Of a DNA stretch of 64,000 nt, positions 1 through 64,000 are shown one piece after another; position 1 is the stretch's first letter; each line of letters begins with the position of its first letter. Origin of the DNA: Pseudothermotoga sp. Lineage in GTDB: Bacteria; Thermotogota; Thermotogae; Thermotogales; DSM-5069. Under the pieces are notes generated by a model. The model worked only from the letters and a program-made list of their open reading frames with translations, searched no databases and was not told where the DNA came from. Location: assembly GCA_025060105.1 (NCBI GenBank), contig JANXCS010000001.1, forward strand, positions 228,282-292,281, in the 5' to 3' direction. Position numbers and translations under genes: made by a program.

Positions 1-35
1 AATTTCTACAGTGAAAGATATAGTTGATTATATAG

Positions 36-1037
36 TCAAAGCGAAAGCTTGATCAAATAAAGTTCTCCAGAATCAGAACATAGAACAATTAGTCTTTCAT
101 CAGCTGTTTTGCACATCTCTACAGCATAATCACCAATCTTTATTGTTTCGATTTTTCCAGATCCGGAATCAACGAGGTAGAGTTCGCCAGGTGCATGGTT
201 GAGTGCAATAATCGTACCACGTATTTGCTCTAATCGATGTGTTGGATTGGGTAATTCTAGATATTTTCTGATCTTTCCAGAATGGTCAAGCAGGGTTATT
301 CTTGGTTGTGCAAGGCTTGTGACTACTATGAAATCTTCCGTGACGAGCATATCACGAGCTAAATCGTCCAAGTTTTGCTGCCAGAGTATTCTGCCAGATG
401 AATCGAGACAGGCGAGTTTACCGTCCATATACCCAAGTAAATAAATTTTTCCGAGCTTTTGTACACATTTGATTGGGGTTCTGAAATCTCTGATAGAAAC
501 AATCTTCCTCTCCGAACCGATAAATTCGAGCGTCTTGTCCATAGCATAATAGTAAAGATACACAATATTTTCTCCCACTATTTCAAAGTACAGTGTGGGA
601 GAATCAAAAACGAATTTATCCTTTACCTGTAGTGTTTCAAGATCTATCACATACAAGCTAGGTTCCTTAGAACACACAACGTAGAGGTTTCTTTGAGCTA
701 TTTTTGCTACTGTGGGATAGTTTCCAACTTGGATTCGTTTCACAAATTTTCCAAAGATTGTGTAAACGACCACACTTTCTCTATGGTAATCGTTCACATA
801 TACGTTTCCAGCATGGTGAACCGCCCAGGTTGGGTAAGAAAGACCTGACGATATTTCTGAAAGGAACTGACCCGTATCGGTGAGGATCAAAACTGAAGCT
901 GGCCTAGATCTAACTAGGCAAATGATACCCTCGTTGAGGGTCATCTTTGTATATCCGTAACCCACACCAATTGGTATGATCTCGTGTGCGAAGAGAAAAC
1001 ACGAAAAAAGGGGGAAGATGAGAACGAGTTTTTTCAT
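36..1037 (-). CDS. Secreted beta-propeller-like protein of unknown function
   Basis: A 333-residue protein with an N-terminal signal peptide (about residues 1-17, KK then a hydrophobic run ending FLFAHE). The rest is a string of short beta-strand-like repeats of the type 'xxVYVxDxxxxxVxVY' and 'IYLLGYxDGKLACLDSSGRILW', typical of six- to eight-bladed beta-propellers of the PQQ/NHL/YncE kind. No catalytic motif is visible. The start overlaps the mraY stop by 4 bases, so it is probably co-transcribed with murE-murF-mraY. It may be a periplasmic or toga-associated scaffold; that is inference. The coding call is firm, the function is unknown. Confidence 0.75.
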   Translation of the reverse strand: MKKLVLIFPLFSCFLFAHEIIPIGVGYGYTKMTLNEGIICLVRSRPASVLILTDTGQFLSEISSGLSYPTWAVHHAGNVYVNDYHRESVVVYTIFGKFVKRIQVGNYPTVAKIAQRNLYVVCSKEPSLYVIDLETLQVKDKFVFDSPTLYFEIVGENIVYLYYYAMDKTLEFIGSERKIVSIRDFRTPIKCVQKLGKIYLLGYMDGKLACLDSSGRILWQQNLDDLARDMLVTEDFIVVTSLAQPRITLLDHSGKIRKYLELPNPTHRLEQIRGTIIALNHAPGELYLVDSGSGKIETIKIGDYAVEMCKTADERLIVLCSDSGELYLIKLSL

Positions 1038-1942
1038 CCCAACCTTTCTCCAAGCAGAACAAAAACTGAGATTGTCAAATTAACTAGTGAGAAAATCTGT
1101 ACTATTCTCTCCTCGCGCCAACCGATCAGCTCGAAATGATGATGGATCGGAGACATTTTGAAGACTCTTTTTTTGAACAACTTGTAACTGCTCACTTGTA
1201 TCATCACACTGAGAGTTTCAATGATAAAAACGCTCGAGCAAAGTAATGCGATCATCTCAGTAGATGTTCTGATGGAGACAACGGCTATCAGAGCGCCGAG
1301 CGTTAATGAGCCTGTATCACCCATGATTATCTTCGCAGGTTTGATGTTGTAAAAGAGAAACGCCATGAGACATAACGAGAGTAAAATCAGTGAATCTGCA
1401 TGCTTTCCGACTAAGAACCAATACGGAATGGCTATCGTGAGGAACACACTCGCCGCAAGACCGTCCAAACCATCAGTCAGATTCGATGCATTGCTAAGAC
1501 CCGTTATCAACAGAATAGCAAATACCCAGTAGAAGCCCCCAAGCTCTAAGCGTTTCTCAATAAACGGAATGACGATGCCAGCATTGCTTGGTTTAATCAG
1601 CAATAAAAGAACTATCGCGGAAAGAACTTGAAGTGAGAACTTCTGCCAAGCTCTTAAACCGAGCGATCTTTTTTTTATCACGCTGAGCAAATCATCTAGA
1701 AACCCTATGGCTGAAAACAGTATGATTGCGAGGGCATCTATGTGATATCCAAATATGAAGCAAGAAGTGGCGCCAAAGATTGCGAACAGTATGCCACCCA
1801 TAGTTGGAGTGCCAGCCTTGTAACCATGCAGATCTGGCCCTTCTTCTCTAATGAACTGACCTACGTGAAGTGCTTTAAAAAGCTTTATCAAAAGTGGGTA
1901 TAACAAAACACATGGAAGAAAGGTGGCAAGAAAATATTTCAT
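1034..1942 (-). CDS. mraY: Phospho-N-acetylmuramoyl-pentapeptide transferase
   Basis: Transfers phospho-MurNAc-pentapeptide from UDP to undecaprenyl phosphate, making lipid I at the cytoplasmic membrane. The 302-residue protein has about ten hydrophobic helices. The family signatures are the aspartate pair in FLDDLLSVIKK (D83-D84), NLTDGLDGL at 154-162, and the HHHFEL motif at about 267-272. It is short for the family, as in Thermotoga. It overlaps murF by 4 bases and lies in the murE-murF-mraY order usual for division/cell-wall clusters. Confidence 0.97.
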   Translation of the reverse strand: MKYFLATFLPCVLLYPLLIKLFKALHVGQFIREEGPDLHGYKAGTPTMGGILFAIFGATSCFIFGYHIDALAIILFSAIGFLDDLLSVIKKRSLGLRAWQKFSLQVLSAIVLLLLIKPSNAGIVIPFIEKRLELGGFYWVFAILLITGLSNASNLTDGLDGLAASVFLTIAIPYWFLVGKHADSLILLSLCLMAFLFYNIKPAKIIMGDTGSLTLGALIAVVSIRTSTEMIALLCSSVFIIETLSVMIQVSSYKLFKKRVFKMSPIHHHFELIGWREERIVQIFSLVNLTISVFVLLGERLG

Positions 1943-3204
1943 ACTGTACTTCCCCCTGTAAAAAGTTTCAAAACATTCTCCATGGCGATCGCACGTGATG
2001 CTTTGAAAAGTACGGCATCTTTTGGATTAAGTAAGCTCCTTAGTTTCGAAACTATGACATCTGGTTGATCACTCCTCAGAACAATTTTGGAGCATTCCAT
2101 GGTATCAATTTCGTGATCGATGTTATACACAAACACACCATCGAGTTGTTCAAGAATCTTGCCGAGTTCTTTGTGTGTTTCTTCGGAGAAACTACCTTGT
2201 TCCTTTATCGAGCCAACAACAGCATACGTTTTCTTCCCAAGTTTTTTCAAAGTTTCTACCGCCACTTTGAATGACTCTAAACTAGCATTGTAAGTATCAT
2301 CGATGATATAAACTCCTTCAATCTGTTGAACTTTGAACCTACCAGTTACGGGCACGAAGTTCTCCAGTTTAGAGAGGTCAACTTCTAGCTTTAACACATC
2401 AAAAACTGCGAGAACTGCAGCGACATTGATCAGTTGTCCTACGTTGAAAATGGTCGAAAAGCGCAGCACTTTCGAGCCATTTGGAGTTCGATAAAATGCC
2501 ACTGTAGAAAGGGACTCATACGTGTAATTGTCGAGATAGTAATCACCTTTTTGAAAGCCAAAGGTTATGACGTTCCGTTCCTTAATTCTTTCAAGAATCC
2601 TTTGATCACTGTGCACAATGGCGATACCATCTTTGTGCATATTCTGAACTATTTCGAGCTTTCCAGTCAATATCTGCTCAGTACCACCCGCGACACCTCT
2701 GTGTGCTGTACCAACGTTCAGAAGAACAGCAACATGCGGCTGAGCGATTCGACACAAAGTGGTTATGTCTCCTGGCTTGTTCATCGCCATTTCCAGAATC
2801 GCATATTTTTGACCTTCATAATCGTTGAGCACGGCCAAGGGCAGACCTATTTCCGTGTTTAAATTCCCAGGATTCCTGAAGGCGAGGCCACTGTCGAGAC
2901 ATTTGTAGATCATTTCCTTTGTTGTGGTTTTGCCGTTCGAACCAGTGATACCGACGATGGTCGGATTATAACGACTCAGTTTCTGCGCCGCGAGTTCTTG
3001 AAGGAAGATTCTCGTATTTCTCACAAAGAACAATTTTTCTTTTGGTACGTCAACTTCACGTTCTACTACAGCCAGAACAGCTCCTTTGCCGAGAGCTTCA
3101 TTAACGTAGAGATGTCCATCCGTTTTTTCACCTTTGAGCGCTACAAAAACGCATCCTTCAAACGCTTCACGTGAATCGATAACGAATTTTGCGTTTTCAA
3201 ACAT
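1939..3204 (-). CDS. murF: UDP-N-acetylmuramoyl-tripeptide:D-alanyl-D-alanine ligase
   Basis: ATP-dependent Mur ligase adding D-Ala-D-Ala to UDP-MurNAc-tripeptide in the cytoplasm. An N-terminal UDP-substrate domain (about 1-80) is followed by the ATP loop ITGSNGKTTTK (86-96), the central ligase domain and a C-terminal Rossmann-like domain (about 300-421, with DDTYNAS). The length (421) is usual for MurF. It starts 8 bases inside the murE 3' end and its own end overlaps mraY by 4 bases, so translation is likely coupled. Confidence 0.97.
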   Translation of the reverse strand: MFENAKFVIDSREAFEGCVFVALKGEKTDGHLYVNEALGKGAVLAVVEREVDVPKEKLFFVRNTRIFLQELAAQKLSRYNPTIVGITGSNGKTTTKEMIYKCLDSGLAFRNPGNLNTEIGLPLAVLNDYEGQKYAILEMAMNKPGDITTLCRIAQPHVAVLLNVGTAHRGVAGGTEQILTGKLEIVQNMHKDGIAIVHSDQRILERIKERNVITFGFQKGDYYLDNYTYESLSTVAFYRTPNGSKVLRFSTIFNVGQLINVAAVLAVFDVLKLEVDLSKLENFVPVTGRFKVQQIEGVYIIDDTYNASLESFKVAVETLKKLGKKTYAVVGSIKEQGSFSEETHKELGKILEQLDGVFVYNIDHEIDTMECSKIVLRSDQPDVIVSKLRSLLNPKDAVLFKASRAIAMENVLKLFTGGSTV

Positions 3205-4678
3205 GTCTTTTTTCCCTCTGATACTCTTGAAGAATCAATTCTCTCACGACATCTGCATCCTTAAATGGCACCTTTCTTTCATCGGTGAAAATCTGGTACT
3301 CTTCATGTCCCCTACCAGCGATGATAACCATGTCGCCTCTGTTGGCGAGCGTGATGGCCGTTTCGATAGCTTCACGGCGATCTGGTATCACTAAGTACGC
3401 AGCCCCTGGTGGGACACCCCGTTCCACTTCAGCAAGAATTTCGTATGGATCTTCACCTCTCGGATCGTCTGTAGTTATAATGGCCACATCCGAGTAAGCA
3501 CACACCACTTGAGCCATCATTGGCCTTTTACCTCTATCAGCTTGTCCGCCTGCGCCGAAAACAGTGATGATCCTACCGCTCGCTAAATGTTTCGCGGTAA
3601 TCAAAGTTTTTTCAAGAGCGTCTGGACTGTGTGCAAAATCCACAACGACATCTATACCTAAAAGTGCACCCTCCTGTATGAATTGAAACCTACCATCTAC
3701 TCCTTCAAACGAAGCAATTGCGTTTGAGACATCGTTGGGGTCATAACCAAGTTCCACTAAACCAGCGAAGACTAAAGTAGCATTGTACGCGTTGTGATAA
3801 CCTGGAATCCGTATCCAAAGCTTGTATTTTCCCACACGGCAATCTATTTCAAACCTCGTTCCATGCTTACTGATTTCGACGTTCTGAATGCGATAATCAC
3901 TTTGTTGCGAGACGCCATAAACAATTTTTCTGACTTTTCTTTTCAAAAGGTGAGCATAATCATCACTGATCAATGCGATTCCACTTTCCTTTAGCAGATC
4001 AAAGATGTGTAATTTTGCTTGTACGTATTCTTCAAATGTTTGATGGAAATCTAAATGATCTCTCGTTATGTTTGTCAAAGCAGCTATATCAAATCTCACA
4101 GTTTCAACGCGTTTCAACGCCAATGCGTGCGAAGAAACTTCCATCGCAAAATGAGTACCACCCCTGTCGACTGTCTTACGCATCGCCTTCAAGATTTCAA
4201 TGGCATTCGGTGTGGTATTATCGTGGTGAAATCTCGGTTCTCCCAGAATATCGTAATATACAGTTCCAAGTAGACTACCTTCACTCGATAGGCTACGTAG
4301 TACATGATGGAACAAATGAACACTGGTTGTTTTACCGTTGGTTCCGGTAACACCAGCAACCAGAAGTTTAACATACGGTCTATCGTAAAAGCAATCTGCG
4401 AGGATCGCTTCAGCGAGCCTTGTGTCGCTAACTATCAAATGTGGTATCGTTGAATTGAGAGGGCGATCCGATACAAGCAGAGCGGCACCCTTGTTGTAAA
4501 TTTCTTGAGCTATCTCGTGTGAATCAAACTTTTTGCCTCGATGACATATGAATAAACAACCTCGTTTGACTTGACTGGAGTTGTTCACTATATCAGTGAC
4601 ACTATCAACCAGCTTGCCGTTGAATTTGATATCTACGAGTATAGGCCTCAACGATTCGATCACTTTTTCAATTTGCAC
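3197..4678 (-). CDS. murE: UDP-N-acetylmuramoyl-L-alanyl-D-glutamate:lysine/diamino acid ligase MurE
   Basis: Adds the third residue to UDP-MurNAc-L-Ala-D-Glu. The P-loop TGTNGKTT is at 111-118, and the carbamylated-lysine region ITRDHLDFHQTFEEYVQAKLHIF is intact. The specificity motif reads DDPRGEDP (404-411), not DNPR as in meso-diaminopimelate enzymes. The Thermotoga maritima enzyme, which has this motif, uses L-Lys and D-Lys, so a Lys-type cell wall is inferred. The GTG start at 4678-4676 is preceded by GAGGTG. It is the first gene of the minus-strand cell-wall operon, with a promoter at 4698-4726. Confidence 0.95.
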   Translation of the reverse strand: MQIEKVIESLRPILVDIKFNGKLVDSVTDIVNNSSQVKRGCLFICHRGKKFDSHEIAQEIYNKGAALLVSDRPLNSTIPHLIVSDTRLAEAILADCFYDRPYVKLLVAGVTGTNGKTTSVHLFHHVLRSLSSEGSLLGTVYYDILGEPRFHHDNTTPNAIEILKAMRKTVDRGGTHFAMEVSSHALALKRVETVRFDIAALTNITRDHLDFHQTFEEYVQAKLHIFDLLKESGIALISDDYAHLLKRKVRKIVYGVSQQSDYRIQNVEISKHGTRFEIDCRVGKYKLWIRIPGYHNAYNATLVFAGLVELGYDPNDVSNAIASFEGVDGRFQFIQEGALLGIDVVVDFAHSPDALEKTLITAKHLASGRIITVFGAGGQADRGKRPMMAQVVCAYSDVAIITTDDPRGEDPYEILAEVERGVPPGAAYLVIPDRREAIETAITLANRGDMVIIAGRGHEEYQIFTDERKVPFKDADVVRELILQEYQREKRHV

Positions 4679-4697
4679 CCAATCACCTCTACTCGAA

Positions 4698-4726
4698 ATT
4701 GTAATACCTTCTTATCGCCTTGACAA
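4698..4726 (-). promoter_or_regulatory. Sigma-A promoter of the murE operon
   Basis: Read on the minus strand, TTGTCA (4726-4721), a 17-base spacer and TACAAT (4703-4698), 20 bases before the GTG start of murE. The -35 box overlaps the -35 box of the divergent hrcA promoter. Confidence 0.7.
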
Positions 4727-4748
4727 GGACGATGAGATATGTTATGCT
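4720..4748 (+). promoter_or_regulatory. Sigma-A promoter of hrcA-grpE-dnaJ
   Basis: TTGACA (4720-4725), 17 bases, then TATGCT (4743-4748). The predicted transcription start falls at about 4755, inside the CIRCE operator, so bound HrcA would block initiation. Confidence 0.8.
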
Positions 4749-4752
4749 GAAA

Positions 4753-4779
4753 TTAGCACTCAACATATGTGAGTGATAA
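4753..4779 (+). promoter_or_regulatory. CIRCE operator (HrcA binding site)
   Basis: TTAGCACTC (4753-4761), a 9-base spacer and GAGTGATAA (4771-4779). This matches the CIRCE consensus TTAGCACTC-N9-GAGTGCTAA with one mismatch in the right arm. It directly precedes hrcA and implies autoregulation of the heat-shock operon. Confidence 0.93.
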
Positions 4780-4780
4780 T

Positions 4781-5803
4781 ATGAGGAGAGAATCCCGAGT
4801 AAACGAAAGGCAACGGAAGATACTCTATTGTGTCGTGAGGGAATACATCTTGACTAGAAAACCGATCAGTTCGGAACACGTTCTGAACGTGTCAAATTTG
4901 TCGTGCAGTGGTGCGACGGTGAGAAACGATTTGAGAAAACTTGAATACTTGGGATACTTGTATCAACCGCACACTTCAGCTGGCAGAATTCCAACAGATA
5001 AAGGTTTCAGATTCTACGTTGATGAAACCCTGAAAATTGCCAAAGATTACGCACAAAAATCTCACCAAGTGGACGTACGCTATCCGATGACCTACGGCGA
5101 TATGGAGAAGATACTGGAAGGAGCTACAATCGCTCTGGCTCGTATGACTAAAGGAGTTGTGATTTTGGAGAAGCCAGATACAGGACGATTGAAAGTGCTT
5201 AGAGCGATTGTAACTCCGATTACTTCCGATCATTACCTAGTATCGGTGGTGACGGAACTGGGATTGATAAAGTTTATGCCGTTCCGTACTTTTGAAAGTA
5301 TTGATCATACAAAGCTTGAGGCGCTTTTGAATCACGTGTTAAAGGGTCGAAGTATCGAGAATCCTTTAGGAGGTGTTTTTGAAAATGACTGGGATGAATC
5401 TCTAATAGATCTTTCGGAAGAACTGATCAGTTCGATGAGAGATGATCTCAGAAGCAGTATGATAAAAGTAGGACTCGACGTTCTCGTGAGTAGTGAAAAG
5501 TTTAACATAGATGAGATCAGAAGTTTGTCCAAGTTTTTTTCGGATGATACTTCGATCAAATCTTTCTTGTCGAGAGTTAGTGAGACTCCCGCGGTCTTCA
5601 TAGGAAGCGAGCACGGCATAGAAGGAATGGAAAGATTTTCTGTTTTCGTCGATTCTTATCGCAAGGCGGATGAGCCTATGGGCAAGGTCTTGATAATCAC
5701 CTCAAAGGTGGTAAAGTACGAAGAAATAATGAACGTTTTGACATATGTCACAAGTAGACTCACTGAGTACTTCACCGTTGTGACAAGGGAGGTGGAAAGA
5801 TGA
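4781..5803 (+). CDS. hrcA: Heat-inducible transcription repressor HrcA
   Basis: Repressor of chaperone genes that binds CIRCE. With the ATG at 4781 the protein is 340 residues and begins MRRES, much like Thermotoga HrcA. An in-frame GTG at 4769 lies inside CIRCE and is an unlikely start. The N-terminal winged helix (ERQRKILYCVVREYI, then SGATVRNDLRKLEYLGYLYQPHTSAGRIPTDKGFRFYVD) is typical; the GAF-like effector domain and C-terminal dimerisation region follow. The stop overlaps the grpE start by 4 bases. Confidence 0.96.
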   Translation: MRRESRVNERQRKILYCVVREYILTRKPISSEHVLNVSNLSCSGATVRNDLRKLEYLGYLYQPHTSAGRIPTDKGFRFYVDETLKIAKDYAQKSHQVDVRYPMTYGDMEKILEGATIALARMTKGVVILEKPDTGRLKVLRAIVTPITSDHYLVSVVTELGLIKFMPFRTFESIDHTKLEALLNHVLKGRSIENPLGGVFENDWDESLIDLSEELISSMRDDLRSSMIKVGLDVLVSSEKFNIDEIRSLSKFFSDDTSIKSFLSRVSETPAVFIGSEHGIEGMERFSVFVDSYRKADEPMGKVLIITSKVVKYEEIMNVLTYVTSRLTEYFTVVTREVER

Positions 5804-6342
5804 TTGAGAACGAAAAAGCAAACGGAATGATTGAAGATAAAAAGCAAGCTCTAACAGAAGAAAATTTGATCGAAAAGCTTTCAAAGGAGAAGGAAGAATT
5901 GTTAAAGCATCTTAAAGAACTGAAAGCTCAGTTTGAGAACTTCAGAAAAGATTCGCTCAGGGAGCGTGAGATGATCCTCAAAAATGCCAATGAGTACTTG
6001 CTTGCAAAGCTTATTCCTGTGCTCGATGACATGGATCGAGCATTCTCAATAGTCGAATCAGGTGGATCTTATGAAGATTTCTACAAAGGTATGAAAATGA
6101 TTCACCGAAAATTATGGAAAGTTCTGAACGATGAGGGCTTCTTCAAAATAGAAGTGGGTCAAAAATTCGATCCTTTTGAACATGAAGCTGTCGAGAGAAT
6201 AGAGAGCAACGAGAGAGAAGAATACGATATCCTCGAAGTTGTTGAAAGCGGTTATAAGTATCACACTAAAATCCTAAAACCTGCGAAAGTCAAAGTTTCG
6301 GTAAAACCTATAAGAGGTGAAGAAAGTGCCAAGGCAGTATAA
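5800..6342 (+). CDS. grpE: Nucleotide exchange factor GrpE
   Basis: Co-chaperone that releases ADP from DnaK. The 180-residue protein has a long charged N-terminal helix predicted to form the dimer coiled coil (about 15-70, [26 protein letters not shown]), then the beta-domain with the family signature around [16 protein letters not shown] and [21 protein letters not shown]. The ATG at 5800 follows GGGAGGTGG. It is the middle gene of hrcA-grpE-dnaJ. No dnaK is in this window. Confidence 0.96.
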
Positions 6343-7441
6343 AGACTATTACGCTATTTTGGGAGTATCTAGGGACGCTTCTGAGGAGGAAATAAAAAAA
6401 GCCTATAAAAAGCTGATAAAACAGTGGCATCCAGACTTGCATCCTGAGAATAAAAAAGAAGCCGAGGAGAAATTCAAGGAGATCCAGGAAGCTTACGAGG
6501 TTTTGAGTGATCCTCAGAAACGAGCTATGTACGATAGATTTGGTTACGTTGGTGAACATGATTTTTCACAGCAGGCTTCATCCACCACCTTCGAGGACAT
6601 ATTCAGAGATTTTGAGAGTTTCTTTGGTCGTGATGTGTTCGATATTTTTTTCGGTGAGAGAGGATCGACTCAAGAGGCTCAGAAAGCTGCAAGACGTAGG
6701 GCAGGTGAAGATATCAGTATCACGGTCGAAATAGATTTTTCTGAATCGCTCGTTGGTAAGCAAGTACCGATCGAGTACGAGAGGTATGAAATGTGCGACC
6801 ATTGCCACGGTGAAGGTATAGAACCTGGAAGCGGTTATCAAACCTGTCCGAGGTGCCACGGATCTGGAATACTCAGAGAAGAACGGAGAAGTGTTTTTGG
6901 AGTGTTCGTGAGCACAAGGACATGCTCGATGTGTGGTGGTAGCGGTCGTGTTATCAAAGAAAAGTGCCACGTTTGTGGGGGAACTGGGAGGTTGAAGAAG
7001 AGGGTACGAACGGTGGTCAATATACCTGCTGGTGTCACCGATGGCACAAAGCTCAAAGTAGAAGGTGGGGGCAATGCAGGATACGGTGGTGGTCCATACG
7101 GTGATCTTTATGTGATCGTGCATGTGAAACCAAGCAAAAAATTCAGACGTCAAGACGACGATATTTACGCGGAGATAACGATAGATTACTTGCAGGCCAT
7201 CCTTGGCACGACCGTTCGTATTGATCTTCCAGATGGTGGTTCGACGATGCTGAGAATACCACCTGGTACACAGCCTGGGACCATGTTTAGACTGAAAGGT
7301 GAAGGTGCTCCATCATTGAGAACTGGCAGGCGCGGCGATCTGTATATCACGGTGAATGTGAAAATACCGGATGATATCTCTGGGAAAGAAGCAGAACTCC
7401 TCAAGCAGATAGCTAGAATGAGGGGTGTAGATGTATTATAA
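6326..7441 (+). CDS. dnaJ: Chaperone protein DnaJ
   Basis: Hsp40 co-chaperone that stimulates DnaK ATPase and binds unfolded protein. The J domain covers about 5-70, with HPD at 35-37. The linker is poor in G/F repeats. Four zinc-finger repeats are visible ([32 protein letters not shown]), then the two C-terminal substrate-binding domains. The GTG at 6326 is chosen because GAGGTG lies 6 bases upstream; the in-frame GTG at 6317 is within that ribosome site. It overlaps grpE by 17 bases and is followed by a terminator. Confidence 0.95.
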
Positions 7442-7490
7442 CTAGTTTTTAGCAATTTTTACCAAAATTCAATCATTTTGGCGAATTATT

Positions 7491-7516
7491 CCCCGCAAAG
7501 GCGGGATTTTTTCTTT
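7491..7516 (+). terminator. Rho-independent terminator after dnaJ
   Basis: Stem CCCGC (7492-7496), loop AAAG, GCGGG (7501-7505), followed by ATTTTTTCTTTT. Confidence 0.85.
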
Positions 7517-7525
7517 TCACAACAT

Positions 7526-7554
7526 TTTACAACACTATGAGAATATGATAGAAT
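7526..7554 (+). promoter_or_regulatory. Sigma-A promoter for the DUF4912-branching enzyme operon
   Basis: TTTACA (7526-7531), 17 bases, TAGAAT (7549-7554), 33 bases before the next start codon. A clear AAAGGAGG ribosome site follows at about 7571-7579. Confidence 0.65.
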
Positions 7555-7587
7555 AATTTGTGAAAATTTTGAAAAGGAGGCTCGAAC

Positions 7588-8259
7588 ATGACGTGGGAGG
7601 AACTCCAAGCTTTCCTTTCACAGAATCCCACCATTCAGGAAGCCAAATCCCTCGCTAAGAAAATCGGTCTGAGAGTAAAAAAGCGGATGAAGAAAACTGA
7701 GATCTTGAAACTTCTTGAAGAATTTGCTAAATCTTTGAAGACTGAAACCAAGGTCAGTCAGGAACAAGCAACGATCAGTCAACCTTTAAAACCTTCAGAA
7801 TTACCAGAATCCTATGGATCCGATAGGATCGTTTTACTACCCATCAATCCTCATTTGGTGTTCGTGTGTTGGGATCTTTCAAAAGAAACTTACTCGAAAC
7901 TTTCAAGTCAACCGGAAGTGGTGTTGCGATTGTACGATGTGACGTACATAAATTTCGATGGAACGAACGCTCATCGTATATTCGAAGCAGGTGTACATCT
8001 TGCAACAACGAGAAATTATTACTTTCATGTGCCATCATCGAACGCCGATTATCTGGCGGAACTTGGTTTCAAAGTGGAAGGAAAGTTTTTCTCATTGCTC
8101 AGATCCAACGTTGTACACACACCATCAGACACCCCTTCCTCATCGGTTCGACAGAGATGGTTCACCAAGGGTAAATATACAGTGAAAGTTGGAGAACCCC
8201 TCTTGAAACCCATCGAGAGAATCTATACCTCATCGTACATGGAGAGTGGTCGAAGATGA
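7588..8259 (+). CDS. DUF4912 domain protein
   Basis: A 223-residue protein. Residues 1-50 form a small helical module (TWEELQAFLSQNPTIQEAKSLAKKIGLRVKK...) resembling SAP/Rho-N nucleic-acid-binding folds. A polar linker follows. Residues about 70-180 carry the DUF4912 pattern (RIVLLPINPHLVFVCWDLS, VVLRLYDVT, YYFHVPSSNADYLAELGF). The biochemical role is unknown. Its last base triplet overlaps the branching enzyme start (ATGA), implying coupled expression with glycogen metabolism; DUF4912 may fold like a carbohydrate-binding module, which is inference. Confidence 0.85.
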   Translation: MTWEELQAFLSQNPTIQEAKSLAKKIGLRVKKRMKKTEILKLLEEFAKSLKTETKVSQEQATISQPLKPSELPESYGSDRIVLLPINPHLVFVCWDLSKETYSKLSSQPEVVLRLYDVTYINFDGTNAHRIFEAGVHLATTRNYYFHVPSSNADYLAELGFKVEGKFFSLLRSNVVHTPSDTPSSSVRQRWFTKGKYTVKVGEPLLKPIERIYTSSYMESGRR

Positions 8260-9860
8260 ATGGATATTTCGTTCTTGTTCTCCATACGCATCTACCGTAC
8301 GTGAATCATCCCAATCACAAACTTTACTTGGAAGAAAGATGGTACACAGAAGCAGTTTTGGAATGTTATATACCTTTACTCTTAGTATTCGATCGATTGA
8401 GGGAAAAGAAAGTGCCTTTCAAAGTTACGGTGTCTATCAGTCCACCATTACTTGAAATGTTCAGAAATGACGTATTGAACGAAAAAGTGAAGGATTACAC
8501 TAGAAAACTTCTAGAACTGTGCGACAAAGAACTCACCAAAGTGAATACGCAAAGAGAGAAAGACTTAGTTAGCTTCTATAGAGAAAGGTTTCTCTCATGT
8601 CTAAGCTATCTAGAGTCTGTGAACGGAAAGCTGATGGAAGGTTTCAAAAAACATGCCGAATCCGGTCACATTCAACTCATTACGTGTAACGCAACTCACG
8701 GTTTTTTACCACTCGCGCGTTACCAGCCTTTCACGGTTAATGCCCAAGTTGCTCTCGGTGTGGAAGCGTTTAAACAACATTTTGGCTTTTATCCGAAAGG
8801 TATGTGGCTTGCTGAATGTGGTTATTATGCGGGCTTGGACGAGATTCTGAAAAAGCACGGGGTGGAATTCTTCTTCGTTGATTCGCATGCGTTCTGGTAT
8901 GCTGATGAGAGACCCAAGTATGGTGTCTACAGACCAATTATGACTCCTTCCGGAGTGTTCGCTTTTGCCAGAGATCCAGAATCCAGTGAACAAGTTTGGA
9001 GCGCCAGTACAGGTTATCCTGGTGATGGTAGATACAGAGAGTTTTACAGAGACATTGGCTTCGATAGAGATTATGAATACATCAAACCTTACATTGACCC
9101 GAGTGGTGTGAGGACAAACGTTGGGATAAAGTACCACAGAATAACCACCAAAGAGACTCCTCTGGAGAGAAAAGAGTTTTACGATAGGGAACAGGCACTC
9201 GTTGCCGCTCACGAACACGCCGTGGACTTTTTAAACAAAAAGATAGCTCAAATATCAAAGTTGATCGACGTGTTCGGTCAACCACCTGTGATCGTGGCTC
9301 CTTTCGACACCGAACTTTTCGGACATTGGTGGTTTGAAGGTCCTGAGTTTCTCGAAAATTTTTTTGTTGAAGCCGCAAAACATAAAACCATCAAGTTTGT
9401 AACTCCTTCTGAACTGATAGAGAAGTTTGATACTTACCAAGTAATAACACCAGCCGATACTTCCTGGGGCAATGGAGGTTATTTTGACACATGGTTGAAC
9501 GGTAAGAACGATTGGATCCACTTGCATCTCATTGAAATCAGGGACAGAATGAAAAAACTCGCTGAAAATTATTTCGAGGAGAAAAATCCATTGAAAGTTA
9601 GAGCATTGAATCAGATGCTCAGAGAGTTATTACTGGCTGAGTCTAGCGATTGGCCTTTCATCATGACCACAGGAACCAGCGTTGAATATGCAGTTAACAG
9701 AATCAAAACTCACGTGAAACGCTTTTTAGATCTGGAGAGTCAACTCGTGAGGGATAATATAGATGAGGAATTTCTCACAAGGATTGAGCGAGAAGACGAC
9801 ATTTTCCCTTGGGTGGATTATAGGGTCTACGCAGGTTCACAACCGAGGAAGGAGGGATAA
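8256..9860 (+). CDS. GH57 1,4-alpha-glucan branching enzyme
   Basis: Glycoside hydrolase family 57 enzyme that makes alpha-1,6 branches in glycogen or starch-like glucan. The 534-residue protein starts with the family motif HTHLPYV (10-16). The expected nucleophile is E187 in MWLAECGYYAGLD, and the general acid is D351 in PFDTELFGHWW; both match the archaeal GH57 branching enzyme pattern. The C-terminal helical region contains the conserved tryptophans and SSDWPFIMTTGT. It is translationally coupled to the DUF4912 gene, and porG begins 2 bases after its stop. Confidence 0.9.
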   Translation: MNGYFVLVLHTHLPYVNHPNHKLYLEERWYTEAVLECYIPLLLVFDRLREKKVPFKVTVSISPPLLEMFRNDVLNEKVKDYTRKLLELCDKELTKVNTQREKDLVSFYRERFLSCLSYLESVNGKLMEGFKKHAESGHIQLITCNATHGFLPLARYQPFTVNAQVALGVEAFKQHFGFYPKGMWLAECGYYAGLDEILKKHGVEFFFVDSHAFWYADERPKYGVYRPIMTPSGVFAFARDPESSEQVWSASTGYPGDGRYREFYRDIGFDRDYEYIKPYIDPSGVRTNVGIKYHRITTKETPLERKEFYDREQALVAAHEHAVDFLNKKIAQISKLIDVFGQPPVIVAPFDTELFGHWWFEGPEFLENFFVEAAKHKTIKFVTPSELIEKFDTYQVITPADTSWGNGGYFDTWLNGKNDWIHLHLIEIRDRMKKLAENYFEEKNPLKVRALNQMLRELLLAESSDWPFIMTTGTSVEYAVNRIKTHVKRFLDLESQLVRDNIDEEFLTRIEREDDIFPWVDYRVYAGSQPRKEG

Positions 9861-9861
9861 A

Positions 9862-10434
9862 GTGCCTGCAAAGTATTTCGAAATCAGATGGCACTCGAGA
9901 GCAGGTCAAGGTGCTAAAAGTGCAGCTCAGTTGTTGGCTGAAACTGTTCTTGAGGAAGGTAAGTACGCCCAAGCATTCCCGGAGTATGGTGCTGAAAGAT
10001 CAGGAGCGCCTATGAGAGCTTTCAACAGGATAAGTGAAGGTAAGATACGTGTTCATCATTCGGTTGAAAATCCCGATGTAGTTGTGGTGATCGATGAAAC
10101 ATTACTTTCTCCGGCCATAGCTGCTGGTTTAAAGAAAGAAGGAGTCCTCATAGTGAATACGAAACACACACTCGATTACGTGAGGAAAAAGACGAATTTC
10201 AGCGGTAGGATATGCTTGGTTAATGCAACAGATATAGCCCTTCAAGAGATCAAGAGAGGGGTTCCAAACACAGTTATGCTTGGGACTTTGGCACGTGTGA
10301 CAGGACTGGTGAACATTGAAGTTGTTGAAAAAAAGATAAGAGAGATGTTCGACAGGAAATTACCAGAGGAAATGATCCAAGCTAACATCAGAGCGCTCAA
10401 ACGTGGTTTTGAGGAGGTGCAGTGCAGTGGCTGA
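9862..10434 (+). CDS. porG: Pyruvate:ferredoxin oxidoreductase, gamma subunit
   Basis: Subunit of the four-part pyruvate synthase (pyruvate + CoA + oxidised ferredoxin to acetyl-CoA + CO2 + reduced ferredoxin). About 190 residues with the gamma-domain signature RWHSRAGQGAKSAAQLLAE, FPEYGAERSGAPMRAFNRIS and NTVMLGTLARVTGL. GTG at 9862 is chosen because GGAGGGATAA lies just upstream; the frame stays open further upstream but inside the branching enzyme gene. The order porG-porD-porA-porB is that of Thermotoga. Confidence 0.95.
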   Translation: MPAKYFEIRWHSRAGQGAKSAAQLLAETVLEEGKYAQAFPEYGAERSGAPMRAFNRISEGKIRVHHSVENPDVVVVIDETLLSPAIAAGLKKEGVLIVNTKHTLDYVRKKTNFSGRICLVNATDIALQEIKRGVPNTVMLGTLARVTGLVNIEVVEKKIREMFDRKLPEEMIQANIRALKRGFEEVQCSG

Positions 10435-10729
10435 GCTGAAGAAATGGTATGAGTTACCTATAGCTGGTTTAATCGTTGAACCTGGTACTGCACGCAAATA
10501 TAAAACTGGAGATTGGAGAGTCAAAAGGCCGATATACGATAGATCTAAGTGTATCGATTGTATGATTTGCTGGTTCTACTGTCCGGATCTAGCGATCATC
10601 CAAGAGAACGGCATCATGAAGGGTATAAACTATTTCTACTGCAAAGGTTGCGGTGTTTGTGCAAACGTTTGTCCAAAGTCCGCGATTGAAATGCGTCCAG
10701 AGACTGAATTCATTGGGAAGGAGGACTGA
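10427..10729 (+). CDS. porD: Pyruvate:ferredoxin oxidoreductase, delta (ferredoxin) subunit
   Basis: A 100-residue 2x[4Fe-4S] subunit passing electrons from the catalytic site to ferredoxin. It has two cluster motifs, CIDCMICWFYCP and CKGCGVCANVCP. GTG at 10427 is preceded by GGAGGTGC; an in-frame GTG at 10403 has no ribosome site. It overlaps porG by 8 bases and ends 3 bases before porA. Confidence 0.95.
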   Translation: MAELKKWYELPIAGLIVEPGTARKYKTGDWRVKRPIYDRSKCIDCMICWFYCPDLAIIQENGIMKGINYFYCKGCGVCANVCPKSAIEMRPETEFIGKED

Positions 10730-10732
10730 GCG

Positions 10733-11908
10733 ATGGCAAGCAAAAAAGTACTGGCCATAACAGGTGCAGAAGCTGCTGCGTACGCGATGAAGCAAATAGA
10801 ACCCGATGTCGTGGCGGCTTACCCTATAACCCCTCAGACACCGATCGTTGAGTATTTTGCTAAATATGTAGCGGATGGTGAAGTCAGAACAGAGATGATA
10901 CCGGTGGAAAGCGAGCATTCTGCGATGAGTGCAGTGGTTGGTGCCGCTGCAGCGGGTGCGAGAGCGATGACTGCTACGAGTGCTCAAGGACTCGCTCTGA
11001 TGCATGAAATAGTATATATCGCTGCTTCAATGAGGTTGCCAATAGTCATGGGAGTTGTGAACAGGGCTTTGAGCGCTCCCATCAACATACACTGTGACCA
11101 CAGCGATGCTATGTCAGAAAGAGATTCCGGATGGATTCAACTCTTTTGTGAAGATGTTCAGGAAGTTTACGATCTGACAATATTAGCTGTGAAGCTTGCA
11201 GAACATGAAGATGTCAGATTACCGGTGATGGTGAATCAAGATGGTTTTATCTTGTCGCACGGAGTCGAGCCGGTTGAGGTGTTACCGGATGAAGTCGTTA
11301 AGAAATTCGTTGGAAGTTATAAGCCGATATACCCGTTGTTGGACACCGACCATCCTGTGACCTACGGTGCGCTCGATCTGTACGATTATTACTTTGAGCA
11401 CAAAAGACAACAAATAGAAGCCATGAAGAATGTTTATAGGATTTTCCCATTGGTGGCTGAGGAATTTTACAAAATTAGTGGTCGTAGGTACAACTATGTC
11501 GAGCCCTATAAGATGGAAAACGCAGAATTCGTCATCGTAGCCCTTGGATCATCCAACGGAACAATAAAAGATGTAGTGGATGAATTGAGAAGTGAGGGAA
11601 AGAAAGTCGGTCTTTTGAAGATATGGATGTTCAGACCCTTCCCAAAAGCTGAAATTCAAAGATATCTCACTGCGCGTAAAGCCGTCGTTGTGCTCGATAG
11701 GGCTGCATCCTTTGGGGCGGAGGCTCCACTGTATGAAGCAGTGAAATCTGCACTTTATGAGGTTGCAGTAAGACCTTTGATGGGATCATTCGTTTATGGG
11801 CTCGGAGGAAGAGATCTGAAACCAGAACACGTCAGATATGCCTTCGAAAGAGCCATGGCACTTGACCTAGTCGCCGATAGGGAAGAGTACCTGGGTCTGA
11901 GAGAGTGA
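10733..11908 (+). CDS. porA: Pyruvate:ferredoxin oxidoreductase, alpha subunit
   Basis: The 391-residue alpha subunit contains domain I with the pyrimidine-side TPP contact (YPITPQTPIVEYFAKY, then a VESEHSAMSAVVGAAAAGARAMTATSAQG stretch), and the transketolase C-terminal-like domain II (EFVIVALGSSNGTIKDVVDELRSEG). ATG at 10733 follows GGAGGACTGAGCG. It works with porG, porD and porB as a heterotetramer in the cytoplasm, central to sugar fermentation. Confidence 0.96.
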   Translation: MASKKVLAITGAEAAAYAMKQIEPDVVAAYPITPQTPIVEYFAKYVADGEVRTEMIPVESEHSAMSAVVGAAAAGARAMTATSAQGLALMHEIVYIAASMRLPIVMGVVNRALSAPINIHCDHSDAMSERDSGWIQLFCEDVQEVYDLTILAVKLAEHEDVRLPVMVNQDGFILSHGVEPVEVLPDEVVKKFVGSYKPIYPLLDTDHPVTYGALDLYDYYFEHKRQQIEAMKNVYRIFPLVAEEFYKISGRRYNYVEPYKMENAEFVIVALGSSNGTIKDVVDELRSEGKKVGLLKIWMFRPFPKAEIQRYLTARKAVVVLDRAASFGAEAPLYEAVKSALYEVAVRPLMGSFVYGLGGRDLKPEHVRYAFERAMALDLVADREEYLGLRE

Positions 11909-11921
11909 GGAGGTGTCCAAT

Positions 11922-12896
11922 ATGCCGTTGACGATGAAAAAGTTGGCAGAGATTTTCACTAATAGAGAAATTGGTATCACGCAAGGTCATAGGATGTGTC
12001 CAGGTTGCGCCGCACCAATGACGGTAAAAATGGTGTTGATGACAGCTAAAGCGTTAGGCTATGAACCAATCATAGGCTTTGCAACTGGGTGTATGGAAGT
12101 TTCATCTACCATATTTCCTTACACATCGTGGTCTGTACCATACATTCACAATGCCTTTGAAAATGTTGCGGCAACGATCAGTGGCGTTGAAACGGCTTAC
12201 AGAGCACTCAAAAAAGCTGGAAAAATTCCCCCTGATAAGAAGTATGCCTTCATAGCGTTCGGAGGAGACGGAGGAACATATGACATAGGTTTGCAAGCCC
12301 TCTCGGGTGCAATAGAGAGAGGACACAAAATGCTTTATGTTCTCTACGACAACGAAGGTTACATGAACACGGGAAACCAACGTTCGGGGTCGACCCCGCC
12401 AGGTGCAGACACAACAACAGCGCCGGTGGGAAAGGTAGTTCCTGGAAAGCTCCAGTTGAAAAAGAACATCGTTGAAATAGTCGCTGGTCATGAGTATGTT
12501 TATGCAGCAACCGTGACACCCGGTGAACCAATGGATTTCATCAACAAAATTGAAAAAGCCCTGCAGTTTGACGGTCCTGCTTTCATTGCTTCTCTCAGTC
12601 CTTGTGTGAGGTATTGGAGGGTCGACGATGACAAAGCTGTTGACATAACCAAGCTGGCGGTTCAAACGAAGTATTGGCCATTGTATGAAGTCGACAGGGG
12701 AGTGTACAGAGTAACCAGAAAGCCTGCTAGCTTTAAACCGGTTGCTGATTTCATTAAAATTCAAGGTCGATTCAGGCTCCTGTTACAAAGATCAGATGCC
12801 GAGCAGATACTGAACGAATTGCAACAGTACGTTGATAGACGTTGGGAAAGATTGTTGGCGTTTGAGGAGGCGACCAAGGACAAACCGATAAGATGA
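11922..12896 (+). CDS. porB: Pyruvate:ferredoxin oxidoreductase, beta (TPP-binding) subunit
   Basis: The 324-residue TPP/Fe-S subunit. Cluster cysteines are visible in CPGCAAP, TGCMEVSS and SLSPCVRYWR. The TPP/Mg motif is GGDGGTYDIGLQ...LYDNEGYMNTGNQ, with the TGNQRSGSTP loop of pyruvate enzymes. ATG at 11922 is 7 bases after GAGGAGGTG; the GTG at 11913 lies inside that ribosome site. A hairpin follows the stop, before pncA. Confidence 0.96.
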   Translation: MPLTMKKLAEIFTNREIGITQGHRMCPGCAAPMTVKMVLMTAKALGYEPIIGFATGCMEVSSTIFPYTSWSVPYIHNAFENVAATISGVETAYRALKKAGKIPPDKKYAFIAFGGDGGTYDIGLQALSGAIERGHKMLYVLYDNEGYMNTGNQRSGSTPPGADTTTAPVGKVVPGKLQLKKNIVEIVAGHEYVYAATVTPGEPMDFINKIEKALQFDGPAFIASLSPCVRYWRVDDDKAVDITKLAVQTKYWPLYEVDRGVYRVTRKPASFKPVADFIKIQGRFRLLLQRSDAEQILNELQQYVDRRWERLLAFEEATKDKPIR

Positions 12897-12897
12897 A

Positions 12898-12928
12898 ACG
12901 GTTCCACCTTGAGGAGGTGGTGAACCGT
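12898..12928 (+). promoter_or_regulatory. Intercistronic hairpin holding the pncA ribosome site
   Basis: ACGGTTCCACC (12898-12908) pairs with GGTG (12916-12919) plus GAACCGT (12922-12928), with a 2-base bulge. The loop and upper stem contain GAGGAGG, and the right arm runs into the GTG start of pncA at 12927. There is no T-tract, so this is not a normal terminator. It may tune translation between porB and pncA. Confidence 0.55.
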
Positions 12929-13451
12929 GAAAGCTTTGCTCTTGATTGATCTGCAGAAAGATTTTGTGGAAGCGGGTGGGGCACTCTATTTTTCTGGGGC
13001 GGAAAGGGTGCTTTCACCCGTTTCAGAATTGATTGAGGATTACAAACGAAAAAATTTTCCAATCATCACTACGCAGGATTGGCATGAAGAAAATGATGAG
13101 GAGTTCAAAGTTTGGCCTAAGCATTGCGTTAAGGAAAGCAAAGGAGCGGAATTGACCGAGCCTTTGAAGAAACTCTTGACTGGTTATGTTAACCATATAG
13201 CTATACGCAAAACTCGTTACAGCGCATTTTATGGAACGAATTTTGAAGAGATCCTCAAGTCCAAGGGAATCAGTGAAGTAGAAGTATGTGGTGTTGTCAC
13301 TCATATTTGCGTGCTTTTCACTGTAGAAGAGCTCAGAAATAGGGGTATCAAAGTGATCGTTAGAAAGGATGGTGTAGCTTCTTACGATGAGGAGTTCCAT
13401 AGATGCGCGTTGAGGTTGATGAAAGAGGTCCTCAGAGCCGAGGTGATCTAA
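12927..13451 (+). CDS. pncA: Nicotinamidase (isochorismatase-like hydrolase)
   Basis: Hydrolyses nicotinamide to nicotinate for NAD salvage. The 174-residue protein has the PncA catalytic triad D8 (LLIDLQKDF), K95 (IRKTRYSAFYGT) and C128 (CGVVTHICV). The metal ligands D51 and H53 (TQDWHE) and H66 (WPKHC) are also present. The next gene is a nicotinate phosphoribosyltransferase, which supports the assignment. Its stop overlaps the pncB start. The ribosome site is in a hairpin. Confidence 0.9.
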   Translation: MKALLLIDLQKDFVEAGGALYFSGAERVLSPVSELIEDYKRKNFPIITTQDWHEENDEEFKVWPKHCVKESKGAELTEPLKKLLTGYVNHIAIRKTRYSAFYGTNFEEILKSKGISEVEVCGVVTHICVLFTVEELRNRGIKVIVRKDGVASYDEEFHRCALRLMKEVLRAEVI

Positions 13452-14752
13452 TGAGAAAAAGAAGACTCGATCCTAAGGTTTTCAAAGTCCCAATTGACAG
13501 GATCAGGGGAAATTATTATTCTGACATATATTTCGTCAGATACGTGGAAGTTCTCAAAAAGGACAACAGGCATCCAAGGGTGCTTTATCAATTCTTTCCA
13601 AGGAAAGACTGCGTTGTCGTTGGTATAGATGAGGCGTTGGCAATATTGAGGTTCGCAACTGGTTATTACAAAGATGAAGTTAAAGCTAGAGAGCTTTTCA
13701 GGGAGATCTTGAATTTAGATCGTGCAATACAGGCTGCTTCAGTGGAGATGGACATGGAGACTGTCCTCAGTTGCACAAAGCGAAAATGGGATCTGAGGCT
13801 AAAACTAGATGAACTTTGGATTGATAAATGGGACGAAATAGAGGTGCGGGCTCTGTACGATGGTGACGAGGCAAAAGAGTGGGAACCCATAATGGTTATA
13901 GAGGGAGATCCGACATATTTTGGATATCTAGAAACAGTTCTTTTAGGTGTTATAGCACGCGCAACAAGCACGGCAACTGCTGTGAGGGAAGTGGTGAAGG
14001 CTGCCCGTGGAAAACCCGTGCTCTATTTCAGCGCCCGTTTTGATCATTATTGGGTCCAAGCAACGGATGGTTACGCTGCTTTATGTGCTGGAGCGTTTGG
14101 AGTTTCAACTGATGCCAATGCTGATTATTGGGGTGTAGAATCCATGGGAACAATGCCGCATGCGCTCATAGCTGCATACGATGGAAGCACAGAAGCCGCA
14201 GCTATAGCTTTCGACAAACACATGCCAGAGAACGTGAAGAGAATCATATTGGTTGATTGGGACAACGACGTAATAGGCACGACTTTCAAAGTTGTCAAGG
14301 CTTTCTATGAATACCATATGAAAAGACCTTTCAAACTTGGTGAGACGGATCCATCACCAATAATAGGTGAGGGTAAAGGTAAGATATGGGGAGTCAGGTT
14401 TGACACTTCCGGCAACATGAGGGATGTCTCAGTTGTACCGAGAGACGAATCATCCCTTGGAGTATGTCCAGAGTTGGTTTGGCGTGCACGACAAGAATTC
14501 GATAGATTTGGCTTAAAAAATCTAAAGATAGTCGTTTCTGGCGGATTCGATGCGCAGAAGATAGAACTTTTTGAAAAACTCAATGTCCCCGCGGACGTCT
14601 ATGCAGTTGGTTCGAAACTGTTGAGGCAGAAAGTGGACATCACGGCTGACATAGTTGAGGTCAATGGTAAACCCTGTGCAAAGGCTGGCAGATTCAAGCG
14701 TGACCTGTCTCGTCTTGAGATAGTTCCAAAGCGGTATTGGGAGGAGGTGTGA
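13451..14752 (+). CDS. pncB: Nicotinate phosphoribosyltransferase
   Basis: Condenses nicotinate with PRPP to nicotinate mononucleotide. The 433-residue protein has the family core: Y29-S-D ([15 protein letters not shown]), [20 protein letters not shown], the phosphoribosyl region [13 protein letters not shown] and [29 protein letters not shown]. It is similar to the single-domain subgroup of bacterial NAPRTases, not to E. coli PncB. ATG at 13451 (ATGA overlap with pncA) is preceded by GAGGTG. A frame extension upstream to 13403 lies inside pncA. Confidence 0.88.
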
Positions 14753-14754
14753 AC

Positions 14755-15633
14755 ATGATAGAAAAAGGTACGTGGCTTGTGAAAAAAGGATTCGCTGAGA
14801 TGTTTAAAGGTGGCGTCATCATGGACGTCACGAATGCCGAGCAAGCGAAAATAGCTGAGGAAGCAGGAGCAGTCGCAGTCATGGCTTTAGAACGAGTTCC
14901 GGCGGATATAAGGAAAGCTGGTGGTGTCGCGCGAATGGCAAGCATATCGAAGATAAGAGAGATCATGGAAGCGGTGAGTATACCAGTTATGGCAAAGGTC
15001 AGGATTGGTCACATAGCAGAAGCCAGAATCTTGGAAGCTCTCGGTGTAGACTTCATTGATGAATCTGAAGTGCTCACGCCTGCGGACGATAGATTTCACA
15101 TCAACAAGCATGAGTTCAAAGTACCGTTTGTGTGTGGGGCCAGAGATTTAGGAGAAGCTCTGAGGAGGATTGCCGAGGGTGCAGCTATGATTAGAACTAA
15201 AGGGGAAGCCGGTACCGGGAACGTAGTTGAAGCAGTGAAGCACATGAGAAAAGTCATGGACGAGATCAGACGAGTTCAAACCATGGCAGACGAGGAGCTA
15301 GTCAGTTATGCTAAAGAGATAGGAGCACCAGTTGAACTCGTGAAAGAAGTCAAAAGGCTTGGTCGATTACCAGTTGTGAACTTTGCAGCTGGTGGTGTGG
15401 CAACGCCAGCTGACGCTGCGCTAATGATGATGCTTGGTGCTGATGGTGTGTTCGTTGGATCTGGCATATTCAAATCGAAAGAACCTGCAAAAATGGCACG
15501 TGCTATGGTGCTCGCAGTTACCTATTGGAATGACCCGGAAATGCTGCTCAAAGTTTGTGAAGACATAGGTGAGCCGATGCCGGGATTGGAAATATCGACG
15601 CTTGAAGTTCATATGCAAGAGAGAGGGTGGTAA
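14755..15633 (+). CDS. pdxS: Pyridoxal 5'-phosphate synthase, synthase subunit
   Basis: Makes PLP from ribose 5-phosphate, glyceraldehyde 3-phosphate and ammonia delivered by PdxT. The 292-residue (beta/alpha)8 protein is highly conserved: D24 in [12 protein letters not shown], the active lysine K81 in VMAKVRIGH, a second lysine in [11 protein letters not shown], and the phosphate site near [16 protein letters not shown] at 14755 follows GGAGGAGGTG. It lies directly before pdxT. Confidence 0.98.
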
Positions 15634-15636
15634 AAG

Positions 15637-16221
15637 TTGTTGATCGGTGTACTCGCACTACAGGGAGATTTCAGAGAACATATCTGGTCACTTCGAAGAC
15701 TTGGAGTGGAAGCTTTTGCAGTGAAAACCGTTTCAGATCTAGAAAAGATAAATGGTTTGGTGATACCTGGAGGTGAATCAACGAGCATCGGGAAGATAGC
15801 GAAAGTAACTGGAGTCGGTGATAAGATTGTGCAGCTTGCGAAAGATGGTCTACCCATATATGGTACTTGTGCTGGTATGATACTCCTTGCAAAGAAAATT
15901 GTTGATCATCCGGATCAGTACACTTTCAAGTTGATGGATATCGCTGTGAAGCGCAACGCATATGGTAGGCAGATTGAAAGTTTTGAAGTATATCTGGATG
16001 TTGCAAAAATAGGTAAAGTGAAAGCAGTTTTCATAAGAGCCCCTAAAGTGTTGGAATGGAGTAGCAATGTAGAAGTTTTGGCAACCTACGAAGGTACGCC
16101 AGTGCTAGTCCAACAGGGTAATCTGTTAGCGAGCTCTTTCCATCCAGAGTTAACAGACGATTTGAAGATACATGAATACTTCGTCAAAATGGTAGCTGAT
16201 CGATATGAGAGCGTACGTTGA
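15637..16221 (+). CDS. pdxT: Pyridoxal 5'-phosphate synthase, glutaminase subunit
   Basis: Class I glutamine amidotransferase feeding ammonia to PdxS. The 194-residue protein has GGES (45-48), nucleophile C78 in YGTCAGM, and the His-Glu pair in SSFHPEL. The start is TTG (15637 or the next TTG at 15640), after GAGAGGGTGG. It overlaps the following GGDEF-like gene by 17 bases. Confidence 0.97.
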   Translation: MLIGVLALQGDFREHIWSLRRLGVEAFAVKTVSDLEKINGLVIPGGESTSIGKIAKVTGVGDKIVQLAKDGLPIYGTCAGMILLAKKIVDHPDQYTFKLMDIAVKRNAYGRQIESFEVYLDVAKIGKVKAVFIRAPKVLEWSSNVEVLATYEGTPVLVQQGNLLASSFHPELTDDLKIHEYFVKMVADRYESVR

Positions 16222-16873
16222 TTTTTCGGGCAGAGACACTTTTGATAAGATTTGTTCAGCGATTTTTCTTTCAGGTGGAGTTGTTGTCTCCCGGGAAATT
16301 GATGCGGATTTTTTCGTCGGGGAAAAGGTTCATCCTTTTCTGAGGACTGTTCTTGTCTCTAGCAGCATACCGGAAGACCTTTCAAACGTGATAGATGTTA
16401 TTTTACCTTCACAGTCACTCCAGTATTATTTGAAAAAATTCAGCTTGATCTTTTGTCATTTCGTTCATGGACTGGGCTTAGAAGATTTCTTGGACGAGGA
16501 AATCTACAAATCTCATAGATATAACTTCCCGTTGTGCGTCATTTTATTACGCTTGGTGAATTCAAATACGCATCTGCTACAGAGGATATACTGTGTTCTT
16601 AAAAATCAAGCGAGAGAATCCGATAAGGTTTTCATCTATGACGCTGCTACCATAATCATAGTTCTTCCATACACGGATTTAGATGGCGCAAAGATCTTTG
16701 CTCGTAGGATTTTGAGGAGATCGAAAATGATCAATTTTGGTGGGAAAATCCCAGAAATTGTCGTTTCTGTAACGCAAACAACTTCGGATTCTGATTCAAG
16801 CGAATTACTGGCGAGGTTAGAAGAGTTTGTGAAAAAGGCTTTTGAAACAGGCCAAAGGTTGATAGTTGTTTAA
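16205..16873 (+). CDS. Degenerate GGDEF-like protein
   Basis: A 222-residue protein. Residues about 105-222 follow the beta-alpha pattern of diguanylate cyclase domains (NFPLCVILLRLVN; then RESDKVFIYDAATIIIVLPYTDLDGAKIFARRIL, where active proteins read RxGGDEFxxLLPxTDxxxA). The GGDEF signature is replaced by DAATI (146-150), so cyclase activity is not expected. Residues 1-100 are unassigned. No membrane segment is seen. It sits at the end of the pdxST operon; a role as nucleotide-binding or protein-binding module is inference. Confidence 0.7.
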   Translation: MRAYVDFSGRDTFDKICSAIFLSGGVVVSREIDADFFVGEKVHPFLRTVLVSSSIPEDLSNVIDVILPSQSLQYYLKKFSLIFCHFVHGLGLEDFLDEEIYKSHRYNFPLCVILLRLVNSNTHLLQRIYCVLKNQARESDKVFIYDAATIIIVLPYTDLDGAKIFARRILRRSKMINFGGKIPEIVVSVTQTTSDSDSSELLARLEEFVKKAFETGQRLIVV

Positions 16874-16935
16874 AAAGCGAAAATATCGCTTTCTCCAATA
16901 ATTCAGCTATTCTTCTTCACTCGAGTTTGTTAACT

Positions 16936-16963
16936 AAAAAGCCCAGCGCGCGCTGGGCTTTTT
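16936..16963. terminator. Bidirectional terminator between convergent operons
   Basis: A perfect 28-base palindrome, AAAAAGCCCAGCGC followed by its reverse complement. It gives a GC-rich hairpin with a T-run in both directions. It sits between the plus-strand pdxST operon and minus-strand serA. Confidence 0.9.
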
Positions 16964-16966
16964 GTA

Positions 16967-17881
16967 TCAGCTAATTTTAAGTTCTTCAAAAAGCCTTTGG
17001 AGTAATTCCTTAGCTACCCTTGTTTGTGCTTCGATAGTTGAAGCACCTATGTGAGGTGTGGCTACAATGTATGGGAGTTGCAGCAATTTTTTTCTAAGCT
17101 CATCATTTGGCGGTTCTACTTCAAACACATCGAGTGCAGCGGCGTAAACTTTTCTCTTCACAAGCGCATCGTACAGTGCGGCTTCATCTATCACACCACC
17201 ACGTGATGTATTCACGATGATGACCCCGTCCTTCATTTTTGCTATGCTTTCTGCGTTTATCAAATGTTTTGTTTCCTTCGTCAAAGGAACATGTAATGTG
17301 ATGAAATCTGACACAGCATAGAGCTCGTCCAAGTTGACGATCCTAACACCTTCGAATCTTTGTACGTATGGATCGTAAGCTACAACGTTCATACCGAAGA
17401 CGATCGCCCTTTTAGCTACCTCTCTCCCGATGGTTCCGATCCCGATGATGCCAAGTGTTTTGCCAAACAGTTCAACACCTTCGAGATCTTTCTTCGTCCA
17501 GATCCCATTTTTGAGATCGAGAGTTCCTCTCGCTATGTGTCTCGCAGCTGCCAACATCAAACCGAAGGTCAACTCTGCAACTGATATGGCACTCGCGCCG
17601 GGCGTATTCAAAACTTTGATACCTCTCTTTTGGGCTGTTTCGACATCTATATTATCCAAGCCAACACCGGCTCTGCAGATCAGCCTCAGCTTGGTTCCTC
17701 TTTCTATCACATCAGCTGTGACTTTCGTAGCACTCCTAACTATGAGTACTTCTATTTCTGGTATCATTGCTAACAGCTTTTCTTTCTCAAGATGCTCACA
17801 AGTGACATTGAGTTGTGGCTTTGCCTTCAACATTTCAATTGCTTCTTTTTCCAGCGGGTCGTTCACGTGTACTCTTATCAT
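16967..17881 (-). CDS. serA: D-3-phosphoglycerate dehydrogenase (short form)
   Basis: Oxidises 3-phosphoglycerate to 3-phosphohydroxypyruvate with NAD, the first step of serine synthesis. The 304-residue protein has the NAD-binding loop [12 protein letters not shown], the substrate arginine region [13 protein letters not shown], the glutamate in DVFEVEPP and the histidine in TPHIGAST. It lacks the C-terminal ACT domain, so serine feedback through ACT is not expected. It is coupled by ATGA to the upstream aminotransferase, which supports the serine assignment over other D-2-hydroxyacid dehydrogenases. Confidence 0.9.
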
Positions 17882-19029
17882 CCTGCAACCCCCTCACGGT
17901 GAAAGGTTTCCATGGCGGCTTTGACGCCTTCACCGAATTTAACAGGATATCCGAGTTCGTGTAAAGTGAATTCCAAAGCAGAAATGGCAGCGATGGTGTC
18001 GAAGATCGAGACATATCCAAGATGTGCTATTCTGAATATCGTGTTCGTTATTTTCCCCTGACCGCCAGCGATCGTCACACCATATTTATCTCTCATGATC
18101 TTTGTGATCTTTTTTGATTCCAAACCAGAAGGGACCTTAACAGCCGTACAAACATTTCCAGGTCGTCTCGAAAATAGCTCGAGTCCGAGGGCTTTAATAG
18201 CATTACGCGTGGCTTCACCCAAAATTCTGTGCCTCTCCCAAACATTTTCTATACCTTCTTCTTTCAACATCTTGATGCTCTGATTCAGCATGTATATCAT
18301 ATTCACCGCCGGCGTCCAAGGATTGTCTGGATAATTCTCTTCGTAATACCTTAGATCGAAGTAGTATTTGGGGCATTTATTGTTCTTCACTCGTTCCCAC
18401 GCTTTCTCGCTGAGTGTGATGAAAGCTAATCCAGGAGGCATCATAATACCTTTCTGTGAGCCAGCGACAACTACGTCAACACCCCATTCATCCATCTTCA
18501 ACGGTTCGGCGAGTAAGCCGCTGATCTCATCAGTCACCAAAACTCTATCTGTGTTTTTTGTCAACTTAGCTATAGCTTGAAGGTCTATCACGGTTCCTGT
18601 GGAGGTTTCACTGTGAGTTGTCAGGATAACCTTTGCGTCAGGATGTTCTTTCATCGCTTTTTCGATTTGCTCAGGTGTGACGGCGTCTCCCCATTCGAGG
18701 GCTATCTCGATGACCTCAATACCGTAAGATTCACATATCTCTTTCCAGCGTTCGCCAAATTTTCCAGCCACAACAACGATCGCTTTCTCTCCGGGATTGA
18801 GCAAATTTGTCACAGCAGCCTCCATTGCACCTGTTCCCGAAGAAACGAAAGCATAGACACGGTTTGACGTTTGGAACAAATAGCGTGCTTCGTCTAAAGT
18901 TTTTTCCATTATTTCAAGGAACTGTGGTGTTCTGTGGTGAATGGTTTCTTTCGCACCAGCCAAAAGTACATCCACAGGTACTGGTGTTGGACCAGGTGCC
19001 ATGATATAGTGTTTTTTCAGCTTGATCAT
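17878..19029 (-). CDS. Class V aminotransferase (serine-pyruvate/alanine-glyoxylate type)
   Basis: A 383-residue PLP enzyme with the family pattern [37 protein letters not shown], the PLP aspartate in VTDEISG and the Schiff-base lysine in [12 protein letters not shown]. Because serA follows with a 4-base overlap and no SerC homologue is present, it probably serves as phosphoserine aminotransferase, as proposed for the equivalent Thermotoga pair; serine:pyruvate or alanine:glyoxylate activity is the alternative. GGGGGGATGT precedes the ATG. Confidence 0.85.
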
Positions 19030-19236
19030 ATGTACATCCCCCCAGTTGAGAGTTTTCCTTGGTTAGTTTACCACCAGGTGTGAAACCCTTTTTGAGTTTT
19101 GTTCAGCAAGAGTTTGCGTGCAATAAATTGCATCATGCAAATTTTTGCAGAAGAAGCTTTTTCATATTTGAAGAGGAAATCAATCTATTTCATGTTTTTG
19201 GCACGAATTTGATACAATGAAATTGGGGTGAATTCA

Positions 19237-20469
19237 ATGGAATTTCGTTTTTCGAAATTGGCACAGAAATTGAAATCTTCAATGATAAGAGAGTTGCTCA
19301 AATATGCGAATGTACCTGGTGCAGTTTCCTTTGGAGGGGGCACTCCTGACCCTGAAACTTTCCCAAGACACCAGCTTGCAGAGATTGCGCGCGAAGTGAT
19401 TGAAAAAGAGTATAAGTATACTCTGCAGTATGCCACCACTGAAGGGGATCCAGAATTGATCAAGCAGCTGTTGTTGCTACTCAGAAGGATCTATGGTCTC
19501 GATGGGCTTTCTTCTGAGAACATACTCATCACAGTCGGTTCGCAACAGGCGCTGGAACTTGTGGGAAAGGTCCTTTTGGATCCAGGAGATTATGTGGTTG
19601 TAGGTGATCCTGAATACCTTGGTGCTCTGAGTGCTTTCAGGATGAGGGAAGCAAAATTTTTGGTTGTAAAGTTCGAAAAAGATGGACCGAACCTTGACCA
19701 AATAGAGTACCATCTGAAACGCATGCAAAAAGAAGGTGAATTATCTAAAGTGAAGTTCATTTACGTTGTATCGAACTTTCAGAACCCATCAGGTATAACC
19801 ACTTCTCTCGCAAAAAGAAGAGCATTAGTTGAACTTGCAGAGAGGTACGATGTACTCATAGTTGAAGATGATCCCTATGGTGTTCTGAGGTTTAAAGGAG
19901 AGCATTTACCTTCAATCATGAATTTCGGTGGAACAGATCGGGTGATTCTTCTCAATACATTCAGTAAAATACTCTGTCCAGGTTTGAGGATAGGTATCGT
20001 GGTTGCAGACAAGCAGATCATCAGAAAACTGGTTCTAGCCAAACAGGGATCGGATCTGTGCAGTTCTTCGTTGACCATGAGGTTAGCAGCGCGGTATCTT
20101 GAGAGGTACGATGTTCTTGAACAAGTTAAACCTGCGATAGATCTTTACAAAAAGAAAAAAGAAGTAATGATTGAAGCACTCAAAGAAGAGTTTTCAGACG
20201 TTTGTGATGTGGATTGGACTGATCCAGATGGGGGGTTGTTCGTCTGGACAACGCTTCCAGATATCGACACCATGGAGATGTTCAAATACGCCGAGCAGAG
20301 GAAAGTGTTCTACATACCTGGAGAAGCTTTCAAGCCGTACGAAGAACCATCGTCCTCTATGCGAATGTCCTTTTGCTTGCCGAGTTTTGATCAAATAAAA
20401 GAAGGTGTTCACAGATTGAAATTAGCTTATTTGGACTATGTAGAGGCGAAAGGGTTGAAGTGCAGATGA
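19237..20469 (+). CDS. PLP-dependent class I/II aminotransferase (2-aminoadipate/branched-chain type)
   Basis: A 410-residue fold-type I aminotransferase with the FGGGTPDPETFP start, YATTEGDPELIKQL, the PLP aspartate in VEDDPYGVLRF and the lysine in NTFSKILCPGLRIG. It resembles the MocR-like 'LysN/2-aminoadipate aminotransferase' group. ATG at 19237 follows GGGGTG. It starts the operon with butyrate-kinase, phosphotransbutyrylase and 2-oxoacid oxidoreductase genes. It therefore probably converts branched-chain or similar amino acids to 2-oxoacids; that substrate is inference. Confidence 0.85.
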   Translation: MEFRFSKLAQKLKSSMIRELLKYANVPGAVSFGGGTPDPETFPRHQLAEIAREVIEKEYKYTLQYATTEGDPELIKQLLLLLRRIYGLDGLSSENILITVGSQQALELVGKVLLDPGDYVVVGDPEYLGALSAFRMREAKFLVVKFEKDGPNLDQIEYHLKRMQKEGELSKVKFIYVVSNFQNPSGITTSLAKRRALVELAERYDVLIVEDDPYGVLRFKGEHLPSIMNFGGTDRVILLNTFSKILCPGLRIGIVVADKQIIRKLVLAKQGSDLCSSSLTMRLAARYLERYDVLEQVKPAIDLYKKKKEVMIEALKEEFSDVCDVDWTDPDGGLFVWTTLPDIDTMEMFKYAEQRKVFYIPGEAFKPYEEPSSSMRMSFCLPSFDQIKEGVHRLKLAYLDYVEAKGLKCR

Positions 20470-21533
20470 GGATTCTTGTCATAAATTTAGGTTCTACCTC
20501 AACGCGGGTAGCCATATATGAGGATGAAAAGTGCATCTACTCGGAGAAATTTGAGCACAGTGTGGAAGAGCTAACTAAATGCGCAACGTTGTTGGATCAA
20601 GAACCTCTGAGGAAAGAATGTGTTCTCTCCGCTGTGAGCAAGGCTGGTTTTAAACTTGAAGATTTCGATGCCATCGCTGCGCGTGGAGGAATTTTACCAC
20701 CCGTGGAAAGTGGTACTTATCTGGTGGACGAACGTATGGTGGATTATCTTAAATACGAGTCTCCTGTCAAACATGTTTCGAATCTTGCGTGTGTCATTGC
20801 TCATTCGATTTCTAACGGCAGAATACCCGTCTACACAACTGATCCTGTTTCTGTTGATGAAATGGTGCCAGAGGCAAGATTTTCTGGAATTCCTGAGATT
20901 GAGAGAAAAAGCCTTTCTCACGCGCTCAATATAAAGATGGTATGTAGAAAGGTTGCAAAAGAGCTCGGTAAGCCCTTTGAAGCACTGAACGCAGTGGTTG
21001 CTCATCTAGGTGGTGGTATATCAATTGCCGCAGTGAAGGGTGGAAAGATCATCGATGTGAACAACGCGAACGATGAAGGACCATTCAGTCCAGAGAGAAC
21101 GGGAGAGTTACCCGTTGGTGACGTGGTTCGTTTGTGTTTCAGTGTCAATCATACCAGAGAGGAGTTGAAAAAAAAGTTCGTTGGAAAAGGAGGATTAGTG
21201 GCTTATCTTGGTACGAACGATCTGAGAAAAGCGCTTGAAATGGCCAAAGAGAATGGGTATGCGGCGCTTGTCGTAAGAGCTATGGCTTACCAAATCGCAA
21301 AGGAAATAGGTGGTATGTGTGCGATCTTGAAAGGAGAAGTGGATGCAATCATCCTGACTGGTGGTATGTCGTACAGCAACGAGTTCGTACAGATGATAAA
21401 CGAACACATTTACAGATTCGCCTCCGTCTTTGTTTTACCAGGCGAATTCGAAATGGAGGCACTCGCACTTGGTGCTTTGAGAGTGTTGAGAGGGGAGGAA
21501 CGAGTCAAAATTTGGGGTGGTCCCAATGGATAG
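20466..21533 (+). CDS. buk: Butyrate kinase-like acyl kinase, copy 1
   Basis: ASKHA-fold kinase that makes ATP from acyl phosphate. The 355-residue protein has the phosphate-1 motif INLGSTSTRVAIYEDE, the phosphate-2 region VVAHLGGGISIAAV and the adenosine motif VDAIILTGGMSYS. ATG at 20466 overlaps the aminotransferase stop by 4 bases. It is paralogous to the gene at 22424, and ptb lies between them. The substrate could be butyrate, isobutyrate, isovalerate or 2-methylbutyrate. Confidence 0.9.
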   Translation: MRILVINLGSTSTRVAIYEDEKCIYSEKFEHSVEELTKCATLLDQEPLRKECVLSAVSKAGFKLEDFDAIAARGGILPPVESGTYLVDERMVDYLKYESPVKHVSNLACVIAHSISNGRIPVYTTDPVSVDEMVPEARFSGIPEIERKSLSHALNIKMVCRKVAKELGKPFEALNAVVAHLGGGISIAAVKGGKIIDVNNANDEGPFSPERTGELPVGDVVRLCFSVNHTREELKKKFVGKGGLVAYLGTNDLRKALEMAKENGYAALVVRAMAYQIAKEIGGMCAILKGEVDAIILTGGMSYSNEFVQMINEHIYRFASVFVLPGEFEMEALALGALRVLRGEERVKIWGGPNG

Positions 21534-22410
21534 GCTTGCTTTTTTAGTGGATAAAGCACGCGGGTTAAGGAAAAAGTTGGTTGTCGCTGGATCGGATGAC
21601 GATGTGGTGCTGAGCGCTTTAAAGATGGCTTTGGAACATAGCATTGTCGATCCAATCCTTGTGGGGCCTTCGAAAGAAACACAGCTCTTCGCCGTTCAAG
21701 TAGGTTTAGATTTGCAGCGATGTCAATTGGTCGATTGTTCGAAAGAAGAATCTGCTCGGAAAGCCGTTGAAATAGTTTCGAAAGATGGATCCCTTCTCAT
21801 GAAAGGTTCTGTGAAAACCGGAGACTTAATGAAAATAGTGCTCGAAGATCAGTATGGGCTAAAGGTTGGTTCCACCATCACCATGGTAAGTATTTTCGAT
21901 ATTCCAACTTATCACAAACTGCTAGCAATAAGTGATGCTGGTATGATCATAGCGCCGACTTTGGAACAAAAGATCGACATGATCAATATTGCAGTGAAAA
22001 TCATGAAAAAATTGGGTGTTGAGAGGCCCAAGGTTGCAATCATAGGTGCTATAGAGGTTCCAAACCAGAAAATGCCTGCCACACTCGATGCCGCAATACT
22101 GAGTAAGATGAACGATAGAGGTCAAATAAAAGATTGTATAGTTGATGGTCCGTTCGCACTCGACAACGCGATTTCTGAGGAAGCTGCAAAGCATAAAAAG
22201 ATCGAAAGTCCTGTCGCTGGGGATGCCGACATACTCATTTTGCCGGACATTGAAGCTGGTAACGTGTTGTACAAAGCTCTCGTCTTCCTGGCAAACGCCA
22301 CAGTAGCTTCAGTGATAGTTGGTGCGAAGATCCCCATAGTGCTCACCTCAAGGGCAGATTCAGATAAAACCAAACTTTATTCGATAGCACTCGCGGTAAA
22401 TCTTTGCTGA
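21526..22410 (+). CDS. ptb: Phosphate butyryltransferase (acyl-CoA to acyl-phosphate)
   Basis: Exchanges CoA for phosphate on butyryl-CoA or a branched-chain acyl-CoA. About 294 residues of the PTA/PTB family, with KKLVVAGSDDDVVLSAL, RPKVAIIGAIEVPNQKMPATLDA, IVDGPFALDNAIS and ADILILPDIEAGNVLYKAL. ATG at 21526 follows GGGGTGG and overlaps the buk copy 1 stop by 8 bases. Confidence 0.92.
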   Translation: MDRLAFLVDKARGLRKKLVVAGSDDDVVLSALKMALEHSIVDPILVGPSKETQLFAVQVGLDLQRCQLVDCSKEESARKAVEIVSKDGSLLMKGSVKTGDLMKIVLEDQYGLKVGSTITMVSIFDIPTYHKLLAISDAGMIIAPTLEQKIDMINIAVKIMKKLGVERPKVAIIGAIEVPNQKMPATLDAAILSKMNDRGQIKDCIVDGPFALDNAISEEAAKHKKIESPVAGDADILILPDIEAGNVLYKALVFLANATVASVIVGAKIPIVLTSRADSDKTKLYSIALAVNLC

Positions 22411-22420
22411 AGAGGTGTAG

Positions 22421-24152
<1,732 letters not shown>

Positions 24153-24156
<4 letters not shown>

Positions 24157-24392
24157 AAAAAGCTTACATTGAAATAGATGAAGAAAGATGTAAAGGCTGT
24201 GGATTATGTATCAGCGTTTGTCCACAGAAGGTCATAAAGTTTTCGGAGAGATTCAACAGCAAAGGTTATCATCCCGCAGAGCAATACGATCCTGACGGCA
24301 AGTGCAGTGGATGTGGGTTTTGTTATATGATGTGTCCAGATGTTTGTATCACTGTCTATAGGCTTGCTACGGCAAGAGGTGAAATTCGATGA
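24153..24392 (+). CDS. 2-oxoacid:ferredoxin oxidoreductase, ferredoxin-like subunit
   Basis: A 79-residue 2x[4Fe-4S] protein with CKGCGLCISVCPQ and CSGCGFCYMMCPD, 4-base overlaps at both ends and a TTG start. It takes the delta-subunit role and carries electrons to soluble ferredoxin. The longer spacing between the motifs (with a SKGYHPAEQYD insert) is typical of the VOR/KOR class. Confidence 0.93.
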
Positions 24393-25441
24393 AAAAACTG
24401 ATGATGAAAGGAGTAGAAGCCATCGGGGAAGCTGCCATAATGGCAGGTTGCCGGAACTTTTTCGGTTATCCCATAACACCCCAGAATGAATTGACGGAGT
24501 ATATGGCTAGACGTTTACCCGAGGTTGGGGGATGTTTCTTGCAAGCTGAGAGTGAAGTGGCAGCTGTCAATATGATCTATGGAGCTGCCAGCGTCGGGAA
24601 GCGAGCGATGACTTCCACTTCTTCCCCAGGTTTCAGCCTCATGCAAGAAGGAATATCTTACATGGCCTGTGCTCAGTTACCAGCTGTTTTTGTGAATGTA
24701 ATGCGTGGAGGACCAGGTTTGGGTGACATACAACCTTCCCAAGGGGACTATTTTCAAGCGACGAAAGGTGGGGGACATGGCGATTACAAATTGATCGTGC
24801 TTGCACCTTCCACTGTTCAGGAAGCGGTTGAATTAACTCAGCTTGCTTTTGAACTGGCTGACAAATATAGAAACCCAGCAGTCATCCTTGCAGATGGCTT
24901 GCTTGGCCAAATGATGGAGCCAGTTGAGCTGCGAGAAAAACAGCTGACTTACGATAATAGCAGCTGGGCTTTGACTGGTGCGAACGGTAGGCCACCGAGA
25001 AAAGTGACCTCTTTCAATATAGATCCTCACGAGTTGGAGAAGATGAATCTGAATCTTCAGGAAAAGTACAGAAAGATGGAGATCGAGGAACCGCGCTGGG
25101 AAGAATTCAGCACAGAGGATGCCGAAATACTACTCGCAGCGTATGGCACTATGGGCAGGATTTGCAAAAGTGTTGTGAAGATGGCGCGGGAAGCGGGGAT
25201 GAAAGTTGGACTCTTTAGACCGATTACTCTGTATCCGTTCCCATATGAACCACTTGAAGGAATAGCCAAGCGGGTTTCTATCATTCTCACAGTTGAGATG
25301 AGTTCAGGTCAGATGTTTGAAGATGTGAAGCTCGCAGCATTGAGATTGACTCGTGTGGAATTCTACGGGCGTATGGGTGGTGTTGTACCAACACCTGGGG
25401 AAGTTTTCGAACGGTTGAAGCAGCTCGTTGGGAGGCATTGA
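24389..25441 (+). CDS. 2-oxoacid:ferredoxin oxidoreductase, alpha subunit
   Basis: A 350-residue subunit with [50 protein letters not shown] and the [26 protein letters not shown] loop. The latter is typical of 2-oxoisovalerate and 2-oxoglutarate enzymes, as distinct from pyruvate ones. The transketolase-C-like domain is at about 235-340. Together with the neighbouring ptb and buk genes, branched-chain 2-oxoacids are the likely substrates (inference); the sequence alone does not exclude 2-oxoglutarate. Confidence 0.9.
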
Positions 25442-25443
25442 GG

Positions 25444-26199
25444 ATGGAATACAAAGCAGTCTACAAGATGCCCAAAGCGTTGAGTGGAAAATTGTTCACA
25501 TACTGTCCAGGTTGCCATCACGGAATAGTACACAGGCTGATCGCTGAAGTCATCGATGAACTTGGCATAAGGGAAAGAACGATTGTCGTTGCGCCTGTTG
25601 GTTGTTCTGTTTTTGCGTATGAATTCTTTGAACTCGACGGAACTGTTGCACCTCACGGTAGAGCTTTAGCGGTGGCCACCGGAATGAAGAGGGCAAGACC
25701 AGATTTAGTGGTTTTCACCTATCAGGGAGATGGAGATCTAGCGGCTATAGGTACGGCTGAGACTATCCACGCAGCAAATCGTGGCGAGAGAGTAACGACG
25801 ATCTTCATCAACAACGCGATATATGGTATGACTGGGGGACAAATGGCACCCACGACACTTCTTGGTATGAAAACCACCACGTCTCCGTACGGCCGAACTG
25901 CGGAGAGGGAAGGTTACCCAATTCACGTTTGTGAAGTTTTGAAAGAATTGAAAGGAGTCGCCTACCTTGCAAGAACGAAAGTGAATACTCCTAAAGACGT
26001 CATCAACACGAGAAAACACATAAAGAAAGCTTTCCTCGCTCAGTTGAAAGATGTGGGCTTCGGTTTGGTTGAGGTCCTGTCTACTTGTCCAACGAACTGG
26101 GGTATGGATCCGTTGCAAGCGGGTAGGTGGGTTGATGAAAGTATGGTCAAAGAGTACCCCCTTGGAGTATTCGTCGATAAGGTCGGTGAAGAGAAATGA
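25444..26199 (+). CDS. 2-oxoacid:ferredoxin oxidoreductase, beta (TPP-binding) subunit
   Basis: About 251 residues. Cluster cysteine candidates are [22 protein letters not shown] and [11 protein letters not shown]. The TPP motif is [46 protein letters not shown], which is the VOR/KOR version. ATG at 25444 lies 8 bases after GGGAGG. It pairs with the alpha subunit and overlaps the gamma gene by 4 bases. Confidence 0.92.
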
Positions 26200-26735
26200 C
26201 GCTGAGCTTTATCCTCTCGGGTTTCGGTGGTCAAGGTGTCATGCTGATGGGTCAGATTCTCGCCCAAGCGGGGATGATAGAAAACAAGCACGTTACATGG
26301 TTCCCTTCGTACGGACCAGAAATGCGCGGAGGTACTGCAAACTGCACGGTGGTGATCAGTGACGAACCAGTTGCTTCCCCAATTGTTGATACACCTGACG
26401 TTGTTGTGGCCATGAACATACCATCACTTTTGAAGTTCGAATCGAGACTGAAAGATGGTGGGCTCTTGTTTCTAAACATCTCTGTAATCGACAGAAAACC
26501 AAGTAGGAACAATGTTTCCGTGATTGAAGTTCCAGCGAATGAAATAGCTGAAAGGATTGGAAACTCGAAAATCGCAAACATGGTGATGCTTGGTTCCGTT
26601 ATTGCAGAAATTCGGTGTGTGAAAAAAGAATCGGTCATTGAAGCTTTATCCTACAAACTCGGTGAGAAAGGTTCAAGGTTACTAGAACTCAACATCAAGG
26701 CTATTGAGGCAGGTATGGCACACGTAGGCGGATGA
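26196..26735 (+). CDS. 2-oxoacid:ferredoxin oxidoreductase, gamma subunit
   Basis: A 179-residue gamma domain, [22 protein letters not shown], with [21 protein letters not shown] and [13 protein letters not shown]. It is the last gene of the operon that begins at 19237 and is followed by a terminator. Confidence 0.92.
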
Positions 26736-26752
26736 GATAGACCCACCCATTG

Positions 26753-26779
26753 GCCGGGGCTCTCGCTCCGGCATTTTTT
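26753..26779 (+). terminator. Terminator of the amino-acid fermentation operon
   Basis: GCCGGGGC (26753-26760), loop TCTC, GCTCCGGC (26765-26772; one G-U pair), then ATTTTTT. The T-run overlaps the stop codon of the convergent DUF1175 gene. On the minus strand no T-run follows. Confidence 0.88.
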
Positions 26780-27737
26780 ATTGCAAAAATTTGAACCTGT
26801 AGAAACCTAGAAAGTGTGGATTTTTCTCGATCGGCATCCAAGTTGGGTCATAATTCATCAATTCTCCAAGTTTCACGATTCTCAGTTCACCAGGTTTATT
26901 TGCGATGGGACCTGTGTGGTAAACGAGCCAACCATCCTTTCCCATCGGGTTTAGAGTTCCAACGTAAATCATGAGGTGGTAGGGGAACTCAAAATCTTGT
27001 GGGTGGAAGAAAGCCAAAATATCTCCAGGTGAAGCTTCTTTCACATCTTTGGTTACAAAATTCATACTGCATTCTACCAAGATTCTTGCTATGGCGAAAC
27101 TGGAAAATTCTTCTTCACTGCTGAATTCTCCACGTCTTATTCTGAAAAGCTTTTCACCAACTAGAGGTAAATTGGGATAATTGTATTTTTGAACATCTTC
27201 GAAGATTGGGCCTACGTACTTGGTAACCCTAAGCCACCACTCATCGTGTTTTCTGAGAGCTTCTCGAGCGCAGTAACGAATGAAACCGGCACAATCTCTT
27301 TCTTTTGTACTCCAGAGAGCCGGGTCGTTTTCGAGTGCAGAGATAGCAATCCAAATGAACCATCTTCTGAATCTTTCACTGTCTTCGCTGTCGAGCTCTA
27401 AGCAGTCTGGATAACCATCCATATCGCTGTCGAATCCGCTTGGTTCTGCTAAGATCGTGTGAGCGATCTTCTTTTTGAAAATCCCACGATTCATAAAAAT
27501 CAACTTGATTTTCTCGTTGGGTTTAACACGTTTGACGATGATTCCTCCATTGATTTTCTGAATTTCTTTGCTACTAATTATCTGAGCTGAAACGAACTTT
27601 CCATGAATGAAAAGATCCTGAATGGAATCGACCTTGAAACTGGTTTGATGGATCTCGACAGAGAAAGAAAGATAATCAACGAGGTTGATCAGCAAGAACA
27701 CGCCTATGACGATTGATAAAAGAAGATATTTCTTCAT
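26778..27737 (-). CDS. DUF1175 (YfaT-like) protein, NlpC/P60-like fold
   Basis: A 319-residue exported or membrane-anchored protein (N-terminal hydrophobic segment about 5-22). The DUF1175 core has C149 in [12 protein letters not shown] and H254 in [10 protein letters not shown], with GDILAFFH between; this layout is that of NlpC/P60 cysteine amidases/peptidases. In E. coli, yfaT lies next to the alpha-2-macroglobulin yfaS, as here. It overlaps the peptidase gene by 62 bases; GAGAGGTG precedes the ATG. It may act on peptidoglycan or on the macroglobulin (inference). Confidence 0.82.
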
Positions 27738-28245
27738 GATGCACCTCTCTCAAAAATCTCAAAAGGTAACTTTTGTGATGACCAGATAGATCTTCAGATT
27801 TCACACCTGTTAGATAGAGTATCAAGCCTTCTTGTGCCCACATAGGCAAGTCGAAGTTGAGTGAAAGGATGTGATGTAAAAGCTCATGTAAAAGAGTCTC
27901 CTCGAGTAGATCTTTGGACCTTAAAATGTTGAAAGGTTGCATCCAGATAGTTCCCATTGAGTAGACCGCCGCGATGCTGTAAGGTCTAGCCGTGAGTTTG
28001 TGAAACTCTTCTAGAGATTCACACTCAACTATCCTTACATTCATGTCCAACTCTACTTGTAAAAAGTCGCATATCTTTTTTAAGTTCATCAGAACAGAAC
28101 TCAAAGACCCTGCCAAGGGAAGATCACCGATGCTCCAAATCTTCGCTGTCCATCCCGATGTGAAGCACACAAGGATCAGAATGAGCGTACAAACCCTGTT
28201 TATACATCGAAAAAGCTCTCGCCGGAAGAAGATGATAAATTCCAT
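27676..28245 (-). CDS. Small membrane-anchored gluzincin-like metallopeptidase
   Basis: A 189-residue protein with an N-terminal signal or anchor helix (about 14-30). HELLH (120-124) and a glutamate 15 residues later in [12 protein letters not shown] (E139) match the zinc ligands of MA-clan gluzincins. ATG at 28245 is chosen because GGAGGG lies 7 bases upstream and the hydrophobic segment follows at once. The frame stays open to 28374, but that part lies in the alpha-2-macroglobulin gene. It overlaps that gene by 122 bases and the DUF1175 gene by 62. Confidence 0.78.
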
Positions 28246-31200
28246 TTCCAGTAGCCCTCCAAACGTAACTGAAAGTGTCACCACTGCAGAACGTCGCGAA
28301 AAACGCAATCCTATCTTCGTGCAATTCACGTGCAGAATACCAAACATCCCAAGGTCTGTACCAACCGTAGTCAAACTTCAAATATGCTGAGCCAAAATTT
28401 TTCTCACGATAGTTCGTTATCACTTGCGCGCAGGAGGCGAAGAAATCTTCAACGACGAGATACTGGCCTCCGTTTTTGTCGAGTTTCAAAACAGTTTTTG
28501 CTATACTTCCAGCCTCAAGTTTCACTGTTTCATCCGCAAACATGATTTCGAAAGTCCCATCTCCGATGTACGAATCGTTTCCAGAAAATTTCACACCATC
28601 TGCCACCAAACGTTTTCCGTCCCACTGGTGAACAATCCGTGCAACGAACGGAAGCTCCACAAAAGAACCTTCTTTAAACCAGTACGAGCTGTCTTTACTT
28701 TTCAGTAGGATTTCTTTGTTAGAACAAATCAATTCTTCTGCTTCTTCTGGCAGTGATGCAAGAAAAACGTTGTTCAACCAAAGGCCTTTTCCCCTGAGAA
28801 AAGCGATGTTCGAACCAACGACCGTCACATCTTTCACGTCTTGATAGATCATGATGATTTTGCTTTTGACATCACAAACCAACGCGGTGTTGTTTTCGAG
28901 TTTTGCCACAATGAAATCGGAAGATGCGATCAATTTCTCAAAATTATAGTTCGAATTGAACAATTCGAGTTGGTTTGATCGAATTGAAAATCTCACACCA
29001 CCATATTCGAATTTCCTTGGCTCTTCGTATTCAAAAGCAGATACGTACAGCACGGTTTTTTCAGGTTCCATCCTTTTGATACGAACCGGTGCTAAATGTG
29101 CATCCAATGGAATGAATGCATCAATGAGTTGTTTGTCTTCCTCTAAGTAAAGTTCATAGCGTTTATAAATACGCCTGTTGATCTTCAATCCCTCGCTTAC
29201 CGCGAAAGCTGGGCGATCGAGATAAACCACATGTACCTCGACCAATCCTTCACCTTCGATCTCGAGTGAACCCTTGTCGAGAGAAATCTCGGCTTCGGTA
29301 TCGAAATAGAAACTTTTGTCGTTGTTTTTCACCGAGATGTTGGGTCTATCGAACTGAGGTAATGCTTCGAGTAGGGCAAGAATCGAATAAGAAGTGTCTT
29401 TAGTAGAGTACCAGAAGTAGCCATCCTTCTTGCTCATTAGATAGTTGATCAGTTTTCCAACGATGGGTGAATCCTTTTCCCATTTAAGTATGGCCCTCAG
29501 CAGAATTCCACAGAGCTGAACATCACTTATGAATTGATCTTGATAATCTAGTTGTAAATAAGCCATCCTGTCAGTTTGCTTCAAAAGGTTTATGGCTTTC
29601 TGCAGTGAGTTTCTCGATACTAATGCATCGAAAACGAAGTCTATATCGTCCTTCGGTTCAAATTCACATTTCACTCCATATAGATGGAGAACATAGGCGC
29701 CGTACCCTGTAAGATTGCTCTTGAGATAATCGATGCCTCTTTCAAGGGTTGCTCTTGACACTTCGTAGCCTGCTCTGACTGCGTGGTATAAACCCTCCAT
29801 CACGTAAGCACTCATCAGTTGATGGCTTTCATCCTTTTCCCACCAACCCCAACCTCCATCAGAATGCTGATAATTGTACAGCCTCACCAAACCTTTCTGG
29901 ACGATCTCTTCAAGTTCAGGAAAATCTAATCCCAACCTCGTAGCAATGACTGCGGGAAAGAAACTGCTCATGGTTTGCTCGGTACAACCGTACGGATAAT
30001 GGATGAGTTTTTCTATACTTTCCTTGACAATAGGCACGATGCTCGTCAAAACTTTTAATTTCGCTTGGATATATTCCCCTTCTGGTAACCTGAAGTTCTT
30101 GATACCGTTGACTTTTTCCAAGAAGTAATATTCCCTCTCGAAAGCGAAAGGCTTTATTGGTACATTCAAAGCCACCGCATCTGTCAACTTTGAAACTGCG
30201 TAGAAGGTGATCGTGGATGGATCCGAAGGCTGAACCGTTCGAACAAACCATTTTTGCGTGATCGATGAATTCGGTGGAATGTGCACTTCTTTTGAGGCCT
30301 CTGGTTCAATCAATCTTAAAGTTTTAGGGATTTCCAGCCAATACCTTGTTTCCAACGGTTCATTCGTCTGATTGAAAACGGTTGCACCTATCTGCAGCAA
30401 ATCATTCTCTCTGAAAAAGGATGGTAGATGAGGTCTGACATAGAAAGACTTACTCACGATCATGGAACCAAAGCCTTGTGAAAAAAGCTGAGGCGAGAAT
30501 CCATACACGGTTGCGCGAAAAGTAGTTATGCTGTCTGGAACCTTGAATTGCAATACTGCATATCCTCGCTCTAAACGTAAAGAAGGAATCCACAGGGCAG
30601 TATCAGGAAAATACTCCCTCACATTGATCTTCTCCATCACCGCGTTCTTCTTGAAATTCTCGAAGGAGGTTTCCTTTGAAACCAATCGAGCATAAATCGT
30701 GTCTCTCAAAGAGTAAAGCTTCCAAGTGTGTGCGAAACCATAAGAGACAGAAGGATAAAGGTTTTCAGGGTATAAGAACTCTTCAAGGTTTGGAGGAGCT
30801 TGTTTCAACATTGCATAGATCGCTTCATCGATCAATGCTAAGCAAGCGTTGTCCGCTTCTCCTTCGATCGATAAAGTAGCCATTTCACCTGGTTCATACT
30901 GAAGCTTGTCAAAGGAGATTTTGAGCTTGGAGAAGTTGATCTGACGTTTCACGGAGATGGTTTGATTTTTTTCTACTTGTCTACCGTTCTCAAATCCCAG
31001 AAAAACAATGAACAGATTTCTCTCGACCACGTTCTCAGGTACTTGTAAGGTGATCGAAGCGGTACCAATGAGATCAATAGGTATAACTTCATAAATTTTT
31101 TCTGCAATTAAGGTGAGTAAGCCCGTTGCGCGATGAGCCGATATCACATTCAACAGGACCATTTGACCTGGTTGAACGGTTCTTTCGGAACAAAGTAAAG

Positions 31201-32737
31201 TCAGTTCACTGGGTTTGTATCCTTTTCCATAAGCGTGGATTTGAAGTTTTCGCTTCGCTTTGCCAAACGCTAGTTCAATTTGGTACGTCTTTGATTGTGA
31301 AGGAGAGAAAGTGAATTCAGCTTTGCCGTTCACGACTTTAGCGCTTTGCTGAGTTGCATCGACTTTGATCTTCAACTCACCGTCGATCGGTTCACCAGAT
31401 ACTCTCATCACAGAAACGCTTATTTTCAGTGATTCTCCTGGGCTGGTCCATATCTCATCTTGTTCGAGTTCTATCTTCACATCGTCTGGCCACACTCGCA
31501 CGGACTCAGTTTCTTCCACTTGACGTTGACTCTCATCGGTAGCTATGGCTTCTATCGTATAGTATCCATCGAAACCTTCCTCGGTTTTGATTTCCACTAT
31601 CAATTTACCCTCTTCATCAGTGAAATCTAAACCTCTATAGGCCAAAAAAGGTTCTTCGTAGATGGGTTTCGCATGAACATAATAAGCAACTTGCGCACGC
31701 GCGACAGGCTGTTCGTTGAAATAACGTACAGAGATTTCTAAGCGTAAAGTTTTACCCGAAAACAGGGGCTCTTCTGGGGTTTGGATCGAGATTTTATATT
31801 CTGGCTTTCTGTATTCTTCCACGATGAAAGAGTTGTAGTACGATTTATCAGCATGAAGGATCGTGATATCATAGATACCGACACTCGCTGTTTGTGGGAG
31901 TTTGAATTCATCGAAGAATCCCCCTAGTTCATCGGTCACTAAAAATTTTTTGTAGATTTCATTATCTTTGGGATCTTTCACGATCACTGAAACTGAGCTA
32001 TTTCCAAGTGCTCTGTAAAAATTGCCATGCTTGTTGAACAGCTGGCCACGGAATCGAACTGAGTCGTTAGGTTTGTATACGGGTCGATCCGTGATCAGAA
32101 AAAGTTTTTCATCTGCGTATTCCTCCTTATAAGGAAAATAAATCTCACCGAACGTACAAGTTCCCTTCTTAACGTAAAAAAAGTCACACGAAACTTCACA
32201 GATAGCTAATCCCCTTGAGTCAGTTTGAGTTTCAAAAACGAGCTTTGAATCTCTGTAAAAAAGAACTTTTGCACCCGAGACAAAGCCACCATCTTGTCTC
32301 AGTACACAAAGGATCGTTCTCTCATCATCTGTGAAATAAATCGCTCCCATGTCAGTCACGACCAAAAAAGTTTCATCCAACAGAACCTCTCTTCCTTGCT
32401 CATCTCGACTTGTCAAACTCGCATGATACAGACCCAATCTATCCAATTTGAGAGAGAAAGTTTCCCAATCTTTCGTGGGTGTATAAGTCCTACGCACAAC
32501 GATTGCTCCGAGGTACGAACCGATTTCTTTCTCATCACCCATAAGCTTGGACAACAAGGCACTGTCATCTTTTACCTCCCGAATGATCAGTGTAACAGCT
32601 TTAAGATCTTTCCCATAGACTGTGAAACTCAACTCCTGTCCCTTCATCATCAAGCCTGAGCTGTTGAAGAAGGCATAATTTGCGGAGATCGTGGCTGCCA
32701 GCACGAATATCAAGAAGAAAAAGGAAAATTTCTTCAC
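28124..32737 (-). CDS. Bacterial alpha-2-macroglobulin with thioester
   Basis: A 1537-residue secreted protein with signal peptide 1-19 (KKFSFFFLIFVLAATISA). MG-type beta domains carry the hallmark LFLITDRPVYKPNDSVRFRGQLF and KYxISIQTPEEPLFSG patterns. The thioester motif CTEQ is at C918-Q921 (HYPYGCTEQTMSSFFPAV) in an alpha/alpha toroid region (GGWGWWEKDESHQLMSAYVMEGL). The C-terminal signature is [30 protein letters not shown]. It traps proteases by covalent capture in the periplasm/toga. It is co-transcribed with an isoaspartate methyltransferase and two hydrolases. There is no lipobox cysteine. Confidence 0.93.
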   Translation of the reverse strand: MKKFSFFFLIFVLAATISANYAFFNSSGLMMKGQELSFTVYGKDLKAVTLIIREVKDDSALLSKLMGDEKEIGSYLGAIVVRRTYTPTKDWETFSLKLDRLGLYHASLTSRDEQGREVLLDETFLVVTDMGAIYFTDDERTILCVLRQDGGFVSGAKVLFYRDSKLVFETQTDSRGLAICEVSCDFFYVKKGTCTFGEIYFPYKEEYADEKLFLITDRPVYKPNDSVRFRGQLFNKHGNFYRALGNSSVSVIVKDPKDNEIYKKFLVTDELGGFFDEFKLPQTASVGIYDITILHADKSYYNSFIVEEYRKPEYKISIQTPEEPLFSGKTLRLEISVRYFNEQPVARAQVAYYVHAKPIYEEPFLAYRGLDFTDEEGKLIVEIKTEEGFDGYYTIEAIATDESQRQVEETESVRVWPDDVKIELEQDEIWTSPGESLKISVSVMRVSGEPIDGELKIKVDATQQSAKVVNGKAEFTFSPSQSKTYQIELAFGKAKRKLQIHAYGKGYKPSELTLLCSERTVQPGQMVLLNVISAHRATGLLTLIAEKIYEVIPIDLIGTASITLQVPENVVERNLFIVFLGFENGRQVEKNQTISVKRQINFSKLKISFDKLQYEPGEMATLSIEGEADNACLALIDEAIYAMLKQAPPNLEEFLYPENLYPSVSYGFAHTWKLYSLRDTIYARLVSKETSFENFKKNAVMEKINVREYFPDTALWIPSLRLERGYAVLQFKVPDSITTFRATVYGFSPQLFSQGFGSMIVSKSFYVRPHLPSFFRENDLLQIGATVFNQTNEPLETRYWLEIPKTLRLIEPEASKEVHIPPNSSITQKWFVRTVQPSDPSTITFYAVSKLTDAVALNVPIKPFAFEREYYFLEKVNGIKNFRLPEGEYIQAKLKVLTSIVPIVKESIEKLIHYPYGCTEQTMSSFFPAVIATRLGLDFPELEEIVQKGLVRLYNYQHSDGGWGWWEKDESHQLMSAYVMEGLYHAVRAGYEVSRATLERGIDYLKSNLTGYGAYVLHLYGVKCEFEPKDDIDFVFDALVSRNSLQKAINLLKQTDRMAYLQLDYQDQFISDVQLCGILLRAILKWEKDSPIVGKLINYLMSKKDGYFWYSTKDTSYSILALLEALPQFDRPNISVKNNDKSFYFDTEAEISLDKGSLEIEGEGLVEVHVVYLDRPAFAVSEGLKINRRIYKRYELYLEEDKQLIDAFIPLDAHLAPVRIKRMEPEKTVLYVSAFEYEEPRKFEYGGVRFSIRSNQLELFNSNYNFEKLIASSDFIVAKLENNTALVCDVKSKIIMIYQDVKDVTVVGSNIAFLRGKGLWLNNVFLASLPEEAEELICSNKEILLKSKDSSYWFKEGSFVELPFVARIVHQWDGKRLVADGVKFSGNDSYIGDGTFEIMFADETVKLEAGSIAKTVLKLDKNGGQYLVVEDFFASCAQVITNYREKNFGSAYLKFDYGWYRPWDVWYSARELHEDRIAFFATFCSGDTFSYVWRATGNGIYHLLPARAFSMYKQGLYAHSDPCVLHIGMDSEDLEHR

Positions 32738-33717
32738 GGTTCATCCCACCTTTCTAGTCTTTCGAAATTCATTCCATGGTCGTAGATGAAAGTTAAAAGC
32801 GTCATGGGGGTAAAGCAGGTATTAGACCAATTTTCAGCAATTTGTCTTGTCAAATTTGATTTTCCAAAAATCTCCCAGCCACCTTTCCACCGTGCGAAGC
32901 CTTCGTCTTCTACAAGATAGATGAAGCCGTTCTTCTCACACAGTGCCCAGCTCGCGAGGTGGAAAACACTTATAGCTTCGTACTGACTCGAGTGTAATTC
33001 CAAAAAGCTCGTTGGTTTGGTGTACAGACTTTCGAGCCTTTCGAGCTTCTTCAGGTTGATCTCATTGAGGTTTCCAAGTAATCCTTTCGCTTTTATGAAT
33101 CTGGTCTCCACAAGGTGCTTCGCCATGATGCTTTCTGCTTTTTCGAACACGAATGCAGGTTGCCTTTCAACGGTGTATATGTGTATGGGAGCGACTATCT
33201 TCCCTCCCAGCTTGATTTGATCTATCCATCGTGGCGATATCCTCTCTACAGCAACCGTGACCACTACAGCGTCGTAAGGTGCGAACTTTTCAAAGCCATA
33301 GTACCCATCATCATTCACGAAAATAACGTTATCAAGACCAAGTTTTGAAGCGCTTTCGACTGCTTTCTCAAAGAAGCGCCTATTGAATTCGATCCCCACC
33401 ACAAGGCCATCTCTTCCAACTACATGTGCCATGACACAAGCGTTGTAACCCGTGCCAGAACCTATCTCGAGAACTTTGGATCCTTGTTTCAAACCGACAG
33501 AAGTCATAAAGAGGGCCATGAGTGAAGGTTGGCTCGAAGTGGTATATTCGCTCCCATTCTTCGAAGTCACTATCACATCATCTGAGTAGACGATCTCTAG
33601 GGGATAATAATATTCACTGAACAATTCGCGTGGCACTTTGGTGAACGCTTCGATCACGCGTTCTGGGAAGTGTCCCATGGAAGAGATTTGTCTTGCAAGG
33701 TAACTTTGCCAATCCAT
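32734..33717 (-). CDS. pcm: Protein-L-isoaspartate O-methyltransferase, long form
   Basis: Repairs isoaspartyl residues in aged protein using S-adenosylmethionine. The 327-residue protein has the methyltransferase core (about 1-210): TTSQPSLMALFM, motif I VLEIGSGTGYNACVMAHVVG, and YDAVVVTVAVERISPRWIDQIKLGGKIVAP. The extra C-terminal part of about 110 residues matches the Thermotoga form, which has an added domain. It is the first gene of the minus-strand operon and overlaps the alpha-2-macroglobulin start by 4 bases. Confidence 0.93.
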   Translation of the reverse strand: MDWQSYLARQISSMGHFPERVIEAFTKVPRELFSEYYYPLEIVYSDDVIVTSKNGSEYTTSSQPSLMALFMTSVGLKQGSKVLEIGSGTGYNACVMAHVVGRDGLVVGIEFNRRFFEKAVESASKLGLDNVIFVNDDGYYGFEKFAPYDAVVVTVAVERISPRWIDQIKLGGKIVAPIHIYTVERQPAFVFEKAESIMAKHLVETRFIKAKGLLGNLNEINLKKLERLESLYTKPTSFLELHSSQYEAISVFHLASWALCEKNGFIYLVEDEGFARWKGGWEIFGKSNLTRQIAENWSNTCFTPMTLLTFIYDHGMNFERLERWDEP

Positions 33718-33746
33718 AAAAATGCCTTCTTTTTGATTTCTGTTAA

Positions 33747-33775
33747 TTGAATTTTACCATTTGTGGTGTTAAAAT
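33747..33775 (+). promoter_or_regulatory. Sigma-A promoter of the hydrogenase maturation operon
   Basis: TTGAAT (33747-33752), 17 bases, TAAAAT (33770-33775). The expected start is at about 33781, leaving a leader of about 105 bases before the first start codon. Confidence 0.7.
33751..33759 (-). promoter_or_regulatory. Extended -10 promoter candidate for the pcm-macroglobulin operon
   Basis: The minus strand reads TGGTAAAAT (33759-33751), an extended -10 with a weak -35. It overlaps the -35 box of the divergent hydrogenase operon promoter. The pcm start is 33 bases downstream. Confidence 0.45.
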
Positions 33776-33782
33776 AAAATTA

Positions 33783-33889
33783 GAACAACCTTCTGAGGTG
33801 AAGGATGTTCAATCTGACACCGAGGAAGGGGAGAACACGTGCACAATTAACCCCCTTTCTCGGTGTTCGAGAGAGGGGGTTTTCATTTT
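33783..33889 (+). promoter_or_regulatory. Attenuator-like 5' leader with mutually exclusive hairpins
   Basis: Three stems can be drawn. Hairpin A: GAACA-A-CCTTC (33783-33793) with GAAGG-A-TGTTC (33800-33810). Hairpin B: 33817-33831 with 33852-33866, 15 continuous base pairs (one G-U) around a 20-base loop. Hairpin C: CCCCCTTTCTC (33851-33861) with GAGAGAGGGGG (33869-33879), 11 pairs (one G-U), followed by TTTTCATTTT, a terminator. B and C share 33852-33861, so B is an antiterminator for C. The right arm of C also holds the ribosome site AGGGGG. No Rfam class was recognised. Confidence 0.75.
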
Positions 33890-34130
33890 GGAGCGTTTGT
33901 ACATAGTGAACATCATAGTTGAAGATAGGCAAACAGCTTACAAACCTGTCAATGAACTTTTACACGATTTTGCCGACCTCATAAGACTGAGGGTGGGCTA
34001 TCCCGTGCCAGAAGAGAATATAGCGATCATTTTGTTGGTCGTGAAAGCCACTAATGACGAGGTAGGTAGCTTGACGGGTAAACTGGGACAGATCAAGAGC
34101 GTGCGTGTGAAGAGCACGGTCATAAAGTGA
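33888..34130 (+). CDS. TM1266-like putative regulator of the [FeFe]-hydrogenase system
   Basis: An 80-residue ACT-like protein (RLYIVNIIVEDRQTAYKPVNELLHDFADLIRLRVGYPVPEENIAIILLVVKATNDEVGSLTGKLGQIKSVRVKSTVIK). This family regularly sits beside hydrogenase maturases and is annotated as a putative regulator without a proven function. TTG at 33888 is preceded by AGGGGG at 8 bases. The frame is open further upstream (for example GTG at 33798), but that segment is the structured leader and its codons look non-coding. Confidence 0.82.
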   Translation: MERLYIVNIIVEDRQTAYKPVNELLHDFADLIRLRVGYPVPEENIAIILLVVKATNDEVGSLTGKLGQIKSVRVKSTVIK

Positions 34131-34142
34131 GGTGGTATCTCA

Positions 34143-35558
34143 ATGTTCACGCTGTTGAAAAAGATCAAGGAAGAAGAATCTTTTATACCTCATCAGAAGA
34201 TAGAAGAATTGCTTGAGAAAACAAGAAATCCTGAGAACAAGAAGGTTGAAATCATTGTCAACAAAGCTCTGCAGAAAGAAAGGCTCAGTCCTGAAGAAAC
34301 AGCAGTTTTGTTGAATGCAGATAAGCCAGAACAAGTGGATCTCATAGTGAATGCCGCTCGAAGGTTGAAAGAAGAAATCTATGGTAATAGAATTGTACTT
34401 TTCGCGCCCTTGTACATCGGTAATTGGTGTGTAAACAACTGTCAGTACTGTGGATTCAGAACGGAGAACACGGCTGTTGTGAGGAAAACTTTAAGCGATG
34501 AAGAACTTGAAGCCGAGCTTTACGCACTCACTTCGAAGGGTCATAAAAGATTGATAGTGGTCTTTGGAGAGCATCCTATGTACTCGCCGAAGTTCATAGC
34601 TAGAACTATAGAGAGGATCTACAGCTACAAAAACGGTACAGGTCAGATAAGACGTGTGAATGTGAACGCAGCTCCACAAACGGTGGAAGGGTACAAGATC
34701 ATTAAAGAAGTTGGCATTGGAACCTTTCAAATTTTTCAAGAGACGTACCATCTTCCGACGTACAAAAAGTTGCATCCAAGCGGTCCGAAATCTTCATACG
34801 TTTACAGGTTGTTTGGTTTGGACAGAGCGATGGTTGCTGGGATAGACGATGTAGGTATAGGAGCTCTGTTTGGCCTGTACGATTGGAAGTTTGAGGTTAT
34901 GGGGTTGATGTATCATACTAAGCACCTTGAAGAAAGATTCGGTGTCGGACCACACACGATATCTTTTCCTAGGGTTGAGCCTGCATTCAACACTCCTCTC
35001 GCTGAAACTCCTCCTCATCCTGTGAGTGATGAGGCTTTCAAGCGTGTGATAGCTATCATAAGGTTGTCCGTGCCATACACGGGTCTCATACTGACCGCTC
35101 GGGAACGCCCAGAGGTAAGACGTGAGGGACTGAAACTTGGAGTTTCTCAAATTGATGCTGGATCGAGCATTGGTGTCGGTTCTTACTCTCAACAAGATCC
35201 CGAGATCGTAAAAAAGAGTCAGTTCATCCTCGGGGACACTAGGAGTTTGGACGAAGTAATAAAAGAGCTCTCGCAGAACGGTCATATCCCTTCTTTCTGT
35301 ACGGCGTGCTATCGGGCTGGAAGGACAGGCCAACACTTCATGGAATTCGCGATACCTGGCTTTGTGAGGGAATTTTGCACTCCAAATGCTATTTTGACGT
35401 TCAAGGAGTACTTACTCGATTACGCTTCTGAAGAGACTAAAAAGATCGGCGAAGAGTTGATCAAAAATGAATTGGATAGAATGCCACCCGAAAGAAAAAA
35501 GATATTGGAAAAACTCTTGGTTCGTTTAGAAACAGGAGAACGTGATGTCAGACTGTGA
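34143..35558 (+). CDS. hydG: [FeFe]-hydrogenase H-cluster maturase HydG (radical SAM tyrosine lyase)
   Basis: Cleaves tyrosine to p-cresol, CO and cyanide, which become ligands of the H-cluster iron. The 471-residue TIM-barrel protein has the SAM cluster motif CVNNCQYC (C96, C100, C103) and the second-cluster site CTACYRAGRTGQ...REFC near the C-terminus. The length and both cluster sites distinguish HydG from ThiH. ATG follows GAGGTGG. It is part of a five-gene operon with hydE and hydF. Confidence 0.97.
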   Translation: MFTLLKKIKEEESFIPHQKIEELLEKTRNPENKKVEIIVNKALQKERLSPEETAVLLNADKPEQVDLIVNAARRLKEEIYGNRIVLFAPLYIGNWCVNNCQYCGFRTENTAVVRKTLSDEELEAELYALTSKGHKRLIVVFGEHPMYSPKFIARTIERIYSYKNGTGQIRRVNVNAAPQTVEGYKIIKEVGIGTFQIFQETYHLPTYKKLHPSGPKSSYVYRLFGLDRAMVAGIDDVGIGALFGLYDWKFEVMGLMYHTKHLEERFGVGPHTISFPRVEPAFNTPLAETPPHPVSDEAFKRVIAIIRLSVPYTGLILTARERPEVRREGLKLGVSQIDAGSSIGVGSYSQQDPEIVKKSQFILGDTRSLDEVIKELSQNGHIPSFCTACYRAGRTGQHFMEFAIPGFVREFCTPNAILTFKEYLLDYASEETKKIGEELIKNELDRMPPERKKILEKLLVRLETGERDVRL

Positions 35559-35826
35559 AGAATTGCTGAGGATGATAGCCCAACGATTCGATTGCAAAAT
35601 CTGGGTTTGTGAGAAAATGGGGAAACGAATTTCTCACGTGCGCGGTTTGAAGGCTGGTGAAGAAAAATACATAGAACCTACCGTAGTTTTTGAAGATGAG
35701 CGATATATCGTCTTTGTGGAGAGTGAAGAACTTTGCAATGAGCTGAAAGAGTTGTGTGCGAAGGTGATCGAATGTGTTCGGGGTTTTACAAAAGATTTTA
35801 AGACATCCGGAAGCGGTAACAGTTGA
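35545..35826 (+). CDS. TM1268-like small protein between hydG and hydE
   Basis: A 93-residue protein beginning MSDCEELLRMIAQRFDCKIWVCEKMGKRISHVRG. It has five cysteines (including IAQRFDCKIWVC and ELCNELKELC, CVRG) and an acidic middle. It overlaps hydG by 14 bases and hydE by 53 bases. ATG at 35545 has AGGAG at 6 bases; GTG at 35542 is too close. A gene in this position occurs in Thermotoga hydrogenase clusters, but no function is known. Confidence 0.72.
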   Translation: MSDCEELLRMIAQRFDCKIWVCEKMGKRISHVRGLKAGEEKYIEPTVVFEDERYIVFVESEELCNELKELCAKVIECVRGFTKDFKTSGSGNS

Positions 35827-36826
35827 AGAGGTAGCGTGGATAATCAGTAACGAAGAACTGAACGAACAGTTATTCTCTCTCGCTGATGAAGTGAGAAGAA
35901 AGTATTTGGGTGATGAAGTGTTTTTGAGAGGTATCATTGAGTTTTCGAATTACTGCAGGAATGATTGCCTCTATTGTGGTATTAGAGCCTCAAATAAAAA
36001 CGTTGAACGTTACAGAATGAGTCTTGAAGAGATCTATGAAAGAGCCAAGATCATAGCAAGCATGAACATTAAAACGATCGTGCTCCAGTCTGGAGAGGAT
36101 CCGTATTACACAAAGCAAATGATAGCAGATCTCATAGAAAGGATTAAAAAATTGAACGTTGCTATAACTTTGAGCATAGGTGAGAGGGATTTTGAAGAGT
36201 ACAGGATTTGGAAAGAGGCCGGTGCCGACAGATATTTGATGAGGCATGAGACTGCCGATGAGGAACTTTACGCAAGACTTCATCCTAACGATTCATTCCA
36301 ATCGAGAGTGGAACACTTGAAACAGCTCAAAAGACTTGGTTACGAAACGGGTGCTGGTTCCATGGTTGGATTACCAGATCAAACTGATCTTTCGTTGGCG
36401 AAAGATGTTTTGTTCGTATACCAGCTCGATGCAGATATGGTTGGAATAGGTCCATTCATACCTCATCCGGGTACCCCTCTTGGAAACTCAAAAGCTGGAG
36501 ATCTCATCAAGACTTTGAAACTGATATCACTTACAAGATTGTTTTTACCGGATGCAAATATTCCCGCAACAACAGCGTTGGGGACCATACATCCTCAGGG
36601 GAGACAGCTCGCTTTGAAGTGTGGCGCTAACGTTATCATGCCTAATTTCACTCCTTCGCCTTATCGTGCTCAGTACGCACTGTATCCAAACAAAATATGT
36701 ATCTTCGAGAATGACACAGCTTGCGGTCAGTGCACGAGAAAGTTGGTGGAGAACACCGGTTATAGGGTGAGTGAAGATTTTGGATATAGGAGGAAAATCT
36801 ATGAACGTTCCTCATGCGGGCTTTAG
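35774..36826 (+). CDS. hydE: [FeFe]-hydrogenase H-cluster maturase HydE (radical SAM)
   Basis: Takes part in assembling the dithiomethylamine-bridged di-iron precursor. The 350-residue protein has CRNDCLYC (C61, C65, C68) for the SAM cluster. C309, C317 and C320 near the C-terminus correspond to the auxiliary-cluster cysteines of the T. maritima HydE. GTG at 35774 follows AAGGTG at 8 bases. The last 26 bases overlap hydF. Confidence 0.96.
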   Translation: MFGVLQKILRHPEAVTVEEVAWIISNEELNEQLFSLADEVRRKYLGDEVFLRGIIEFSNYCRNDCLYCGIRASNKNVERYRMSLEEIYERAKIIASMNIKTIVLQSGEDPYYTKQMIADLIERIKKLNVAITLSIGERDFEEYRIWKEAGADRYLMRHETADEELYARLHPNDSFQSRVEHLKQLKRLGYETGAGSMVGLPDQTDLSLAKDVLFVYQLDADMVGIGPFIPHPGTPLGNSKAGDLIKTLKLISLTRLFLPDANIPATTALGTIHPQGRQLALKCGANVIMPNFTPSPYRAQYALYPNKICIFENDTACGQCTRKLVENTGYRVSEDFGYRRKIYERSSCGL

Positions 36827-37997
36827 GAAGTACATAGCCATTGTGGGAAGGCGAAACGTTGGCAAATCTTCCCTGATCAACGCTATCGTCGGCCAAGATG
36901 TGGCGATCGTCAGTGAGGTGCCTGGTACTACGACAGATCCAGTGTACAAAACGCTTGAATTGCATCCGCTTGGCCCAGTAACATTCATAGACACACCGGG
37001 AATTGACGATGAGGGTTTCTTAGGTGAGAAAAGGGTTGAGAGAGCAAAAAGATCTCTGTATCGTGCGGATGCAGCGATCCTCGTTGTCGATGATCAACCA
37101 ACTGAGCATGAACATTTCGCTGTAGAGCTGTTGAAACAGCTTGAAATACCATTTGTTATAGCTGTCAACAAAGTTGATTTGAAGAACAAAGTAGCGAGTT
37201 TATATGAGGGTTTTTGTGTTCCCATTGTCGAGGTTTCAGCCAAAGAGAGGAGAAACATACAAACTTTAATCGATTCACTCAGCAAAGTCTTACCGAATGA
37301 GGAATCCAGCACGATGGTTGCCCATTTGATGGGGGATCACAAAACCGTGGTTCTCGTCGTGCCTATAGATACGGCGGCACCCAAAGGCAGGCTCATCATG
37401 CCGCAGGTTGAAGCGATAAGAGAGATAATTGATCACGCCGGTACAGCTGTCGTCACAAGAGATACAGAACTTATAAATGCTTTGGAAAAGTTGAACTTCA
37501 AAGTCGATTTAGTTGTGACCGATTCTCAAGCGATCATGAGAGTGGAAAAAGTCGTACCAAGAAACATACCCTTGACCACTTTCTCCATCCTCGAATCTGT
37601 TAGTAAAGGCGATTTGAGACAATTCCTGGAGGGGTTAGAGGCGCTTGAAAGATTGAAAGATGGGGATACTGTAGCGGTGGTGGAAGCTTGCTCGCATGTT
37701 CCAACGTGTGATGATATAGGAAGGGTGAAAATACCAAGATGGATCAAGGAAAAGTTGGGACTCGACCTTAACTACAAGTTCTTCGCTGGAAAGGAATTTC
37801 CCGATCTCGAGGAACTTTCAAACTGCAAGTTGATGATCCATTGTGGTGGATGTGTACTGAATAAATCTGCGTTCATGAGGCGCATGAAGTTGGCGAAAAG
37901 ATTAACTTTACCCGTTGTGAACTACGGTATGTTGATATCTCGCCTTCACAATGTCTTGGACAGAGTCCTGGAACCTATCCTTAGGAAGCAAGTATAG
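36801..37997 (+). CDS. hydF: [FeFe]-hydrogenase maturation GTPase HydF
   Basis: Scaffold GTPase that assembles and delivers the di-iron subcluster to the hydrogenase. The 398-residue protein has the P-loop GRRNVGKSS (16-24), the DTPG switch and the NKVD motif. The C-terminal cluster ligands are ACSH and the IHCGGC motif (CxH...HCxxC). ATG at 36801 follows AGGAGG. The last 17 bases overlap the convergent aldo/keto reductase gene; no terminator is visible between them. The hydrogenase structural genes are not in the window. Confidence 0.95.
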   Translation: MNVPHAGFRKYIAIVGRRNVGKSSLINAIVGQDVAIVSEVPGTTTDPVYKTLELHPLGPVTFIDTPGIDDEGFLGEKRVERAKRSLYRADAAILVVDDQPTEHEHFAVELLKQLEIPFVIAVNKVDLKNKVASLYEGFCVPIVEVSAKERRNIQTLIDSLSKVLPNEESSTMVAHLMGDHKTVVLVVPIDTAAPKGRLIMPQVEAIREIIDHAGTAVVTRDTELINALEKLNFKVDLVVTDSQAIMRVEKVVPRNIPLTTFSILESVSKGDLRQFLEGLEALERLKDGDTVAVVEACSHVPTCDDIGRVKIPRWIKEKLGLDLNYKFFAGKEFPDLEELSNCKLMIHCGGCVLNKSAFMRRMKLAKRLTLPVVNYGMLISRLHNVLDRVLEPILRKQV

Positions 37998-38940
37998 TTT
38001 CAATCTGTTTCATTACATCCTCCGTTAGTTTTTCTTTGATTTCTACTGATTTGATGTTTTCGTCGAACTGTTCTGGTTTTGAAACACCCAATATGACGCT
38101 AGAAACGTTCTTATTTTTCAAAATCCACGCGATTGAGAGTTGAGCGAGTGTGCAACCAAGTTCTTTTGCCAAATCTCTGAGCTTCAGCAGTTTCGAGAAC
38201 GTTTTCTCACTCAGTAAACCGGTCTCTTCGAATCTTTTTTTCAAAAATTCGTATTTTGCGAGGCGAGAATCAACTGGGATACCCTCTAGATACTTACCAC
38301 TCAGTAACCCCGATGCGAGGGGACTAAAAGTTGTTAGGCCCATACCATATTTTTCGTAAAGAGGTGCGTATTCTTTTTCCACCCTGTTTCTCACCAACAG
38401 ATTGTATTGTGGTTGCTCAACGATCGGAGGAATACAGTTGAGCCTTTTTGCTGTTTCTTGTGCCGATTCTATTTGCTCTGCACTCCATTCGGATGTACCC
38501 CAATACAGCGCGAGGCCTGCTCTGAGTATCTGATCCATTGTCCAGACAATTTCTTCCATGGGTACTTCAGGATCAGGCCTGTGACAGTACAGTATATCAA
38601 CGTAATTGAGTTGAAGGCGCTTCAATGACGCCCAGGTACCTTCCAAAAGATGTTTCCTGGAGAGTCCTCTATCGTTAGGGCCATTGCCACCCCAGAAAAT
38701 TTTTGTTGATATAACCAAATCGGATCTTCTGAAAGATTTGAATATCTCTCCGAGCATGGATTCTGCTATACCGCCAGCGTATGCTTCCGCCGTATCGAAG
38801 AAATTCACACCACTATCGAAAGCCTTCTTGACAAGAGTCTTCGCTGATTCGAGATCGAGCTGGTTTCCGAACGTGATCCAGCTTCCCAAGGAAAGTTCAC
38901 TGATTTTCAGCCCCCATTTTCCAACTTTCCTGTATTCCAT
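37981..38940 (-). CDS. Aldo/keto reductase (Kv-beta/YghZ-like)
   Basis: NAD(P)H-dependent carbonyl reductase, 319 residues, (beta/alpha)8 barrel. The tetrad is D and Y in NFFDTAEAYAGG, K in VISTKIFWGG and H in YCHRPDPE. The cofactor phosphate region SSVILGVSKPEQFDENI is also present. The physiological carbonyl substrate cannot be read from the sequence. It has its own ribosome site (AGGAGGT) and is not in an operon with the hydrogenase genes. Confidence 0.9.
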   Translation of the reverse strand: MEYRKVGKWGLKISELSLGSWITFGNQLDLESAKTLVKKAFDSGVNFFDTAEAYAGGIAESMLGEIFKSFRRSDLVISTKIFWGGNGPNDRGLSRKHLLEGTWASLKRLQLNYVDILYCHRPDPEVPMEEIVWTMDQILRAGLALYWGTSEWSAEQIESAQETAKRLNCIPPIVEQPQYNLLVRNRVEKEYAPLYEKYGMGLTTFSPLASGLLSGKYLEGIPVDSRLAKYEFLKKRFEETGLLSEKTFSKLLKLRDLAKELGCTLAQLSIAWILKNKNVSSVILGVSKPEQFDENIKSVEIKEKLTEDVMKQIETILAS

Positions 38941-39031
38941 GCAAAAACCTCCTCACTTTTTAGAATCAAAGAATCGTACAATTAAAGTATACAATCAAGG
39001 TGTAAAGTTAAAACATGCTGGAGGTGAAGCT

Positions 39032-39580
39032 TTGTTTGACGTTGTTTATTGGTTAGTTGTGTTGTCCACAGTAGCCACTCTCGCTTTTGCCTGGGGGATA
39101 TTCTTGAGTCAGATGCTGCGTAGAAAGACTCGTTTGGATGAAGAATATGAAAAGTTTGAAGAGAGAATATTGGAACTTATGGGCCAGTTCCGGCATATGT
39201 CTGCGGTCAGGTTGCAGATGCTGGACAGGAAAATGGAAGAACTGAGAAAGCTCATCAAGCAAGCCAACTCTCTTTACAGTCAATTGTGCGTTCGTGAGAC
39301 GGAATTGATGAATTCTTTCAGTGAAACTGAAAAGGATGAAGTTCAAAGCGTTCGGCAAGCATCACAAGATCAAACGGAGGAACTTCAAAAGACGGTTGAA
39401 CTTGTGAAAAACAATCAGGAGGATGCAGAAACATCCGAAACATCAATAGAGAGAAAAATTTTATTGATGTATCAAGAAGGTAAAAGTGAGCAACAGATCG
39501 CGAAGGAGCTAAACATCGGTGTAGGTGAAGTTAACCTTGTACTTTCTCTCTTCCGCTTCCGGAATGGTCTGCATCAATAA
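39032..39580 (+). CDS. Membrane-anchored coiled-coil protein with C-terminal helix-turn-helix
   Basis: A 182-residue protein: one N-terminal membrane helix (about 4-27, VVYWLVVLSTVATLAFAWGIFL), then a charged coiled coil (about 30-130), an acidic/polar linker, and a C-terminal helix-turn-helix (ERKILLMYQEGKSEQQIAKELNIGVGEVNLVLSLF) as found in DUF6115/DUF2802-type proteins. TTG at 39032 follows GGAGGTG at 5 bases. It overlaps the convergent HD-GYP gene by 50 bases. Function unknown; an envelope-linked DNA-binding role is inference. Confidence 0.75.
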   Translation: MFDVVYWLVVLSTVATLAFAWGIFLSQMLRRKTRLDEEYEKFEERILELMGQFRHMSAVRLQMLDRKMEELRKLIKQANSLYSQLCVRETELMNSFSETEKDEVQSVRQASQDQTEELQKTVELVKNNQEDAETSETSIERKILLMYQEGKSEQQIAKELNIGVGEVNLVLSLFRFRNGLHQ

Positions 39581-40790
39581 CTTTGAGGAAAGCATCCACC
39601 ACTTTTGGATCGAGAACAGTTCCACTCATTTGTTTGATCATCTCAATTGCTTCCTGTTTCGTATAAGCCTTCCGGTAAGGTCTGTCACTCGTGAGAGCTT
39701 CGTATATATCCGCTATAGCGATGATCCTGGAAGGTAATGGGATTTCCTCCCCAGCTAAATTGTCTGGATAACCTAAACCATCCCATCTTTCATGATGGTG
39801 TCTCACCCATTTGGCTTCCTCTTTCAAACCCTTCACGCTTTTGAGTAACTCTTCAGACTTCACCGAGTGTGTTTTGATGATATCGAATTCGACATCTGAA
39901 AGTTTTTCAGGCTTTCCGAGTATGTAATCAGGTATGCCAATCTTACCGACATCGTGTAGCATGCATGCCATTTTGATTCTCTCGCACAGTCTTTCACTGA
40001 GCCCCAGAGTTTTTCCTATATCATAAGCGAGTTGGGAGGCTCTCTCGCTGTGACCACTGGTGTATGAATCTCTCATTTCAAGGCTCTTCACCATGAGTTT
40101 AAGCTTATCCAGCTTTGATTGCTCATACTCGTTTCTAAACATATTTCCGATCTGCACGGCAGCGAGTATTGCAAAAACCAAAGGTATCGCAGAAATTCCG
40201 GCTAACTCATAAAGTAAATAAGAAACGGCAGCGAGTGGGAGCATGAGAGTCGCGCTCAAGAGTGGAGAACGAATCGCGAGTTTGAGGCTCCCAAGGATGC
40301 TGGTGTTGGCATTGAAATATATTGCAAATGTTGATTGAACAGCGTTCAAAAGCATGTAAAAAAATCCCAAAAGAAGAACGAGCCACATGTTAGCAACAAT
40401 GTTCTCTGTCTTAAAAACATTGTACATCCATACCACTAGAGACGTGCTCAATCCTATCTGTGATACATTGAAAAGATAACTCGTAAAACGCTTGCTTTTC
40501 ACTAAGAACAACCCAGAAAAAATCACGGAGAAGGAGGCAATAATGACGGCAAGGATATTACGAAGAACCACCGCTGCGAATACATTCACAAGCATGCCAC
40601 CAGTCAGTCTCACTTGAGGTTTCGTGTTAGTCTGCACTCTAAAGCCAATAACTTCAGAAGCAAGACCTGTAGCGAGGAACAAAAAGAAGGTCCAATTCAA
40701 TCTTGTGGAGCTCACTCGAAACAGAACTATCAGGAAGATCAAATAGAGTGCAAAAAGCAACAACGAATATATGAGAAAAGATCTTCTCAC
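39531..40790 (-). CDS. HD-GYP domain cyclic-di-GMP phosphodiesterase with membrane sensor
   Basis: A 419-residue protein. Residues 1-210 are six or seven membrane helices (an MASE-like sensor region). Residues about 225-400 are the HD-GYP domain: GHSERA, LLHDVGKIGIPD, HHERWDGLGYPD and ADIYEALTSDRPYR are all intact, so hydrolysis of c-di-GMP is expected. The GTG start at 40790 has GGAG 8 bases upstream. A 28-codon peptide gene lies 51 bases before it, in a structured leader. Confidence 0.9.
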   Translation of the reverse strand: MRRSFLIYSLLLFALYLIFLIVLFRVSSTRLNWTFFLFLATGLASEVIGFRVQTNTKPQVRLTGGMLVNVFAAVVLRNILAVIIASFSVIFSGLFLVKSKRFTSYLFNVSQIGLSTSLVVWMYNVFKTENIVANMWLVLLLGFFYMLLNAVQSTFAIYFNANTSILGSLKLAIRSPLLSATLMLPLAAVSYLLYELAGISAIPLVFAILAAVQIGNMFRNEYEQSKLDKLKLMVKSLEMRDSYTSGHSERASQLAYDIGKTLGLSERLCERIKMACMLHDVGKIGIPDYILGKPEKLSDVEFDIIKTHSVKSEELLKSVKGLKEEAKWVRHHHERWDGLGYPDNLAGEEIPLPSRIIAIADIYEALTSDRPYRKAYTKQEAIEMIKQMSGTVLDPKVVDAFLKVIDADHSGSGREKVQG

Positions 40791-40841
40791 CTGATCAACT
40801 CCGCTCGTTCCTGCCGGGGTTTCAACCCGCCTACCATTGCC

Positions 40842-40928
40842 TCACCAAACTTCGATGTTACCAACTGCGGAGATCAACATTGCCAAGAAACTACCGGCGA
40901 TGAGTAACACTTTCCACAATTTTTTCAT
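40842..40928 (-). CDS. Short secreted or membrane peptide (28 residues)
   Basis: ATG at 40928-40926 and TGA at 40844-40842, preceded by GAGGGGGG at a good distance. The peptide starts MKKLWKVLL, has a hydrophobic core (about 7-21) and ends ISAVGNIEVW. It looks like a minimal signal peptide; cleavage after ISA would release a heptapeptide VGNIEVW (inference). It lies 51 bases before the HD-GYP gene on the same strand. Too short for family assignment, so the coding call rests on ribosome site, composition and position. Confidence 0.5.
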   Translation of the reverse strand: MKKLWKVLLIAGSFLAMLISAVGNIEVW

Positions 40929-41005
40929 GGCTATCCCCCCTCATCCCAGTCTTTTTATATCGACTGGCTCCGCTAATCCTCCGCTAAGGGGGTAGCCCCG
41001 GCAGG
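40929..41005 (-). promoter_or_regulatory. Structured leader before the peptide gene and HD-GYP gene
   Basis: On the minus strand GGCTACCCCC (40997-40988) can pair with GGGGGGATAGCC (40940-40929), which contains the peptide ribosome site. Inside lies a hairpin CCAGTC/GACTGG (40967-40962 with 40951-40946) and two direct copies of TTAGCGGA, 11 bases apart (40987-40980 and 40976-40969). CCTGCCGGGG (41005-40996) is the exact complement of CCCCGGCAGG (40819-40810), just before the HD-GYP ribosome site, giving an alternative long-range pairing. No known riboswitch class recognised. Confidence 0.55.
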
Positions 41006-41013
41006 TGTTTTCT

Positions 41014-41586
41014 TCACTCTAAAGCATTCGCTATTTTTTCAACGATTTCGTTGACTCCCCTTTTTGTTACAGCTGAATAGGCTATGACTTCGCTCCTAAA
41101 TTCATCTGAAAAGTATTGTACCACTTTTTTCACCATGTGATCGCTCAACTTGTCAGTTTTACTTAGAACAATGAGTGATTTCAAACCGTAATACTTGCAA
41201 TATTCAACGAAGATTTTATCACTTTCTTGAACGGGAAGTCGACTGTCAACGAGAAGTACGCTCAGCTTGATGTAATCTTTTCTGAGTGAAAAATAACTTT
41301 CAATGAGTTTCTTCCACTGTTGTCTTTCGTGCCTCGAAACCAGAGCAAATCCATAACCAGGAAGGTCCACAAAGTAGTATTTTTCATTCACCACGTAGAA
41401 ATTGATGGTCCTCGTTTTGCCCGGCATTTTACTCACTCTAGCGAGTTTCTTTCTGGACAAAACGTTCAAAAGTGTCGATTTGCCCACGTTGGATCTTCCA
41501 GCGAAGCAAACTTCACCTTGAAGAGGCTCTGGAAATTGCTCGATTCTGTGAACGCTCAATAAAAAGCGAACGTCTTTTATAAACAT
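41014..41586 (-). CDS. engB: Ribosome biogenesis GTPase EngB/YsxC
   Basis: GTPase needed for late assembly of the large ribosomal subunit. The 190-residue protein has G1 GRSNVGKS (30-37), a TRTINFY switch, G3 DLPGYG and G4 SKTDK. The start overlaps the lon stop by 10 bases, an arrangement common in Thermotoga and Firmicutes. Confidence 0.95.
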
Positions 41587-43913
41587 GATTCTCTCACCGC
41601 TTGTTCTATGTTGTCTATCAGCAATATTTCAAGGTCATTCAACACTTCCTTTGGAAGTTTTAGCAATTCTTTCTCGTTGGTTTTTGGTATCAAAATTCGT
41701 TTGATGTGGTATCTGTGAGCCGCAAGGATTTTTTCTTTAATACCACCGACGGTCAATACCTTGCCACGCAGGGTGATTTCTCCAGTCATGGCAGTGTCGT
41801 TCCTTACTTTCTTTCCAAGCGCGCTTGAGATGATGGCGACTGCCATCGTCACGCCAGCCGACGGACCATCCTTTGGAACGGCCCCCTCGGGTACATTTAT
41901 GTGAATGTCGTTGAGCTCGAACGAATCTTTCTTTTCCCAACCACAAAAGGCTCTCGCCACACTCAGCGCTATTCTAGCGGACTCTCTCATAGTTTCTCCA
42001 AGCCTACCAGTGAGTATCAGTTCCCCTTTACCTGGTAGTAAAGCACATTCCACTAGAACAACGGTTCCTCCGTACTCCGTCCAAGCCAAACCTTGAACGG
42101 CCCCTACCTCTGGTTCGAGGAGCAGTTCAAAATTTCCGTTCCTCTCAGGACCAAGTATGTTTTTTAACGTGCGAACACCCACAGAAAACTTTTTTTGCCT
42201 TTCTTCGAGACTGAGTATGGCTGAACGAATTATTTTCTCTAAATTCCTTGTTAATTGTCTAACACCAGCCTCTCGTGTGTATGATCTTATGATCTTCACT
42301 ATCGCGGTATCACTGATGGAGAAAACATCATTATCGAGTGCGTGCTCTTTCAGAATCTTTGGTAAGATATGATTCTTCGCTATAATGAATTTTTCCTGTT
42401 CAGTGTAGCTTTCTATTTCTATGACCTCCATTCTATCTAAGAGTGCTGGTGGAATCGTGTGAGCGACGTTTGCTGTCGTTATAAAGAGAACTTGTGAAAG
42501 ATCAAAAGGAAGTTCTATGTAGTGATCGACAAATTCTTTATTCTGCTCAGGATCGAGAACTTCTAACAGTGCAGCTGCTGGATCGCCTTGAAAACTCACG
42601 GCGAGTTTGTCTATTTCATCCAGGAGCATGACAGGGTTTTTACATTGTGCAGATCTAATGAGTTGCATGATCCTACCAGGCATTGCCCCAATGTACGTTC
42701 TTCTGTGCCCTTTGATCTCTGCTTCGTCTCTCAATCCTCCTAGAGACATTCTAACGAACCTTCTGTTGAGTGCTTGTGCTACGGCACGAGCAAGAGAAGT
42801 TTTGCCAACTCCAGGTGGACCAATCAAACACAGTATCGGTGCTCTGATATTTTTGCTTCGTTTTCTGACTGCGAGAAATTCAAGAATTCTTTGCTTTGCT
42901 TCCTTCAAGCCAAAATGACTCTTCTCAAGCACGAGTTTGGCATGGGATAGATCGTCACTTTCCTCAGTCGTGGTTTGCCATGGGAGGTTCAGGATCCAGT
43001 CCAAGTAAGTCCTCACTACCGTTGCTTCGGCTGAATAAGGTGACATTCTTTCCAGCCTTTGAATTTCAATGAGAGCCTTCTGCTCGACGTGTGGGGGAAG
43101 TTTGAGTGAAGCTATCTTTTGCCTAAATTGTACTGCTTCATTTTCTTTCTCACCTAGCTCTTCACTTATGGCTTTCAATTTTTCTCTCAGGAAGAACTCT
43201 TTTTGAGTTTCTTCTATTCTTTTTCTGACTTTACTGTCGAGCTCTCGTTCTATTTCGAGAAGCTCATTTTCTCGTATCAAGATCTCCAAGATTTTTTCAA
43301 GCCTTTTGGAAGGATGGGTTTCATCCAGTAGCTGCTGTTTTTGCTCGTTAGTGATCATTATGAGAGAAGCTACCAAATCTGAGAACTTATCTGCATCGTC
43401 TACGCGTAGAATGCTTTCTATCATCTCAGGAGAATATCTCTGTGTATAGTGAGCGTATTTAAGGAAATTGTCACGAACGGTTCTCATGAGTGCTTCGATC
43501 TTCTTAGTCTTTTTGTATTTGGATTTCAGCAGGTTCACTTCAACCAGAGTTGATTGTCCTTGAATGAGATTTTTTATTCTCGCGCGTATTTTACCTTCAA
43601 GCAACACCCTGAAACTCCCGTCTGGGAGTTGAACGGCTTGCAGGATGTTACATACTGTACCTATATTCAACGATGCCTTCTGGTCGTTTGCGAAATTTTC
43701 GTCGTGAAAAATTGCAAAGATGTATTTGTCATAAGACTCAACAGAAGCTTCGAGTGCCGTCAAAATTTCATCGGAAGTGATATGAACTGGTACCATCGTT
43801 TGTGGGAATATGACAGGACCATTGACGAGCTTGATGAGAGGCATTGTTGTGGGGATGGATTTTTCTTCTGCGGTTTCTCTTGCCAATTTTTCAAGCTTTT
43901 CAAACTTGCGCAA
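41577..43913 (-). CDS. lon: ATP-dependent protease Lon
   Basis: Hexameric cytoplasmic AAA+ serine protease. About 778 residues: the N-terminal LON substrate domain, a coiled coil, Walker A GPPGVGKT, Walker [11 protein letters not shown], and the protease domain with the catalytic serine in [10 protein letters not shown] and lysine in [15 protein letters not shown] at 43913 is preferred, with GGAGAGGTGG 7 bases upstream; the frame runs on to 43967 but without a ribosome site. It overlaps the tsaE end by 14 bases. Confidence 0.95.
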
Positions 43914-44373
43914 ATTCTGACCACCTCTCCTGCAACTGTGATATAAGCTGTTCGTTTTCTGACTCAATTGTGATGGTTCTCCCTGCGTCGCAGAAATCGA
44001 ACATCAATTTGATTTCCCAACCAATCCAGAAACTTTGGAGTCTGTCAGCCCATTCAACGAAGATCACGCTATCTTTGCGTTCGATAATTTCTTCGATTTC
44101 CATTACAACTTCTAAATCTTTGTTCAATCGATATAGATCAACGTGAAAAATTTTAACGTCACCTTCATAAACGTTGATCAATGAGAAGGTTGGACTCCTC
44201 ACTCGATTTGGATCTATTCCCAAGCCAGTCGCGCACTGTTTCACGAAGGTGGTTTTACCGGTTCCAAGTTCCCCGATGAGTAAGACCACCATACCTGGTC
44301 GAACAAAGGATGAGAATATTTGTGCGAATTTGGCAAACGTTTTTTCATCAAAACAGCCAAGAAACTTTCTCAT
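43900..44373 (-). CDS. tsaE: tRNA threonylcarbamoyladenosine biosynthesis ATPase TsaE
   Basis: Partner of TsaB/TsaD in forming t6A37 on ANN-reading tRNAs. The 157-residue protein has the P-loop GELGTGKTT (34-42), the [11 protein letters not shown]-like motif ([23 protein letters not shown]) and VEWADRL. It overlaps the inositol monophosphatase stop by 4 bases and lon by 14. Confidence 0.95.
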
Positions 44374-45137
44374 CTTGCACTTTCTTCAGCTTTCTCTATC
44401 ATTTTTAAAACTTCGGAATGAACTTTACCGTTGCTGAAGAGGTATCCTCCACTCGACAGGTTCGCAGGTTTACCCTTCAGATCGGTTACACATCCTCCAG
44501 CTTCGGGAACTATCAGTAGAACTGGTGCTACGTCCCACGCGTTTGCACGCTTTGCAACGAAAAAATCGAAGCGTCCACATGCAACATAAGAAGCTGCCAA
44601 CACGGCACTTCCCATCATTCGCATTCTTCTGACGTGCTTTTCTATAGCGTTGATGAAATGTCCCGTGAAACCCACATAGAAACCAACATTCCCTATGGAT
44701 TCTTTCAATGAAGCGTTCGAAGACACTTCGATTTTCTCACCGTTCTTGTAAGCACCTTGGTTTTTGAGCGCATAGAAAGTTTCATTCAGCACGGGATCGT
44801 GAACGACTCCAAAGAGGATCTGATTGTTCTCTGCGTAAGCTATTCCCACTCCGAAGGATGGTAATCCGTGCACGAAGTTCATGGTACCGTCTATAGGATC
44901 AACGATCCAAAGTTTTTTTCCAATTTCAAAATGGTCTTCTTCAGCGAGTATCGCTTCGTTTGGAAAGTGTTTCTGAATATCATTTACGATTATTTGCTGA
45001 GCATGCTTGTCGCAATCGCTAACGATATCTTGAAAAGAGGTCTTCTCTCTTACGTTCAAAGCGTTTCCCCAATGTTGCAGCAAATACAATCCCACTCTCC
45101 GAACAAGTTTTATAGAGAAATCGAGTCTATCCAACAA
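44370..45137 (-). CDS. suhB: Inositol-1-monophosphatase family phosphatase
   Basis: Mg-dependent phosphatase of the IMPase/FBPase group. The 255-residue protein has the metal sites EEDH (AILAEEDHFE), WIVDPIDGTMNFVHGLP and the C-terminal AWDVAPVLLIVPEAGG. Thermotoga enzymes of this type make myo-inositol for di-inositol phosphate solutes, but activity on fructose 1,6-bisphosphate or NAD phosphates cannot be excluded. TTG start at 45137 with GGAGGCG upstream. It lies just after tRNA-Val and its terminator. Confidence 0.88.
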   Translation of the reverse strand: MLDRLDFSIKLVRRVGLYLLQHWGNALNVREKTSFQDIVSDCDKHAQQIIVNDIQKHFPNEAILAEEDHFEIGKKLWIVDPIDGTMNFVHGLPSFGVGIAYAENNQILFGVVHDPVLNETFYALKNQGAYKNGEKIEVSSNASLKESIGNVGFYVGFTGHFINAIEKHVRRMRMMGSAVLAASYVACGRFDFFVAKRANAWDVAPVLLIVPEAGGCVTDLKGKPANLSSGGYLFSNGKVHSEVLKMIEKAEESAR

Positions 45138-45150
45138 GATCGCCTCCCAT

Positions 45151-45178
45151 GAAAGAATAAGGGGTCCATCAGGACCCC
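45151..45178 (-). terminator. Terminator after tRNA-Val
   Basis: On the minus strand GGGGTCC (45178-45172), loop TGAT, GGACCCC (45167-45161), followed by TTATTCTTTC. It separates the tRNA from the phosphatase operon. Confidence 0.75.
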
Positions 45179-45180
45179 GT

Positions 45181-45255
45181 TGGTGGGTGCGGCAGGGATT
45201 GAACCTACGACCTCTTCCTCGTCAAGGAAGCGCTCTCCCACTGAGCTACGCACCC
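45181..45255 (-). tRNA. tRNA-Val (anticodon GAC)
   Basis: 75 bases with an encoded CCA. The acceptor arm GGGTGCG pairs with CGCACCC. The D arm is GCTC/GAGC, the anticodon stem CTTCC/GGAAG with loop TTGACGA, and the T arm CCTGC-type with GGTTCAATC. All four arms fold. Confidence 0.97.
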
Positions 45256-45264
45256 CACATATAC

Positions 45265-45293
45265 AATATATCATAACGAGCTTCTGCTTGCAA
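45265..45293 (-). promoter_or_regulatory. Promoter of tRNA-Val
   Basis: On the minus strand TTGCAA (45293-45288), 17 bases, TATATT (45270-45265). The start is expected about 3 bases before the tRNA 5' end. Confidence 0.7.
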
Positions 45294-45339
45294 GTCTTTT
45301 TTTGAGTGCATTCGGTACTCGGTTCATGATAAACTTTTT

Positions 45340-45377
45340 ATAACCTGAAAGGGTCAACTTAAAGGTTATGATATAAT
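45340..45377 (+). promoter_or_regulatory. Chemoreceptor promoter region with inverted repeat
   Basis: A perfect -10 TATAAT (45372-45377) has no good -35. Instead an inverted repeat ATAACCT (45340-45346) and AGGTTAT (45363-45369), 16 bases apart, ends 2 bases before the -10 box. It may be an activator or repressor site (inference). Confidence 0.4.
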
Positions 45378-45421
45378 TTGGCGGAAAAAAACTTTTACGA
45401 TTATAAATGGAGGTGTTTTTT

Positions 45422-47461
45422 ATGAAATCCATACGATCAAGAATACTGCTTTGGTTTTTAACAACAACTATGGCTCTTTTAGCGATTTTAGGATTGTTTA
45501 TTTATTTTCAAACAAAGAGCACTGTACTCCCTCTCACTCAGGAACTAGCACTAGAAGTTGTTGATGGAAACGCTCGAATGGTGTCTGAATGGTTGAGTGG
45601 ACGATCCTTTGAACTCAAATCCATCGCTATGGGTCTGGAAAGCATGGTAGCAATAAAGATACTCCAACAAAAAGACATCGTTTCTGGCACTCTCTATTCA
45701 ATCATTCTGCAACTGTCTGGAAAGTTGAAGGAAAGAAAAGAGGTGTATGACACATACTTCGTTGCCGATTATCGTGAAGGCTTGATGTACGAGACAGACA
45801 GTGCTTCTATCACTTCTTCCACAGCGAAGGATCGTGAGTTTTACCGAAAAATAATTGTAGAAAAGCAAGATTCCTTCATAGGTGAACTCCACGTATCCAT
45901 GTTGACCAAACGGCCCGTTTTCATCATCGCACACAAAGTGGTCGATTCGTACGGAGACGTTGTGGGCGTGTTCGGCGCCACGATAGCTTTGGAAAGATTG
46001 TCGCAGATGACCTCTCGTATCGCGATGGGAGAAGTTGGATACGGTTGGATCGTCGACGGCAGCGGCTTGGTACTCGCACATCCAGAAAAATCGATGGTGG
46101 GACAATTCAACATACTCAGAAGTTCTCAAGCGGGTTACAAGGGATTAGAGGAACTTGGGTCCAAAATGGTGAAGGGTCAGTCTGGTTTTGGAACTATCGT
46201 CTCACCGGATGGTCGCAGGCTTTTTTTAGCTTTCACACCGGTCCCAAATACGCCGGGCTGGACTTTGGGATTAGCGATACCTGAATCTGATCTGTTCGCG
46301 AGAGCCAACAGGATGATCATGATGGTTTTGGTGGTCCTCGCGGTGATAGTTGTAGCAGTCGTGGTTGTTTCTTTTGTACTGGGTCAGAGCATATCTAAGC
46401 CGATCAAAATCATGGCACAATCCGTTCAGAAATTTGGTTCTGGAGATTTGAAAACTGAGTTCACTGTGAAAACAAGGGACGAGACTTTCCAGATAGCTTC
46501 AGCGCTGAATAAAATGGCTGAGTCTTTGAGAAATTCGCTCGCTCTTACCAAGAATTCCGCAGTTGAACTCGACAACTTTTCCAACGAGCTTGAGACCGTT
46601 GCGAGGGAAAGTGAGAAGCTCGCCACTCAGATCAGTGAAAAAGCCGATCAGTTGAACAAAAACGTGCAGAACGTTTCCGCTTCCATGCAAGAGGTTGGCT
46701 CAGGCGTCGAAGAGGTTGCGGCGAGTGCCCAGAACGTGTCAAAGTCTGCACAGCAATTGAGTGAAAAAGCTGATAAAGTATCGAAAGCCGCAAAAGAGGG
46801 TGAACAATCTGTTGAAAAGATCATTCAAATCGTGAACATGGCAAAACAAATGGCCAGCTCGACAGTTCAAACCGTTGGTAAGCTGGCGGAAGATGCCAAA
46901 AATGTGGCAACGGTTCTTGAGACTATCAACGCGATCGCTGAGCAAACGAATTTACTCGCTTTGAATGCTGCAATCGAAGCTGCTAGAGCTGGTGAGGCTG
47001 GACGGGGTTTTGCTGTTGTGGCTGATGAAATAAGAAAACTTGCAGAACAGAGTAAGCAAGCAACGGACAACATCGCGAACATCCTCAAAAAAATCCAACA
47101 AGGCGCGAAAGACGCCGATGAAAAAACAAGCGAAACTGCCAAAGTTGTTGACGAAGCAGCAAATCAAGCGACTGCTGTCGGTAGAAAATTGAAAGATATC
47201 CTCTCAGAGGTTGATTCCATGACCAGCATGGTTGAATCAACTGCAGCCAGTGCCCAAGAACAAAGTGCAGCTGCCGAGGAGATGGCGAGCGCAGTTGATG
47301 GAGCAACGAAATCGATCGCCGACGTGGCTGTGCAAATTGAAGAAATGGTTCGCAGTATCAAAAAACAAGCTGAAATGGTTATGCGGACTCGACAGATTGG
47401 AGATGAGCTCAGGCAAATTTCACACAAGCTTCTAGAATCACTCGAGAAATTTAAAATGTGA
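45422..47461 (+). CDS. Methyl-accepting chemotaxis protein with extracellular Cache domain
   Basis: Chemoreceptor, 679 residues. The first membrane helix is at about 8-30, a periplasmic double Cache domain at about 35-290 ([36 protein letters not shown]), the second helix at about 297-322, then HAMP and the signalling domain with the hairpin tip ([45 protein letters not shown]). ATG at 45422 lies 6 bases after GGAGGTG; the ATG at 45407 lies before it. The ligand is unknown. It is a single-gene unit closed by a terminator. Confidence 0.95.
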
Positions 47462-47477
47462 ATCAGAAATGTAATTC

Positions 47478-47505
47478 AAAAAGCGCCGCGCTTGCGGCGC
47501 TTTTC
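47478..47505 (+). terminator. Terminator after the chemoreceptor gene
   Basis: AAAAAGCGCCGC, loop GCTT, GCGGCGCTTTT, then CATTTGG: a strong GC stem flanked by A- and T-runs, able to work in both directions. Confidence 0.85.
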
Positions 47506-47569
47506 ATTTGGTTGAGCTTAGTGTATAATCCCCCTGTGAGGGAACGTCGAAAGTTGAGGATAAAACGAG

Positions 47570-48757
47570 ATGAAACGGATTTTCATCAGTGATCTACACG
47601 TAGGGGACGGTTCAGCAAAGGATGATTTCGAGTTCGATGAAGAACTCATAGAGCTGCTCAACAATTTTTCGGTACAAACAGATGTAGAGCTAGTCATCGT
47701 TGGTGATGGCCTCGAATTGCTTGAAAGCAGAGTTATTAAAGATTTTGGCTTGGCTCCATTTCAAGTTCTTGTGACTTCGCTCGATGGGAAAGCTTTGTCT
47801 GAGATAGAAAAGAGGCATCCAAAACTTTTCGAAAGCTTCAGGCAGTTTTCCAAGCGACACAGAATCGTGTACGTTGTGGGTAATCACGACTATTACTTAC
47901 TTGCAAACGAGCAACTCAAAAATGAAACTCAGAGCATCATGGGCTGTGAAGTGGTACCATACTATTACGATGAAAATGCCGGCATTTTGGCGATGCATGG
48001 TAACCAATTCGATCTGATCAATAAATTTTCGAAAGATTCCGACGGCAACCTTATCCCACCACTCGGCGAATACATGGTGAGGTACATGATGTTCTACTTC
48101 GATGAATATCTCGAATCATTTGTACCAAAAGAAATCTTGGCCGATTATGACAATGTGAGGCCGAGTTTGGATGTCTTTCATTGGTTCGAGAGAGTCTTAG
48201 AGGTTTACGATCTGAGCGTGGATATCCTTGAGCTTTGGATCGCCGCTTTTTTAAAAATGATGCGCACAGCTGAAGCTCGCACCTGGCTCAAGAAGAATTT
48301 CCCATACTTGAGATGTTTTTCAAAACTGTTTCTCAACAAATGGGGTGGCATAACCATAGGTTCTTTACTCGTTAGAGGTGTCATGAAGGCCAGAAATTTA
48401 CGCCGAAGTGATTATCTTTTCAAGAGGGCAAGGAAACTCTTCAAGGAAAGAACGTTGAGTAGCGATGACCTCACAGGTTATCTCGATGAGAAAGTTTACT
48501 TACCAAAATTGAACGTCGTCGTCTTTGGACACATACATCATCATTCGTTTCGGATAATCCACGTCAATGGGCAGAACAAATTTTACATAAACTGCGGTAC
48601 TTGGAGACCCGTTGTAGAGAAAGTGAACGGCAAAAAGAAGTACGGTTTTCAAAAGAAAGCGGAGTTGTTCTACGCAGTTGTCACAGATTCAAAGGATGGA
48701 GATCTCGAAATCACAACCAACGTGAAAAACAAGACGAGTAAGAGCAAATTCTTGTGA
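47570..48757 (+). CDS. Calcineurin-like metallophosphoesterase
   Basis: A 395-residue protein with all metallophosphoesterase motifs: DLHVGDG (8-14), GDGLELL, GNHDYY, MHGNQFD and GHIHHHSF. The middle (about 175-300) is a helical insert not typical of small phosphodiesterases. The substrate (nucleotide, lipid-sugar or protein phosphate) cannot be inferred. A -10-like TATAAT is at 47524-47529. The argS start lies about 10 bases after the stop, so it may head the argS-purB-purA run. Confidence 0.85.
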
Positions 48758-48767
48758 GGTGATGTGC

Positions 48768-50399
48768 TTGCTCAGAAAAGCTGTACGTGAAAGGGTACAG
48801 AATGCATTGGAAAGCCTAGGTCTATCGTATCATTTTGAGATTGATGTTCCGCCAGAAGGTTTTGGTGATTTCTCAACCAACGCCGCCTTGGTCGGTGCCA
48901 AACATGCAAAACGTTCTCCCATGGAACTAGCACAACAACTCGCTGAGATATTGAGAAAATCAGAGATTTTCGAATCCGTGGAAGTTGCCAAACCAGGGTT
49001 CATTAATTTCAAGCTCAGCAAGAAAGCTTATTTAAACGTTTTAAAAAAAATAATAGATAGCGAGGGTTATCCAATAGAGAAAAGCAAGCGAGGGAAGATC
49101 CAGTTTGAGTACGGTAGTGCAAATCCAACGGGCCCGTACACGGTCGGACATGGTAGGCAATTAGTCATAGGCGATGTACTTTCAAATGTTTTCAAGGAGC
49201 TCGGCTACGAAGTAATACGAGAGATGTACATTAACGATGCCGGAAGACAAATCAATCTGCTCGCAAGATCTCTGTGGGTGAGGTACAACCAATTGCTTGG
49301 CTTGAGTGATTTGGAGATACCCGAAGATGGTTACAGAGGAGAATATTTGATAGACATTGCCGCAGAACTTGTTCGGCAGATTGGTGATGTTTATAAAAAC
49401 CGTTGGGATAACGAGATAGAAAGATTCTTCAAGCTCTATGCTGTACAAAATATACTGAAAGGTATGAAGGAAGATCTTTCTCTGCTGGATTGTTCCTTCG
49501 ATGTTTATTTCTCCGAGACGAGCTTGATAGAAGATGGAACGGTGCAGGATGTGCTCAGGATTCTTAGAGAAAAAGGTTTCATCTATGACAAAGACGGTGC
49601 TGTTTGGCTTAAAGTTTCACAGTTCGTCGAGGAAGACGACAAAGTTCTCATCAAGAGAGATGGAAGTTATACATATTTCCTGACGGATATTGCTTATCAC
49701 TTCAACAAGTACAAGAGAGGTTTTGAAAAGGTTTACGACATATGGGGCAGTGATCACCACGGTCACATACCAAGGATGACCGCGGCGATGAAAGCCTTGG
49801 GCATTGAGGATGGATTTTTCAACGTTATACTCCACCAATTCGTCACACTCAAGCGTGGTAATGAGATCGTACGCATGTCGACGAGAGCAGGCGAATTCAT
49901 CACGCTTCGACAGTTAATCGAAGAAGTTGGCAAAGACGCGACGCGTTATTTCTTCGCCATGATAGATCCAAACACTCATATGGTTTTTGATCTGGAGCTT
50001 GCGAAAGCAAAAAGCATGGATAATCCAGTTTACTATGTTCAGTATGCTCACGCTAGGATCTGCAGCCTCTTTGAACAGGCCAAAATCAAATCGGTCCAGT
50101 TTCGTAAAGGCTCAGATTTGGAGTTGCTCACAGATCCATCCGAGTTTGCCGTGATAAGGAGGCTGGATCTTTTTGAGGATACCCTATACGAGGTCGAAAA
50201 AACACTGTCTCCCAACAAATTGACGCAGTATTTGGAAGCACTCGCTTATGATTTTCATAGCTTTTACACCAAATGCTTGATACTCGATCCTGAGAATCCT
50301 AGTTTGTCCAACGCGAGGTTGAACCTTGCTTATGCGACCTTGTTAGTGCTCAGAAAAGGCTTATCTTTGCTTAAAGTTAGCACTCCTGAAAGGATGTGA
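48768..50399 (+). CDS. argS: Arginyl-tRNA synthetase
   Basis: Class I synthetase charging tRNA-Arg. About 543 residues with an N-terminal Add-1 domain, the HIGH-type motif [15 protein letters not shown], the KMSK-type motif [10 protein letters not shown] and the C-terminal DALR anticodon-binding domain. TTG at 48768 is chosen from GAGGTG 6 bases upstream; GTG at 48759 and ATG at 48762 are inside or next to it. Confidence 0.96.
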
Positions 50400-50404
50400 G
50401 CAGT

Positions 50405-51691
50405 GTGGTCGAAAGGTATGCGCTGTCACCTATGAAAGAACTATGGACTGTCGAATCGAATCTTAGAAGATGGCTCAGCGTCGAATTCGCTGTCATGGAG
50501 GCTTATGAACAGCTCGGTTTTATACCACCCAACACAACAGAAAGAGCAAGAGCAAACGCATTGTTGGATCTTTCTCTTTTTGAGAAATACGAACGCGAGA
50601 CGGACCATGAAATCGTCGCTTTCATCAAAATGGCAACGAAAAACATGGGAGATGAGGCAAGGTATTTCCACTACGGCCTCACATCTTCAGATGTGATCGA
50701 CACAGCTCTTTCGCTCGCACTTGTGGAAGCTTGCGAAATCTTGCTCGAAGAATTACGAAAACTTCTGAAATCTCTTTGGAGACTTGCCAATAGGCATAGA
50801 TACACTATAACTATCGGCAGAACGCATGGGGTACACGCTGAACCAACCAGTTTCGGTCTGAAAGTTCTAAACTGGTATGCTGAAATGAAGAGGAATCAAG
50901 AACGTCTCGAAATGGTGAAGGAGCATACGAAAGTTGGTAAAATCAGCGGTGCTGTCGGTAACTATGCAAATGTTCCTCCACAAGTAGAAGAATTAGCTTT
51001 GAAAAAACTTGGCTTGAAGCCAACTCCAGTGTCAAGTCAAATCGTTAACAGAGATCATCATGCACTGCTAGTGATGGTACTCGCTTTGATTGCGAGTGGT
51101 ATTGAGAGGATATCGACTGAAATAAGGCACCTTCAGCGTACAGAAGTACTCGAAGCGCGAGAACCTTTCAAAGAAGGGCAGAAAGGCTCCAGTGCGATGC
51201 CTCACAAGCAAAATCCAATTCTGTGCGAAAGATTATGTGGACTTTCCAGGATAGTTAGATCTTTCGTGATCACGGCTTTGGAAAATAACAACCTCTGGCA
51301 CGAAAGGGATATATCCCACTCATCTGCAGAACGCTACATCTTCCCTGACATCACGCAAACGCTTCACTATATGCTCGTGAAGGCAAACTATTTGATCCAG
51401 AACCTCTCCGTTGACGAAGAGAAGATGCTGGAGAATTTGAACCTGACGCGTGGATTGATATACTCCGAAAAAGTGATGCTCAAGCTTGTTGAGAAGGGGA
51501 TGAAACGAAACGAAGCTTATGACTTGGTGCAATCTTTAGCCCTGAGATGTTGGAAAACAAAAGGAGATTTCAAAAGCTTGGTCGAACAGAATATACCCAC
51601 TCTGAGCAAGGAAGAACTGGAGCAGATTTTCGATTCGAGGGACTTTCTTAAATGGGTTGATCAGATTTTCTCGAGATTCGAGGGGGAGTGA
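50405..51691 (+). CDS. purB: Adenylosuccinate lyase
   Basis: Acts twice in purine synthesis (SAICAR to AICAR, and adenylosuccinate to AMP). About 428 residues. Fumarase-superfamily signatures: HYGLTSSDVIDTA, TIGRTHGVHAEPTSFG (catalytic His) and the GSSAMPHKQNP loop with catalytic Ser. GTG at 50405 (MVERY...) matches the Thermotoga start; an earlier GTG at 50396 overlaps the argS stop. It is followed directly by purA. Confidence 0.96.
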   Translation: MVERYALSPMKELWTVESNLRRWLSVEFAVMEAYEQLGFIPPNTTERARANALLDLSLFEKYERETDHEIVAFIKMATKNMGDEARYFHYGLTSSDVIDTALSLALVEACEILLEELRKLLKSLWRLANRHRYTITIGRTHGVHAEPTSFGLKVLNWYAEMKRNQERLEMVKEHTKVGKISGAVGNYANVPPQVEELALKKLGLKPTPVSSQIVNRDHHALLVMVLALIASGIERISTEIRHLQRTEVLEAREPFKEGQKGSSAMPHKQNPILCERLCGLSRIVRSFVITALENNNLWHERDISHSSAERYIFPDITQTLHYMLVKANYLIQNLSVDEEKMLENLNLTRGLIYSEKVMLKLVEKGMKRNEAYDLVQSLALRCWKTKGDFKSLVEQNIPTLSKEELEQIFDSRDFLKWVDQIFSRFEGE

Positions 51692-51696
51692 ACTAG

Positions 51697-52899
51697 TTGA
51701 ATACCGTAGTGATAGGACTTCAATGGGGAGACGAAGGTAAAGGCAAGATAGTGACCTATCTTTCGCGCTACTACGATTGTGTTGTTCGATATTGCGGGGG
51801 AAGTAATGCCGGTCATACCGTTGATTACGGTGATTTCAAAATTGTTCATCACTTGATACCATCAGCCGACGGAAGATTCAAAAAGAACATGTACATCGGT
51901 GTAGGTGTTGTCATCGATTTGGACGTGCTTTTGAGAGAGCTTGAGCAATTGAACAACTTGTTCCCAGAAAGCAGCACGTTGTTGAGAGTATGTAAACAAT
52001 CACACTTGGTGCTCCCTTTTTACAGGGAATTGGATGGTAGAATCGATGCCGCTCGCAATGAACCTGTTGGCACTACGCGTCGTGGCATAGGTCTTTGTTA
52101 CGCTAACCGAGCATTGCGTTTCGGCTTGAGACTCGAGGATTTTGAGGACGACCAAACTGTTAAAGAGAGGTTGAGAGAGCTTGCAAAGTTATGGAACCTT
52201 GAACTGAGCATAGAAACCGTCTTGGAACATCTTCGTGAAGCTTATGAGAGAATCTCACACTTGTTGATTGATAATGTTGAAGCTTTTGAGAATTTGAAAA
52301 ACAAAAACCTGTTGTTCGAGGGTACTCAAGGTGTTTTACTCGATGTGGATGTTGGAACTTATCCATTCGTAACGTCAACGAATTGCTCGAGTAGTGGTGT
52401 TCAATCGGGTTTTGGTTATCCTATAAAAATCGACAAAGTCATTGGGGTAACGAAAGCCTATACCACGAGGGTTGGTGAGGGACCGTTTCCGACGGAGCTG
52501 AAAGGCGAAGAAGGTGAAAGGATCAGAAAACTCGGCGGCGAGTACGGAGCCACAACGGGGAGACCCAGGCGGTGTGGTTGGTTGGATTTTGTGTTGCTCA
52601 GATATGCTGTTAAGGTGAGCGGTTGTGATGAACTGATTGTAACAAAAGCGGATATACTGAAAAACTTTGAAAAAATAGCCGTGTGTGTTGCTTACGAAGT
52701 GGATGGCATCAAAGTACACGAATTGAAAAATTTGAAGGACATCCACAGAGTTAAACCGGTTTATGAAGAAATGGAAGGATGGAAAGATATCAACTCGCGC
52801 GCTTTCACTAAATTTCTCAAGAAAATGGAGCAAGAAGTTGGGGTCAGAATCAGTTATGTATCTACAGGTTCCAAAGTAGATGAGATCATCGCTCTATGA
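51697..52899 (+). CDS. purA: Adenylosuccinate synthetase
   Basis: Makes adenylosuccinate from IMP, aspartate and GTP. The 400-residue protein is a little shorter than the usual 425-430. GLQWGDEGKGK (8-18), GGSNAGHTV, the GTTRRGIG loop, FEGTQGVLLDVDVGTYPFVTSTN and GATTGRPRRCGWLD are intact. TTG start at 51697, GAGGGGGAGTG upstream. Paired with purB for the AMP branch. Confidence 0.96.
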   Translation: MNTVVIGLQWGDEGKGKIVTYLSRYYDCVVRYCGGSNAGHTVDYGDFKIVHHLIPSADGRFKKNMYIGVGVVIDLDVLLRELEQLNNLFPESSTLLRVCKQSHLVLPFYRELDGRIDAARNEPVGTTRRGIGLCYANRALRFGLRLEDFEDDQTVKERLRELAKLWNLELSIETVLEHLREAYERISHLLIDNVEAFENLKNKNLLFEGTQGVLLDVDVGTYPFVTSTNCSSSGVQSGFGYPIKIDKVIGVTKAYTTRVGEGPFPTELKGEEGERIRKLGGEYGATTGRPRRCGWLDFVLLRYAVKVSGCDELIVTKADILKNFEKIAVCVAYEVDGIKVHELKNLKDIHRVKPVYEEMEGWKDINSRAFTKFLKKMEQEVGVRISYVSTGSKVDEIIAL

Positions 52900-52914
52900 G
52901 GAGGGGGATTAGGC

Positions 52915-53436
52915 ATGGAATTGCTCGATGCCATAAGAACTAGGAGGAGTATTCGAAAATACGAGGTGGGGAAGGACGTTTCGAAAGAAACGATACAAAA
53001 AATTCTTGAACTTGCTTTGAATGCACCCAGTGCAGGGAACAGACAGCCTTGGAGACTGCATGTTGTGAAAAACCAACTCACCAAAAAAGCACTGTGTGAA
53101 GCCGCTTTTGGTCAGAAATTCTTGGAAGAGGCGCCTTGGGTCATATGTGTGGTAGCCGTACCTGAAGAGAGCGCTGCGAGGTACGGTGATAGGGGCAGAA
53201 ACCTTTATTGCATTCAGGATACAGCTGCACTCGTGACATACATTATGCTGATCGCACGTGAGTTCAATCTCGATACTTGCTGGGTGGGAGCTTTCGACGA
53301 AAACAGAGCGAATGAAATTCTAGATCTTCCAGCAGGACAAAGGTGCGTTGCTATGATTCCCATAGGCTATGCCGCAGAGCCAAGGAAAGATAGACCGAGA
53401 AGATCTTTGGGAGAGATTGTCGTATTTCATGAATGA
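52915..53436 (+). CDS. Nitroreductase family flavoprotein
   Basis: A 173-residue FMN oxidoreductase, half of the homodimer. FMN contacts are RTRRSIRKYE, NAPSAGNRQPWRLHVV and the C-terminal PIGYAAEPRKDRPRRSL. The natural electron acceptor is unknown. It lies between purA and argF with strong GAGGAGG sites before both genes, and is probably part of the same transcript. Confidence 0.9.
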   Translation: MELLDAIRTRRSIRKYEVGKDVSKETIQKILELALNAPSAGNRQPWRLHVVKNQLTKKALCEAAFGQKFLEEAPWVICVVAVPEESAARYGDRGRNLYCIQDTAALVTYIMLIAREFNLDTCWVGAFDENRANEILDLPAGQRCVAMIPIGYAAEPRKDRPRRSLGEIVVFHE

Positions 53437-53448
53437 GGAGGTATCAAC

Positions 53449-54390
53449 ATGGCGGTGAATTTGACAGGAAGATCACTTCTCACACTTTTAGAGTACACAC
53501 CAGAGGAAATAAGCTACTTACTGGATCTTTCTTTCCAAGTGAAAAGGGAAAGTAGAGCCAAGGTTGTACACAGAAGGTTTGTTGGCAAAACTCTTGCCAT
53601 GATCTTCGAAAAAAGATCCACCAGAACAAGGCTTGCTTTCGAAACAGCCTTTGCTGAAGAAGGTGGACATCCCATTTTCCTTTCGATTCAGGACATACAG
53701 CTCGGTGCCAAAGAATCCATTGAAGATACCGCAAGGGTCCTCGGCAGAATGGTTGACGCCATCATGTTTAGAGGGTTCAAGCAGGAAACCGTCGAAGCTC
53801 TCGCCAAATACTCAGGTGTACCCGTTTACAATGGCCTAACCGATGTTTTCCACCCAACACAAGTGCTTGCTGATCTCATGACAGTACAGGAAGTCTTCGG
53901 TAGGCTCAAGGGTATTAAGCTCGTGTTCGTGGGTGATGGAAGGAACAACATGGCCAATTCCCTCATGATCGGTTGCGCCAAAATGGGTATGCACTACGTC
54001 GTATGTTCACCGAAAGAACTCAGACCTGATGAAAAACTTGTAAAGACTTGCTTAGAGGTTGCGAAGGAAACGGGGGCAACGATTCAGATAGAAGAAAACC
54101 CTGAAAAAGCCGTTGAAGGAGCTGATGTCATTTACACCGATGTTTGGGCTTCCATGGGGGAAGAAGACAAGCAAGCCGAGCGCGAAAGACTTTTGAGGCC
54201 ATATCAAGTGAATGAACAGCTGATGAAGAAGACTGCGAAAAGTGAGACCATCTTTATGCACTGTTTACCAGCAATAAAGGGCCAAGAAGTCACGTTCGAA
54301 GTCATTGAAGGAAAACAAAGTAAAGTCTGGGATGAGGCTGAAAACAGAAAACATACGATAAAGGCGCTCATGATAGCTACACTTTTGTAA
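53449..54390 (+). CDS. argF: Ornithine carbamoyltransferase
   Basis: Makes citrulline from ornithine and carbamoyl phosphate. The 313-residue protein has the carbamoyl-phosphate motif FEKRSTRTRLAFE, a DVFHPTQ motif (with the ornithine-specific YNGLTDVFHPTQVLAD) and FMHCLPAIKG, the OTCase signature. No other arginine biosynthesis gene is here, so it could act in synthesis or in the arginine deiminase pathway. Confidence 0.95.
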   Translation: MAVNLTGRSLLTLLEYTPEEISYLLDLSFQVKRESRAKVVHRRFVGKTLAMIFEKRSTRTRLAFETAFAEEGGHPIFLSIQDIQLGAKESIEDTARVLGRMVDAIMFRGFKQETVEALAKYSGVPVYNGLTDVFHPTQVLADLMTVQEVFGRLKGIKLVFVGDGRNNMANSLMIGCAKMGMHYVVCSPKELRPDEKLVKTCLEVAKETGATIQIEENPEKAVEGADVIYTDVWASMGEEDKQAERERLLRPYQVNEQLMKKTAKSETIFMHCLPAIKGQEVTFEVIEGKQSKVWDEAENRKHTIKALMIATLL

Positions 54391-54392
54391 AA

Positions 54393-54420
54393 CAAAAAGC
54401 GGAGCCTTTCGGCTCCGCTT
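54393..54420. terminator. Bidirectional terminator between argF and csp
   Basis: AAGCGGAGCC (54397-54406), loop TTTC, GGCTCCGCTT (54411-54420). On the minus strand it is followed by TTTGTT, on the plus strand by CATTTCGG. It probably ends both convergent genes. Confidence 0.85.
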
Positions 54421-54436
54421 CATTTCGGTTCGGCTC

Positions 54437-54640
54437 TCAATTTATGGGAGTCACATTGACGGCTTGTGGTCCCTTACTTCCTTGCTGGATTTCGAACTGT
54501 ACTTTTTGACCTTCTCTGAGAGTCTTGAATCCGTCAGTTCTGATCGCGGAAAAGTGTACAAACACATCTTCTCCGTTGTCCCTTGTGATGAAGCCGTAAC
54601 CTTTCTTAGCATCGAACCACTTAACTGTACCGTTGTACAT
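54437..54640 (-). CDS. csp: Cold shock protein (CspA family)
   Basis: A 67-residue single OB-fold RNA chaperone. RNP1 is KGYGFI (13-18) and RNP2 is VFVHF (26-30), with the usual NVTPIN-type end. It is preceded by AGGAGG and a short leader that folds GGTGC-AGAAA-GCACC (about 54670-54690 on the minus strand). The OB-fold and its small length leave little doubt. Confidence 0.97.
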
Positions 54641-54763
54641 GCTTCTAACCTCCTAATACTTGGTGCTTTCTGCACCGTGCTGATTTAATATATCATGCTT
54701 TTAGAGAAGGCACTCTGAGGATGGATAAAAAAACATTGCTGGAATGTGATTGTTACAGAAAGG

Positions 54764-55360
54764 ATGGGACGCTTGGATTTGGCGATCACACCTGCACGGA
54801 TCGAGGAAGCACAACACTTTGTTGAACTTGCGTTGATGAGTGGAAGGGGATTCCTCGAAGTTCTTTTCGAAGATCAAAGTAGAAAAATTCTCGAGGCACT
54901 TTATATCGAAAAGGGGAATCTTTTCAGTCATGAATGTTGTATGTTTGCGAAGTTTGGTAACCACATCGCAGGAATGGTGTTAGCTTATCCTTATGAATAC
55001 AGTGCCAAATTTAGGTTGAGAACCGGTTTTCTTCTGATCAAAGAGATGGGAATTTCAAGTGTACTCCGCTTGTTAAGCGTGGACAGAGCCATTGGTAAAC
55101 ACGGTAAGAACGAGTTTTATATCAGTAACCTTGCTGTCTATCCTGATTTCCGAAATAAAGGTCTTGCACGTGGACTTCTACAGTATTGTTTTGAGGCTGC
55201 TAAACGGGCGCTCAGTACCAAGGTGACTTTGGATGTTGAAGAAGAAAACGAAGTAGCGATCAAGCTTTACACAAAGATGGGTTTTCAATTCGAAAGAAAA
55301 TCAACGATAAAGTTAGGGAAGAACATTTTCCATTTTGTGAGGATGTCGAAGCCGATTTGA
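54764..55360 (+). CDS. GNAT family N-acetyltransferase
   Basis: About 198 residues. The acetyl-CoA motif A is at the C-terminal half (ISNLAVYPDFRNKGLARGLLQYCFEAAK), followed by VTLDVEEENEVAIKLYTKMGFQFERKS. The substrate is unknown. The start is uncertain: ATG 54764 is given, GTG 54746 and TTG 54773 are alternatives and none has an ideal ribosome site (AGAAAGG sits just before ATG 54764). Confidence 0.8.
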   Translation: MGRLDLAITPARIEEAQHFVELALMSGRGFLEVLFEDQSRKILEALYIEKGNLFSHECCMFAKFGNHIAGMVLAYPYEYSAKFRLRTGFLLIKEMGISSVLRLLSVDRAIGKHGKNEFYISNLAVYPDFRNKGLARGLLQYCFEAAKRALSTKVTLDVEEENEVAIKLYTKMGFQFERKSTIKLGKNIFHFVRMSKPI

Positions 55361-55462
55361 TCAACACTGCATTATAATCTCATAGAACGAAACATGAAAG
55401 TAGAACGATTGAACTTTTCATGAAGTCGAATTGAGGGAACTCGCAGAAAGGGAGGTAAGATT

Positions 55463-55717
55463 ATGAACGGTTGGAAAAGGTGTACAAATTGCGGCGAGAA
55501 GTGCAAAAATGACGCGAGAAAGTGCCCAGCTTGCGGTACACCTTTCGAGAAAAAAGAGTGTCCAGATTGCGGGGCTGTGATCGATGATGACATCGATGAA
55601 TGCCCCATTTGCGGTTGGTTGTTTTCTGAAGAATTTTTCGACGAGTACGAGGAGGATTACGATTACGAGGATCTTGAAGATTTTCACGATCTGTCTGACT
55701 ACGAAGATGAAGACTGA
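55463..55717 (+). CDS. Small double zinc-ribbon protein with acidic tail
   Basis: An 84-residue protein with CTNCGEKCKNDARKCPACG and CPDCGAVIDDDIDECPICG, four CxxC pairs forming two zinc ribbons. The last 30 residues are almost all acidic or aromatic (EEFFDEYEEDYDYEDLED...). GGGAGGTAAG precedes the ATG. The function is unknown. The acidic tail may contact basic partners; that is inference. Confidence 0.8.
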   Translation: MNGWKRCTNCGEKCKNDARKCPACGTPFEKKECPDCGAVIDDDIDECPICGWLFSEEFFDEYEEDYDYEDLEDFHDLSDYEDED

Positions 55718-55727
55718 GGTGTGAAAC

Positions 55728-56879
55728 ATGATTCTGTTAAGAAACGTTGTTGTTTATTCGCCACATCCCATTGGAATTAGGGATATTTTAATCGTTGCTG
55801 ATAAAATCGCTGCGATCGATGAACGTTTGACTGTCAATCTCCCTCATCTCAAGACAATAGATTGTACCAGTAAAATAGCGGTTCCTGGTTTCATCGACAA
55901 TCATGTACATCTGTTAGGTGGAGGTGGTGAAGGAGGTTTTAGAACTCGAACCCCAGAACTTTCTTTCTCAGAATTGGTGCGCTCTGGAACGACTACAGTC
56001 GTTGGATGTCTTGGGACGGACGGCGTAACTAGAAGTTTAGAGTCGCTCTATGCAAAAGCCAAAGCTTTAGAGGAGGAAGGTGTTTCGAGTTACATTTACG
56101 TTGGTTCCTACCGAGTCCCACCAGTGACTTTCACAGGTAGTATCATTAAAGATCTCGTCTTGATCGATAAGGTCATAGGTGTTGGAGAGATTGCCATCAG
56201 CGATCACAGGTCCTCTCAACCAACGATGGACGAATTGAAACGCCTCGTGTCAGATGCAAGAGTGGGTGGTATGCTGAGTGGTAAAGCTGGATTGGTCAAT
56301 GTTCATGTCGGAGACGGATCTGCTATGTTAGAACCTCTTTTTCACTTGATCGAAACCACTGAAATACCTGTCACCCAATTTTTGCCAACACACATCAACA
56401 GGAATCTTAAACTGCTGGCAGAATCAGCAAAATGGTTAGCGATAGGTGGCACGATAGATTTGACCACGAGTGTATCTGATTTGCTCGAAAAAAGATTGCA
56501 ACCTTGGTACATTTTCAGCGAACTTTTGAAAGAAGGTTTTGAAAATCAAATCACTTTCAGTTCTGATGGCCAAGGGAGTCTACCTCGTTTCGATGAGGGT
56601 GGAAGTTTCGTAGGGCTTGACGTTGGAAAAGTTCGCACGCTCTATGAACAAATGGTGTTGGCTGTGAAGAACGGGGTTTCGCTCGAAAAGGCTTTATTGC
56701 CTGTCACGCAAAATGTTGCGAGAATGCTGAAGCTGAATAGGAAGGGTCTAATTTCTGAGGGAATGGATGGAGATATAGTCCTTCTAGATCAAGACTTCAA
56801 TATAGACACAGTCATAGCAAAAGGCAAGGTTTTGATGCTCAATAAACAACAGCTTGTTAAAGGAACATTTGAAATTTGA
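55728..56879 (+). CDS. iadA: Isoaspartyl dipeptidase (beta-aspartyl-peptidase)
   Basis: Cleaves beta-aspartyl dipeptides left from degraded, isomerised protein. The 383-residue amidohydrolase has metal residues HVH (NHVHLLGG), the bridging glutamate in VGEIAISDHRSSQ, histidines in VNVHVGD and LPTHINRN, and the aspartate in FSSDGQG. The ISDHRS motif is characteristic of IadA. Rex follows 40 bases later. Confidence 0.9.
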   Translation: MILLRNVVVYSPHPIGIRDILIVADKIAAIDERLTVNLPHLKTIDCTSKIAVPGFIDNHVHLLGGGGEGGFRTRTPELSFSELVRSGTTTVVGCLGTDGVTRSLESLYAKAKALEEEGVSSYIYVGSYRVPPVTFTGSIIKDLVLIDKVIGVGEIAISDHRSSQPTMDELKRLVSDARVGGMLSGKAGLVNVHVGDGSAMLEPLFHLIETTEIPVTQFLPTHINRNLKLLAESAKWLAIGGTIDLTTSVSDLLEKRLQPWYIFSELLKEGFENQITFSSDGQGSLPRFDEGGSFVGLDVGKVRTLYEQMVLAVKNGVSLEKALLPVTQNVARMLKLNRKGLISEGMDGDIVLLDQDFNIDTVIAKGKVLMLNKQQLVKGTFEI

Positions 56880-56921
56880 GGTAGAATAAGCTTGAGAAAA
56901 ATTGCACTTGGAGGGGTACTT

Positions 56922-57551
56922 TTGAGTAAAATTCCAAAGCCTGTCATAAGAAGACTCGCGGTTTATTTGAGGTGCCTCTCGGAGTTGGAAGAGAAAGGCA
57001 TCAAGCTTGTATCCTCAAAACAACTTGCGTCCATGTTACACATAAAAGACTCCCAGGTGAGGAAGGATCTTTCTTATTTCGGTAATCTTGGTCACAGGGG
57101 CATTGGCTACGACGTTAAGGGGTTGGCAAGAAAGTTGCGTGAGGTGCTCGGTTTGTACAAAATTTGGTCAGTGATAATTCTCGGTGCAGGTAACATAGGA
57201 AGAGCTTTAGCAAATCATAGGCGTTTAGAGCAAAACAATTTCAAAGTGAAGGCTGTCTTCGATATAGATAAACGAAAGATAGGTAAGCAAATCGCACCTG
57301 GTTTGATTGTCAAGAATGTCGACGAGCTCGAACATTTTGTGAGGCAGAATGGGGTAGATATAGCAGTGCTTGCTGTACCTGCAGACGTCGCGAACGAGCT
57401 CGCCAACCGCTTGGAGATTTCTGGGGTGAAAGGTATAATATGTTTTGCTCCGACAACTTTGAGTTGTAAGATTCCCGTGGAGTATGTCGACATAACTGTG
57501 TTTTTCAAGACACTGGCGCACACCATTGTGAACAGTTCATACAACATATAG
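56922..57551 (+). CDS. rex: Redox-sensing transcriptional repressor Rex
   Basis: NADH/NAD-responsive repressor of fermentative genes. About 209 residues: winged helix with SSKQLASMLHIKDSQVRKDLSYFGNLGHRGIGYDV, then the Rossmann domain with ILGAGNIGRALANH. TTG at 56922 follows TTGGAGGGG; the frame open from 56892 includes only an ill-fitting extension. Targets in this organism probably include hydrogenase and fermentation genes (inference). Confidence 0.95.
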   Translation: MSKIPKPVIRRLAVYLRCLSELEEKGIKLVSSKQLASMLHIKDSQVRKDLSYFGNLGHRGIGYDVKGLARKLREVLGLYKIWSVIILGAGNIGRALANHRRLEQNNFKVKAVFDIDKRKIGKQIAPGLIVKNVDELEHFVRQNGVDIAVLAVPADVANELANRLEISGVKGIICFAPTTLSCKIPVEYVDITVFFKTLAHTIVNSSYNI

Positions 57552-57587
57552 TATACTATTGATCAAAGACACAATAAGTAGTATAAT
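57548..57587 (+). promoter_or_regulatory. nrdJ promoter with upstream palindrome
   Basis: TTGATC (57559-57564), 17 bases, TATAAT (57582-57587). A perfect 12-base palindrome ATAGTATACTAT occupies 57548-57559, ending at the -35 box and overlapping the rex stop codon. Confidence 0.7.
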
Positions 57588-57611
57588 CACCCCTGGAAAG
57601 GGGGTTTTTTT

Positions 57612-60113
57612 ATGCACGAGCTTGTGAAAAGGTGGCAGAGTATCTCTCCGTCTCAGAATGCTGAAAAGATTCTTAGGGAGAGGTACTATTTGAAAAACCG
57701 TGAGGGAGAATACATCGAAAATAGTTGGAATGAGCTTTCGAGGAGAGTTGCGCGTGTCATAGCCAGTGCCGAGCTTGTGAACAATCCGCGCTTGAAGAGC
57801 ATGTCTCCCGCTGAGTGCTTGGATCACATCAAATATTGGGAGGAATCGTTTTATGAGTTACTTTCGAGTCGAATTTTCATTCCGAACAGTCCGACACTTT
57901 TCAACGCAGGAATGGGTGTCGATTTTGAATTACTCTACAAGCCAATCGAGAACATGAAACTTGAAGATTACGAGCAAATAGTTCGTCAAAGGAACCATCT
58001 TCATATGCTCTCGGCCTGCTTCGTTGTACCTGTTGAAGACAGTATAGATGGTATTTTTACGGCGGTGAAGGAATTCGCTTTGATCACAAAGGTGGGAGGA
58101 GGTATTGGAAGCAATTTCAGTACGTTGAGACCAAACGGTAGTTTCGTTGCTGGAACGCATGGTAAAGCCTCTGGGCCAATAAGTTTCATGCACGTGTTCA
58201 ACTCTGCCGTTTCTGTTGTTGAGCAAGGTTACAGAAGAAGAGGAGCTTTGATGGGAATTTTGAACATCGATCATCCCGATATCGTTGATTTCATACACGC
58301 CAAACGTGGTAACGATGGTGAACGCATACTCAAGTTTTTCAACATATCAGTGGGTATTCCCATGGAACGTGAGGAGCTGCTGAAACTCTACGAGAAAGAT
58401 GGTTACATCGAGCTTCAACATCCAAAATGGTCTGGAGAGAAACGTATTAGGGTTAGAGAGATCTTCGAAATGATAGCAAGAAATGCTTGGGAAACGGGCG
58501 ATCCGGGCATGGTGTTTCTTGGTGAGATGAACAAGTACTACGCACTTTACCCGGTGAGGCAAATCATTTCTACAAATCCGTGTGGTGAGATTGGATTGGG
58601 TCCATACGAAGCGTGCAACCTTGGATCCATAGATGTTGCAAAGCTCTTCGATGGTACGAAGTTTTACTGGGAAGTGCTTGAGAAAATTGTCAGGGTGGCC
58701 GTCAGATTCTTGGATAACGTCATAGATGTGAATGTTTTTCCAATCGATAAAATCGAACGAGCAGTGAAAGAATCAAGAAGGCTCGGTTTGGGTATCATGG
58801 GTTTTGCAGATTTACTTTATCAAATGGAGATACCTTACAATTCTGAAGAAGCTCGCTGTTTTGCAAAGAATTTGATGGCTTTCATCTCCTTCCATGCACA
58901 TGAAGCTTCTTCGGATCTTGGTGAAGAGAAGGGAAACTTCCCTCTCTTTTCTCAGAGCAGGTTTGTGCAACAAGAAGATTTCATACCCTTCTCGATGGAC
59001 ATGAGTGATTACGACGAAGAGATAAAGGAACATTTCAAAACCAGAGCAAAGAGATTCAAGAGAAACGTTGCAGTGCTAGCGATTGCGCCCACAGGGTCTA
59101 TTTCCAACATAGCTGATACCTCTTCAGGTTTGGAACCAAATTTTCTGCTGGCTTACGTTAGGTACGTGAACAAGCAGAACAGTGGAGAGCGAGAACCCTT
59201 GCTCTATGTGAATGAAGTTTTGAGGAAAAAGTTGAACGGAGAGGTTTTGAAAAGAATAGAAGACAAACTTATAGAACAGGGGACTCTGAAAAATCTTGAC
59301 GTGGACGAAAAATGGAAGAGCATCTTTGTGGTGGCACTGGATATAAGCCCGAAGGATCATCTGCTCATGCAGGAAGCGTTCCAATGTTATGTCGATAACA
59401 ATATTTCAAAGACCATTAACATGCCAAACTCTTCAACAGTTCAAGATGTTTTGGACATCTATGTCGAGGCTTTAAAGCATAGAATACGCGGTTTGACTGT
59501 GTATCGCGATGGTTCATTGAGAACACAGGTTCTTACGGCAACTAAGGCGGCACAAAAGAAAGAAAGCAAGTTACAATTCTTCATTGTAGATGAGAAGCAC
59601 AAGCTCAGACCGCGCCCAAGGAAAGAAACGTTGAGGAGTGTAACGAGGAAGTACAGAACGCCCGAAGGGACAACTTACATAACTGTTTCTTTCGATGATA
59701 ACGGAGAAGCCATAGAAATCTTTCTCTCCAACGGCACAGAGATAGCTGAAGCCATAGGAAGACTTTGCTCAATAGCCCTCAGAGCAGGGGTTTCACCGGA
59801 TGAGATCATAGAACAGTTAATCAAAGTGAAAGGCGGGTACGTGAGGAACGTTGGTATGGAGATCAAGAAAGCGATAGAAGATTTTTCATTGCTCTGGCCA
59901 TCTTCTTCTGAAAATAACGTTTCAACAGGGACTTTCAAAAGCAATGAGGAGATAGAAAGATTTGTGGAAGCAAACAAACTCGAATGGCGAGAGGGTTACT
60001 ACGTTGATTCTCTGGGAAACGTTTATTGTCCTGCATGCCTGAGTAAAAACTCTTTGTTCAAACAAGAAGGTTGTATCTCGTGTAGAAGCTGTGGTTGGTC
60101 AAGGTGTGGGTGA
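57612..60113 (+). CDS. nrdJ: Adenosylcobalamin-dependent ribonucleotide reductase (class II)
   Basis: Makes deoxyribonucleotides using B12 and a thiyl radical. The 833-residue protein has the active-site region NPCGEIGLGPYEACNLGSID, an ATP-cone-free N-terminus, SACFVVPVEDSIDGIF, the TSCPD domain (TPEGTTYITVSFDDNGEA...SIALRAGVSPDEI) and a C-terminal CPAC...CISCRSCGWSRCG tail that likely combines a zinc ribbon with redox cysteines. GGGGG lies 7 T before the ATG. Confidence 0.96.
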   Translation: MHELVKRWQSISPSQNAEKILRERYYLKNREGEYIENSWNELSRRVARVIASAELVNNPRLKSMSPAECLDHIKYWEESFYELLSSRIFIPNSPTLFNAGMGVDFELLYKPIENMKLEDYEQIVRQRNHLHMLSACFVVPVEDSIDGIFTAVKEFALITKVGGGIGSNFSTLRPNGSFVAGTHGKASGPISFMHVFNSAVSVVEQGYRRRGALMGILNIDHPDIVDFIHAKRGNDGERILKFFNISVGIPMEREELLKLYEKDGYIELQHPKWSGEKRIRVREIFEMIARNAWETGDPGMVFLGEMNKYYALYPVRQIISTNPCGEIGLGPYEACNLGSIDVAKLFDGTKFYWEVLEKIVRVAVRFLDNVIDVNVFPIDKIERAVKESRRLGLGIMGFADLLYQMEIPYNSEEARCFAKNLMAFISFHAHEASSDLGEEKGNFPLFSQSRFVQQEDFIPFSMDMSDYDEEIKEHFKTRAKRFKRNVAVLAIAPTGSISNIADTSSGLEPNFLLAYVRYVNKQNSGEREPLLYVNEVLRKKLNGEVLKRIEDKLIEQGTLKNLDVDEKWKSIFVVALDISPKDHLLMQEAFQCYVDNNISKTINMPNSSTVQDVLDIYVEALKHRIRGLTVYRDGSLRTQVLTATKAAQKKESKLQFFIVDEKHKLRPRPRKETLRSVTRKYRTPEGTTYITVSFDDNGEAIEIFLSNGTEIAEAIGRLCSIALRAGVSPDEIIEQLIKVKGGYVRNVGMEIKKAIEDFSLLWPSSSENNVSTGTFKSNEEIERFVEANKLEWREGYYVDSLGNVYCPACLSKNSLFKQEGCISCRSCGWSRCG

Positions 60114-60120
60114 AAAATAA

Positions 60121-60141
60121 AGCCGGCCTTTAAGGCCGGCT
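60121..60141. terminator. Bidirectional terminator between nrdJ and the DUF1292 gene
   Basis: AGCCGGCC (60121-60128), 5-base loop, GGCCGGCT (60134-60141), with a T-rich flank on both sides (minus strand TTATTTTTCAC, plus strand CACTTTTCTT). Confidence 0.85.
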
Positions 60142-60464
60142 CACTTTTCTTGCTGTTCTTCAGGTTCAACGAGTTTTCTGAGTTCTTCATCCTTTTCTAG
60201 CAAATCTTCCCAGGCTTTGGACACCCGTTCGAACTCTTCTTCAGATTCCACCGAATTTATGTAGAGTCCACCATCCTCGGCCTCTTTAACTTCGAACGGG
60301 TAGATATCACCGAACTGCTGGATTTCTCCTTCCTCGTTTACCATGATTTCCTCACAGATCCAGTACTTCTTCGTTCCATCTTCAATTTCTGCAAGCACCA
60401 CAAAATGATGCTCATGACCTTGTTCATCTGTCAACACGAACACGTCTAGATCCTCTTCTCTCAT
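60141..60464 (-). CDS. DUF1292 domain protein
   Basis: A 107-residue acidic protein with the DUF1292 pattern (FVLTDEQGHEHHFVVLAEIEDGTKKYWICEEI and EDGGLYINSVESEEEFERVSKAWEDLL). Function unknown; family members are small cytoplasmic proteins. ATG at 60464 follows GGGAGCTGG; a TTG at 60482 would add six residues. Its T-rich 3' end is the terminator shared with nrdJ. Confidence 0.82.
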   Translation of the reverse strand: MREEDLDVFVLTDEQGHEHHFVVLAEIEDGTKKYWICEEIMVNEEGEIQQFGDIYPFEVKEAEDGGLYINSVESEEEFERVSKAWEDLLEKDEELRKLVEPEEQQEK

Positions 60465-60498
60465 GTTACCAGCTCCCTTCAAACCGAACAGTAACTAA

Positions 60499-60600
60499 AT
60501 AATACCACACTTTCAAAGGAAGCGCTCGAGAGTGTACAAGATAAAGATTCAGTTAAGAAATCAGAAAAGATGAGGAAAGCTGTGAATCGTGTGGTAAAAT
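60499..60600. promoter_or_regulatory. Divergent extended -10 promoters (DUF1292 gene and BMP operon)
   Basis: TACCACAC (60503-60510) and GTGTGGTA (60589-60596) are exact reverse complements. Each is part of an extended -10: minus strand TGGTATTAT (60507-60499) for the DUF1292 gene, plus strand TGGTAAAAT (60592-60600) for the BMP operon. -35 boxes are weak. The rest of 60465-60683 shows no gene or known RNA. Confidence 0.45.
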
Positions 60601-60683
60601 AATTTCGAAAAGAATCAAAATGATTTCAAGCTCCACTCTATTGTGTGAACACGAACATATTATAGCAGCGCGGGGTGATGAGG

Positions 60684-61661
60684 ATGAAGAGTCTAACGTT
60701 GATCCTCTTAATGATTTCAAGCTTTTTATACGCTTATTCGGTGGTTCTTCTCATCACGGGTGAAGTGGCCGGAAATGCTATTTACGAGATGGCCGTATCT
60801 GGTGCGAAGAGAGCAGCACAAGATTTTGGATTCGAAGTGAAGGTAGTCGAAGGTGGGTACAACCCTGCTCGTTGGGCAACTTTACTCACAAGCCTGGCTG
60901 CTTCGCGAAGTTACGATCTCATAGTGACGTTCACTGAGGGCATGCCGAAAAACGTTGAAACCACGGCCAGAGCTTTTCCGAATCAAAAGATAGTATTGGT
61001 AGATGCTATAGCACCGATACTGCCAAACGTGTATTCTGTAGCTTTCAAAGACGAGGAAATGGCATACCTTGCAGGTTATTTTGCCGCCTTGGTGACTAAA
61101 AGTGACATGCCTAACGCCAATGAAGATCTCAAAGTGGGCATGATCGCAGGAGATGTTTATCCTGCCATGATGAATAAGATTAAACCTGCATATGAGAAAG
61201 GTGTGAAAGATGTCGATCCTAACGCACGCGTGATCTTTTCAGTTGTCGGTAGTTGGGCTGATCCAAGTAAGGGAGCTGAACTTGCACAAGTTCAGTATGA
61301 ACAGGGTGTCGATGTTATATTCCTCGTAGCCGGAGGTTCGGGCATGGGTGCTGTCAGAAAAGCAAGAGAAATGAGAAAATACGTGATAGGTGTCGATTCG
61401 AACTATATTGAGAGAGATCCTGAGGTGATCCTTGCGTGTGCACTGAAGCACATCGACCGAGCCATCTATGAGATTCTGGCGAAGGCGGTGAAAAATCAGC
61501 TGAAGTTCGGTACAAGTGAAGTGTGGGGAATTAAAGAAGGAATGATAGGTTTCACGTTCGATGATCCGAACTATTTGAAGAATGTACCGAAGGAAATCAA
61601 TTTACAAATGTTGAGAGTGTATGAGAAGCTAAAAGAGGGGTTGATCGCACCATTACCGTGA
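60684..61661 (+). CDS. BMP-family ABC transporter substrate-binding protein
   Basis: Extracellular binding protein of the basic membrane protein (Med/PnrA) family, which commonly binds purine nucleosides or sugars. The 325-residue protein has a signal peptide (1-18, MKSLTLILLMISSFLYAYS). Its core is VVLLITGEVAGNAIYEMAVSGAKRAAQDFG, AYLAGYFAALVTKS, VGMIAGDVYPAMMNKI and VIGVDSNYIE. Unusually for the family, no lipobox cysteine is seen. GGGGTG precedes ATG 60684. First gene of the BMP operon. Confidence 0.9.
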   Translation: MKSLTLILLMISSFLYAYSVVLLITGEVAGNAIYEMAVSGAKRAAQDFGFEVKVVEGGYNPARWATLLTSLAASRSYDLIVTFTEGMPKNVETTARAFPNQKIVLVDAIAPILPNVYSVAFKDEEMAYLAGYFAALVTKSDMPNANEDLKVGMIAGDVYPAMMNKIKPAYEKGVKDVDPNARVIFSVVGSWADPSKGAELAQVQYEQGVDVIFLVAGGSGMGAVRKAREMRKYVIGVDSNYIERDPEVILACALKHIDRAIYEILAKAVKNQLKFGTSEVWGIKEGMIGFTFDDPNYLKNVPKEINLQMLRVYEKLKEGLIAPLP

Positions 61662-63169
61662 AGCAAGAACCATTGGTTCAAATGTTGGATATTCATAAAA
61701 CTTTTCACATGTCAGGTGTGAACGCCTTAAAGGCAGTGAACCTTTCTTTACATGCTGGAACTATCCATGTGTTGCTTGGCGCGAACGGCGCGGGGAAAAC
61801 GACGCTGGCCAGAATTCTATGTGGTGAATTACGACCCGAAACGGGTCGGATCTTACTGAATGGAAAAACTGTCAATTTCAAAAAACCGAGAGACGCGATG
61901 CACAACGGTATAGTTTTAGTTCATCAAGATTTACATTTGGTAGACGATTTGACTATTTTTGAAAATATTTTTGTTGGACGAGAACCAAGTAGATCAATCT
62001 TTCTCAGCAAGAAAAAAGCTGAAAGCATGATCAAGAAATTCTCCGAGGAATTTGCGTTGCCCCCTCTCAACCTCAGGGTGGAGAATTTAAGTATGTCTGA
62101 GAAGCAGAAGATTGAGATAGCACGTGCCTTAATATCTGGTGCGAGAATTTTGATTTTTGATGAACCGACAGTTTATTTGGACGAGGAAGAACAATCAAAG
62201 TTGTTCAAGATTATGCAAACTTTGAAAAGATCAGGTTGTGCCATCTTACTAATAACGCATGATATTTATCAAGCTTTGAAAATAGCTGATTTTTTGACGG
62301 TGCTGAGAGAAGGTGAAGTGGCTCTGAGCGGTGAAGTTTCACGTTTTACCATTCAGCAGGTTTTGAACGCAATGGGGCTATCTTCAACGAAAGTGGAATC
62401 AAAGCGGATTCCAAGGGGGGGAGAAAATCTTCTAGAAGTTCTCGATCTTTCAGTGAAGGTTAAGGGCAAGCTCGTTCTGGACAGATTTTCTCTCAGTTTC
62501 AAAGAGGGAGAAATCGTCGGGCTCTTTGGTCTTGGAAAGGACGGTCATTTTGATTTTTTAGATGTGATCATGGGCTTGAAAAAACCATCTTCTGGAAAGG
62601 TGATCTTCAAAGGACTAGAGATAACGAATCTTTCAGTCCGAGAGAGAAGAAAACTTGGTATAGCTTATATACCAGAAGATCGCTTAAGCGAAGCAGTGAA
62701 CCCAACCGCTTCGGTCTTAGAAAACACTGTGGTGAATGTATATCACGAAAAACCTTATTCTAGATTTGGATTTTTAAACTGGCAATCTCTTCAACGATGT
62801 GCACTCTCCATGTTACAAGAATTCGGCGTGAAGTTTCAATCGCTCTGGCAACCTGTGAGTACACTTTCGGGGGGAAATCTACAGAGGTTGATTCTCGCTC
62901 GTGAATTAGCTCAAAAACCAAAACTCGTTTTAGCTTGTAAACCTACTGCTGGGCTCGACATACAATTTCAAAGTTATGCATCGGAAAAATTCCGAGAAAT
63001 CAGCTTGAATGGAGCTGTTTTGATCGCTACGAATGATATCGAAGAAGTTGCGAATCTCTGTGATAGAGTGATCGTGTTTTCTAAGGGAAAGGTTAAAAGG
63101 ATCGTGCTTGTCAGTGGGAGTTTTGTCAAGCAAGACGTTTTTGCCTCGCTCGTTGGTGATAAAAGATGA
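61658..63169 (+). CDS. BMP-type ABC transporter, two-domain ATPase
   Basis: A 503-residue tandem ABC ATPase of the RbsA/YufO type. NBD1 has Walker A GANGAGKTT, the signature LSMSEKQK and Walker B LIFDEPT. NBD2 has the degenerate Walker A GLGKDGHF and CKPTAGLD in place of DEPT, with LSGGNLQ. Only the first half is expected to hydrolyse ATP fully, as in related transporters. GTG start; 4-base overlaps with both neighbours. Confidence 0.93.
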   Translation: MKQEPLVQMLDIHKTFHMSGVNALKAVNLSLHAGTIHVLLGANGAGKTTLARILCGELRPETGRILLNGKTVNFKKPRDAMHNGIVLVHQDLHLVDDLTIFENIFVGREPSRSIFLSKKKAESMIKKFSEEFALPPLNLRVENLSMSEKQKIEIARALISGARILIFDEPTVYLDEEEQSKLFKIMQTLKRSGCAILLITHDIYQALKIADFLTVLREGEVALSGEVSRFTIQQVLNAMGLSSTKVESKRIPRGGENLLEVLDLSVKVKGKLVLDRFSLSFKEGEIVGLFGLGKDGHFDFLDVIMGLKKPSSGKVIFKGLEITNLSVRERRKLGIAYIPEDRLSEAVNPTASVLENTVVNVYHEKPYSRFGFLNWQSLQRCALSMLQEFGVKFQSLWQPVSTLSGGNLQRLILARELAQKPKLVLACKPTAGLDIQFQSYASEKFREISLNGAVLIATNDIEEVANLCDRVIVFSKGKVKRIVLVSGSFVKQDVFASLVGDKR

Positions 63170-64000
63170 AAAATCTAAAACTAGTTTTTTCTTCGATGTT
63201 GAACATCTTGTTGGCCTTGCTTGTAGGTATGGTTGTACTGCTCTTCATTTCGAAGGAACCCATCGCGACTCTTAAATGGTTCTTTCTTGGTCCTTTCACA
63301 AATTTCTATTTTTTCGGAAACATGCTTGCCGCATCGATCCCACTCATTTTTACTGGGTTGGCAGCTTCTGTTGGTTTCCACGCAAATGTGTTCAATCTCG
63401 GCTTAGAGGGTCAGTACTATTTTGGAGCGATCGTTGGGACAGTCATCGGCTTGAATGTATCAAAACTTGGTTTGTTTTCGATACCATTCATCATCTTGAT
63501 GTCTTTCTCTATTGGTTCTTTACTGTTTTTACCTTCGGTTTTGTTGAGATTGAAGTTTGGTTTCAGCGAGCTCATAAGTTCATTCATGATAGGACAGATT
63601 TTCATTTATGTGGGAGATTTCTTTCTGAATGGTCCTCTCAGAGACCCTCAAGCTGCTTTGTCAGCTACGAAGTACCTCGACGAAACCGCTAGACTCCCGA
63701 AGATTTTGCCACCGTCTAATTTGCATGTTGGATATGTAATAGGAATTGGTTTGTGCTTTCTTGCACATTCGTTGTACAAGCATGCTGTGATAGGTTACGA
63801 ATTCAAAATGGTGAGAGGAAATCCCCGCTTTGCTAACGTATCCGGTATGAATGTGGCAAAGATTTTGTCGATAGCTGCGATATTCAGTGGAGGACTCGCT
63901 GCGATGGGAGGAATGATCGATGTGTTGGGCGTACACGGAAGAGTTGTGCGGGGCTTTTCGCACGGTAACGGATTCAATGGGATAGCGGTTTCACTGTTGG
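63166..64000 (+). CDS. BMP-type ABC transporter permease (runs off the window end)
   Basis: The ATG at 63166 overlaps the ATPase stop (ATGA). The frame stays open to the last base, about 278 residues visible. It begins MKNLKLVFSSML, has repeated hydrophobic helices, and carries the family motif NVFNLGLEGQYYFGAI, then GFSELISSFMIGQI and, near the end, ANVSGMNVAKILSIAAIFSGGLAAMGGM. This matches the YufP-like permease of BMP transporters. A second permease is expected beyond the window. Confidence 0.9.
   Translation, partial: MKNLKLVFSSMLNILLALLVGMVVLLFISKEPIATLKWFFLGPFTNFYFFGNMLAASIPLIFTGLAASVGFHANVFNLGLEGQYYFGAIVGTVIGLNVSKLGLFSIPFIILMSFSIGSLLFLPSVLLRLKFGFSELISSFMIGQIFIYVGDFFLNGPLRDPQAALSATKYLDETARLPKILPPSNLHVGYVIGIGLCFLAHSLYKHAVIGYEFKMVRGNPRFANVSGMNVAKILSIAAIFSGGLAAMGGMIDVLGVHGRVVRGFSHGNGFNGIAVSLL

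Follow-up and report, generated by a model that had tools for sequence, protein, structure and literature searches.

In the RAT elements recognized by LicT, SacY and BglG, a pseudo-symmetric hairpin with two internal loops is bound by a protein dimer and is mutually exclusive with a terminator; the bound form prevents termination. The yjdF motif is an orphan riboswitch candidate, a conserved RNA tied to one small gene of unknown function (PMC4793209). A multi-omics study of T. maritima described ten non-coding RNAs, including riboswitches, and its main text mentions neither TM1266 nor hydrogenase (PMC3636130). Control of H-cluster assembly is poorly known. The TM1266 family (TIGR03959 / PF21699) owes its label of putative regulator of the iron-only hydrogenase system to its gene neighbourhood, and TM1266 has so far had no target to go with that label; an RNA partner was reported in none of the papers searched.

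We analysed a 64,000-nucleotide stretch of DNA (the window) from a Pseudothermotoga sp. (Thermotogota, genome of 1.92 Mb), in which a member of this family is the first gene of an operon with a structured leader. Searches with Rfam 15 (4227 families, gathering scores) matched one tRNA elsewhere in the window and nothing at the leader, whose best sub-threshold matches lay at least 20 bits under the cut-off. Nor did Rfam 15 match the leader in relatives, comprising 20 Thermotogota loci, 20 mostly Bacillota loci and a set of 7 loci (E up to 0.5). The RNA was not described in the open-licence main texts searched; an earlier description may exist in the 2017 survey that reported 224 candidate RNAs, or in supplements, though Rfam 15 holds no match. 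We rated the leader RNA as a new class within a known kind of RNA switches. Our leading interpretation, which we hold to be about evenly poised between right and wrong, is that the leader belongs to an undescribed class of cis-regulatory RNA controlling TM1266 and hydE/hydF/hydG, sometimes hydA, and that its most likely binder is TM1266, acting in negative feedback.

Leader anatomy and predicted switching

All window features described here lie on the plus strand. The operon opens with the TM1266-family gene (33888–34130; TIGR03959 E 3.6e-30, PF21699 E 2.3e-29), which scored 103.6 bits against the curated 60.8 bits of TIGR03959 and whose TTG start agrees with the aligned starts of relatives. 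It is followed by hydG (34143–35558; TIGR03955 E 3.4e-159), a small conserved protein of ~94 aa (35542–35826), hydE (35774–36826; TIGR03956 E 1e-116) and hydF (36771–37997; TIGR03918 E 7.4e-152). No NCBIfam or Pfam family matched the ~94-aa protein. A homologue was seen in one Neomarinimicrobiota hyd operon, and the protein was missing in five Petrotoga-like genomes without TM1266 and the RNA. At seven loci the gene after hydF resembled, by eye, an aspartate ammonia-lyase, which is consistent with the role reported for ammonia-lyases in H-cluster assembly (PMC11736057).

The operon and a protein-isoaspartate methyltransferase gene are divergent, so that a promoter region of its own serves the leader. 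A sigma-70-like promoter (33747–33775; −35 TTGAAT, 17-nt spacer, −10 TAAAAT) had 9/12 matches and a TG ahead of the −10, with 2 such promoters found against 0.3 expected in shuffles; it would place the transcript start near 33783. Hexamers resembling a −10 element lay at most 46 nt upstream in 49/68 Thermotogota copies, compared with 51/490 random 50-mers. The folding energy of the 131-nt leader was −50.6 kcal/mol versus −31.5 ± 3.5 kcal/mol in dinucleotide shuffles (z = −5.5, 0/200).

The conserved part of the leader is an aptamer-like hairpin of ~41 nt (33789–33829), delineated by two alignments (A1 and A2), covariation counts and covariance-model matches. It consists of a 6-bp P1 (33789–33794/33824–33829), a GA/GA internal loop (33795–33796/33822–33823), a 4-bp P2 of GGUG/CACC (33797–33800/33818–33821), an AA/GA internal loop (33801–33802/33816–33817) and P3 (33803–33806/33812–33815). 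Both core strands read CUGA-NNNN-RAGG, giving two 2x2 GA/RA internal loops around a 4-bp helix and, therefore, an approximate two-fold symmetry. Each half contains a C-G pair, an obligatory U.G wobble and then G.A and A.R mismatches, and the wobbles were near-invariant (110/115 and 108/115). We scored copies with R1, a covariance model of the aptamer, and R2, a second such model; the window copy scored 60 bits with R1 and 51.4 bits with R2, and was the sole match in its own genome.

The original prediction had placed a hairpin at 33783–33810 and missed the aptamer. The former can indeed form (−13.3 kcal/mol), but it competes with the better 33789–33829 hairpin (−20.9 kcal/mol). An alternative to P1–P3, it is compatible with the antiterminator as a proposed ON-state partner, and it appeared when truncated transcripts with 3' ends at 33861–33876 were folded to minimum energy. 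The antiterminator was correctly drawn, as a 15-bp helix (33817–33831 with 33852–33866) in which 15/15 pairs were canonical, and this helix is kept in relatives. Its 5' strand is supplied by the aptamer 3' strand. The 11-bp terminator that had been described is the real core of a longer, 14-bp helix (33849–33862 with 33868–33881, then TTCATTTTGG). This intrinsic terminator (33849–33881, then TTCATTTT) also sequesters the ribosome-binding site, AGGGGGU at 33874–33880, which sits in its 3' arm 7 nt ahead of the TTG at 33888, as had been proposed. Positions 33852–33862 are common to both helices, which makes antiterminator and terminator mutually exclusive, again as proposed.

At 37 C the aptamer plus terminator had an energy of −46.3 kcal/mol, and the 5' hairpin plus antiterminator −40.2 kcal/mol. 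When folding of the growing transcript was computed, the aptamer formed first, the antiterminator displaced it once the end passed 33861, and the terminator prevailed only with its complete 3' arm, at 33881. Given this predicted folding order and these energies, stabilisation of the aptamer should lead to termination. That is, the aptamer hairpin may serve as both sensor and anti-antiterminator: when bound it would retain 33818–33829, blocking the antiterminator and letting the terminator form, which would silence transcription together with the ribosome site. In the unbound state, the antiterminator and 5' hairpin would form ahead of synthesis of the terminator 3' arm, and the operon would be expressed.

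Relatives retain the elements of this design. Antiterminator pairing was conserved (duplex z < −2) in 55/68 Thermotogota copies, the failures being mostly compact leaders without a terminator. A 12-nt downstream segment with at least 11 pairs occurred in 36/68 copies compared with 37/680 controls, with paired base changes. Eleven compact leaders hold GAGGAGG in the aptamer 3' strand, just 5' of the start codon, and therefore aptamer formation would mask their ribosome site. We infer that the terminator and compact designs would both be OFF upon aptamer stabilisation. The leader thus presents mutually exclusive anti-antiterminator, antiterminator and terminator helices, in the manner of a PyrR-like attenuator; it also has a conserved aptamer and an expression platform, with covariation, as a riboswitch does structurally.

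Conservation, covariation and gene context

The TM1266 gene was present in 67/103 Thermotogota genomes. We collected the Thermotogota core from leaders upstream of TM1266 by a sequence pattern that carried no pairing requirement. Across 49 distinct aligned copies, 95.3% of cells were paired and 9/14 pairs had changed on both sides. The covariation score was reached by 0/500 shuffles, sliding of the partner strand abolished the pairing signal, and RNAalifold, with the alignment as sole input, predicted the same structure. P2 in most Thermotogota was GGUG/CACC or GAUG/CAUC. The aptamer is thus strongly covarying, and it precedes TM1266, hydG, hydE, hydF or hydA, in many cases at positions unlinked to one another. 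At loci L047 and L049, from Marinitoga/Petrotoga-related genomes, the leader lay directly 3' of a tmRNA gene.

Copies occurred well outside Thermotogota. A DNA pattern applied to 84,980 species found copies in one Ignavibacteriales and one Neomarinimicrobiota genome, both upstream of TM1266. Model R1 matched 16/149 Neomarinimicrobiota genomes and 7/296 genomes of the Ignavibacteriales' phylum, with nearly all copies upstream of TM1266, and 4/5 of its Bacillota matches were upstream of TM1266-hydG, hydG or TM1266-hydE. A relaxed descriptor then matched 23/60 upstream regions (3 long-loop cases set aside), 0/60 on the opposite strand and 0 in shuffles; the descriptor demanded P2 pairing, and therefore pairing in those Bacillota rows is partly by selection. 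In contrast, gene placement of R2 matches in Bacillota is independent evidence. Across 254 whole Bacillota genomes, 29 of the top 30 R2 loci were upstream of TM1266 (23), hydE (2) or hydG (4), and among 20 weaker matches 11 were upstream of hyd genes or TM1266, 4 were upstream of transporter genes and 5 were due to chance. Those 5 loci (L294, L298, L300, L308 and L313) were judged chance matches, as were L160, L166 and two Butyrivibrio pattern matches lying inside a coding gene.

The Bacillota copies kept pairing with P2 variants such as CUUA/UAAG, UAAA/UUUA, AACC/GGUU, GUUU/AAAC and UUGC/GCAA, among others. In the four-phylum set (80 sequences), the covariation score was 0.551 versus 0.222 in shuffles, and all four P2 pairs alternated among several pair types. 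We rejected a constant 4-bp P2, since P2 in some Bacillota copies is shortened to 3 nt on one or both strands, and the outer P1 pairs past the inner three were without conservation in Bacillota. The leader fits the definition of the class modelled by R1 and R2, which calls for YCUGA-N4-RAGG ... YCUGA-N4'-RAGG, complementarity of the two N4 strands and a position ahead of TM1266 or a hyd gene. As judged from these pattern and model matches, the leader RNA is present upstream of equivalent genes in four or more bacterial phyla, and for this reason it probably tells cells when to stop making the hydrogenase's iron catalyst. The original prediction of an attenuator or riboswitch-like leader had named a lack of conservation or covariation as the result that would count against it; both were present, in Thermotogota and in three further phyla.

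A role as leader of the [FeFe]-hydrogenase maturation operon, which had likewise been proposed, was supported, but the regulon proved wider and takes in unlinked hydF, hydG, hydE and hydA and some transporter genes. Additional R1 matches were found upstream of unlinked hydF (Thermotoga, two Pseudothermotoga-like and Fervidobacterium-like genomes, Athalassotoga), of hydG (Kosmotoga-like genomes, Athalassotoga), of hydE (one Thermotogota genome) and of hydA-TM1266-hydG (Fervidobacterium-like genomes); these genus names are our own assignments. The RNA thus recurs independently across the genes of one pathway. It also lay directly upstream of an ECF transporter S-component at two Bacillota loci, and an NMT1/SsuA-type ABC transporter stood 3' of it in three distant genomes (Thermotogota, Bacillota).

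Several other arrangements were observed. A similar ECF S-component gene lay just 5' of TM1266 in genome G004, where no RNA copy was detectable. At nine loci (Ignavibacteria and some Neomarinimicrobiota-phylum genomes) TM1266 was followed by a TonB-dependent-receptor-like gene, in place of hyd genes; a domain search covered one of these loci, L164. A 28.7-bit RNA copy preceded a gene (L289:876–1421, minus strand) whose 182-aa product belongs to no known family, a possible new regulon member. In one Bacillota leader (L284), two tandem aptamer copies lay back to back upstream of TM1266.

Candidate binders of the leader RNA

One account, that the leader is a plain intrinsic terminator with stabilising 5' hairpins, which senses nothing and is kept by close kinship alone, is extremely improbable. 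A terminator-like hairpin does exist in the leader, and T. maritima is known for many UTR features. This account is opposed by covariation across phyla with P2 sequences wholly replaced, by recurrence at one pathway's unlinked genes and by conservation of the mutually exclusive helices; the 0/60 opposite-strand control speaks against a chance origin of the cross-phylum copies. Given a sensing element, the binder could be a trans-acting factor other than TM1266, such as the operon's ~94-aa protein or an Fe-S regulator. The absence of the ~94-aa protein from the five Petrotoga-like genomes without the RNA fits such a factor, but Ignavibacteria have the RNA and TM1266 without a hyd operon, and the ~94-aa protein was not seen in the stretches read there. 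We consider another factor improbable.

We favour TM1266 itself because the RNA tracks TM1266 and not hydG, which points to a PyrR-like scheme with the first gene's small protein as binder. Genomes positive for the RNA carried TM1266 in 64/64 cases in Thermotogota (those with strong R1 matches, among 103 genomes), 15/16 in Neomarinimicrobiota and 49/52 in Bacillota (hypergeometric p of 1e-24, 2e-15 and 2e-12, respectively). Five Petrotoga-like genomes keep hydG-hydE-hydF and lack both the RNA and TM1266, probably through a single event that removed the adjacent RNA and gene. Conversely, eight genomes with the RNA and TM1266 had no HydG match above the cut-off, and in these TM1266 is followed by a TonB-dependent-receptor-like gene; genomes without H-cluster genes are mostly draft assemblies. 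The involvement of a TM1266-like protein, guessed at in the original prediction, has gained indirect support. The T. maritima TM1266 structure is solved (2nzc, four chains in the crystal entry), and an RNA of two-fold pseudo-symmetry would suit a protein dimer. TM1266 may therefore bind as a dimer, perhaps with a small co-effector, in PyrR-style negative feedback, and such a co-effector would reconcile the protein-binder layout with the transporter genes. Counting against TM1266, the family has no known RNA-binding domain, and copies ahead of transporter genes also fit a directly sensed metabolite. TM1266 net charge, considered as a sign of RNA binding, showed no difference between RNA-positive and RNA-negative Bacillota. 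TM1266 occurs in 206/398 Bacillota genomes, many without detectable RNA upstream, and co-occurrence in Thermotogota discriminates weakly because TM1266 is near-universal in hyd systems.

A direct small-molecule riboswitch ranks close behind the PyrR-like scheme because some copies precede transporter genes; we put its chance a little short of even. Here the hairpin itself would bind a small molecule or metal species of H-cluster assembly or of the transporters and turn the genes off, as a new riboswitch class spanning at least four phyla, with TM1266 as a controlled gene and the protein closest to the ligand. The two GA-rich loops, near-invariant and each with its obligatory U.G wobble, resemble a site for a ligand or an ion, tandem copies as in the Bacillota leader L284 are found in some riboswitches, and three unrelated transporter types follow copies (ECF S-component, NMT1/SsuA-type ABC and, after TM1266 in Ignavibacteria, TonB-dependent receptor). 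Nevertheless, no single ligand candidate explains all of the transporters, and the hairpin is a small, almost helical structure in which the two loops are the sole evident pocket. Moreover, no strong RNA-positive genome lacked TM1266 in Thermotogota, nor in Neomarinimicrobiota bar one chance-like match, a link that a metabolite sensor does not need. Some genomes carry the RNA without a HydG match, which makes a pure sensor of an H-cluster intermediate less likely.

Comparison with known regulatory systems

These observations tie TM1266 to a defined RNA element, to a regulon and to a proposed OFF switch, and do so in model organisms that can be cultured, Thermotoga among them. Should TM1266 be the binder, the ACT/NikR-like fold would be a new type of RNA-binding regulator; a small-molecule ligand would instead be a new signal inside the cell for hydrogenase assembly. 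The unlinked copies mark transporters of unknown substrate as probably tied to hydrogenase assembly.

Among known systems, we compared the leader with PyrR-binding attenuators (RF00515), RAT elements and the yjdF motif. Like the PyrR attenuators, it has a small putative regulator gene first, recurs at several unlinked loci ahead of genes and transporters that belong to a single pathway, and divides anti-antiterminator, antiterminator and terminator roles among its helices. RF00515 was also its best sub-threshold Rfam match by bit score, at 26.2 bits against a cut-off of 54 (E 0.08), which places the leader outside that family. The weak match is mostly to the terminator helix, the conserved sequence and loops differ, and the two proteins, TM1266 and PyrR, share no relationship. 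The leader hairpin shares with the LicT/SacY/BglG targets its two internal loops, pseudo-symmetry and exclusion of the terminator; in contrast to those elements, its hairpin, when stable, would permit termination, and sequence and proteins are unrelated. As with the yjdF motif (PMC4793209), the RNA lies nearly always ahead of one small gene and its ligand is not guessable from that gene, whereas its structure differs and it would also govern, from several loci, a defined cofactor pathway.
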